From a virus: 33,470 nt of DNA. The notes below the pieces were generated by a model that saw only the letters and a program-made list of their open reading frames with translations, was not told the origin of the DNA and searched no databases. This document shows, in pieces, positions 1 to 33,470 of the stretch (positions are counted from its first letter, which is position 1; each line of letters opens with the position of its first letter). The stretch lies in the IMG/VR virus record IMGVR_UViG_3300034111_000748, positions 1 through 33,470 of that record; one strand, 5' to 3'. A program made the translations under genes and the position numbers.

Positions 1-186
1 CAGCGTCTCCGCGACGGTCTCGCGGCCGAGCGGACGCCCGAGGTAGTCAGCGATGACGGCGCTGGCCTGATCGATGTAGGCCAGCAGCCGCGCGTCGTCG
101 CTCGTTCCCGAGATCGACAGTTCGCGCTTGACCGCATCGAGCGAGGTCAGGCGCGAGGATGTCGCGGGAACGAGGACTGAAAGCAT
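1..186 (-). CDS. Phage head-tail connector, gp6-like (3' part outside window)
   Basis: Partial gene: the first 62 codons are visible and the frame is open to the left edge. The start ATG overlaps the stop of the upstream gene (TGATG), which supports the start. The N-terminal sequence has the typical look of gp6-like head-tail connectors: an 'LTSLDAVK' segment, then 'DDARLLAYIDQASAVI', then 'YLGRPLGRETVAETL'. In HK97-like phages this all-helical protein forms a ring under the portal, on which the head closure and tail-terminator proteins assemble. Its place at the end of the head gene block fits that role. The rest of the protein (members are usually roughly 100-200 residues) lies outside the window. 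Family assignment rests on sequence pattern and position only. Confidence 0.72.
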   Translation of the reverse strand, partial: MLSVLVPATSSRLTSLDAVKRELSISGTSDDARLLAYIDQASAVIADYLGRPLGRETVAETL

Positions 187-569
187 CAGATCACCGTGAT
201 GACGAACTGGCCGACCTTGGCATTGCCGCCCTGCGCAAGCACAATCCTGATCCGATCATTCGCGAGGCAGATCAGGTCTTGAACGGCGTGGTTGACGTTG
301 GTGCCAGTATAGAACCTGTCGGTTCCATCCTGGCCATGCGTCGGCTGACGCGGCGCGCGTGTGCCGCTGGCGCTGATATTTGACTGCGTCCAGAGCCCTT
401 GGCCTGTGGCCTCGACGGTGATCGCGAAATCGACCGTCGCGTCGTAGGGATTGGTTCCGTCCGCGACATACGCGATGGACGAGATGGCCCCGGTGATGGT
501 CGGCGAAAAGGCCGTCGCCGACCCGTCCGCCGCCGTCGTCACCGAAACGCTGAAGCGCTCGACCTTCAT
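186..569 (-). CDS. Hypothetical virion protein, head region
   Basis: 127 residues from ATG at 569. A GTG at 578 overlaps the upstream stop (GTGA) and is an alternative start that adds three residues. The protein is rich in Ser, Thr, Ala and Gly with alternating hydrophobic residues ('FSVSVTTAADGSATAFSPTITG'-type text), suggesting a beta-sandwich. It ends in a strand-like 'GQFVITVI'. There are no membrane segments, cysteine motifs or catalytic motifs. It lies between a decoration-like protein and the head-tail connector in a block of head genes, so it is probably a minor head, head-fiber or decoration protein. I do not recognise a named family. Confidence 0.72.
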   Translation of the reverse strand: MKVERFSVSVTTAADGSATAFSPTITGAISSIAYVADGTNPYDATVDFAITVEATGQGLWTQSNISASGTRAPRQPTHGQDGTDRFYTGTNVNHAVQDLICLANDRIRIVLAQGGNAKVGQFVITVI

Positions 570-574
570 CGACG

Positions 575-1045
575 TCACTCGACGACGTAGTCGAAGATCA
601 CATCGATATGCGTCGCCGTCGTCACGCTCGAGCCCGTCTTGCCGACCAGGATCGCCGTTCCGGCGTCGTTCGCGGTGTACGATGCGCCGTCAGCGAGAAC
701 CGCCGCGCCCGTTCCGCCATCCACCAGGACGGTGGACTGCGTCAGGTTGGCCTGCGCGTAAGCGACAAGCTTGCGCGAGGTCGATAGCGTGCCGGTGACG
801 TCCACCGTCGTCACCGCACCCGCAGCGTTGCCAACCGAAATCGCCTTGCATCCGATCATCCGGTAGCTCTTGCCCGGGATCGCGGGAAGGAGCGTCGCGC
901 CCGCGTTGATCTCAGCGATGGTGAAGCGCTGGCGCTTGTTGAGGATCGCGCCGCCGCTGATGTAGCCGCCCGAGATGCGAAGCTCGCCCCCGATGACGGA
1001 GAGCGCGCCGCCCTGTTCGTCGTAGTTCTGCGTGTTGTAGCTCAT
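575..1045 (-). CDS. Hypothetical virion protein (decoration-like)
   Basis: 156 residues. The start ATG is preceded by GAGG at a 7-base spacing. The N-terminus ('MSYNTQNYDEQGG...VIGGELRI') resembles small proteins that commonly follow the capsid genes of alphaproteobacterial siphoviruses. The remainder is Gly/Ala/Thr/Val rich and looks all-beta ('VTTVDVTGTLS', 'ATHIDVIFDYVVE'). It is separated from the preceding decoration-like gene by a stable UUCG-loop hairpin, so it may be expressed at a lower level than the capsid protein. A structural role in the head is inferred from position and composition; no catalytic motif is seen. Confidence 0.75.
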   Translation of the reverse strand: MSYNTQNYDEQGGALSVIGGELRISGGYISGGAILNKRQRFTIAEINAGATLLPAIPGKSYRMIGCKAISVGNAAGAVTTVDVTGTLSTSRKLVAYAQANLTQSTVLVDGGTGAAVLADGASYTANDAGTAILVGKTGSSVTTATHIDVIFDYVVE

Positions 1046-1068
1046 ATGAGCACCTCGTTCGGAAGAGA

Positions 1069-1094
1069 GGGCGGCGAGCCGAAGCCCGCCGCCC
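1069..1094 (-). terminator. GC-rich hairpin with UUCG tetraloop, candidate terminator/attenuator
   Basis: Read on the minus strand, the sequence begins 7 bases after the stop of the capsid-adjacent gene. It can form an 11-bp stem: GGGCGGCG pairs with CGCCGCCC, plus three inner pairs (one G-U), closed by C(UUCG)G, an unusually stable tetraloop. TCTCTTCC follows, so the T tract is weak. It could terminate or attenuate leftward transcription after the most highly needed capsid genes, or protect the 3' end of the capsid mRNA. The hairpin is seen in the sequence; function is inferred. Confidence 0.55.
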
Positions 1095-1101
1095 AGTCAG
1101 A

Positions 1102-1530
1102 TCAGGCCGGCGGGTTCGCGGTCGGCGCGGTGCGCGCGTTGCCGAGCACCCACACCGCCGAGATCAGCGCCGCGCTGGCGTTGCTGGCCGGCGTGATGGT
1201 CGCGCGGACGTAGCGCTTGCCGCCGACGTAGCCGATCTTCCGGCACTCGTTGTCGTCGTCAAACTGGAAGCTCGCGAGGGCTTCGGTGCCGAGCAGGAAC
1301 GTGTCGGACACCGCCACGTTGTCGGCCAGCGTCGGGCTGTCGCCGTCTTCGATGAGGACGGTGAACGTGGCGTCTGCGTCGGCAATCGAGCCGGTCGCGA
1401 TGACCAGCTCGATGCTCTCGTAGCCGCGCGTGTCGAGGATCTGCGACACCTGCGCGGTGTTGTCGGACACCGACACGGGCGAGATCGCCCGCTTGATGTC
1501 GATGTTGTTGTGGAGGTCTTTGGAGGCCAT
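1102..1530 (-). CDS. Probable capsid decoration/cement protein
   Basis: 142 residues from the ATG at 1530, chosen because AAAGGA lies 8 bases upstream; an upstream in-frame start at 1581 would overlap the capsid gene and lacks this signal. The sequence starts 'MASKDLHNNIDIKRAI' and contains 'DTRGYESIELVI', 'IGYVGGKRYVRATI' and a final 'AVWVLGNARTAP'. This pattern is familiar from a small protein encoded directly after the major capsid gene in many alphaproteobacterial phages. It looks all-beta, without membrane or catalytic motifs. Position suggests a head decoration or cement protein; I know of no experimental proof for the family. Confidence 0.78.
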   Translation of the reverse strand: MASKDLHNNIDIKRAISPVSVSDNTAQVSQILDTRGYESIELVIATGSIADADATFTVLIEDGDSPTLADNVAVSDTFLLGTEALASFQFDDDNECRKIGYVGGKRYVRATITPASNASAALISAVWVLGNARTAPTANPPA

Positions 1531-1555
1531 TGGAATGGTCCTTTCTCGATCAGGA

Positions 1556-2821
1556 TCAGAGGGCGACGTTCTGGAGGACAATCGCCTCGGGCAGCACGAC
1601 CTGACCGCCGACGCGACGGCGGAAGATCATGCGGACCGCGCCGCTCGTCGCCTGGGTGTAGGGATCGCGCAGCATCTCCATCGCGATGCGATCCACGATC
1701 ACATAGCCACGACGGAAGTCACCGAACGCGACGGGCTTGGCCGACGCGCCAACATCCGGCATGTCGGCGGCTTCGACGTAGGGCGCGCCGTTGATCGTGT
1801 TGGGAACGCCGCCGGCCAGGCCAGGAGCCCAGAGATACTCGCCGTCGCCGTCCTTGAGGCGGCGGATCTGACCGATGGTGCTGCGGTTCATCATCCACAG
1901 CGCCGCGCGCGCGTAGTCGGTCTTGATGCTGTAGTAGACCGACAGCAGACCGTCAGCCGTCAGCGCAGCCGCCGCGCCGCTGTTCACGGTCGCGATGGAG
2001 GCGTTGTTGAGGAAGCCGAACGGACGACCGACGCCGGAGCCCGAGAGGAACGCCGCGCCTTCGGCCTTCGCGAACTGCTCGGTGGCCTCGGCGCGAACCT
2101 CGGCCTCCATGTTGAAGGCGGCGTCTTCAAGCATCTGGTTGGTGATATCCACGAGCGCATACATCTCATGCGTCGGGATCTCATCCATGCCGTAGGTGAG
2201 GCCCGTGGTCTCGGAGCGCGTGCCCTGCTCCTGGACCCACTGCGCCGAGAAGGTGCCGGTACGCTTCGGCAGCTGGATCGCCTTCTGCGTGGTCTGGCGG
2301 GTCCGCGCGACAGCGCGGAACGGCGTGACTTCGACAACGCCCTTGATGATCTCGCGGACATACTCGGTCGGCGCGAGATAGCCGCCGAGCGTGTCGGGCG
2401 ACAGCGAGAGCGACTTCATCTCGGCGGCGACGCCGTCGAGGCTCTTGCGCTCGCTCTCGGACAGGGCGCCGTCACCGCGCGCGATGGAGCGCACGACAGC
2501 GCGCATCCAGTCGTTCGCACGCGCCTTGACCTCGTCGGCCTCGGGCGCGGCCTTGCCGGAGCCCATCCGGTTCAGCTTCGCGGCCAGATCGGCGGCGGTC
2601 TCGCTGGCGTTCTTCGCCGCGAGTTCGGCCTGGACCAACTTCTGGTTCAGGCTCTCGTACTTCGACAGGCTCGTCTCGATCCGGTCGAGCTTGTCGCGCG
2701 TCACGACGTCGGCAGAGCCCTTCTTCTCGATCTCGGCCAGGCGCGCGTCGTTGGTGGACTTGAATGCCTCGAAAGCGGCGCCGACAGCATCGACCGCGCC
2801 CTTCAGTTCGTTGATTTCCAT
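1556..2821 (-). CDS. Major capsid protein, HK97 family with N-terminal delta domain
   Basis: 421 residues; AAGGT lies 8 bases before the ATG. Residues 1 to about 110 form a highly charged, heptad-like coiled coil ('LAEIEKKGSADVV', 'LDRIETSLSKYESLNQ') that matches the scaffolding delta domain of HK97 gp5. The mature shell domain follows: 'GGYLAPTEYVREIIKGVVEVTPFR' text, 'QLPKRTG...AQWVQEQ' and a C-terminal axial region ending 'GGQVVLPEAIVLQNVAL'. The delta domain is expected to be cut off by the prohead protease encoded just upstream, somewhere near residues 110-135; the exact site cannot be read from sequence. Length and order (portal, protease, capsid) are standard for HK97-like heads. Confidence 0.95.
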   Translation of the reverse strand: MEINELKGAVDAVGAAFEAFKSTNDARLAEIEKKGSADVVTRDKLDRIETSLSKYESLNQKLVQAELAAKNASETAADLAAKLNRMGSGKAAPEADEVKARANDWMRAVVRSIARGDGALSESERKSLDGVAAEMKSLSLSPDTLGGYLAPTEYVREIIKGVVEVTPFRAVARTRQTTQKAIQLPKRTGTFSAQWVQEQGTRSETTGLTYGMDEIPTHEMYALVDITNQMLEDAAFNMEAEVRAEATEQFAKAEGAAFLSGSGVGRPFGFLNNASIATVNSGAAAALTADGLLSVYYSIKTDYARAALWMMNRSTIGQIRRLKDGDGEYLWAPGLAGGVPNTINGAPYVEAADMPDVGASAKPVAFGDFRRGYVIVDRIAMEMLRDPYTQATSGAVRMIFRRRVGGQVVLPEAIVLQNVAL

Positions 2822-2825
2822 TTGA

Positions 2826-3536
2826 CTAACCTTTCGTGGAGAGGATGGAAGCCGCGCGCTTCAGCGACGCGACCAAAGCCTCGACCTCGTCATCACGAGA
2901 GGCGTCGGCGTGTTCGTCAGCTGCATCGCGCAGGTGACGACGGACCACCGCGACGAGGCTCTTGGCCTCTGCGATGGACATCTTGTGCTCGTCGCGCAGA
3001 GCAGCCTCCAGGCCGCGCGCGTCGAGAATGAGCGCGGGAGCGCTCTTGAGGTAGGCGAGCTTCGCGAGCGGGTTCATGGGATCATCGACCACCGAGACTT
3101 CGCGCAGATCGATGGCCTTGAGCCACCGCCTCGGTTCTCCGGTGCGGCCTGTGCCCATCTTCGATCCACCGGCAGGAACGCGATAGCCGATCGACATGCC
3201 CTTGATGGCACCCTCGCGCAGCCGCGCGTAGGTCATCTTTCCCTCGTCGGTGTCGAGGCCGATGATGCGGCCCTCGACGTGTAGACCGTTCTGGTCCTCG
3301 CTCATCTTTTCCCAGACGCCGACAGCGCCCTTGGAGCGGTCGTGGTTGTAATACATGGCCGGTAGCATGTTCTTCGCGCCCCACGACGCGAGGCTGCGCG
3401 CCATCGCGCCAGGCGTGATCATGTCGCCGCCTTCATCGATGTTGCCGTAGACGGCTCCGTAGCCCGAGAACGAGCCCATCGGCTTGTCGGACGCGAACTT
3501 GACTTCGAGCGCGATGCTCGCGACGCCGTTGCTCAT
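2826..3536 (-). CDS. HK97-type prohead maturation protease (peptidase S78 family)
   Basis: 236 residues; the start overlaps the portal stop (ATGA). The fold's hallmark residues are visible: His in 'MYYNHDRSKG' and the nucleophile Ser in 'IKGMSIGYRV', with 'DLREVSVVDDPMNP' as the conserved block after the catalytic centre. The first half ('FSGYGAVYGNIDEGGDMITPGA') is also typical of the family. The protein would be packaged in the prohead, cut the delta domain from the capsid protein and then digest itself. A charged helical tail after about residue 165 is probably the part removed or used for packaging. It lies in the usual portal-protease-capsid order. Confidence 0.93.
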   Translation of the reverse strand: MSNGVASIALEVKFASDKPMGSFSGYGAVYGNIDEGGDMITPGAMARSLASWGAKNMLPAMYYNHDRSKGAVGVWEKMSEDQNGLHVEGRIIGLDTDEGKMTYARLREGAIKGMSIGYRVPAGGSKMGTGRTGEPRRWLKAIDLREVSVVDDPMNPLAKLAYLKSAPALILDARGLEAALRDEHKMSIAEAKSLVAVVRRHLRDAADEHADASRDDEVEALVASLKRAASILSTKG

Positions 3537-5116
3537 TCTCCGAGTTCCTCGATCCGATCAGCGATGCGATTTGCCCATGCGCGGCCAGCGTCGCCGCCCC
3601 AGAGATCCCATGCGATGCGTCCGTTCGACGGGAAGCCCGGCTCGCCCTGGCGGAAGCCTTCGGCTTCCTTGTCGATTTCGTGCCGCGCGAAGAACGAAAC
3701 CATCCGCATGATCGTGTCGCGCGGCAGACGGCGACCGTTGCTGATGTCGCGCGCGCGAGCGATGCCGATGGCGGTACCGCCGCGCCCGAACTCATCGCGC
3801 CACGCCAGCGCGCGCCGCGCGTTCGCCGCCATCTCATCGGTCGGCTTCCACGGGTTCTTCGCGCCGTTGTCGTCATCCTCGACATCGACCGGCTGCGCGA
3901 CGTCCGCGTCCGATCCCTGGCCGACCACCTCGCCCATGTTGAGCGGGAACAGCGGCTTGTCGAGGCCATCGAGCGGGTTCCACCCGTCGTCCTCGCGCGC
4001 CTCGTTGCGCGTCATCCAGCCGCCGCGAATAGCGCGGTCGTAGTATTCGGCGCGGTCCTTCAGCGACCCGCGCAGAAGCTCCGACGTGTCCATCGTGAAG
4101 CGGTAGCCCGCGCTCCACTCCTCGTCGGTGAGCAGCTGCGCGTTCAGCGCGCTGGTCATCGCCTTAATCTCGGGCTGGAGCGTGTACCTGACATGCGCCG
4201 CGAAGAACGCCTCGGCGGATGCGAACGTCGGCGAGTTGTTGCCCGCGTGCCCGAGCATGATGCTGAAAACGCCCATCAGCCGCGCGATCTCTTCGATCTG
4301 GTGCTTGCGCGTTTCGAGGTGCTGCGCGTCCACGCCGGTCATCTGCGTGGGCGTGAACTTGAGCGCGCCGCTCGCGAGCACCGGCTTTCCGGTGTTCGCC
4401 GCCGAGCCATACATCGAGGCGATGGCCTCGCGCACGCGGTCGCGCTGTTCCTGCGACGGGTTGCCGTCGAGGGTGAACAGCCCGGTCGTGCGAACGCCGT
4501 TTTTGTGCAGCGCCGCCTGTGACCGTTCGCTCGCTTGCGCGAGCCCGAGTGCCTGGCGACCGAGCAGCACCGGATCGAGCCCGCGCGCGCTGTCCCAGGA
4601 CGGCGAGCGAAGGTGGAAGACCTCGCCGCGCGAGAGCGTCAGCGTGCGGTTGTTCTCAAAGCTGATCGTGTATTCCAGCTCCAGATCCTGCCGGACGGTG
4701 ATCTGGACGTTGTCCGGCTTGATCGGGATCAACTCGCGGATCTGCCCGTTGACCACGTTCCGCCACGACACCGCGCACCCGGTCGAGGCCTTGTGGATCA
4801 TCGTGGTGCGGACCCATTCGCTGCTGTCCTGCCACGCATTCGGAGAGCGCGCGAACAAGTCGAACAGCGGATGATCCGTCGCCGGCTCCATCCCACCATC
4901 GGTCGGTCGCATCAGCACGATGGGCAGCTGCGCCAATCCATCCGCGATGACCATGACCGCGCGGTAGAAAGCGGGAACCTGTAGCGCCGTCGAGACGGTG
5001 ACCGGCTCGCCGGTCCAGGACTGCGAATAGCCAAATGCGGCGTCCAGCCAGCCCTCGGTGAACTCGACCGCCTTCTTTTCGTCCCGGCCACGCAGCCGGT
5101 CGAGCCAATTCAACAC
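3533..5116 (-). CDS. Portal protein, HK97 family, with extra C-terminal domain
   Basis: 527 residues from GTG at 5116, which overlaps the end of the terminase gene by 7 bases; TTG 5113 and GTG 5128 are alternatives. The longer open frame upstream is only terminase sequence in another frame. The body (about residues 1-400) has portal features: 'STALQVPAFYRAVMVIADGLAQLP', 'HPLFDLFARSPN', 'SAEAFFAAHVRYTLQPEI' and 'YYDRAIRGGWMTRNEARE'. The last 110 or so residues form a separate segment with 'ALAWRDEFGRGGTAIG', 'VSFFARHEIDKEAEGF' and 'PSNGRIAWDLWGGD'. That segment is known in phage head proteins and is here fused to the portal, which explains why it is about 100 residues longer than HK97 gp3. The portal forms the dodecameric DNA entry ring. 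Confidence 0.92.
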   Translation of the reverse strand: MLNWLDRLRGRDEKKAVEFTEGWLDAAFGYSQSWTGEPVTVSTALQVPAFYRAVMVIADGLAQLPIVLMRPTDGGMEPATDHPLFDLFARSPNAWQDSSEWVRTTMIHKASTGCAVSWRNVVNGQIRELIPIKPDNVQITVRQDLELEYTISFENNRTLTLSRGEVFHLRSPSWDSARGLDPVLLGRQALGLAQASERSQAALHKNGVRTTGLFTLDGNPSQEQRDRVREAIASMYGSAANTGKPVLASGALKFTPTQMTGVDAQHLETRKHQIEEIARLMGVFSIMLGHAGNNSPTFASAEAFFAAHVRYTLQPEIKAMTSALNAQLLTDEEWSAGYRFTMDTSELLRGSLKDRAEYYDRAIRGGWMTRNEAREDDGWNPLDGLDKPLFPLNMGEVVGQGSDADVAQPVDVEDDDNGAKNPWKPTDEMAANARRALAWRDEFGRGGTAIGIARARDISNGRRLPRDTIMRMVSFFARHEIDKEAEGFRQGEPGFPSNGRIAWDLWGGDAGRAWANRIADRIEELGE

Positions 5117-6759
5117 GGCATCGCCCACGCCGCCGCCGGGCCGGCGACGGTCGGATTGAGCGTCATCAGGTGTGCCGCGTTGAAGCTTGCCATCAAAGGG
5201 TCGATCTTCCCGTAACCAGAGGCTGCGCGCTCGATCATCATCGCCGTGGGTGTCGCGCGGACTTTCGCGTTGCCCGCGCACCATGCGAGGAGGCGGCTTC
5301 CTGAGTGTTTCAGCGATCCGTCCACCAGCTTTCGCTCGACGGTCTTCGCCGCGTTCATCAGCCGGATGCCCTGCGGCACACCGACCAGGAGTTTCGTCTC
5401 TTCGCTCACACCGATCTCGGCCAGCGCGTCCACCGCGCCACCGATGCCGGCGGGATCTGCGCCGACCATCGCGAGGCATCCGGCGTCGAGGACCAGGCCG
5501 ACATGAGCCTTGATCCACTCCAGATCACCGGGCAAGCCGTCCACGACCGTCAGATCGCCGTCGCGCGCGAAGTCGCTGTAGAGCGCCGCATTCGCTTTGC
5601 GCCGGTCGAGCCCCTCGGGGCTGATCAGTGCGTGCGCCCAGAGTAGCCAGCGGCGCGTGTCTCGTTCCCTCGCGATGACGGCGAATCCGAACAGATCGTC
5701 CAACCCGCCGCCGTCTATGCCGACCGTCGCCACCTCGGCGCGATCGAGCAACTCATCGAGCGAGCGCGGCCCGCCGTTGCCTCGGCTCCAGAACTGCGCC
5801 CCGGCCCAGCCATCGGATCGCAGCGCAACGCCGATCTGGACGTTGAGATGCTGCGATGCCCAGCGCCGTAGCTCGGCCTCGCTTGCCTCGCGCGCGGCCT
5901 CGTAGTCTGGGATCAGTCGCTCGACCGTGATCGACCGGCCGTTGTTCGGTGTGACGAGGTGCCAGTTGCTCGGGTCTTGCCAGTCCACGCCCTCGGGAAA
6001 CTCGTAGAGCACCGGCAGCAGCGGCGCGCTCAGCGTGCCGTCGCGCACCTTGCGCGCTTTGCTCAGTTCCGCCGCGAAGACACCCGCTGGCGGTCTCTCG
6101 GACTGGGTGGTGATCTGGACCAAGAAGCCCTCGGGCTGACTGATCAATCCACCGCGAAGCTGGCCGATGACGCGGTCTGCGTCGGGCGCTTCCGCGATAA
6201 CGTGCGTCTCGTCCAGCAGGATGCCCGCCGGCTTCGTTCCGGTGACGACCTTCGGATCGAAGCTCTTGACCTTGAGGAAGGCTTTCGTCTGTCGGTAGCT
6301 GATGCGTTTCAGATGCGACTGAACGTGAAACTTCGAGGCCAACACTGGGTCGGCCTCGATCATGCCGACGGCCTGGCCGAACGCTAGATCCGCGATCTCT
6401 TGCGTCGGTGCGATGAGCAAGAACTCGGCGCGTGGTCGCTGGTTAACGAGCAGCGCCGTCAGCATGATCGCTGCGCCGGCGGTCGTTTTCGAGTTTTTCT
6501 TCGGCACCAGGACAAAGCATTCCCTGATCTGCCGCTGGCCGTTCACCACCGAGCCGAACAGCGCGCGAACGATGTCGCGTTGCCAGTCGCCCGCCGCTTC
6601 CTTCATGCGCGGCTGGCCGGGGACGTCCGGCAGACGCAAGGCATCGAATATGCCCGCCGCCCTGCGCGCGGCGTCCTGGTCAAGCGGAAGGTCGGGGACC
6701 AGGGACCGGCCCGACCGGAGCCGGTCGCCCCAGTCGCGGCAGGAGGTATCCCAGGCCAT
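5110..6759 (-). CDS. terL: Terminase large subunit (packaging ATPase and nuclease)
   Basis: 549 residues from the ATG at 6759, which overlaps the small-subunit stop (TGATG); this is preferred over an upstream in-frame start lying inside that gene. The N-terminal half is the packaging motor: a Q-motif-like 'DWQRDIVRALF', Walker A 'PKKNSKTT' and Walker B 'GILLDETH'. The C-terminal half has the RNase H-type nuclease acidic residues, for example 'ATVGIDGGGLDDLFG' and 'AMVGADPAG'. It cuts concatemeric DNA and pumps it through the portal. With the neighbouring TerS and HNH genes, the set resembles HK97-type cos packaging machinery. Confidence 0.94.
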   Translation of the reverse strand: MAWDTSCRDWGDRLRSGRSLVPDLPLDQDAARRAAGIFDALRLPDVPGQPRMKEAAGDWQRDIVRALFGSVVNGQRQIRECFVLVPKKNSKTTAGAAIMLTALLVNQRPRAEFLLIAPTQEIADLAFGQAVGMIEADPVLASKFHVQSHLKRISYRQTKAFLKVKSFDPKVVTGTKPAGILLDETHVIAEAPDADRVIGQLRGGLISQPEGFLVQITTQSERPPAGVFAAELSKARKVRDGTLSAPLLPVLYEFPEGVDWQDPSNWHLVTPNNGRSITVERLIPDYEAAREASEAELRRWASQHLNVQIGVALRSDGWAGAQFWSRGNGGPRSLDELLDRAEVATVGIDGGGLDDLFGFAVIARERDTRRWLLWAHALISPEGLDRRKANAALYSDFARDGDLTVVDGLPGDLEWIKAHVGLVLDAGCLAMVGADPAGIGGAVDALAEIGVSEETKLLVGVPQGIRLMNAAKTVERKLVDGSLKHSGSRLLAWCAGNAKVRATPTAMMIERAASGYGKIDPLMASFNAAHLMTLNPTVAGPAAAWAMPC

Positions 6760-7049
6760 CAGTTCGCCAGCAGCTGCTCCCAGTCGGTGCCGCGTTCGGC
6801 GGTCGCTGCGATCTCTTCGGCTTGAGCCTTCTTCCCGGTCGCCTCGGCCCGCGCGTGGACGTAGGGCGCGGCACATTGCGCCATCCGGTCGCGACGCGCC
6901 GCGTCGGCGGTCGGATCGCGCATGACGCTGAGCATGTATTCGAGCGGCGACATGCCGATGAGCATGGCCTCGGTCAAAACGAGCTTCGCCGGGATCGCAT
7001 CCGTCTTGCGAGGCCGGCCAGCGCCAGGACGGGGACCGCCCTTCGGCAT
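6759..7049 (-). CDS. terS: Terminase small subunit (putative)
   Basis: 96 residues, directly upstream of terL with overlapping TGATG. The N-terminus 'GGPRPGAGRPRK' is the basic Gly/Arg/Pro stretch common in phage small terminases. It is followed by the block 'SPLEYMLSVMRDPTADAARRDRMAQCAAPYVHARAEA', which in many phages follows that stretch. It would recognise the packaging site and load TerL. The gene's 5' side faces the candidate cos region (repeats at 7072-7088 and 7213-7229), so it probably binds there. Assigned on motif pattern and position; DNA binding itself is inferred. Confidence 0.82.
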   Translation of the reverse strand: MPKGGPRPGAGRPRKTDAIPAKLVLTEAMLIGMSPLEYMLSVMRDPTADAARRDRMAQCAAPYVHARAEATGKKAQAEEIAATAERGTDWEQLLAN

Positions 7050-7071
7050 GTTTTCTGCTCCAAAATGGCGT

Positions 7072-7251
7072 TTAAACGGGTGTTTCGGCCCGTTTGGGCC
7101 AGGAGTTAACTATTCAGAGGGGGCGGAAAAGTCTCTGGGTGGCCCCCTGTGCATTGCGCGTCCCCAAGCCCTTAACATTAACACCCCCTACCCCATAGGC
7201 AGGAAGGGCCAGTTAAACGCCCGTTTCGGGTCTCTTTCCACCGATGTTAAC
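7072..7251. other. Candidate cos site / terminase binding region
   Basis: The gap between the HNH gene and terS (7050-7212) plus its edge holds dense short repeats. A bipartite 17-base direct repeat, TTAAACG-NNN-GTTTCGG, occurs at 7072-7088 and 7213-7229 and differs only in the middle three bases. TTAAC boxes occur at 7106, 7172, 7178 and 7247. Between them is a GC-rich core (about 7137-7170). A 7-bp hairpin AAACGGG/CCCGTTT lies at 7074-7095. In cos phages the site recognised and cut by terminase usually lies beside terS, and HNH-terminase pairs go with cos packaging. The right-hand repeat and last box lie inside the HNH gene's 3' end. The cut position cannot be read from sequence alone. Confidence 0.5.
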
Positions 7252-7548
7252 GCTTGAGTGCCGCTTTGTTCTCGCCGCCGCCGTCTTTCGACCGTGGCAG
7301 GGCGAGCAGAGCGCCTGTCCGTTCGCCGGGTCCGTCCTCGACCCACCGTCTCGGATCTCGACGCGGTGGTCCGCGACCAGTCGCCGGTCCAGCGCGCCGC
7401 ATGACGAGCACATCCCGGCGGCACGGCGCAGCACCTCGCGGCTCCAGGCCCGATGCTCGACGCTGTCGTAGTAGCTATCTCGACCCTCGACCACCGTCGT
7501 CAGGGTCCGCCGCGCTTGGCCCCGCAGGGGCTGACCGATGGTCCTCAT
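7213..7548 (-). CDS. HNH endonuclease, packaging-associated
   Basis: 111 residues from ATG 7548; no strong ribosome site is visible and no better start was found. The core is a classic HNH/zinc module: 'CSSCG' then 'RRLVADHRVEIRDGG' (catalytic His in the ADH/HRV region), 'DPANGQALCSPCHGRKT' (Asn and the second Cys pair). Small HNH proteins encoded next to terminase genes, such as HK97 gp74, are needed with terminase for cos cleavage and packaging. Position immediately before terS strongly suggests that role rather than homing. The 3' end of the gene overlaps one of the candidate terminase-binding repeats. Confidence 0.9.
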   Translation of the reverse strand: MRTIGQPLRGQARRTLTTVVEGRDSYYDSVEHRAWSREVLRRAAGMCSSCGALDRRLVADHRVEIRDGGSRTDPANGQALCSPCHGRKTAAARTKRHSSVNIGGKRPETGV

Positions 7549-7618
7549 CGGCGCGGCTCGCGCATCATACCTGTCAGGGTAGGGTGTCGCCGCCGCAGGG
7601 TCAAGCCTACCGTCCTGG

Positions 7619-8197
7619 TCATCTCCACTCCGCCGCCAGGATGCCGAGAGCCTGGCCCAGCATGGCCGATGCTCGGCCCTCCCGGCATCGGTGAGCCCGA
7701 TCCCAGGCCGAGCAGGACATCCCCAGGCCGACCACCTGGACCATGATGCTATGCAGCGGCCCCGGCCCGCCGAGCAGCTGCGCCGCCTGAGCAAGCGCCC
7801 GCCCTGCCGCCACCCGTCGCTCGATGACGGACGCTTGATCGCCGCCTCCCGAGCGTGGCTCGATGCGCGTCGCGCTCGCCCCCGCCCGCCCCGAGATCTC
7901 GAACAGCGCCCTGAACCTCTCGCCCGCTGCCCTTTGCTCGCCGTCGATGGTCCCTGCCCGCTCCATCGCCGCCAGCGTGTCCACAACCCTCCACGGCCTC
8001 GACGCCCGCCCGTGCGCGTCGGTATAGGCTCGACCACCGCCTCGCTCGGTCCGCTCAGGCTCGGCGACCTCGATCCCGTGCTCGGCGTGCCGCGCGCGCT
8101 CGATGGTCGGCGGGATGACCGGCTCCGCAGGATCGACGCCAGGGCGGTTTTTCCGACCGCTGGCGCGGGTTGAGCGTCGGTCGGCATCTCGGGTCAT
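7619..8197 (-). CDS. Hypothetical protein between replication and packaging genes
   Basis: 192 residues from ATG 8197 (GGAG 9 bases upstream); GTG 8212 is an alternative. The first third is basic and low-complexity ('DADRRSTRASGRKNRPG'), while the rest is helical, with 'ERFRALFEIS', 'IERRVAAGRALAQAAQLLG' and a C-terminal block 'HSIMVQVVGLGMSCSAWDRAHR...MLGQALGILAAEWR'. The C-terminal block weakly recalls the DUF6456-type domain of alphaproteobacterial and phage regulators, but I cannot confirm this without a profile search. Its place just before the late genes would suit a late-gene regulator or antiterminator; that is speculation. Confidence 0.72.
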   Translation of the reverse strand: MTRDADRRSTRASGRKNRPGVDPAEPVIPPTIERARHAEHGIEVAEPERTERGGGRAYTDAHGRASRPWRVVDTLAAMERAGTIDGEQRAAGERFRALFEISGRAGASATRIEPRSGGGDQASVIERRVAAGRALAQAAQLLGGPGPLHSIMVQVVGLGMSCSAWDRAHRCREGRASAMLGQALGILAAEWR

Positions 8198-8214
8198 GCT
8201 CTTGGTCTCCACGC

Positions 8215-8745
8215 TCAGGCGGTCAGGAAATCGGGAAGCGGGTCGCCACCGTTCGCCCAGTCGGTCGGCGGCGACTTGTAAGCGACGACCTCGGCCCCAG
8301 GGAACGCTTGCTTTGCCGCCGCGACGATCTCGGTCCTCGGCAGGGCGACGCGGACTAGCTCGTCCAGCGTCCAGACCTCAAGCCCTCGCCCCTGCGTCGC
8401 GACGGCATACGCTTCGGCGCTCGTCCTCACCACCGCGACCACTCGGCCCTCGTAGGTCGTCTCCCAGACCGTCGGCGCGAGCGGCTCGCCCCCAGCAGCG
8501 GTCGCCGCCGCCTCCAGCGCGGCCACCGCCCGCCGGACCGCCGCGCCGTGTCGCTGGATGCCGGCGAGATCGTTGGTTTCGACCGCCCGACACCAGGACT
8601 GCCACTGGCGGTCCCACCGTGCTCGGAGGTCGTCAGGTACCAGGAGCCGGAGGCGGTCCGCGCCCCACCGTCGCTCGGACGCGGCGATGGTCTCATCGAC
8701 GCCGTCCAAGATTGCCTTCGCGAGTGAGTAGTCAGACTGGTTCAT
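8215..8745 (-). CDS. Hypothetical protein downstream of candidate origin
   Basis: 176 residues. It begins 'MNQSDYSLAKAILDGVDETIAASERRWG' and is helical and charged for about 90 residues ('LRARWDRQWQSWCRAVE', 'AVRRAVAALEAAATAAGG'). A strand-rich part follows with 'TVWETTYEGRVVAVVRT', 'GLEVWTLDELVRVAL' and 'AKQAFPGAEVVAYKSP'. No membrane segment or catalytic motif is seen and I do not recognise a family. It is the first gene after the repeat-rich 8746-8923 region and is nearly contiguous with the next gene, suggesting co-transcription. Confidence 0.75.
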   Translation of the reverse strand: MNQSDYSLAKAILDGVDETIAASERRWGADRLRLLVPDDLRARWDRQWQSWCRAVETNDLAGIQRHGAAVRRAVAALEAAATAAGGEPLAPTVWETTYEGRVVAVVRTSAEAYAVATQGRGLEVWTLDELVRVALPRTEIVAAAKQAFPGAEVVAYKSPPTDWANGGDPLPDFLTA

Positions 8746-8799
8746 CTCCGCACCTCGACTGCGGCAGTGCGGAGGCCTTTTGCCCTACCGCAGCAACTG

Positions 8800-8865
8800 A
8801 ACCACCTACCGCACCGCACCCCGCACCCCATAAGGGGTGCGGTGCGGAAGTGCGGAAAGGTGGTT
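8800..8865. repeat. Nested inverted repeat (candidate origin or operator)
   Basis: Outer arms AACCACCT (8800-8807) and AGGTGGTT (8858-8865) are perfect inverse complements. Inside them a perfect 9-bp stem, CCGCACCCC (8821-8829) with GGGGTGCGG (8834-8842), closes on ATAA. The arms between are also partly complementary, so almost the whole 66 bases can fold. No T tract follows on the minus strand, which makes a simple terminator less likely. It sits beside the 10-base tandem repeats, between the primase-helicase gene and the next gene. Confidence 0.6.
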
Positions 8866-8884
8866 CCGCAGTGATGCGGATTTA

Positions 8885-8922
8885 CTGCGGAACAGTGCGG
8901 AACAGTGCGGAACAGTGCGGAA
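8885..8922. repeat. 10-bp tandem repeats (iteron-like)
   Basis: The unit AACAGTGCGG occurs three times head to tail at 8891-8920, preceded by the variant ACTGCGG and followed by a partial AA. Related TGCGGA words recur through the whole gap (for example around 8839-8857 and 8873-8880). The array ends 2 bases before the stop codon of the primase-helicase gene. Tandem 10-bp repeats, in phase with the helix turn and beside replication genes, are typical of initiator-binding iterons. The alternative is a regulatory operator for the downstream genes. Confidence 0.65.
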
Positions 8923-8923
8923 A

Positions 8924-11152
8924 TCATCGCTGCGACCTCTCTGGAAGCTGGCCGGGATAATAGAACGGGATCTCCCGCCCCTCGCTCGGCACCTCGTCTC
9001 TGACTTCAGTCAAAATTCCGTTCTTAACCCATTCTTTTAACAGCACTTTTGCCCTAGCAATGGCGCCTTTGCCCTCGCCAAGCTTGCATACCTCCATGAC
9101 CTTCTTCCCCAGCCACTCGCCCGCGCGATCAGATGCCCTGCACCGCCCTTCCTTGTGAACGTGATTGTAAATCTGCCGCGCGTGTTCCTCGGTGATTCCA
9201 TCCCACGCCGACGGCGGCGACCACGGCACGGCGACGCCGACCTTGTCGCCGTGCGGCGAGATGCCGGACCCGTTGCCGAGGTCCACCGACCGCAGCTCGA
9301 TCCACTGAGCCGACGCAGCTGGCGGCGCGAGGTTGTTCTTGGCGTTGTCGATCCGCACATAGCGGCGGCGATCCGCCTCCTCGATCCCGAGCCTCGCGGC
9401 CTCGGCGTCGGACATGACGTTCATTACCCGCGCCGTCCGGACGGCCCCGATCATCGCGGAGCCACCTCGGACGCTGTCGATCGATCCCTCCTCGCCGTTG
9501 AGCTTTCGGAAGTGGTGGACGAGGACAGGGCAGCACGCTGTCATGTCAGCGATCAGCCGCCAGGACGCGAGAACGGCGTTGACGGCCTGGTTGTCGTTTT
9601 CGGAGACCGCATGAGACGCCACGAACGGGTCCACGATCAGGACGCCGATCTTCTTGCGGCGGATGACCTCCACGATGGCATCGATCATCGGCTGGTGGAT
9701 CACCACCCCGTCGCGCGTCTGATGCGCGGTGGTCAGCGGCTTGTCGCGGCCCGCATCGACCAGCAGCCGCCCCGCGATGTCCTCCTGTCGGATGCCGTAG
9801 TGGATCGCGGCGGCACCGATCCGGCGCTCCATCTCGTCCGCCGGGTCTTCCAGGTTCATGATCCAGACGCCGGTACGCTCTGCCGGCGCGATGCCGACAA
9901 GCGGCCTCCCGGTCGCAATGGCGAGCGCCTCGGCAACGTAAAGCGTCGTTTTACCCGCCCCGCCAGGCGCGGCGAGCACGCTGACGAACGACCGAATGTA
10001 GGTGTCGCCGTACAGCCACCGCCGCAACGGTATCTGCTGCGGAGGCCGCAGCACAAACTCGCGCCCAAGGTCTTCGGGTGGCGGCTCGGGCGGTTCATCC
10101 CGCTTGGCCTCGCCCGCCGCCTCCTCCTGCCGATTTCCCGGCCCCTGGCGCGGCTGTTCCCGCCGCTTGGCCTGATAGGCCGCGACGACATCTTCCAATG
10201 CGCCCATGCCCCCGTTTTCGGCCTTGGCGGCGATCTGAGCGCATTTCGCCCGCATCTCGCCCTCGGCGTTGTCGCGGGTGATCCGCCCAGGCCGCGAGAG
10301 ATCGACGCGACGACAGAACTGCGGCCAAGCCACCTCGTACACTTCCTCGGCGGTCGGCCACGCGCCGTGCTGGCCGGTGAGTTCAAGGGCGACCGCGAAC
10401 ACGGTGTCCCGCATGTATTCCTCGCGCCCGTCCTCGATAGCGGGCGGCAGCACCCCGAGGCTTCCCGCGCCGACCGGCGACGATGGAGGCGGCGATGACG
10501 CAACCCGCTCTCGCGGCGCGCCCCCGATCGCCGGCTCGGCGCGGACGAGATCGAGCAGCCACGCGGGAGCGTCGGCGATGCCCTCGGCCAGCGTATTCGT
10601 CCAGGACCAGACATAGGGTTGACCGCTCGCGTGCATCGACGGCGGCGCGACCACAAAGCCGCCCTCGCCTCGGATGTCCAGGCCGGGTCCGAGCTTGCTG
10701 GCGCTATTCCGCACCACCGCGACGCCAGGCGGCGCGCGGAAATAGAGATGGACCCCGCCGCCGCCGGTCTTGACCTCGGCTGTCTCAGGCAGATCCTCGT
10801 TCGCCAGCTGGAGCGCGCGAAGGCTGTCGTCGCCGTCTTTGCCTGGGCCGACATCGACGTCGAGGACGAAGATGTTGCCCGAGGCCGAGCCCGTCAGAAT
10901 GCCGACACCGTATCGCGCCCGGTCGCCCGACCACCAGTCGGCCACCTCCTCGCGAGGAGGGCGGCGGCGCTGGAACTGCGACCAGGTCATCGTCGGGTGC
11001 TTGCCCGGTGACGCGCATCCATCGCGCGCGCCGCAGGAGCAGATCGGCTTGCCTTCGCGATGCGCGATGACGCGGTGAACCGGGATCGGCATCAGCCCCC
11101 GGTCGTAATAGTCGAGCGCCGCGTCGAGCGGCGTCTGGGGTGTCGTGGTCAT
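8924..11152 (-). CDS. Bifunctional primase/polymerase (AEP) fused to RepA-like helicase
   Basis: 742 residues from ATG 11152, chosen for the AGGAGGC ribosome site upstream. Residues 1 to about 210 are an archaeo-eukaryotic-type primase: Cys/His segment 'CSCGARDGCASPGKHP', catalytic DVD at residues 98-100 ('FVLDVDVG') and 'GGGGVHLYF' with the conserved His near 135. A variable linker rich in Pro, Glu and Gln follows. The C-terminal part is a RecA-fold ATPase of the RepA/AAA_25 type: Walker A 'APGGAGKTTL' near residue 390 and Walker B 'IGVLIVDPF' near 503, with 'LVHHFRKLNGEEGSIDSVRGGSAM'-like text after it. One polypeptide would unwind DNA and make primers, with host polymerase extending them. 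The repeat cluster at its 3' end may be its origin. Confidence 0.9.
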   Translation of the reverse strand: MTTTPQTPLDAALDYYDRGLMPIPVHRVIAHREGKPICSCGARDGCASPGKHPTMTWSQFQRRRPPREEVADWWSGDRARYGVGILTGSASGNIFVLDVDVGPGKDGDDSLRALQLANEDLPETAEVKTGGGGVHLYFRAPPGVAVVRNSASKLGPGLDIRGEGGFVVAPPSMHASGQPYVWSWTNTLAEGIADAPAWLLDLVRAEPAIGGAPRERVASSPPPSSPVGAGSLGVLPPAIEDGREEYMRDTVFAVALELTGQHGAWPTAEEVYEVAWPQFCRRVDLSRPGRITRDNAEGEMRAKCAQIAAKAENGGMGALEDVVAAYQAKRREQPRQGPGNRQEEAAGEAKRDEPPEPPPEDLGREFVLRPPQQIPLRRWLYGDTYIRSFVSVLAAPGGAGKTTLYVAEALAIATGRPLVGIAPAERTGVWIMNLEDPADEMERRIGAAAIHYGIRQEDIAGRLLVDAGRDKPLTTAHQTRDGVVIHQPMIDAIVEVIRRKKIGVLIVDPFVASHAVSENDNQAVNAVLASWRLIADMTACCPVLVHHFRKLNGEEGSIDSVRGGSAMIGAVRTARVMNVMSDAEAARLGIEEADRRRYVRIDNAKNNLAPPAASAQWIELRSVDLGNGSGISPHGDKVGVAVPWSPPSAWDGITEEHARQIYNHVHKEGRCRASDRAGEWLGKKVMEVCKLGEGKGAIARAKVLLKEWVKNGILTEVRDEVPSEGREIPFYYPGQLPERSQR

Positions 11153-11295
11153 GCGTGCCTCCTGTCCGGTCCGGGCAGACCGATGCGGGGGATGTCGCCC
11201 CCGCTCGCTCGCCACTTTGCCCAGCCGGTAGGCGACACCGGCACCAGCGCGGGGAGGACCGCGCCGATCTCGATATCAGAACTCGGTGTCGTCAC
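11149..11295 (-). CDS. Small ORF, 48 residues, GTG start (candidate gene)
   Basis: GTG at 11295 lies inside the end of the SSB-like gene, and the TGA overlaps the primase-helicase ATG (ATGA). The ORF therefore exactly bridges a gap of about 120 bases between two genes in an otherwise gapless operon. The product contains 'GAVLPALVPVSPTGWAKWRASGGDIPRIGLPG'-type text, a Trp-rich helix followed by a Gly/Asp/Ile/Pro turn that could be a small AlpA-like HTH. There is no strong ribosome site, so coupling to the upstream gene would be needed. Real but unproven; the main alternative is non-coding sequence. Confidence 0.45.
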   Translation of the reverse strand: MTTPSSDIEIGAVLPALVPVSPTGWAKWRASGGDIPRIGLPGPDRRHA

Positions 11296-11941
11296 TGAGC
11301 GCGGGAGGCGGCGGCACCGGAGCCGCCTTCGGCTGCGGCGGCGCGGCGACCGTCGAGCCGGTGGACGGCGGCGCGGCGACTGGCGCGGGAGCAGCCACGA
11401 CGACCGGCGTCGGCCCCGAGGTCAGCGGCAGATCGGCGGGACGCGGCACCCAGTTGACGATCTGGAGGACCGGCTTGTAGTTCGTGCTCTTCGCGCCATT
11501 GCCCATCGCTTGCACGACCGCTTCCGTCGAGGGGCACGCCACCACGGGCAGCTTGCCTTCGCGCGCCTCCGGGGCGGCCACGTAGGCGTCGTGCAGCTGG
11601 TCAATAGCGGCCTGAACGATGCCGGCTTGAGTCAGCACCTCGCGGACATCACCGCCGGCGGTCTTCGACAGCTTGAGCATCAGCCGGACGCTGCGCTTGT
11701 GATCCGGCGACGGCTGCGGCGGCATCGGCGCGGGGACGCGAGCGAAGCTCGTGGACGGCGGCGCGCCAGCAGCAAAGAGCGCCCAGCCGATGTCAATCTG
11801 GGCCAAGTCGAAAATCGCCGCGAAACCATTGCTGATGTCCACGACGCTGTCTTTGCCGTCAACGCGGAACCACCGGCCCGCACGGGCGTCGTATTTGACG
11901 ATCGGGGTGCGGTTCGTATTGGTGGGAATACCAAGTGCCAT
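11276..11941 (-). CDS. Probable phage single-stranded DNA-binding protein
   Basis: 221 residues from ATG 11941 (AAAGGA upstream; a longer start adds a Lys/Arg-rich stretch and lacks the site). The body starts 'MALGIPTNTNRTPIVKYDARAGRWFRVDG', then 'FDLAQIDIGWALFAAGAPP' and 'KSTNYKPVLQIVNWVPRP', a pattern I know from many alphaproteobacterial phages as a conserved unknown. The tail is a disordered Pro/Ala/Val linker ending in acidic 'LSDDTEF'. That layout (compact domain, Pro-rich linker, short acidic tip) is the layout of SSB proteins, whose tip recruits partners. Its neighbours (PD-(D/E)XK nuclease and primase-helicase) fit. Function is inferred; DNA binding is not shown. Confidence 0.8.
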   Translation of the reverse strand: MALGIPTNTNRTPIVKYDARAGRWFRVDGKDSVVDISNGFAAIFDLAQIDIGWALFAAGAPPSTSFARVPAPMPPQPSPDHKRSVRLMLKLSKTAGGDVREVLTQAGIVQAAIDQLHDAYVAAPEAREGKLPVVACPSTEAVVQAMGNGAKSTNYKPVLQIVNWVPRPADLPLTSGPTPVVVAAPAPVAAPPSTGSTVAAPPQPKAAPVPPPPALSDDTEF

Positions 11942-12001
11942 TTTCCGTTTCCTTTTGCGTGTTGCGTTCACCTGACTGGAAAGCGCCAGTCGCGCTCCGG
12001 C

Positions 12002-12745
12002 TCAGAAGCCGAATAGCGCCAGCCCGTTCGCACGGGTCTGGGCATCGCTCCAATAGAAACTGTCGTAATCGGGACAGACGATGGCCGCGAGTTCCTGCGG
12101 GTCAGCGGACACCGCCAGGAACTTGTCGAGCCGCCGCGCGATGTTCGCCAGCGCCGCGAGATGGTCCGCCGGGTTCTCAAGCATGTAAACCGCACTCTTC
12201 TTCGGCGTGCAATACGCGAAACGCATGGAGTAATTGGAGAACGCCCGCGCATACACCGCGCCCTGCCGCGCGTGCGAGATCTTGATCGAAGAGGGCAGCG
12301 TTGAGGACGTCTTCAGATCGATGATGCAGCCATGCGCGTGGAAGACGAAGTCGGTGTAGCCGATGCATGGCACCGGCACGCCGTCGAGCGCGACCTCGAC
12401 GCGGTGTTGGCGACCGTCGTCGGGGACATCCGGCTGTCCGTAGGGTGCGAGCGCGCCCCATGCCTGGCGCAGCATCGGATCGATCTTCGCGCGCGCGTCC
12501 GCGTCGTCGCACAGTTCGTCATAGCGCGCCGCCGCGAGCGCCGACGCGGCCTCGATGTTGTTCGCGCGCCCGAGCAGCGCCGCCTCGACGCCCGCCTCGA
12601 CGGCGGTGCCGACGTGCGCGGCGGGGCCAACGCGGCCCTTCTTCCCGACGAGCCGCTCCATGACCCAGAGCGCGGGCTCGGCGGCGAAAAGGTTGAGGGA
12701 GGATGCGGAAACGTGCGGGATACGGTGGAGCAAGAGACCTGACAT
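12002..12745 (-). CDS. PD-(D/E)XK nuclease, RecB/Cas4-like
   Basis: 247 residues from ATG 12745, with GAGGA 8 bases upstream; an in-frame start 16 codons earlier lacks this. The catalytic core is visible as 'VPCIGYTDFVFHAHGCIIDLKTSS': Asp in 'YTDF' and the D-x-K of 'IDLKT' are the metal-binding and catalytic residues of this superfamily. The N-terminal 'HVSASSLNLFAAEPALWVMERL' is the usual opening of PDDEXK_1-type proteins. It most likely acts as a single-strand or double-strand exonuclease in recombination-dependent replication with the adjacent SSB-like protein. The four-cysteine iron-sulfur cluster of true Cas4 is not evident. Confidence 0.83.
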   Translation of the reverse strand: MSGLLLHRIPHVSASSLNLFAAEPALWVMERLVGKKGRVGPAAHVGTAVEAGVEAALLGRANNIEAASALAAARYDELCDDADARAKIDPMLRQAWGALAPYGQPDVPDDGRQHRVEVALDGVPVPCIGYTDFVFHAHGCIIDLKTSSTLPSSIKISHARQGAVYARAFSNYSMRFAYCTPKKSAVYMLENPADHLAALANIARRLDKFLAVSADPQELAAIVCPDYDSFYWSDAQTRANGLALFGF

Positions 12746-12894
12746 GGATGTGTCCTCGATAAGGATTGAAAAGGTGGCGGGAGCGGTCATCACCCTTGCA
12801 TGGTGACTGGGGGAGGTGTTGACGCCGTGAGGCGCTGATCCGCTTTGGCGGCGCGCCCCGCCGGACGCGCACGGGGAGGAGCCCCAGCCGTCTC

Positions 12895-13146
12895 TTAGAT
12901 ATCGAGGCGCAGCTGCACGCCCAGCCGATCGGCGTAGAGCCGGACCAGCGCGAGGCGCGCTTCTTCTTTCTGGCGGCGCTTCTCGGAGTGCCGCATCTCA
13001 ACCACGCGCACCAGCGCTCCGCCGTCGTAGCCCGCCGCCGTCGCTTCTGCCTTGATCGCCGCGAGGTTTTCGCGCGTGTCCTCAATGCCCTGGATCGCCA
13101 TTTCGATCCGATCGGCAAAGCGTGACAGATCGTCATTCGTTGTCAT
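12895..13146 (-). CDS. GapR-like DNA-binding protein (DUF2312 family)
   Basis: 83 residues from ATG 13146 with GGAG upstream; it overlaps the RusA gene end. The pattern 'RFADRIEMAIQGIEDTRENLAAIKAEATAAGYDGGALVRVVEMRH' followed by 'RLALVRLYADRLGVQL' matches the helical GapR family: a long helix, a turn at 'GYD', a basic helix, then a short hydrophobic tail. GapR of Caulobacter clamps over-twisted DNA ahead of forks and stimulates type II topoisomerases. A phage copy within the replication module would help its own fork, or compete with the host protein. Family call is by eye. A 149-base gap follows with short GC-rich inverted repeats but no clear gene. Confidence 0.78.
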   Translation of the reverse strand: MTTNDDLSRFADRIEMAIQGIEDTRENLAAIKAEATAAGYDGGALVRVVEMRHSEKRRQKEEARLALVRLYADRLGVQLRLDI

Positions 13147-13501
13147 CGTGCATCTCCTCAAGGGTTATCTCGGCGCGAGGGTTCTCGCGGTCGAGGTGGT
13201 GATACAGGTGCATCTCTCGCACCTGGCGGTCGTTCTTGTAGGCGATATCCTGGAGGGCGTCCAGTATCAGCGAGACGTCGAGATCGGGACGGCGCGTGGC
13301 GTAATAGACATCCGCGACCATCCGCAGATCGCCTTCCAGCAGTGGCACAAGCGGCGGATAGGTCCGTTTCACGGCGGCGACGTAGTCGAGCGCCTTCTGG
13401 CTCTTGATCAGCCGCGCCTGTCCTCGGATCGTGACGAGGCGGCGGCTGTTCGCCTTCGACGCCGGCTCGCCATGCAGGATCAGGCGCACCGACCGCATCA
13501 T
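13133..13501 (-). CDS. rusA: RusA-type Holliday junction resolvase
   Basis: 122 residues from ATG 13501, which overlaps the upstream stop (ATGA); the next codon, ATG 13498, is equally possible. The family signature is clear: 'RRPDLDVSLILDALQDIAYKNDRQV', giving the three conserved acidic positions (two in 'PDLD' and one in 'NDRQ') that bind metal, plus an N-terminal strand 'VRLILHGEPASKANSRR'. RusA dimers cut four-way DNA junctions. In phages this removes branches from replication intermediates before packaging. It sits among replication genes in overlapping order. Confidence 0.9.
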   Translation of the reverse strand: MMRSVRLILHGEPASKANSRRLVTIRGQARLIKSQKALDYVAAVKRTYPPLVPLLEGDLRMVADVYYATRRPDLDVSLILDALQDIAYKNDRQVREMHLYHHLDRENPRAEITLEEMHDDNE

Positions 13502-13785
13502 TCTTCGTTGCCCGCCGCAGCGAGACGGTGTGCGAGCGCGATATAGCCGGCGGCATCGACGTAGTCGTCGCGGTTGTAGACGCCGGTCTGCGTGCGCGCG
13601 ATCTTCAGAAGCGCCATCATGATCGCGACATCGTGCGGCGTCATCTGCGCGTCGCGTGACACGCGACACCAGGCGTCCCACATGGTCGCGATGTTCGCGA
13701 GGTTCTCCTCGGGGCGACCATGCGTGCGATGACGGTCCTCCGAAATCAGGTCGAGGGCTTCCATCAGGATGTGTTTCGGCTTCAT
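13498..13785 (-). CDS. DUF6378 domain protein
   Basis: 95 residues from ATG 13785, preceded by GAGGAGG. The sequence 'MEALDLISEDRHRTHGRPEENLANIATMWDAWC' followed by 'MTPHDVAIMMALLKIARTQTGVYNRDDYVDAAGYIALA' is a good match by eye to DUF6378, a short helical domain common in phage replication regions. It somewhat resembles MazG-type all-alpha nucleotide pyrophosphatases, with acidic residues spaced along helices. That would suggest nucleotide pool work, but the function is not established. Its start overlaps the stop of the small gene upstream by ATGA. Confidence 0.85.
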   Translation of the reverse strand: MKPKHILMEALDLISEDRHRTHGRPEENLANIATMWDAWCRVSRDAQMTPHDVAIMMALLKIARTQTGVYNRDDYVDAAGYIALAHRLAAAGNEE

Positions 13786-13955
13786 TCGGCCCTCCTCAGT
13801 GGTTGAACCTGATATCCGCCCCAGCCCAGAGCGGTGCGACGAAAAGACGAAACGGCGACGGCATCGAGATCGAGCGACGACTGAAGCGATGGCGGTTCGA
13901 TGCGTTCGCGACCGAACCACTTTCGCCCAGGCTCGTCGCGCTCGTCGTCACTCAT
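13782..13955 (-). CDS. Small hypothetical protein, 57 residues
   Basis: ATG at 13955 overlaps the end of the HTH gene by 8 bases, and the TGA overlaps the next ATG (ATGA), so it precisely fills a 162-base gap in the operon. The product is charged at the start ('MSDDERDEPGRKWFGRERI') and ends with 'TALGWGGYQVQPLRRAE'. No family is recognised and no strong ribosome site is visible, so translation may be coupled. Supported mainly by fit between neighbours and protein-like composition. Confidence 0.6.
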   Translation of the reverse strand: MSDDERDEPGRKWFGRERIEPPSLQSSLDLDAVAVSSFRRTALGWGGYQVQPLRRAE

Positions 13956-14565
13956 ACTTGCGCCGCCGCCCGCCAAGCTTGACCGGGATCGGCGCTTCGT
14001 TCTGCCGCTTCAGCCGCCGTCGCGCCGAGCAGACCGCCGCGCGGCTGATGTTGAGGTCGCGCGCGATCTTTGTCTGGCTATCGCCGCGTAGGGTGCGGCG
14101 CTTGACCTCGTCATCGCTGACGACGCCGACGAACCTCGCTGGCGTCGCGGCGTAGATGCCGGGGCTCGCAGAGACCATCATCGCCGCGCTGGACCCGCAC
14201 GACGAGCGCGCAGGAGGCGGCGAGCCGCGCCAGAGGATGCGAGGAGCGGCGACACTACGCGGATGGTCCTCGTACTCAATCTCACCGGCCTGAGAGCGCC
14301 AGCGCTCGTCCATCGTCGCCCAGCTGATTGCCACTTCTTCCGCGCATGCCGGACCGCGAAACGAGGTCTCGGTCGAGGCGCGATAGACAACGGTCGGGAT
14401 CAGGGCGCGCGATTTCGGGCCGATGATCCACCCATTGTAGGCGGCATTTGAGACGGCGTAGGCCAGCCGCTGCTCGTCCTCGTGGCGGAACGCCGCGAGG
14501 ATTTCGCTGACTGTCATCTGACCGGCGCGGCGCACGGCGTCGGCGATATCTCTCGACAGGCTCAT
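13948..14565 (-). CDS. DNA-binding protein with C-terminal helix-turn-helix
   Basis: 205 residues from ATG 14565, which follows GAGAGGA and overlaps the upstream stop (ATGA). The open frame extends far upstream but is antisense or out of frame there. Residues 1-60 look like a winged-helix segment ('IADAVRRAGQMTVSEILAAFRHED', 'LAYAVSNAAYNGWI'). The C-terminus holds a clear HTH ('DDEVKRRTLRGDSQTKIARDLNISRAAVCSARRRL') followed by a basic tail 'GGRRRKYE'. It may be a transcription regulator or a replication initiator acting with the repeats at 8.8 kb. Second gene of the leftward unit. Confidence 0.8.
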   Translation of the reverse strand: MSLSRDIADAVRRAGQMTVSEILAAFRHEDEQRLAYAVSNAAYNGWIIGPKSRALIPTVVYRASTETSFRGPACAEEVAISWATMDERWRSQAGEIEYEDHPRSVAAPRILWRGSPPPARSSCGSSAAMMVSASPGIYAATPARFVGVVSDDEVKRRTLRGDSQTKIARDLNISRAAVCSARRRLKRQNEAPIPVKLGGRRRKYE

Positions 14566-14747
14566 TGCATCCTCTCTGGGTCGATGTGGAGGCCGAGCGC
14601 GCGAGCGAGGCGCGCAACCTGGTAGTGGCGGCGCGCGGGGATTGCGCCGCGCCGCGACCAGTTCGACACCGCCTGTGGCGAGATGCCGAGGACGCGCGCG
14701 AGCGCGGTGTTGCCGCCGAGATGGAAAACGAGTTGAGCGACTGTCAT
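14562..14747 (-). CDS. Cro-like helix-turn-helix regulator (carph-isopro-like)
   Basis: 61 residues from ATG 14747; GTG starts at 14753 and 14762 are possible. 'HLGGNTALARVLGISPQAVSNWSRRGAIPARRHYQVARLARALG' is the HTH pattern of small phage Cro/YdaS and 'carph-isopro' proteins: Gly-Gly, Ala-Arg, Gly-Ile, Val-x-x-Trp, Ile-Pro-Ala. It is the first gene of the leftward unit. A promoter-like pair with a palindrome between its elements sits right at its start, so it probably regulates itself and the divergent rightward unit. No CI-like partner is seen in the window. Confidence 0.86.
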   Translation of the reverse strand: MTVAQLVFHLGGNTALARVLGISPQAVSNWSRRGAIPARRHYQVARLARALGLHIDPERMQ

Positions 14748-14753
14748 GCCCAC

Positions 14754-14781
14754 ACGATACACCGCGCGTGTAGTCCGTCAA
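14754..14781 (-). promoter_or_regulatory. Putative leftward promoter, possibly leaderless
   Basis: On the minus strand TTGACG (14781-14776) is followed after 16 bases by TATCGT (14759-14754). The -35 is a good match to consensus and the -10 is moderate. Transcription from this pair would start at about the A of ATG 14747, giving a leaderless mRNA for the Cro-like protein; no ribosome site is present upstream of that ATG. The palindrome TACAC-N5-GTGTA (14758-14772) lies between the elements, an ideal place for repressor control. Confidence 0.5.
14758..14772. promoter_or_regulatory. Palindromic operator candidate
   Basis: TACAC and GTGTA are perfect inverted half-sites separated by CGCGC. The site overlaps the putative -10/-35 spacer of the leftward promoter and precedes the Cro-like gene. 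It is a likely binding site for that HTH dimer, by analogy with lambdoid operators. Confidence 0.5.
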
Positions 14782-14782
14782 G

Positions 14783-14833
14783 CGCGAAACACATAGCGGC
14801 ATGCGGGGATTGCATGGCGGATTGTGTTGCGCG
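14783..14833. promoter_or_regulatory. Second inverted repeat in the divergent control region
   Basis: CGCGAAACACA (14783-14793) and TGTGTTGCGCG (14823-14833) are inverse complements in 10 of 11 positions, 29 bases apart. The interior holds two GCATG words. It lies between the leftward promoter and the first rightward gene. It could be a paired operator for looping, or the control site of the rightward unit. I see no convincing rightward -35/-10 pair. Confidence 0.4.
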
Positions 14834-14892
14834 GTGAAACGGGAGGTGTATGTTTCTCCCATCGCAACCGGCCAACCCGGCCACAACGGAGG

Positions 14893-14906
14893 ACCAGCAG
14901 ATGATC
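14893..14906 (+). repeat. Repeated translation leader (second copy 15165-15178)
   Basis: The 14 bases ACCAGCAGATGATC span the start codon of the first rightward gene and occur identically at the start of the second (15165-15178). Both follow a purine-rich ribosome site (GGAGG or GAGGAG). The duplication suggests that one gene start was copied from the other, or that they share a translational control element. Confidence 0.6.
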
Positions 14907-15146
14907 CAGACCCGCATCTACATCGACGGCGAGTATCGCTTGGTTCGCGCGCGGACGCGCGACGGACTGTTCAGCCGGATCGCCAGACTGCTCGGCGGCA
15001 ACAGCTGCTCTGGGCGGCTGGAGGGTTGGAATGACGAGGCGCAGATCTACCAGCTGACCGTCTGCCGGTCGCTGCCGCGTCGCTACGGTCCCGGTCGCGA
15101 GATCATCCGCGAACTGAGCGTGTCGCTGCCGCGTAGCGCGGCCTGA
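14901..15146 (+). CDS. Small hypothetical protein, first gene of rightward unit
   Basis: 81 residues from ATG 14901, with GGAGGA 7 bases upstream. Basic protein with strand-like opening 'MIQTRIYIDGEYRLVRARTRDGLFSRIARLLGG' and a second part 'IYQLTVCRSLPRRYGPGREIIRELSVSLP'. No family is recognised. As the first early rightward gene it is a candidate host-takeover or regulatory protein, but nothing in the sequence proves this. Confidence 0.75.
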   Translation: MIQTRIYIDGEYRLVRARTRDGLFSRIARLLGGNSCSGRLEGWNDEAQIYQLTVCRSLPRRYGPGREIIRELSVSLPRSAA

Positions 15147-15172
15147 TTAACTAGATAGAGGAGAACCAGCAG

Positions 15173-15442
15173 ATGATCTCGATCCAGATCCACGGCAGCG
15201 CCATTGACACCGCGGAAGATCATTTTCGCGCCGAGGAGGCCGCGATGAAGGTGTTCGCCGAAGCGCGCTGCACGCCGCGCCAGGCCGAGGCCGAGTACCA
15301 CCGCCAATTTGACCGCCTCGATTGCGAGGTCGGAATGACCGGGCTCGCGAAGACGTGGCTGGAGGCGCGCGAGGCGGCAGAGCGTGCGGCACGTCGCGGC
15401 TGGCACAACCCTCTTAGCTGTCATGTTTCGATGCACGCCTGA
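15173..15442 (+). CDS. Small hypothetical protein
   Basis: 89 residues with GAGGAG upstream of ATG 15173. The opening 'MISIQIHGSAIDTAEDHFRAEEAAMKVFAEARC' and the rest are helical, with many Ala, Glu and Arg. There is one His/Cys near the C-terminus ('WHNPLSCHVSMHA') but no zinc motif. No family is recognised. It shares the translation leader of the gene before it. Confidence 0.7.
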   Translation: MISIQIHGSAIDTAEDHFRAEEAAMKVFAEARCTPRQAEAEYHRQFDRLDCEVGMTGLAKTWLEAREAAERAARRGWHNPLSCHVSMHA

Positions 15443-15518
15443 CCCTCCCGGCTGCCGCTCCACGCGGGCGGCAGCAGGGAGCGCCAGGATGGCGCGCCGA
15501 TCAACAGGAGGACGACAC

Positions 15519-15776
15519 ATGCCCGGCACCGGGATACACTTGAACCTAGGCGAAGCGTTTACGCTTCGCTGGATCTGGCCCGCCGACGAGGCGGTCGCGG
15601 CCGGCGCGCGGGAATACCTCGCGACAGCCATGATCATCCGCTGCGTCCAGACGCAGGTCAGTCTGCATCTCGACATGGCCGACGCCGAGCGCCTGGCGGC
15701 GCTCATCCCCATTGCGGTGACGCAGCGCCGCGCCGATCTCGCCCGCGCACGGGAGGCTCTCAATGTCGAGCGATGA
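15519..15776 (+). CDS. Small hypothetical protein
   Basis: 85 residues from ATG 15519 after AGGAGG; the open frame upstream lacks start signals. It contains 'IHLNLGEAFTLRWIWPADEAVAAGAREYLA', then 'VSLHLDMADAERLAALIPIAVTQRRADLARAREAL', a strand pair followed by helices. No family is recognised. It overlaps the next gene by 14 bases. Confidence 0.72.
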   Translation: MPGTGIHLNLGEAFTLRWIWPADEAVAAGAREYLATAMIIRCVQTQVSLHLDMADAERLAALIPIAVTQRRADLARAREALNVER

Positions 15777-16005
15777 GTTCGACATTCGCGTGGCCGAGGC
15801 CGAGGCGATCACCGAGTGCGGCGTCGCGGTGCTAAAGCTCTGCCGCCGGATCGTGCGGCTGGCCGACGAGACGCCTGGCGCGCCGCTGATCGACGCCGAG
15901 GCGTTGATGCGACGCATCATGAGCGACGTCTCGGAGATCATCACCGAGGAGACCAGCGCGCAGCTGGCCCGTATCGAGGAGGTCCGCGATGGCTCGCGCG
16001 GTTGA
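15763..16005 (+). CDS. Small hypothetical helical protein
   Basis: 80 residues from ATG 15763 with GGGAGG upstream. Acidic and helical: 'DEFDIRVAEAEAITECGVAVLKLCRRIVRLADE', then 'IDAEALMRRIMSDVSEIITEETSAQLARIEEV'. No known domain is recognised. It overlaps both neighbours and its end contains the ribosome site of the next small ORF. Confidence 0.72.
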   Translation: MSSDEFDIRVAEAEAITECGVAVLKLCRRIVRLADETPGAPLIDAEALMRRIMSDVSEIITEETSAQLARIEEVRDGSRG

Positions 16006-16069
16006 GTTCGCCGCCGCCACGGGGGGCATCTGGGCGGCGATGTGGACGGTGCTGCTGTGGCTGACCTGA
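15989..16069 (+). CDS. 26-residue membrane peptide (candidate)
   Basis: ATG 15989 has a strong GAGGAGG site 6 bases upstream. The peptide reads as one hydrophobic stretch with four Trp residues or close to it ('GGIWAAMWTVLLWLT'), enough for a single membrane span. It overlaps the 3' end of one gene and the 5' end of another. Tiny membrane peptides are common in phage early regions, but sequence alone cannot show that it is made. Confidence 0.5.
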   Translation: MARAVEFAAATGGIWAAMWTVLLWLT

Positions 16070-16290
16070 CCCCGTGGGTGATGCTCGGAGTGCTTTGCAC
16101 CGGCCAGCACGGGATCGACCGCCACTGCGGCGGCGTCGAGATACCCGCTCAGACCAGGGCAGAGTGCCTCCAGCACGCGGCGACCATCCGGCAGATGCTG
16201 CCGGCGCATATCAGGCTCATCTGGCAGGAGTGTCAGAGCGAGCGTCAACAGGCCGCGCGGCGCGCGGCGCAGAAGGGAGAAGCACGATGA
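16057..16290 (+). CDS. Small hypothetical protein, possibly exported
   Basis: 77 residues from GTG 16057; GTG 16042 and ATG 16081 are alternatives, so the start is uncertain. The N-terminus is hydrophobic ('TPWVMLGVLCTGQ') and is followed by Cys-containing segments ('DRHCGGVEI', 'TRAECLQHA', 'IWQECQSERQ'). That suggests a short signal or anchor and a small domain stabilised by disulfides. No family is named. The stop overlaps the next start (ATGA). Confidence 0.62.
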   Translation: MADLTPWVMLGVLCTGQHGIDRHCGGVEIPAQTRAECLQHAATIRQMLPAHIRLIWQECQSERQQAARRAAQKGEAR

Positions 16291-17141
16291 AGCTGACGAC
16301 AGAGACCATCGACCGCTGGGAGCGCGCAGGACGCCCGCTTCAGATCGCAATGTATGAGATCGCCCCAAGCGTTGCTCAGACGCTGTTGAGCCGCAACCGC
16401 AACAATCGCAACATCAGGCGCAACGCGATCATCCGCTACGCGGAGATGATGACGGCGGGAGAGTGGCTGCTCACGGGAGACGCCGTCAGGGTGTGCAGCG
16501 ACGGCGATCTGATCGACGGCCAGCATAGGCTGCACGCGGTGGTCGAGTCGGGCAAGACGGTCGAAATGATCGTGATGCTCGGAGCAGATCCGCGCGTCAA
16601 GCTCGCCATCGACAGCGGCATACCTCGCGGCGTCCTTGCGTTCGCGCCGTTGCCCGAGCGCGTCAAGATTACGTTGACCGCCGCATATCGCATGAGCGAT
16701 CCGACCAATCGAGCCGTCCCAGGCATCAGAGATCGAGAGAGGATATCGACATCGCCGCTATGCAAGGTCGCTATCGAGATCAATGAGGCATCGCGCGGAC
16801 ACATACGCGCAATGGCGTCCGGCGCAGCGCGTGCAGCGATATGCGCGGCAATGCTTGAGTGGCCCGAGCACGCCGACTTTATGCGGAGCCAGTATCTCGC
16901 GATGTGTCGCGCCGATTTCGTGAACTTCTCGACGCTAACGGCGGCGCTCTATCGGCAATTGACCGACCCCAGCCTCGCCAATAGCGGCGGAAGCCTGGAA
17001 ATACAGCGGTTCTTTCGGAGCATGTATGCGTTCGATCCGGCCAACAACGCCGCGAAAACGATCCGCTGGAGCGATGCCATGCCGATTGATCGCTATCGCG
17101 CCATCGTCCGTCGTCATCTGAACCTGGAGCCCATGCAATGA
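16287..17141 (+). CDS. ParB/DGQHR-fold protein
   Basis: 284 residues from ATG 16287, after AAGGGAGAA. The N-terminal half has the ParB/sulfiredoxin-like hallmark 'GEWLLTGDAVRVCSDGDLIDGQHRLHAVVESGKTVEMIVMLGAD', with the invariant D-G-Q-H-R that in related families binds nucleotide or DNA. The remainder is helical ('LEWPEHADFMRSQYLA', 'RFFRSMYAF'). Similar proteins are spread over phages and actinobacterial elements, and the DGQHR core recalls DndB-type proteins. No partition gene accompanies it, so segregation is unlikely. A role in DNA metabolism, host control or counter-defense is open. Confidence 0.85.
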   Translation: MKLTTETIDRWERAGRPLQIAMYEIAPSVAQTLLSRNRNNRNIRRNAIIRYAEMMTAGEWLLTGDAVRVCSDGDLIDGQHRLHAVVESGKTVEMIVMLGADPRVKLAIDSGIPRGVLAFAPLPERVKITLTAAYRMSDPTNRAVPGIRDRERISTSPLCKVAIEINEASRGHIRAMASGAARAAICAAMLEWPEHADFMRSQYLAMCRADFVNFSTLTAALYRQLTDPSLANSGGSLEIQRFFRSMYAFDPANNAAKTIRWSDAMPIDRYRAIVRRHLNLEPMQ

Positions 17142-17296
17142 CCGACCGCAACGACGACATCGCCCGTTCCGGCCTGGCGTTCGGCTGGATCGAGGAGACC
17201 AGGCCACGCAGCGGCGCGCGGCGGTACTGGATTGCCATCACCGTGCTGCTGGCGGGGGTCGTGGCGACCGTGGTCCTGGTGGGAGGGTTCCGATGA
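17138..17296 (+). CDS. Small single-span membrane protein
   Basis: 52 residues; ATG overlaps the preceding stop (ATGA) and its own stop overlaps the HNH start (ATGA). A charged N-terminal half ('TDRNDDIARSGLAFGWIEETRPRSGARR') is followed by one hydrophobic span ('WIAITVLLAGVVATVVLVGGF'). Topology is predicted N-in by the Arg-rich flank. Function is unknown; superinfection exclusion proteins often look like this, but that is only a possibility. Confidence 0.72.
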   Translation: MTDRNDDIARSGLAFGWIEETRPRSGARRYWIAITVLLAGVVATVVLVGGFR

Positions 17297-17616
17297 GCGC
17301 CTATAGCAAGGCAGAAATCAGGGAGATGTTTTGCTGGGCGTGTGGATCTGACGCGCGCATTGAATTGCATCATCTCAGACCACAAAGAGCCGGAGGAGAT
17401 GACGAGCGCCAAAACATCGTGCCGCTTTGTTTTGTGTGCCATTCCCTTGTCGACAGGGTGCCGCTTGTTTCCTGGCCGATCGATGACTGGCAAAGAGCAT
17501 TGATAGAGCTTCAAGAAAGCTCTCCGGTTATGCGACGGCTATTTCTGAAGATGGCGGCTGTCGGCCATGATTACGAAGCAAATTTTAAGGCCAAAGGAGT
17601 CGCTGAAAATGTCTGA
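17293..17616 (+). CDS. HNH endonuclease, low-GC accessory gene
   Basis: 107 residues with ATGA overlap at the start. Motifs: 'CWACG', 'ELHHLRPQRAGGDDERQNIVPLCFVCH' (Cys pairs, His-His, Asn and final His of the HNH zinc finger). It is clearly less GC-rich than its neighbours and uses codons such as AAA and TTT that are rare elsewhere, which suggests recent transfer. Unlike the packaging HNH at 7.2 kb, it stands among accessory genes. It may be a homing or free-standing nuclease, or an anti-host nuclease. Confidence 0.87.
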   Translation: MSAYSKAEIREMFCWACGSDARIELHHLRPQRAGGDDERQNIVPLCFVCHSLVDRVPLVSWPIDDWQRALIELQESSPVMRRLFLKMAAVGHDYEANFKAKGVAENV

Positions 17617-17878
17617 TATCACCATTGGATACATGTCGCAGGACGGCCGGCTCGTCGTGGTCGACGAGGAACAGATCGTCGTCGCGGAGATCCGCGCCAT
17701 GCACGCCCAGGGCAAGACCCTGCGGGAGATCGCCGGCGATCTGAACGACCGGGGCATCGTCGGCAAGGATGGCGGGAAATATACGGCATCTGCGGTCTTG
17801 GATGCGTTGAAAGATGCAGATGGTCACTGGGCTTTGCGACAAGCATGCCGCGAAATAATCGAGGAGGCATCGAAATGA
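17609..17878 (+). CDS. Orphan serine-recombinase-like helix-turn-helix protein
   Basis: 89 residues from ATG 17609, with AAAGGAG upstream inside the HNH gene. The text 'VVDEEQIVVAEIRAMHAQGKTLREIAGDLNDRGIVGKDGGKYTASAVLDAL' follows the linker/HTH domain of large serine recombinases (acidic start, 'G-T-L-R-E-I-A...L-N-D-R-G-I', then a basic 'gK-y' and a recognition helix). No catalytic serine domain is present. It could be a regulator, or a leftover or captured DNA-binding part of an integrase. Confidence 0.78.
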   Translation: MSDITIGYMSQDGRLVVVDEEQIVVAEIRAMHAQGKTLREIAGDLNDRGIVGKDGGKYTASAVLDALKDADGHWALRQACREIIEEASK

Positions 17879-18051
17879 CCACCGACACCACCACCCTCGC
17901 CGCCCGCCTCGCGCGGGCGGATGTGGGCGAGGAGTTCTGGGCGCGGGTGACCCCGCATTTTCGTCACCACGCCATCGAGCGCTGGAAGGACACGCTGGAG
18001 ACCGTGCGGCGCGCGGGGCTGGCGGTTGTTGAGGCGGAGGATGGGAGATGA
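17875..18051 (+). CDS. Small hypothetical protein
   Basis: 58 residues from ATG 17875, overlapping the preceding stop (ATGA). Helical, with 'LAARLARADVGEEFWARVTPHF' and 'HAIERWKDTLETVRRAGLAVVEAEDG'. No family is recognised. The start is fixed by the overlap and by GAGGAGG just upstream. Confidence 0.7.
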   Translation: MTTDTTTLAARLARADVGEEFWARVTPHFRHHAIERWKDTLETVRRAGLAVVEAEDGR

Positions 18052-18392
18052 CTGAAATTAAAACGTGGCACCAGCGGTGCATGGAACATCCCGACCACCA
18101 GACCGGCATGGTCTCGGACGAGATGATCCGCGCGCGCATGCACGAAGAGATCGAGGAGTTGCGTGCGGAGGTCGAGCGTCATCGCGCTCTCGTAGCGGAT
18201 CTGGAGCGAGAGGTTGATCGGATGCGACCTCGCGCCAAGCTGGCAGATCGCGACCGCCGCGAGCGCATTGCGACTGCGTGTCTGGCGGGGCTGCTGGCGG
18301 ACCCGACTATGGACGGCTTCGACTTGACGGACAAAGCCGTTAGGTTTGCCGACGCTCTCATCGCGCAGCTGGATAGGGAGGTCAAGCCATGA
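18048..18392 (+). CDS. Coiled-coil protein, first of three related genes
   Basis: 114 residues; ATGA overlap at the start. An N-terminal segment ('TWHQRCMEHPDHQTG') is followed by a coiled coil of about 45 residues ('MHEEIEELRAEVERHRALVADLEREVDRMRP') and a helical C-terminus ending 'EVKP'. The 3' end carries GGAGGTCAAGCCATGAGCGA, the start signal of the next gene. It shares the coil motif (E-I-E-x-L-R-A-x-V-E) and the EVKP/EAKP ending with the two genes after it, indicating a small gene family. Function unknown. Confidence 0.75.
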   Translation: MTEIKTWHQRCMEHPDHQTGMVSDEMIRARMHEEIEELRAEVERHRALVADLEREVDRMRPRAKLADRDRRERIATACLAGLLADPTMDGFDLTDKAVRFADALIAQLDREVKP

Positions 18393-18631
18393 GCGAAGAT
18401 ATCATCGCGCGGTTGAAGTCAGCAGAATGCTATGATTATGGCGGCAGCGGAGTGGTAGTAGGCTGGCTTAAGGATGACCCGACAGAGGAAGCCGCCGAAG
18501 AGATCGAGCGGCTGCGCGCTCGCGTCGAGGTGTTGGAACGGGTGCGGGAGGCGGCGCTAACATATCTCAAAGCGAAAACCGTAGAGGGCGCGCGGTACGC
18601 CATTGACGTATTGCAGGAGGCCAAGCCATGA
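18389..18631 (+). CDS. Coiled-coil protein, second of three related genes
   Basis: 80 residues, ATGA overlap. The first 30 residues ('IIARLKSAECYDYGGSGVVVGWLKDDP') are unlike its neighbours, followed by the coil 'EEAAEEIERLRARVEVLERVREAA' and 'EAKP' at the end. The DNA stretch AGATCGAGCGGCTGCGCGC (18501-18519) is identical to 18701-18719 in the next gene, showing duplication or gene conversion. The protein resembles short phage accessory proteins of the Ea22/Ead kind in layout only. Confidence 0.75.
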   Translation: MSEDIIARLKSAECYDYGGSGVVVGWLKDDPTEEAAEEIERLRARVEVLERVREAALTYLKAKTVEGARYAIDVLQEAKP

Positions 18632-18837
18632 GCGACATCGTGGAGAGATTGCGATTGGACGCGGAGCCGACCGAGTCCGATATGGAGGAGGCCGCTACCG
18701 AGATCGAGCGGCTGCGCGCCCGCGTGGAAAAGATGCGTGCAGGCACGATTACGCTGGAAGTCATGCTGAAGCTGTTTGCTAAGCGCGAGGAACTTCTTGC
18801 GGTGGTTAGGGCCATGCGAGAGGAGGCCAAGCCATGA
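18628..18837 (+). CDS. Coiled-coil protein, third of three related genes
   Basis: 69 residues, ATGA overlap. It starts 'MSDIVERLRLDAEPTESDMEEAATEIERLRARVEKMR', sharing the coil block with the second gene, and ends 'MREEAKP'. The last codons Glu-Ala-Lys-Pro hold the GGAGG site of the following gene, as in the second gene. Function unknown. Confidence 0.75.
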   Translation: MSDIVERLRLDAEPTESDMEEAATEIERLRARVEKMRAGTITLEVMLKLFAKREELLAVVRAMREEAKP

Positions 18838-19100
18838 CCCACCGCCCCGCCCCGCTCGTCATCCGCTGGTGGCTGCGCGCCACCGGCTACGCGGCGATCA
18901 CGATGCCCTGGCGCGTCGCGTACTACGCGACGTGGCCACCGGACCACGGGCTCGTCGCGCATGAGGAGGTCCACCTGGAGCAGATCGAGCGGTACGGCGC
19001 GTGGGGGTTCGCAACGCGGTATCTCTGGTGGCTGATGCGGTACGGATACTGGCGGCATCCGATGGAGATCGAGGCGCGCGACAAGTCGGGATACAGCTAG
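18834..19100 (+). CDS. Small HExxH putative metallopeptidase
   Basis: 88 residues. Contains 'HGLVAHEEVHLEQIERYGAWGFATRYLWWLMRYGYW' and 'HPMEIEARDKSG'. The H-E-E-V-H is a zinc-binding HExxH, and 'MEIEAR' supplies a candidate third ligand Glu as in small gluzincin-like phage proteins, which have the same order (HExxH, 'RYLW.Y', 'EiEAr'). Activity is not shown. Being next to the lysis genes, it could process cell-envelope or phage proteins. It is the last rightward gene, and its TAG lies in a CTAG palindrome that also serves as the endolysin stop on the other strand. Confidence 0.75.
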   Translation: MTHRPAPLVIRWWLRATGYAAITMPWRVAYYATWPPDHGLVAHEEVHLEQIERYGAWGFATRYLWWLMRYGYWRHPMEIEARDKSGYS

Positions 19101-19477
19101 GCCGGATAACTCGCCCACGGCAGTTGGAAATGCGGACCGTCGAAGAACGAGCGCCAGTCCCCGCCCCACTCAATCTGCACACCCTCCACCGCCGCCGCTG
19201 CTTTCATTTCGGCGGCGAGCGTGCGATACGCGGGCGCGTCCCAGCGCGCTTTTCCGGTGTCGTCCAGCACCGCGAGATCGACCGCGTGGCCGGTGAGGTG
19301 CCGCGAGCGCATGGTCTGCGATCTGCCCTCGCGCGCTAGCTGCGCCTGTCTCTCCATCGTTCGCACGCCCTCAGTGACGATGAAGCGCACCTTGCCGAGC
19401 GACGCACGCTCGATCACGCGGACGAGGTCGGGATGGACGCCCTCTAGGCGTTTCCGATCGCGCGGCGTCAGGCTCAT
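19097..19477 (-). CDS. Endolysin, M15-type peptidase
   Basis: 126 residues from ATG 19477; upstream in-frame sequence belongs to the holin gene. Zinc-peptidase motifs of the M15/VanY-like group are complete: 'SRHLTGHAVDLAV' (His and Asp ligands) and 'EWGGDWRSFFDGPHFQLPW' (catalytic Asp/Glu and the final His). It has no signal peptide and no binding domain, which fits release through holin holes. Such enzymes cut the peptide stems of peptidoglycan (L-Ala-D-Glu or D-Ala-D-X bonds). Start overlaps the holin stop by ATGA. Confidence 0.92.
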   Translation of the reverse strand: MSLTPRDRKRLEGVHPDLVRVIERASLGKVRFIVTEGVRTMERQAQLAREGRSQTMRSRHLTGHAVDLAVLDDTGKARWDAPAYRTLAAEMKAAAAVEGVQIEWGGDWRSFFDGPHFQLPWASYPA

Positions 19478-19863
19478 TTCTTGATCGCCGCCACGATCTG
19501 CGGTGCGATCTTCTCGGCGGATCGACCGATCACATAGCCGCCGAGGCCAAGCTGCACGATGTCCCAGAGCTTCAACACCTCGGCCTCCGAGATGCCCGGC
19601 GCGCTGTAGCCGAGCCACCGCGCCACGATCAGCCCGCCGAACGTCAGCATCAAGATCGGACGCCAACACGCGGCCAGGAAGTGCTCGCTGCGTGCCTCGG
19701 CCAGAACGATCTCGCCCGCCGCGCGCTCGAGTTCGGCACTGGACGCGAGCAGTTGCTTCGCGATCTCGGCCTCGGCCTGGGCGCGGGCGCTGGCGTCGGG
19801 GATGAGGTTGCCGAGGGCTTTGCCGAGGATTGGGACCAGAGCGGGGAGGAGGGCTGCGATCAC
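19474..19863 (-). CDS. Holin, GTA-type three-transmembrane
   Basis: 129 residues from GTG 19863, which overlaps the stop of the gene before it (GTGA) and follows AGGTGA. It has an amphipathic N-terminus ('MIAALLPALVPILGKALGNLIP'), a charged helical part, then 'EHFLAACWRPILMLTFGGLIVARWLGY' and 'LWDIVQLGLGGYVIGRSAEKIAP'. The 'CWRP' segment and overall layout are those of holins of the three-TM GTA type found in alphaproteobacterial phages and gene transfer agents. It opens the inner membrane for the endolysin encoded next. Confidence 0.9.
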   Translation of the reverse strand: MIAALLPALVPILGKALGNLIPDASARAQAEAEIAKQLLASSAELERAAGEIVLAEARSEHFLAACWRPILMLTFGGLIVARWLGYSAPGISEAEVLKLWDIVQLGLGGYVIGRSAEKIAPQIVAAIKK

Positions 19864-20075
19864 GGTGTCACCTGTTCGATGAGGATTGCATGTCGGTGGT
19901 GATGCGTCGCACGTTGCTCGGCGACGCGCCAGCCATCAGGGATCGGTTCGCCGACGCGAAGCCACGCGACGACGACGACCGTCGGCGCGATACGCCGCCG
20001 GGTCGATGCAGAAGCCGAGCGGCCCGCGCTTTGGCTCGTAGGGTCGTCCTGGCGGATCTGCGGATCGCAATTCAT
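19860..20075 (-). CDS. Small hypothetical protein upstream of holin
   Basis: 71 residues from ATG 20075, AGGG upstream, ending with a GTGA overlap to the holin start, so translation is probably coupled. The C-terminal 'GWRVAEQRATHHHRHAILIEQ' resembles a short motif ('GWR.A...HH..HA.LIE') I know from small phage proteins. The N-terminal half is Ser/Arg rich and overlaps another ORF (19936-20163) in a different frame. No function is known. Confidence 0.55.
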   Translation of the reverse strand: MNCDPQIRQDDPTSQSAGRSASASTRRRIAPTVVVVAWLRVGEPIPDGWRVAEQRATHHHRHAILIEQVTP

Positions 20076-20163
20076 GAATGCTGCCCTGCATCATCTCGCC
20101 CGTGTGCGAGGCGGCTTCTTGCCAGTCGGGGTCGTCGTATCCGGCTTTGCGTCGTCGTGGCAT
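19936..20163 (-). CDS. Small hypothetical protein, overlapping ORF
   Basis: 75 residues from ATG 20163, which has a strong GGGAGG site 7 bases upstream and starts inside the metallophosphoesterase gene. The protein opens 'MPRRRKAGYDDPDWQEAASHTGEMMQGSIHEL' and ends in a run of arginines. It overlaps 19860-20075 by 140 bases. The good ribosome site supports translation, while its Arg-rich end looks like out-of-frame sequence. One of the two may be only partly real. Confidence 0.5.
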   Translation of the reverse strand: MPRRRKAGYDDPDWQEAASHTGEMMQGSIHELRSADPPGRPYEPKRGPLGFCIDPAAYRADGRRRRVASRRRTDP

Positions 20164-21308
20164 GCTGCCGCCTCCCACCGCGCGCGCTTGAACGTCAGGA
20201 TCTCGACCGCTTCCGCGAGATCCGCATAGCACTGGATCGCCGCCGGTCCGTCGCGCGACGGATCTACGACGACCGCGATGGTCGCGCCGTGCTGCTGCTG
20301 CGGGTACTGATGCCTGTCGGCATGCGGGTCGATGTACTTGTAGCCGCGCGCGCGGATAAGCCAGTGGGGCTTGCTGCCCTTGTCGGCGTCCTCGCCCGAG
20401 AAGATCTCCCAGTGGTGCTGATGCCCCGCTGCCAGAATGTCGGCCTCGCCCGCCGAGAAGCGGTGCGCGCGCATCGGCCCGTGGAGCGGGTTGTAGATCG
20501 ACTGGCCTTTGAAGTCGTGCGAGGCCCAGATCCGCACGACATGCTCGCCCGCCGCGACCTCGAAACGCGCCGACCAGTCCTCAAGGCCAGCAGCGCCGCG
20601 CGCCATCCAATCGAGCGGGTCGCCCTGGCCGTGCGACTGGCTCCAGATATCGTGATTGCCTTTCAGGAGCAGCAGCCACGGCACGGTGGCGAAATACCAC
20701 TCGGCCAGCTTCCACGCGCGATCGCGCGTGACGTCCTGGTGAGCGTAGAGCCGCTGGAGCTTGCCCGACCAGTTGTTCGTCACATCGCCCAACATGATGC
20801 CGTGGCAATGCGGCGTTCGCATCAATTCCACATCGCGCCGCAGCAGCGGCCAGTTGCATCCGTTGTCGTCCAGATGCGGATCGCCGACAAACGCCAGCAG
20901 ATACGGACCGGCGTCGTGCAGCGCGTAGCGCATCCACCGCTTCGCCGCCGCGTTCTCGGCGCGGCGCTCGAAACGCTCGCTCAGTTGCTCGATCAGCTGC
21001 TCGACCGGCACATCATCAGCAGGGATCGACGGCGGATCAAAGCGCGGCCTTGGCGCGGTGTCTGGCGAGATCCTGGCGTCTGGCGAAAGCGACCAGTCGA
21101 TCAGCCGACCGGCGGCTTGCTCGATCTTCTGGACCGACAGCCGATCCACGCTCTGACGCAGACCCAGCCGGTCGAACGCCATGCGAACTGCCGATCGCTC
21201 GCCGCGTCGCGACATCACCCCCATCGCGGTGCCGCCTTCGCGCAGCGCCTGTTCGATAGCGTCGATGCGACGGTGAGCCTCGGCCCTTGAGATTGGCGGT
21301 GTCGGCAT
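20091..21308 (-). CDS. Calcineurin-like metallophosphoesterase
   Basis: 405 residues; start overlaps the upstream stop (TGATG). Residues 1-130 are helical, with an HTH-like part ('RGERSAVRMAFDRLGLRQSVDRL'). The phosphoesterase core has the metal motifs in order: 'FVGDPHLDD', 'MLGDVTNNW', 'LLKGNHDIW', 'IWASHDFKG', and 'LAAGHQHHWEIF'. Two metal ions would hydrolyse a phosphodiester or phosphomonoester; substrate unknown. Similar proteins are present in other phages near tail or lysis genes. Work on DNA, RNA or signal nucleotides such as those of CBASS or Thoeris defenses is possible but not shown. Confidence 0.9.
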   Translation of the reverse strand: MPTPPISRAEAHRRIDAIEQALREGGTAMGVMSRRGERSAVRMAFDRLGLRQSVDRLSVQKIEQAAGRLIDWSLSPDARISPDTAPRPRFDPPSIPADDVPVEQLIEQLSERFERRAENAAAKRWMRYALHDAGPYLLAFVGDPHLDDNGCNWPLLRRDVELMRTPHCHGIMLGDVTNNWSGKLQRLYAHQDVTRDRAWKLAEWYFATVPWLLLLKGNHDIWSQSHGQGDPLDWMARGAAGLEDWSARFEVAAGEHVVRIWASHDFKGQSIYNPLHGPMRAHRFSAGEADILAAGHQHHWEIFSGEDADKGSKPHWLIRARGYKYIDPHADRHQYPQQQHGATIAVVVDPSRDGPAAIQCYADLAEAVEILTFKRARWEAAACHDDAKPDTTTPTGKKPPRTRAR

Positions 21309-21526
21309 CAGCGCAGCGGCAAGAATGGTAGGAGCTTGACCAGGAGCGCCGTCACTGCGCCGGATGCCGCGCCGACCGCCACCAGCACCCGCCAGCCGCC
21401 GCCCGCTGCGTCGAGCGCGCTTCGCACGGCCTTGAGGTCTGCGGCCATGCTTTCGACGGTCTTGGTCAGCGTGGCGACTTCGGCCTCGAGGCGTCCGAAA
21501 TCGCGCGGGTCTATGTGGTCGCTCAT
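21308..21526 (-). CDS. XhlA-like small membrane protein
   Basis: 72 residues: coiled coil ('FGRLEAEVATLTKTVESMAADLKAVRSAL') followed by one membrane span ('WRVLVAVGAASGAVTALLVKLLPFLPL'). The layout matches haemolysin XhlA-type and other lysis-accessory phage proteins. It lies upstream of the metallophosphoesterase and holin in the lysis region, so it may assist the holin or act as an antiholin. Family call is by layout only. Confidence 0.75.
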   Translation of the reverse strand: MSDHIDPRDFGRLEAEVATLTKTVESMAADLKAVRSALDAAGGGWRVLVAVGAASGAVTALLVKLLPFLPLR

Positions 21527-21530
21527 GGCG

Positions 21531-22424
21531 TCACGTCTTGATGATCTTGTTGAGGATCAGCGTGGGCTGCGTGTTTTGGTGAGCGCCGCCGCCTCCCGTA
21601 CTGCCGGTGTTTCCAATACTGCTGCTTCCCGTCCCGATGAGCCCTTCGCTTCCACCAGCTATGCCGCCACTATGCGTGTGCGCCGGCATTTCTGCGGTGA
21701 TCAGCGTGTGCGTCTGCGTGCCGCCGGATGCGCCGAGTGTCGCTCCATTGATGCCGCTACCACCCGTCGTCAAACGGCTCGCCGCCGTTCCATTCATGTC
21801 GTCCTTACCAGCGACGACGCGGCCGCGAAGGTCCGGCAGATTGAATGTTGTGCTGCCGTCGCCGACACCGAAGGTCGTCCCGATGGCGGTGAACAAGTCG
21901 GCGTAGGTTGTGCGGCTGACGGCCTGACCGGCGCAAAGCAGCCATCCGCTTGGAGCGGATGATCCGGCGAAATCGACAACCGAACCAGCGGGAATGAAGG
22001 TGACCGTTGAGCGCTTCAGCTTGCTGCTGTCGCTCGCATCAAGGATCAGCACTTGATCGCTCGCATCGTAGGTCACCGACGCCGGGCTGATGCTCGCCAG
22101 CTTCAGCGGCGTCAGCGCGCGCGTGTCATCGGTGCCGTTGTTGGCCTCTGTCTGCGTCGCGATCTCGATACGACCGGCGGCGCTTTCGGTGGCATCCTCG
22201 ACGCCGAGGTTCGTCCTCGCCGCTGCGGCTGTCGCTGCGCCCGTACCGCCGTTCGCCACCGAGAGCGGGATCGCGGCGGGACCGCTGGTGATCGTGCTGA
22301 GATTTAGGTGGGTGAGCAAGTCATTGAACTTGTCCACCAGGTCCGCGAGGTCAGGACGCGCCAGTTTCGGGTCGTCCGTCGCGCTGTCCAAGTTCGCCTT
22401 GGATGCGTTCGTCGGGAGCGTCAT
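21531..22424 (-). CDS. Tail collar-domain fiber protein
   Basis: 297 residues; start overlaps the tip protein stop (ATGA). The N-terminal part is helical ('LADLVDKFNDLLTHLNLSTI') and the middle has 'VANGGTGAATAAAARTNLGV', a stretch typical of tail fibers. The C-terminal domain is phage tail collar type (pfam07484-like): 'SAPSGWLLCAGQAVSRTTYADLFTAIGTTFGVGDGSTTFNLPDLRGRV', then 'HTLITAEMPAHTHS'. It would bind the host surface at the tail tip. Encoded after the central tip protein, as is usual. Confidence 0.9.
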   Translation of the reverse strand: MTLPTNASKANLDSATDDPKLARPDLADLVDKFNDLLTHLNLSTITSGPAAIPLSVANGGTGAATAAAARTNLGVEDATESAAGRIEIATQTEANNGTDDTRALTPLKLASISPASVTYDASDQVLILDASDSSKLKRSTVTFIPAGSVVDFAGSSAPSGWLLCAGQAVSRTTYADLFTAIGTTFGVGDGSTTFNLPDLRGRVVAGKDDMNGTAASRLTTGGSGINGATLGASGGTQTHTLITAEMPAHTHSGGIAGGSEGLIGTGSSSIGNTGSTGGGGAHQNTQPTLILNKIIKT

Positions 22425-25216
22425 GCCTGTGGCCCTCGCAGCTCTACATCGATCGTTGCATTGGCAAGTGTACCAGAAGAATTGTACACTTTGAACTCTG
22501 CTGCTGGCTCAGAATTCACCGTCTGCGTCTTGCTGATCAACTCCCACGACCAGCCCGCGCCGACGTTCTGAAGCGCCAGGATACGGGCGGTTGAGATCGC
22601 CGCCAGCTGGCCCCTCGCACCGATCTTGAAATGACCCGCCGCGACCGAAGAGAACCACGACGCCGTCTCGGTCGCCGTGTTCACGTCCTCATAGGTGTCG
22701 GTGTAGCTGCTGGACGAGATGATGGTTGTCAGGCCCGACAGGACCGGCGTGGTGTCCGCGACGCTTGCACGGATCTGGACGTAACGCTTGCCCTCGGACA
22801 ACGCGAGCGCAACCCATGAGCCGGTGACGGTTCCGTCCGCCGTGGTGCCCACTTTCATTTCGAGCGTGACGGTGCCGTTCGCCGTCGCCGTCACTAGCGG
22901 CGTGAAGGTCACATCGGCCCCGAGATCGAGGACCGGCGTCTCGTAACGGATCGGGCTGTTATTGTTGAGGATGTTATCCCAGGTCGCGGGCAGCGAAGAC
23001 CATGCGCTCGGGAGGTTCGACCAGTTCTGGCTGCTGGTCGCGTGGAGCGCGTTATCGCGGTCGAGGAAGCACGACGTCTTCGTCCCCGGCCATACAAGCG
23101 ACTGCTCGATCCGCTGGAGCAGCACATCACGGAGTGGCGGATCGCCGAGCACGGCGGACGAGATGAAGCGCGCGTCGGTGCTTTCGTTCCCGCTGCTGTC
23201 CACCGTCTTGACCGCGAACCAGTATGTCCCGCTCGCGAGATCCGCCGTCTCGTAGGGCGACGAGATGAGCAGCCCTTCATGCAGCGCCGTCATCGAGGAC
23301 CAGTCGGTCGTCGATGAGGTCTTGTATCTGATCCGGTAGCCGCCGCCGCTGCGAACATCCGCCGGGACGCTCGCGAGGCTCCAGGTGAAGCGCCGCGTTC
23401 CATCCGCGATGCGCGCGACCTGGAACGTGTCAGGACGCGGCGGCGGCGCGCTCTTGCCCTCTACGACATGGCCCGTCACTGCTACCCAGCCAGACACCAC
23501 GCCGAGGCCCGAGATCGATCGGACGCGCACATCGTAGGCCGTGCCGTCCTCGACCGGCGCGACGTAGCCGACCGAGACGGAAGCCGAGGACAACACGCTA
23601 TCCCAGTCGGTCTCGGCGGATTTCTTCCAGGCAAGCTCGTAGTTCGCGACGCGCGCATCGCTCGGCGCGGTCCATGTGGCCTTGATGCGGCTGATCACCG
23701 AGCCTTCGGCCAACTGAAGGATCTCGGCATCGCCGCTCGCGAGGACGAGCGACGTCGGCGCGCTGACCGAAAACGGGTTCGGCAGATCGGTGTCCGGCGC
23801 GGGATCGACTTCTTCCTCGTCGGTGCCCGCCGTCCAATCGTAGACGGTCGATGCGGTCTCGCGCAGATCGAGATCGACGCCGAGGCTACCGTCGCCGTCC
23901 GCGACAAAGCGGAGGCCAGTGACTTCAAACGGCTTCGCCGTCCAGCCCATGCGTGTGTTCGTGATGCCGACGACATCGCCAGGCACCAGTCGATACGCCG
24001 TCAACTTCGCGGCCAGCTGCACGCTGATCTGCTGTCGCGCCTTCCGCAGTTCGATGCGCGCGATGCGCTGCGCGGTCGCCGCCGAGGTCGTGAACGGGAG
24101 ATCGATATCGCGCCAGAGCTTCTCGCCGCCGTCGTCGGAGACGTAGGTGGCATTCGTGACCGGAGGGAAGTCGGACGCCTGCCACTTGTTGTCCGGCGAC
24201 ACGAACGTGCCCTTGACCCCATTCGCCAGATCCCGGCGGCTCAGCCGCGACGACACGCGGATCGGCCCGCGCAGATCAGCTTCGGTCAGCGTGATCGTCG
24301 GCGCGGTGTATGCGCCCGCGAAAATCGACCATGTCCCGCCGACCAGCGACGCGCGGCCCGCCATAGCGCCGGTCATCGAGGCGATGATGTCGCGCGGGCG
24401 CTGCGAGGTGTCGAACGTGCCGTTCGTCGTGTAACGATCCTCGGTGCCGCCCGCCGCGAGCGTCACGTTCTCGTCGCAGATATTCGCGGCGGCGATCAGA
24501 TCAGCTTCATCGATGCGCGTGGCGTAGTCCACGCCCAGGCCGCGTATCGGGTCGGTCAAATAGTCGGCTAGGCAGAGCGCCGCGTTCGCGCTCCAGGCCG
24601 TCGTGCTGGTCCGAGGATCGTAGACCTTCTTGCCCTTCACGATGGCGGTGACGTTTGGGATGCCGGACGCGAACAGGTCGGAATTGTGCGTCAAGCGAAC
24701 ATAGATGCACGCGCGGCCACGCTGCCGGTGGTCGGCGGTCCACTTGTCGGACGCCTCGGTGATCAGGTCCGCGAAGGCCGTTTGCCCATCGGTGCCGAGC
24801 TTCTTCTGCACGCGGACATATCCGGCGTATTTGCCCGTCGCGTTGCCCGAGCCGTCGAGCGGCACGATCTCGTCATCGAAGTAGATGTCGCCGATCTCCT
24901 CGCACTCATGACCGGCCAGCGTGATGATCAGGTGGAGCTTGGAGTTGGAGTCGGTCGTATGCAGGAAGGTGATCGCGCCGCCGGTCCGCACCTGGCCGTA
25001 GATCACGCGCCACGGCGTGATCGGCTCCCGCACGGTTTGCGTGCGTTGCGCGCCCGCGAACGGGTCGGAGAACTTCGGCCGCTTCGGGCGGAAAATCGAT
25101 CCGGCGATGGCCGATAGCGTGATCGAGGCAACGAGGCCAACCGCTGCCGATACCAACGCCGCGCTGACCGATGCCCCGGTGACGAGCGCGACGATAGGGG
25201 CGACGATAAAGCCCAT
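22421..25216 (-). CDS. Central tail tip protein (J-like, host specificity)
   Basis: 931 residues from ATG 25216, which overlaps the upstream stop (TGATG); earlier in-frame sequence is antisense-like and basic. The first about 45 residues are hydrophobic ('APIVALVTGASVSAALVSAAVGLVASITLSAIAGSIF'), then the J-type core with 'PWRVIYGQVRTGGAITFLHT' and 'YFDDEIVPLDGSG'. Two fibronectin III domains follow, at about 485-585 and 587-685 ('YRIRYKTSSTTDWSS', 'YWFAVKTVDSSGNES'). The rest is strand-rich. It is the lambda gpJ/GTA gp15 type, forming the tail tip and binding the receptor. Confidence 0.92.
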   Translation of the reverse strand: MGFIVAPIVALVTGASVSAALVSAAVGLVASITLSAIAGSIFRPKRPKFSDPFAGAQRTQTVREPITPWRVIYGQVRTGGAITFLHTTDSNSKLHLIITLAGHECEEIGDIYFDDEIVPLDGSGNATGKYAGYVRVQKKLGTDGQTAFADLITEASDKWTADHRQRGRACIYVRLTHNSDLFASGIPNVTAIVKGKKVYDPRTSTTAWSANAALCLADYLTDPIRGLGVDYATRIDEADLIAAANICDENVTLAAGGTEDRYTTNGTFDTSQRPRDIIASMTGAMAGRASLVGGTWSIFAGAYTAPTITLTEADLRGPIRVSSRLSRRDLANGVKGTFVSPDNKWQASDFPPVTNATYVSDDGGEKLWRDIDLPFTTSAATAQRIARIELRKARQQISVQLAAKLTAYRLVPGDVVGITNTRMGWTAKPFEVTGLRFVADGDGSLGVDLDLRETASTVYDWTAGTDEEEVDPAPDTDLPNPFSVSAPTSLVLASGDAEILQLAEGSVISRIKATWTAPSDARVANYELAWKKSAETDWDSVLSSASVSVGYVAPVEDGTAYDVRVRSISGLGVVSGWVAVTGHVVEGKSAPPPRPDTFQVARIADGTRRFTWSLASVPADVRSGGGYRIRYKTSSTTDWSSMTALHEGLLISSPYETADLASGTYWFAVKTVDSSGNESTDARFISSAVLGDPPLRDVLLQRIEQSLVWPGTKTSCFLDRDNALHATSSQNWSNLPSAWSSLPATWDNILNNNSPIRYETPVLDLGADVTFTPLVTATANGTVTLEMKVGTTADGTVTGSWVALALSEGKRYVQIRASVADTTPVLSGLTTIISSSSYTDTYEDVNTATETASWFSSVAAGHFKIGARGQLAAISTARILALQNVGAGWSWELISKTQTVNSEPAAEFKVYNSSGTLANATIDVELRGPQA

Positions 25217-25635
25217 CAGACGCCCCAGGCAGCGACGATGCAGCGCGAGGGCATCATCAGTAGCCCGGACTGCGAAAGGCACGCCACGCGCGCGCCCGCC
25301 ACGATCCCGGTGGCCTCGGTCTCGCCATAATCGGTCGTGACCAGCACGACGTCGCCGCGCTTCGCCATCAGGACGTTGTTCATCGCTGGCCCGAGAGCCT
25401 TGCTCCACACCGCGCGCAGCCCGCCGCCGGCCAGCGCCAGCATCGTGGCGCGCGCGCCTTCTTCGTCGGTGTATTGGCCGCGATAGAGTGCCACCGGGTC
25501 GGTGTCCGTCATCGCGCGGACGCAGTCGCCCGCGAACAAGCCGCAGTCGTGAACGCCCCACTGGAACGGCTTGTCGCGAGCGTCCTCAAACGCAGCAGAC
25601 AGCCTCGATGCCCAGTCCTCACGACGAACTATCAT
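25216..25635 (-). CDS. Tail assembly peptidase-like protein (DUF6950/NlpC-P60-like)
   Basis: 139 residues from ATG 25635, overlapping the stop of the previous gene; GTG/ATG at 25647 would add four residues without a ribosome site. 'PFQWGVHDCGLFAGDCVRAM' holds the conserved Cys after His-Asp typical of NlpC/P60-like tail proteins (lambda gpK/GTA gp14 position), and 'AKRGDVVLV' is the matching second block. It may cut peptidoglycan during entry or process the tip. It lies just before the tip protein, as in other phages. Confidence 0.85.
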   Translation of the reverse strand: MIVRREDWASRLSAAFEDARDKPFQWGVHDCGLFAGDCVRAMTDTDPVALYRGQYTDEEGARATMLALAGGGLRAVWSKALGPAMNNVLMAKRGDVVLVTTDYGETEATGIVAGARVACLSQSGLLMMPSRCIVAAWGV

Positions 25636-26189
25636 CAGCGGCCCCATGTGATCTGCGCGTCCTGGAGGCTTGCAACATACGCGAAACCGAGATCGCCGGG
25701 GTAATCGATTGCCTGATCCTCGGGCGTGTAGCGGCGCTCGCGCGCGCGCTCTAGGTCGATCAGTTCGCTCTCGTAGCTGATGGCGATGGTGGCGGTGTCT
25801 TCGCCATCCTCGATGGCCGGGACATCGAGCCGTCCCTCAAACTGTAGCACCGGGTCCGCCACGACTGAGCCGCCGCTGAAGAACGCGAGGTAGACCCTTC
25901 CGGTCTTGCCCGAGCGCGCGTCGCCAAGCGCAGCGGCGAGCAGATCGGACGGCACGCCCGATAACGACACCGTCAGGCCCGAGGCGCGGATCTCTGCCGT
26001 CTCATCGATAGCGGAGATGCCGAGGAGCGTGCCAACGCCGTTCCATGTCTTGCTGTCCCAGGACAGGTTCCCGATGCCGCTCCAGAGCCGGACCCAGCCC
26101 GAGGCGAACTCGCCCTCGAATAAAATGCCGACTTCGACCGACGCGGCCTGTAGCTGCGTGATGACGGATGCGGTGAGGTCGCGGGACAT
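25635..26189 (-). CDS. Tail tip protein (DUF2163-like / gpL position)
   Basis: 184 residues. Strand-rich: 'VEVGILFEGEFASGWVRLWSGIG' at the start, 'GLTVSLSGVPSDLLAAAL', then 'IAISYESELIDLERARERRYTPEDQAIDYPGDLGFAYVASLQD', which is the typical ending of phage proteins in the baseplate hub of siphoviruses (the 'ER-RYT-EDQ...PGD-G-..V' block). It is encoded in the standard place between distal tail and NlpC/P60 genes. Role in the tail tip follows from family and gene order. Confidence 0.85.
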   Translation of the reverse strand: MSRDLTASVITQLQAASVEVGILFEGEFASGWVRLWSGIGNLSWDSKTWNGVGTLLGISAIDETAEIRASGLTVSLSGVPSDLLAAALGDARSGKTGRVYLAFFSGGSVVADPVLQFEGRLDVPAIEDGEDTATIAISYESELIDLERARERRYTPEDQAIDYPGDLGFAYVASLQDAQITWGR

Positions 26190-26791
26190 CAGATCGCCTC
26201 GACCGCGCCGAAGGCGAGCGTGTAGCGCAGCCCCGAGCCCTGTAGCGCCCAGCCCTGCGTGTTCGACGCGAGGCGGAACAGACCCTTCGCGCTCGATGTC
26301 GTGATGACGGCGTTGTCGGCTGGGCTCTCACGCAAGCGCGGCCAGATGTCGAGCGTGATCTCGCCGCTGCTTTCGGTAGCGTCCAGCAGCACCTTGTAGA
26401 GGCGATCACCGACCTGGAAATAGTCGCCAGCCTTGACCGTCGCGCCGGCGCTGAACCCATCGACCAGCAGCGTCTCGCCGGTCTGCGACGCCCCCTTGAC
26501 GAGCGGCGTGCCCGCCCATGTGCCACGCGGCGTCGCGCCGCCAGGATCGGCTAGGCGGAACGTGCCCCATGCACCGCGCAGCGACGCGAGTGCCGCGATC
26601 CATTCCTCGGCGGCAGGACGCTCCATCTCCGCGACGGTGACGTCCGCTTCCCATCGCGCGCCCTGATGCCGGACCAGCTGCTGTTGCAACGTGAACGGCG
26701 AGGTCGAAACGCCGACGACGTTGCCCATGCGAAACTCGACGCGCGCGTAGCCGCCGGATGTCGGGAGGGAGATCGGATAGGATATGGCCAT
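26189..26791 (-). CDS. Distal tail protein
   Basis: 200 residues; ends with TGATG overlap to the next gene. Opens 'MAISYPISLPTSGGYARVEFR', then 'TSPFTLQQQLVRHQGARWEADVTVAEMERPAAEEWIAALASLRGAWGTF', a pattern I know from a widespread tail protein of proteobacterial phages, and 'TLDIWPRLRE' in the middle. It lies between the tape measure and the hub proteins, so it probably forms the distal ring of the tail tube. Confidence 0.85.
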   Translation of the reverse strand: MAISYPISLPTSGGYARVEFRMGNVVGVSTSPFTLQQQLVRHQGARWEADVTVAEMERPAAEEWIAALASLRGAWGTFRLADPGGATPRGTWAGTPLVKGASQTGETLLVDGFSAGATVKAGDYFQVGDRLYKVLLDATESSGEITLDIWPRLRESPADNAVITTSSAKGLFRLASNTQGWALQGSGLRYTLAFGAVEAI

Positions 26792-26793
26792 GA

Positions 26794-28575
26794 TCAGGTT
26801 CCCATCGCGGCGGCGAACGATCCGCCGCGCATCCTGGCGTCCGCCACCGCATCGACGGTCTGGCGCTTGATCGCCGGCATAAGCGCGGCGATCTCGGCGC
26901 GCACGGTCTGCGCGACGCCGACGCTGATCTGGATCGTCTGGTTGACCACGGTGCCGCCGGTTTGTCCGTTCGGGACGATGCGGCCAGACTGACCGGGCAT
27001 GAACAGTTCCGGCCCCTGCTCACCGACCAGATAGGCGCTGCCCGCCTCGACCGGCCCGCCGAGAGCGCGAGGCCCGCCGAATGGAATGCTGGTCGAGCCG
27101 CCCGGTCCTCTGATGTCGCCTGGCCCGCCGCCGATCAGCCCGCCGAAGGCGCTGGAGAGCCCGCCCATGACGAGGTTCGCGAGCGGCGTCGTGACCGTCT
27201 GGCGCAGGATGATGCGCGCGATGTCCTGAGCGATCCCGGCCAACACGCCGCGCAGCTTCTCGCCGCGCAGGATCGCGTCCTCGAAAGCTGACTGAAACGA
27301 TAGGCCGAGATCGCGCGCGAGGTTCTCGTTCTGCCGCGACTGCTTCTCGATGCCGGTCAGGTATTCGGTCTGTTTCTCTGTGGCCTTGCGGAACGCCTCG
27401 TCCGACATCGCGACCAGTTCGTTGTACCGTTCCTGACTGATGATCGCCGCGTCGAGCGCCTGGGCCAGCAGCGCCTGCTGATCGGCCCAGCGGCGGGTCG
27501 CGGCGGTCAGCGGGTCGAGGGTGTTTTCTAGGGACATGACATCGGAGAGGAAGCGCTGGCGCGCACGCTCGGCCTCTTCCTGCGCGCGAGCGGCGTCACG
27601 GATGGCCTCGGCTTCGCGCTTCTTCTGCTCCTCGAACTCCTCGCCGCTTCGCTTCAAGTTGGCGGTACTCATGTCCACTTGCTCTTGTTCCTCAACGAGC
27701 CGATCATGTTCTCGGATCAGCTTATTGATGGCGTCGATCTGCGACTGAATGGCCGCGACGTTTGCCGCCGCTTGAGCCTCGACTATTCCTGACATCTCGC
27801 TCGACGCCGCTGCGCCGCCGCCTGTAGTCATCATGCTGGACAGGCGATTGCGCTCGGCCATCAAGCCTTCAAGCCGCACATTCGCGCGAATGCCGGTCTG
27901 TCCTCTTCCGCGCCTCGCGCTCTCCTCGCTCATGCGCTTGATCTCTTCCGTCAAGGCAGAGACCTCATCGGTCGCGGCCTTCGCATTCTCGGCCATCTTG
28001 TCGAACATCATGTAGATGCCGCCGCCGATGGCGAGTGCGGCTCCGGCGATTGCGCCGAACGCCCCGAAGATGCCGAGGAACTGTGAGCCCTGCTGGATGA
28101 ACGCGACCATCGCAGACTGACCGCTCGCGACTTGGACGGCGAAGTCACCCAGCTGATAGCCGGACTGTTGCGCGACGAAGCCGAACTGTCTGCTCGACGT
28201 CGCAGCCGCCGCAGTCGCCGCTCCCATCGCCGCCGTCGCCGTCGCGGCGGACATGTACCGCTGCTGAGCAAGGCTGATGATCTGCGCGCCGCGCTCCTGC
28301 GAGATGCGCCCGCGCTCCATCGCGGAGTTGACGCGATCCACGATCTGCTCGTAACGCAGCTGCGAGGCGAAGCCCTTGTCGAGCGATGCCTGGAGGCGAT
28401 CCATGCTGGACGAAGACGAGACCAGCGAGCGGGTCATCTTCTCCTGAGACTGCTCGACCAGGCCGCTGCTCGCGGAGATCTCGGTGTTCGCCCGATCGAT
28501 CTCCTGTGCGCCGCGCGTGTATTCGCTCGCGTCGAGGCCAGCCTTGAGGATCGATTCCTTCGGCGCGTTGATCAT
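26794..28575 (-). CDS. Tail tape measure protein
   Basis: 593 residues, starting with ATGA overlap after the frameshifted chaperone. It has long helical coiled-coil parts, many Gln/Glu/Arg, one hydrophobic stretch ('FLGIFGAFGAIAGAALAIGGGIYMMF') and a Gly/Pro-rich C-terminal part ('GGGPGDIRGPGGSTSIPFGG'). This is the standard layout of tape measure proteins. At the roughly 0.15 nm per residue scale of lambda, it would predict a tail near 90 nm; this is an estimate. It would be bound by the two chaperones encoded just upstream and enters the host with the DNA. Confidence 0.92.
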   Translation of the reverse strand: MINAPKESILKAGLDASEYTRGAQEIDRANTEISASSGLVEQSQEKMTRSLVSSSSSMDRLQASLDKGFASQLRYEQIVDRVNSAMERGRISQERGAQIISLAQQRYMSAATATAAMGAATAAAATSSRQFGFVAQQSGYQLGDFAVQVASGQSAMVAFIQQGSQFLGIFGAFGAIAGAALAIGGGIYMMFDKMAENAKAATDEVSALTEEIKRMSEESARRGRGQTGIRANVRLEGLMAERNRLSSMMTTGGGAAASSEMSGIVEAQAAANVAAIQSQIDAINKLIREHDRLVEEQEQVDMSTANLKRSGEEFEEQKKREAEAIRDAARAQEEAERARQRFLSDVMSLENTLDPLTAATRRWADQQALLAQALDAAIISQERYNELVAMSDEAFRKATEKQTEYLTGIEKQSRQNENLARDLGLSFQSAFEDAILRGEKLRGVLAGIAQDIARIILRQTVTTPLANLVMGGLSSAFGGLIGGGPGDIRGPGGSTSIPFGGPRALGGPVEAGSAYLVGEQGPELFMPGQSGRIVPNGQTGGTVVNQTIQISVGVAQTVRAEIAALMPAIKRQTVDAVADARMRGGSFAAAMGT

Positions 28576-29329
28576 TTCTTCCCCTCGATCTCGCCGCGCA
28601 CGGCGAAGAACTCGCGATCTATCCGCATCAGAAGCGACACCTCGTCAGGCCGCATCTCCGCGCCGGTCAGCCTCGACCATGCGTCGAGATCGGCCCAGGA
28701 CAGCGGCTCGGCACCGTTGAAGCCGACGCGGCGACCTTGGTGCAGATCCAGCCACGCCGACCATATGTGTTCGCCCCACGCGGGCAACGGTGGCCCGTCG
28801 AGGCCCGCAGGGCGGCGTCCCAGCTGCCGCGCGACACTCTCCAGGTGGTCGCGCTTGCGACCGCCCTTGCGCGGCAGGTCGAGGTCGAAACGGTGACGCG
28901 CGAAGGCGATCAGTTCGCCGTCGCGCTCAGCCAGTTTCCCAGGTCGCCGATATGCTCCTCGACCTGTCGGCGCACCCAAGCGAAGGTCGGATCGCTCATC
29001 AGTTCGCGCTTCGCCGCTTCGTCGCACTCGACGTCGAGCGGGTCGCCGGCCAGCGAATAGAGCCGCCAGCCGGTGATGAGCGCCACCAGCATCCCGACCT
29101 GTTCGGCCTCGATGTCGTCAGCGGTCAGCTTCGCCGCGCGACGGTCGAGGCGCGCGATGGCGGATGCGCGACGCTGCGCGCCAGCCTCGCGGCTGTCGAG
29201 CGACAGGCAGTCGATGTACGCCGGATCGCCATCGCGCGACAGAAGCGGCGGACGACCGGCGACGGGGATCGAGAGATAGCAGCGCGTCGGCTTGTCCACC
29301 GACGCGCCGAGACCAGAGAAACGCGACAT
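28572..29329 (-). CDS. Tail assembly chaperone, -1 frameshift product (gpGT-like)
   Basis: About 252 residues if ribosomes shift at 28940-28934: 132 residues of the G-like protein, then 120 residues in the -1 frame ending at the TGA at 28572. The extension reads 'LAERDGELIAFARHRFDLDLPRKGGRKRDHLESVARQLGRR' and then 'WGEHIWSAWLDLHQGRRVGFNGAEPLSWADLDAWSRLTG', typical of phage GT-type extensions. It has no start codon or ribosome site of its own near its beginning. Its stop overlaps the tape measure start. In lambda, a few percent shifting is needed for a functional tail; the same is expected here. Confidence 0.88.
28910..29329 (-). CDS. Tail assembly chaperone, unshifted product (gpG-like)
   Basis: 139 residues, start next to the tail tube stop. 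Helical with 'RRAAKLTADDIEAEQVGMLVALITGWRLYSLAGDPLDVECD' and 'KRELMSDPTFAWVRRQVEEHIGDLGNWLSATAN'. That matches the phage tail assembly chaperones of the lambda G position: between the tail tube and the tape measure, with a slippery site just before the stop. It would bind the tape measure and gather tail tube proteins around it. Confidence 0.87.
   Translation of the reverse strand: MSRFSGLGASVDKPTRCYLSIPVAGRPPLLSRDGDPAYIDCLSLDSREAGAQRRASAIARLDRRAAKLTADDIEAEQVGMLVALITGWRLYSLAGDPLDVECDEAAKRELMSDPTFAWVRRQVEEHIGDLGNWLSATAN
28934..28940 (-). promoter_or_regulatory. -1 ribosomal frameshift site (G-GGA-AAC)
   Basis: In the G-like reading frame the seven bases read G GGA AAC, an ideal X-XXY-YYZ slippery heptamer closely related to the GGGAAAG of lambda G/GT. 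The zero frame stops 22 bases downstream (28912-28910), and the -1 frame stays open for 120 codons, exactly to the tape measure gene. Confidence 0.9.
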
Positions 29330-29331
29330 GC

Positions 29332-30588
29332 TCAGGCCGCCGTGTCGTGGATTCTGATCGTGGTCGTGTCTCTGCCGGCGGCGCTGCCGGTGTAGCGCAG
29401 CGCTTGGAACGGCAGCGAGATCGTCTGACCATTCGCGCCGGACAGCGGCATGTCCGCGCCGCCGAGCTTGACGCGCGGGAGGTAGATGCAGATCGCATCG
29501 GCATTCGCCGCCGAGCCACTATCGACGCGCACGATCAGCTGAAGCTCGCTCTCGTTCAAAAACGCATTGAACAAGGCGAAATCTTCCACGAACGCCGACA
29601 CCGTGCCGGTGACATTCGCGCGACCGAGGAAGATCTCGGGCGCGATGTTCTGGTTGATGACCGCTTGCATTTCGGCCTCGAGATCGAGCGCGATATCGAT
29701 GCCGGTCACGATGCCGAGCGGCGACGAGCCAGCGTCTGGAGACAGGATCAGGCCGTTGGCCGAAGCGCACGCCGAGGTCGTCGTCGCGGCGGTCGGAGCG
29801 GTGAAGTAGGGCGCGCTGCCCGCCGAGAGCGACACCGCGTTGCGGCCCATGACAGGGATCTCCACCGTCGAGAGACCGGTGGCCGGGAGCGACAGCGAAT
29901 AGCCCGACACGCGGCATTCGGTGAAGAGGCGCGACAGATCCAAGTCCTCGCGATATTCCTCGATGCCGAACTTGCGCGCCGTGAAGCCCGAGGCCGGAAC
30001 GATGGTGGTCTTGCCGGGGCGCGACAGGTTGAACGAGGTATCCGCCACCGCATCGGTCGTCGGCGCGGGGCTGACGGTGACGGTGCGATTCGACGTTCCG
30101 CCGAAGCTGCGGATCACGAAATTGCGGTCGTTGTTCGCAGCCGTCGCGAGGCTCGTGAAGCGGATGATGTCACCGACGCGCAGACCGCTCGTCACCGGAT
30201 CGCCCGCCGTGAAGGTGAACGTCGAGGTCGAGCTGTCGCTGGTGACGCTGGTGAACTGCGTGTTCGACAGCGACAGCGACGAGACCGCCGCGTCGCGGTG
30301 CGCGGCGACCAAAAGCTCGAAATAGGTGCTCGGCGAAAGCTCGCCCGAGATCGCACCCTCGACGCGCCGCAGCCCGTGGCGGAAGTCCGCGATCTGCCGG
30401 TCGGTGCGGATCTCCTCGGACTGATAGCTGTCCTTGACCAGGTTGAGACTGGACGAGACCCGCCGCAGCACCTGACCGCCGGACGTGCCGGGGTCGGTCG
30501 CGGTGTTCGGCTCGCTGTTGGCCGTGATCGACCCGCTGGAATACGCCTTGTAGACGATGCGTGACTGCACGCCTTCGGAAATTGGCAT
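29332..30588 (-). CDS. Major tail tube protein
   Basis: 418 residues; AAGGAG site 7 bases before ATG. The opening 'MPISEGVQSRIVYKAYSSGSI' and the block 'SEEIRTDRQIADFRHGLRRVEGAISGELSP' are typical of a large family of phage tail tube proteins. A domain with 'GDIIRFTSLATAANNDRNFVIRSF' (about 140-190) is inserted, and the C-terminus is a beta-sandwich. It polymerises in stacked rings around the tape measure. Longer than lambda gpV, because of the insert and a decorated C-terminus. High expression is likely, as it has the strongest ribosome site in this block. Confidence 0.93.
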   Translation of the reverse strand: MPISEGVQSRIVYKAYSSGSITANSEPNTATDPGTSGGQVLRRVSSSLNLVKDSYQSEEIRTDRQIADFRHGLRRVEGAISGELSPSTYFELLVAAHRDAAVSSLSLSNTQFTSVTSDSSTSTFTFTAGDPVTSGLRVGDIIRFTSLATAANNDRNFVIRSFGGTSNRTVTVSPAPTTDAVADTSFNLSRPGKTTIVPASGFTARKFGIEEYREDLDLSRLFTECRVSGYSLSLPATGLSTVEIPVMGRNAVSLSAGSAPYFTAPTAATTTSACASANGLILSPDAGSSPLGIVTGIDIALDLEAEMQAVINQNIAPEIFLGRANVTGTVSAFVEDFALFNAFLNESELQLIVRVDSGSAANADAICIYLPRVKLGGADMPLSGANGQTISLPFQALRYTGSAAGRDTTTIRIHDTAA

Positions 30589-30599
30589 CTCGGGTCTCC

Positions 30600-31034
30600 T
30601 TACCCTTGGAACCTGTATTGGAACGGGATCGACGCGCCGCGACTATACCACGCGCCGTTCGAGCGTGAGGTGTCGGCTATGCCGACAATCGGACCTGTGA
30701 AGCTGAGATTGCCCGCGCGCCGCGCGCGAAGCGCCACGACGGCGGCGTCGAGGAGGTCGAGGGTGACATCCTCACCGATGCCAACCTCGCTGAACACGCG
30801 CACAGCGACCGCGCCGAACCAGAGCCGCTCGTTGGCGAGCGAGCCGCCGCCGAATGCGCGCATCTCCTCGCGACTGAACTCGGTGTGCAAATGCAGCCAG
30901 TGCTGCACCTCGCCCGGCGTCGGCGTGTCGGGATGCGCGTTTTCGTGCCAGATGACGCGATAGGTCTCGCCGTGCGACCACCGCGCATCCCAGACTGCCT
31001 TGATCTCGGCTCGGATGGTGGTGCGGAGGCTCAT
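30600..31034 (-). CDS. Tail terminator protein (stand-alone copy)
   Basis: 144 residues; start overlaps the fusion gene's stop (ATGA). 'LRTTIRAEIKAVWDARWSHGETYRVIWHENAHPDTPTPGEVQHWLHLHTEF', 'VAVRVFSEVGIGEDVTLDLLDAAVVALRAR' and 'FQYRF' at the end follow the lambda gpU-type layout. It is encoded directly before the tail tube gene, as expected for the ring that caps the tail and joins it to the head. It is clearly homologous to the C-terminal 142 residues of the preceding gene, so the phage has two versions of the domain. Confidence 0.85.
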   Translation of the reverse strand: MSLRTTIRAEIKAVWDARWSHGETYRVIWHENAHPDTPTPGEVQHWLHLHTEFSREEMRAFGGGSLANERLWFGAVAVRVFSEVGIGEDVTLDLLDAAVVALRARRAGNLSFTGPIVGIADTSRSNGAWYSRGASIPFQYRFQG

Positions 31035-32644
31035 GCCCGGTACTCATACGTCCAGGGCATCATCGTGCCACGGATGAACCACGCGCCGTCCTCGGTCGCG
31101 CTATCGAAGATCTCGGTGGAGCCCTCGATGAACGACAGCCCGGCCTCGCGGCGCGAGCGGTAGACACCGACCGCGTCATCGAGCAGGTCGAGCGCGGCGT
31201 CGTCACCGTAGCCGGTCTCGGCGATCACTCGGATTTCCACCGTCCCGCGCCACTCGCGGTCGGACGCCTCGCGACCGCCGGCATAGGCGTGCACATCCTC
31301 GCCGTCGAAGTCCACCATGACATGCACCCACGCGCGCGCCTCGCCGGGCTCAGGGACGCTCTCGTTGTCGTTGACCTGCCAGAGTACCCGGTAGGTCGTT
31401 CCATGCGGCCAGCGGGCATCCCAGGCGCTCCTGATGGCATCGCGGATGACGCGCAGCGTGCCGGGAGGCGCGATAAGTTGGATGCGCGGCGGGATGCCGC
31501 CGATGGCGATGGCCGCTGCGGCGACCTCGATGGCCTTGCCCGCCGCGAGCGTCGGAGACGCGGCGGTGAGCGTGATGGTGGCGACCGGGACGGCGATGCT
31601 CTTGCCCGCCGCCAGTTGCGGCGCGAGCGCCGCGAGAACCTGAGCCGAGGCGAGCGGGACGGCGATGCTCTTGCCCGCCGAGATCGCCGGCGCTTCGCCG
31701 CCGAGGAGGATGGTGGCGGCGGGAACATCCACGCTGATGCCGGAAGCCGCCTGGATGGTCGGTGGTGCGGCAGAGAGCGCGACGGTGGCCGAGGGTGCCG
31801 CGACGCTCTTTCCGCTCGCCACGGACGGGGAAATCGCCGCCAGCGTGATCGCGGCGGCGGGAACGGTGATGGCGTCGCCGACCGAGACGGTCGGGGCAGA
31901 TGCCGAAAGCGTGATGTTCGCCGCCGGAACCGCGACACGCTTGCCCGCGCTGATCGACGGGGCGCTCGCCGCGAGGCTGATCGTCGCAGCTGGAACGGTG
32001 ACGGACTTGCCCGTCCTGATCGCAGGAACCTCGCCACCCATGAGCAGGGCGGCGGTGGGAACGGTGACGACCTTGCCCGCCGAGATCGTCGGCGCGCTGG
32101 CGGCGAGGCTGATCGTCGCGGCGGGAACGGTAACCGTTGCGCCAGTCGAGGTCTGGATGGTTGGCGCGTTGGCAGCGATAGTGATGGTCGCTGCGGGCGC
32201 GAGGATGTTGACCGCCGCCGCGCCGTAGAGGTTGGCGAAGAGGAACAGCAGCCCCTGAATGCCGGTGCCAGTTTGGACTTCTGGCGCAGATGCTGCGATC
32301 TGGATTGATGCCGATGGGACAGATACCGATTTCCCCGCGCCTAGTGCTGGAGCAGTAGCGGCGATGGAGATCGTAGCGGCGGGGACGGCGATGCTCTTAC
32401 CCGCCGAGATGCTCGGGGCGTTGCCTAAAATTGCAATCGCCGCAGCAGGAACGACGACTCTTTTGCCCGCTGAAATGCTCGGGGCGTTCGCTGAAAGCGT
32501 GATGGCGACAGCGGGAGCGATGACGCTCTTGCCCGACGCAATTGTGGGTGAGATAGCCGCAAGGCTGATTGTGGCGGCTGGAACAGATACTTGCGTCGGC
32601 GGCTGAAATAGGACCGAGACACCAGGAACCCTCACCCGCAGCAT
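31031..32644 (-). CDS. Repeat protein fused to a tail-terminator domain
   Basis: 537 residues. Residues 18-388 are about 16 copies of a 22-residue repeat (consensus like 'SVxVPAATIxLAAxAPxIxAGK'), with one 17-residue hydrophobic insert (residues about 127-143, 'GIQGLLFLFANLYGAAA') after the fifth. Residues 396-537 are a gpU-like domain: 'IRDAIRSAWDARWPHGTTYRVLWQ', 'VEIRVIAETGYGDDAALDLLDDAVGVY', 'WTYEYRA', parallel to the next gene from end to end. The repeat has two short strands and a turn per unit, suggesting a beta-solenoid or fibrous rod. VPAA-type repeats are known in other phage proteins but have no assigned function. It probably places a rod at the neck of the virion. Confidence 0.88.
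   Translation of the reverse strand: MLRVRVPGVSVLFQPPTQVSVPAATISLAAISPTIASGKSVIAPAVAITLSANAPSISAGKRVVVPAAAIAILGNAPSISAGKSIAVPAATISIAATAPALGAGKSVSVPSASIQIAASAPEVQTGTGIQGLLFLFANLYGAAAVNILAPAATITIAANAPTIQTSTGATVTVPAATISLAASAPTISAGKVVTVPTAALLMGGEVPAIRTGKSVTVPAATISLAASAPSISAGKRVAVPAANITLSASAPTVSVGDAITVPAAAITLAAISPSVASGKSVAAPSATVALSAAPPTIQAASGISVDVPAATILLGGEAPAISAGKSIAVPLASAQVLAALAPQLAAGKSIAVPVATITLTAASPTLAAGKAIEVAAAAIAIGGIPPRIQLIAPPGTLRVIRDAIRSAWDARWPHGTTYRVLWQVNDNESVPEPGEARAWVHVMVDFDGEDVHAYAGGREASDREWRGTVEIRVIAETGYGDDAALDLLDDAVGVYRSRREAGLSFIEGSTEIFDSATEDGAWFIRGTMMPWTYEYRA
31481..32593 (-). repeat. 66-bp coding tandem repeat array (22 residues x 16)
   Basis: The array encodes the repeat part of the fusion protein. 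Repeats differ at DNA level, but some are nearly identical: GCGAGGCTGATCGTCGC is found at 31971-31987 and again at 32103-32119, exactly two units (132 bases) apart. This suggests recent unit duplication and a potential for length change by recombination. Confidence 0.85.
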
Positions 32645-32645
32645 G

Positions 32646-33407
32646 TCAGTCCCCGATCAGCGGCGGGCGGTTGGCGAACGGATGGTCAGCTGCGAGGGGG
32701 ATAGCCCATTTCCAAGCCATATACCCTTCGATGACCTGTCTTTGAGCGTCCGAAGCGGCAAAAGGGTAGACTAAAACCTCGCCCAGTTCACCGCCGCCCC
32801 AAGTGTCGTAAGGAGGATGACCAAATCTTGTGACGGTGGACCCCGACCAAGTCAACGAATATGACGTAACCGAAGATCCGTTTCCGGCTGTCAATATTTG
32901 AGTGCTTGAAATTGATGAGTAAAAAATATTCCAACTGTCTGGCTTAAATCGATACCCAGCCCTGCCCGTGCCGCCAAACTCAGATTGAAGATATACCTCG
33001 CTTGCTCCCGTGAACGATGTCCTCATCGGAATGTAGGTTATTTCGCTGTTGCTGCCATTCAAATTGCTCCAAAGCCTTTTGTTCGTTCCAGCTAAAGCAG
33101 ATTTAAAAACTGCAATGTTTGTTTGCTCTGTATATGTTTTTGAAAAAGCCGCAGTTACTGTTGGAGTTGAGGCATAAGCAATTGAATTAAATCCGTTTTG
33201 TGATTCAATTTTTAGCGTAGGAGCGGTGCTTGTCGGAGACAGATTCAGCCCATTGCCGCTCTTGTCACGCCACTCCGAAACGCCCGTTGCGACCGTGATC
33301 GTGCTGAGATCCGAAGCGTCAAACCAAGCGTCAGGACGCAGGACCTCCGGCGTCCACAGCCGCCCCTGCCCCCGCGCGCTATCGTATTCGGACAGCCCGC
33401 GCGGCAT
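32646..33407 (-). CDS. LamG/jelly-roll-like protein, lower GC
   Basis: 253 residues; TGATG overlap at the start. 'RPDAWFDASDLSTITVATGVSEWRDKSGNGLNLSPT' at the start and 'GELGEVLVYPFAASDAQRQVIEGYMAWKWAIPLAADHPFANRPP' at the end are features of a concanavalin/LamG-like jelly-roll family found in phage structural genes. Such domains often bind sugars. The middle of the gene (about 32,860-33,240) is much richer in A and T than its surroundings, a sign of transfer. Position between head and tail genes suggests a neck or virion surface protein. Confidence 0.82.
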   Translation of the reverse strand: MPRGLSEYDSARGQGRLWTPEVLRPDAWFDASDLSTITVATGVSEWRDKSGNGLNLSPTSTAPTLKIESQNGFNSIAYASTPTVTAAFSKTYTEQTNIAVFKSALAGTNKRLWSNLNGSNSEITYIPMRTSFTGASEVYLQSEFGGTGRAGYRFKPDSWNIFYSSISSTQILTAGNGSSVTSYSLTWSGSTVTRFGHPPYDTWGGGELGEVLVYPFAASDAQRQVIEGYMAWKWAIPLAADHPFANRPPLIGD

Positions 33408-33470
33408 CAGACCGCTTCTTCGTTCCAGGGGCGGACGTAAAGTTCGTTGCTGCTTGACGCCAGCGTCACG
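33407..33470 (-). CDS. 3' end of an unidentified gene (5' part outside window)
   Basis: Only the last 20 codons and stop are visible, ending '...SSSNELYVRPWNEEAV'; the TGA overlaps the next ATG (TGATG), which supports a real coding end. Another frame of the same stretch also stays open into the LamG gene, so the frame choice rests on the stop overlap. Product not identified. By position it is a head-completion, neck or surface protein. Confidence 0.5.
   Translation of the reverse strand, partial: VTLASSSNELYVRPWNEEAV

Follow-up and report, generated by a model that had tools for sequence, protein, structure and literature searches.

The gene at positions 31031..32644 (minus strand) of the window, as we call the whole 33,470-nucleotide stretch of viral DNA analyzed here, encodes a 537-aa protein (45 relatives in the protein scan) that joins a leader and 16 repeats of 22 residues to a second tail-terminator domain. 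We consider it somewhat probable that this protein is an accessory virion appendage, in which the duplicated terminator anchors outward repeat rods at the neck of the phage.

Tail terminators form a hexameric ring that stops growth of the tail tube and docks the head. Under the favored explanation, the diverged second terminator domain would be the anchor, forming or joining a hexameric ring at the end of the tail nearest the head, and the fused ring would lie on or beside the ordinary one. The beta-rich repeats would extend outward from the neck and form rods or whiskers, with a length altered through gain and loss of units, and the exchangeable N-terminal module would occupy the free end, probably binding other cassette products (lectin-like or propeller-like) or the cell surface. 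The repeats are placed outside the ring because six 390-residue arms would hardly fit the channel through which the DNA passes. A conserved C-terminal domain, exchanged leaders, and variable length would suit a rod that is anchored at one end and variable at the other, free end. Since similar arms are found beside different fastening proteins elsewhere, the fusion appears to be a novel means of attaching an appendage of a familiar type. We infer its presence in virions, hexameric state, neck position, outward direction, and adhesive role; it would be a new variant of the neck appendage and not a new kind of system. More tentatively, the fused proteins may build a second, dedicated terminator ring bearing six covalent, length-variable beta-repeat whiskers, the duplicated cap serving as the mount for a mobile fiber cassette. 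A literature search, with most subscription literature outside its reach, found no published terminator-fiber fusion.

Parts of the fused gene and its terminator domain

The open reading frame exists on the minus strand only, where it runs for 537 codons from 32644 to 31031; the plus-strand reading is interrupted by stops. Comparison with relatives delimits an N-terminal leader (residues 1-20, MLRVRVPG...; 32585..32644), whereas periodicity and alignment define a first repeat block of five units (residues 21-126; 32267..32584) and a second of eleven (residues 149-392; 31469..32200). The blocks flank a hydrophobic segment, GIQGLLFLFANLYGAAAVNIL (about residues 127-148; 32201..32266), which forms an N-terminal module in relatives, and the protein ends in the second terminator domain, with a predicted gpU fold (residues 393-537; 31034..31468). 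The neighboring genes are also on the minus strand. An ATGA at 31031..31034 combines the stop of the fused gene with the start of the stand-alone tail terminator (144 aa; 30600..31034), an overlap that suggests translational coupling. The stand-alone terminator gene is directly upstream of the tail tube gene (418 aa; 29332..30588; Pfam Phage_tube_2, E 1.3e-23), and the fused copy lies one gene further upstream. On its other side, the cassette gene at 32646..33470, open at the window end and with its first ATG at 33407, encodes a virion structural protein (PHROG 10356, E 1.7e-18) that is lectin-like by eye and has no Pfam match.

The first-pass annotation had described the C-terminal domain as a paralogue of the downstream terminator, with two motifs common to both. 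Residues 393-537 indeed align to the 144-aa protein without gaps, with 43% identity and a Smith-Waterman score of 339, compared with 31.5 +/- 5.5 (maximum, 57) for shuffled sequences, and the motifs AxWDARWxHGxTYRVxW and DxxLDLLDxAVxxxR occur in both copies. The PHROG 179 "tail terminator" profile recognizes the fused protein (E 2.4e-6) and the stand-alone copy (E 2.8e-7). Pfam gave no match above cut-off for either copy, and a PDB sequence search with the terminator profile returned chance matches only.

Fold comparisons point in the same direction. A full-length AlphaFold model of the fused protein, of low confidence (mean pLDDT of 41.6), had terminators as its best PDB matches (HFTV1, SPP1 gp17, NF5, and lambda gpU; E 0.1-1); its weak beta-solenoid matches were discarded, as the model is too poor across the repeat part. 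A second model, also of low confidence (mean pLDDT of 47.1), was built for the last four repeats and the terminator domain from 39 aligned sequences. Its element order is helix-strand-strand-strand-helix-hairpin-strand, with the four-stranded sheet, two helices, and hairpin after helix 2 of the gpU fold, and the same secondary-structure order has been described for the T5 p142 terminator (PMC11784142). Foldseek searches of the PDB with this model gave 26 matches at E<=1e-3, essentially all of them terminators or their neck, collar, or pyocin equivalents, including lambda gpU (8iyd/3fzb), T1 (9l0e), R4C (8gtf), XM1 (7kjk), pyocin R2 (6u5j), E217, PhiTE, and Pa193. In the BFVD, 244 models matched at E<=1e-3, and the named ones were mostly tail terminator or tail completion proteins. 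Because sequence profile, fold search, and gene position agree, the terminator assignment is safe despite the weak models, and the C-terminal domain is a gpU-type tail terminator. Thus, the gpU-type relationship, which the first-pass annotation had named as one point on which its reading could fail, is upheld by the PHROG 179 profile and the fold search.

The relationship between the two copies also bears on an unlikely alternative, in which fused and plain terminators would share mixed hexamers within one ring, giving zero to six rods per virion in a ratio set by the ATGA-coupled genes, with no second ring. The tight overlap recurs in 43 of 43 junctions checked among relatives, and the 43% identity, the fairly conserved helices (53-58%), and the 83% identical alpha1-beta1 loop would suit such a scheme; 936 phages, whose major tail protein has a frameshift-extended form, also offer a precedent for substoichiometric decorated subunits (PMC6669499). 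However, 43% identity together with a single old duplication and a long separating branch suggests distinct interfaces; identity falls to 26% in the hairpin that precedes the last strand, and the two copies differ in net charge (-12 versus -1). Per-segment identity proved indecisive as a guide to which surfaces are kept.

Repeats, leaders and conservation of the fusion

The repeat count of the first-pass annotation, 16 copies of 22 residues, was recovered. Over residues 21-392, the top period was 22, with an identity of 0.337 at lag 22 (and 0.284 at lag 44), compared with 0.215 as the maximum over all lags in 2000 shuffles. The units start at residues 21, 43, 65, 87, 109, 149, 173, 195, 217, 239, 261, 283, 307, 329, 352, and 374, with a spacing of 22 save for steps of 24, 24, and 23 and a single 40-residue step containing GIQGLLFLFANLYGAAAVNIL. 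The region is rich in Ala, Ser, Ile, Val, Pro, and Thr and is predicted to form short strands. No solved structure related to the repeat fold was found, and no receptor-binding or carbohydrate-binding domain exceeded the Pfam cut-off in the fused protein. From the usual geometry of such folds, the 16 units would measure about 8 nm if each were a single beta-solenoid turn, and about 20 nm or more if each were a repeat of a trimeric beta-spiral. Across relatives, the number of repeats ranges from about 8 to 18, differing about twofold between close ones, whereas the terminator domain is nearly constant. A 66-base repeat is still detectable in the DNA at 31940-32131 and 32385-32542 (66-72% matches), which is consistent with gain and loss of units through recombination.

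The hydrophobic stretch had been seen as one interruption of the repeats. It is present within the 40-residue step, but it is not a one-off, since most relatives carry it at the N-terminus or after a single repeat, compared with the five repeats that precede it here. Judged from the relatives, the segment is an N-terminal module and not an interruption, and a membrane span, which was also considered, was dropped in favor of this assignment. Additionally, three leader types (MLRxRxPG, MLGSAPLAxxPLG, and MPQLQGLTLLFG) are swapped among relatives, the window's gene having the MLRxRxPG type. The fused protein has the repeat pattern [VA]PAAxIxLxxxAPxxxxGKxV and N-terminal modules in common with the 22-residue-repeat cassette, and its N-terminal motifs are common to metagenomic proteins with such repeats. 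The modules xPLAxxPLG and QGLxFLFxxL are likewise common to repeat proteins of other phages that have no terminator domain, a point in favor of a quite improbable reading in which the N-terminal end is the virion anchor of a distal tail or capsid fiber and the terminator domain serves as an oligomerization module or tip. Gene position alone is no proof of location, and this reading can draw on that as well. Nevertheless, within the clade it is the terminator domain that is conserved and the N-terminal modules that are exchanged, and the fused gene immediately precedes the terminator and tube genes.

The relatives came from IMG/VR scans (with the fused protein and with the terminator alignment) and from genome contigs, which together gave 57 related contigs besides the window. 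Both terminator copies occur in the same order in 54 of the 57, and the other three (L036/L074, L048, and L076) are cut by the contig end. In these contigs, the repeat-terminator fusion is a conserved feature of the whole phage clade. A tree separates fused from stand-alone copies completely (one change; support, 97/100), and consequently a single duplication predates the clade; the root is not reliably placed, because the sole outgroup row is very long. With mean dN/dS values of 0.12 (fused domain) and 0.11 (stand-alone copy), compared with 0.45 across the last four repeats, both domains are under purifying selection, which suggests that both copies are in use.

These rates are also relevant to a stacked second ring of mainly structural function, in which the fused terminator would be an obligatory connector ring and the repeats a neck-reinforcing sleeve and not a free fiber. 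In contractile tails, tube and sheath may each have a terminator of their own. Duplication of a terminator domain is known in PVC16 (PMC11784142), a collar sleeve is known in Milano (PMC10491603), and purifying selection on the fused domain would be expected of such a ring. On the contrary, a roughly twofold difference in repeat number among close relatives is unlike a sleeve of fixed geometry, the repeats evolve faster than the domain (0.45 versus 0.12), and related phages manage without the fused copy. We therefore regard the structural ring as improbable and retain the appendage reading.

No isolate relative of the fusion emerged from a tblastn search of 50,697 isolate phage records, in which neither the fused nor the stand-alone protein had a match. 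One of the 57 contigs (L077 / G006:C42) belongs to the MAG "Proteobacteria bacterium UBA964"; it has the structural module of the clade, is possibly a mis-binned phage, and gives the only hint of a host. Terminator and repeat profiles run against 369 genomes of the class of this MAG matched that contig only; a weak second match in the class (G133) was rejected as a tape-measure-like coiled-coil protein.

A cassette beside the neck genes and its counterparts in other phages

In two long relatives, G001 and G003, the gene order runs from terminase, portal, protease, capsid, and small genes through a head-tail adaptor (PHROG 442), a 132-aa protein, head closure (PHROG 161), and a 223-aa protein (PHROG 16336) to the cassette, the early head genes being assigned, by sequence only, from the same region of the window. 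The cassette comprises a PHROG 644 protein (143 aa), proteins of 145 aa, 479-536 aa (weak kelch matches), 174 aa, and 137 aa, and the lectin-like protein, after which come the fused gene, terminator, tube, chaperones, and tape measure. The PHROG 644 partner is present in G003; the corresponding stretch of the window's phage lies beyond the window end. In the window, a frame at 28910-29329 (weak PHROG 313 match) overlaps one at 28572-29027 (Pfam Phage_TAC_18, E 1e-16), both on the minus strand, and these two tail-assembly-chaperone frames (28572-29329) may be joined by a programmed frameshift.

In the Bradyrhizobium prophage ppBdUSDA122-1, the PHROG 16336 gene is followed by a single 151-aa terminator and then the tube gene, with no cassette, and the A1 profile recognizes this terminator (E 1e-7 in a 7-sequence test set). 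Limnohabitans phage DC31, Caulobacter phage DMCA, and Curvibacter phage P26059A likewise have one PHROG 179 terminator ahead of the tube, in P26059A with an endonuclease gene between the two. Compared with these single-terminator phages, the cassette lies after the PHROG 16336 gene and before the terminator, and a duplicate terminator is joined to the last gene of the cassette.

A profile of the repeat found further phages with repeat proteins devoid of the terminator domain. In L107, L114, and L130, the gene after the repeat gene encodes BppU_N (each match above the Pfam cut-off); its counterpart encodes a podophage GP4 fiber-tail adaptor of family Gp77 in L118 (E 1e-15) and an SU10 adaptor in L124 (E 4e-24), so that different proteins appear to act as the anchor. 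An appendage role is argued mainly from this recurring adjacency of rod genes to attachment or adaptor genes, which is guilt by association. In Gordonia phages Gibbles and Kampe, gp37 and gp39, respectively, carry 22-residue-type repeats and are annotated as minor tail proteins; each directly follows a gene of the same size, which in Gibbles is PHROG 644. Several of the terminator-free repeat phages have a lectin-like (Laminin_G_3) or propeller-like protein inside the cassette, and in the L116 cassette, an MptE-like gene (PF01973; 2437-3207) separates the PHROG 644-like gene from the repeat gene. In L116 (between portal-side and scaffold genes) and in the Gordonia phages (beside lysin genes), the cassette lies away from the neck genes, and thus the repeat alone is no proof of a neck location.

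PHROG 644 itself (MAVTISLYNHTAKLF... at L082 1467-1895) was found near the repeat cassette by eye in L107, L116, L120, L124, L128, and L130, at differing genome positions, and by profile in Gibbles and MiniFlayer. Its recurrence next to virion genes (repeat, lectin-like, or propeller-like) of different phages makes it a candidate marker for a mobile cassette of appendage genes.

Comparison with known terminators and neck appendages

The second terminator resembles lambda gpU, SPP1 gp17, and T5 p142 (PHROG 179) in fold, predicted element order, and profile, and in the neighborhood before the tube gene. It differs from them in being a second copy with an N-terminal repeat arm of about 390 residues; solved terminator chains among the matches listed have at most 284 residues. 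Terminators with extra domains are known (PMC11784142).

The neck passage structure of 936 phages consists of a BppU-like ring, a coiled coil, and a carbohydrate-binding tip (PMC6669499). The fused protein is like the lactococcal 936/P335 structure in that its gene is among head and neck genes and a variable fiber is borne on a presumed ring anchor, and BppU_N is present, as a separate gene after the repeat gene, in some of the other repeat phages. In contrast, the anchor here would be the C-terminal terminator domain, the fused protein having no Pfam BppU_N match, and the rod would be made of beta-rich repeats. The stalk is formed by 22-residue repeats predicted as short strands and not by the trimeric coiled coil of 936 and TP901-1. 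No carbohydrate-binding tip was found above cut-off in the fused protein, and its neighbor is lectin-like by PHROG 10356 and by eye only.

In the proposed role of neck fibers, the rods would be comparable to the neck fibers of cyanophage A-1(L), the whiskers of T4 and 812, and the collar spikes of XM1. The A-1(L) fibers sit on a gp5 pentadecamer (PMC10966104), and the putative whiskers of phage 812 lie near, and are probably attached to, stopper decoration proteins (PMC12886913). Fibers of these four phages are attached by separate collar or adaptor proteins, whereas the arm described here is covalently fused to a terminator. The nearest counterparts of the arm are Gibbles gp37, Kampe gp39, and the repeat proteins of many metagenomic phages, with the same repeat pattern and, in many, a PHROG 644 neighbor; these have no terminator domain, and the adjacent gene, where recognized, encodes a different attachment or adaptor protein. 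ORF28 of Alteromonas phage R7M, a proposed whisker protein, was rejected as an analogue, having PKD/Ig-like domains and neither such a repeat nor a terminator.

Neck fibers are known in several phages, and their fastening and evolution are poorly known. The sequences gathered here provide a natural comparison, in which the clade with the fusion can be set against a prophage relative that has one terminator and against unrelated phages in which different attachment genes adjoin the same rod; the rod looks like the mobile module and the anchor like the part that changes. If the appendage reading is true, the terminator ring, thought to be a simple cap, can be duplicated and serve as a platform, and deletion of one of the two terminator copies would offer a clean genetic handle on the function of neck appendages.

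Genes of the same kind are present in the satellite phage MiniFlayer (L145, OQ357865; 5186-9997), where gp6 is PHROG 644 (E 2e-44) and gp8, beside the tail-fiber gene, has Laminin_G_3 domains and its own short P(M/L)xGSGxxP repeats. These genes and the cassette genes of the window's relatives belong to one family of cassettes. The authors of the MiniFlayer study suggested the genes neighboring the tail-fiber region as an adsorption module, and MiniFlayer virions attach to the neck of their helper (PMC10690885).
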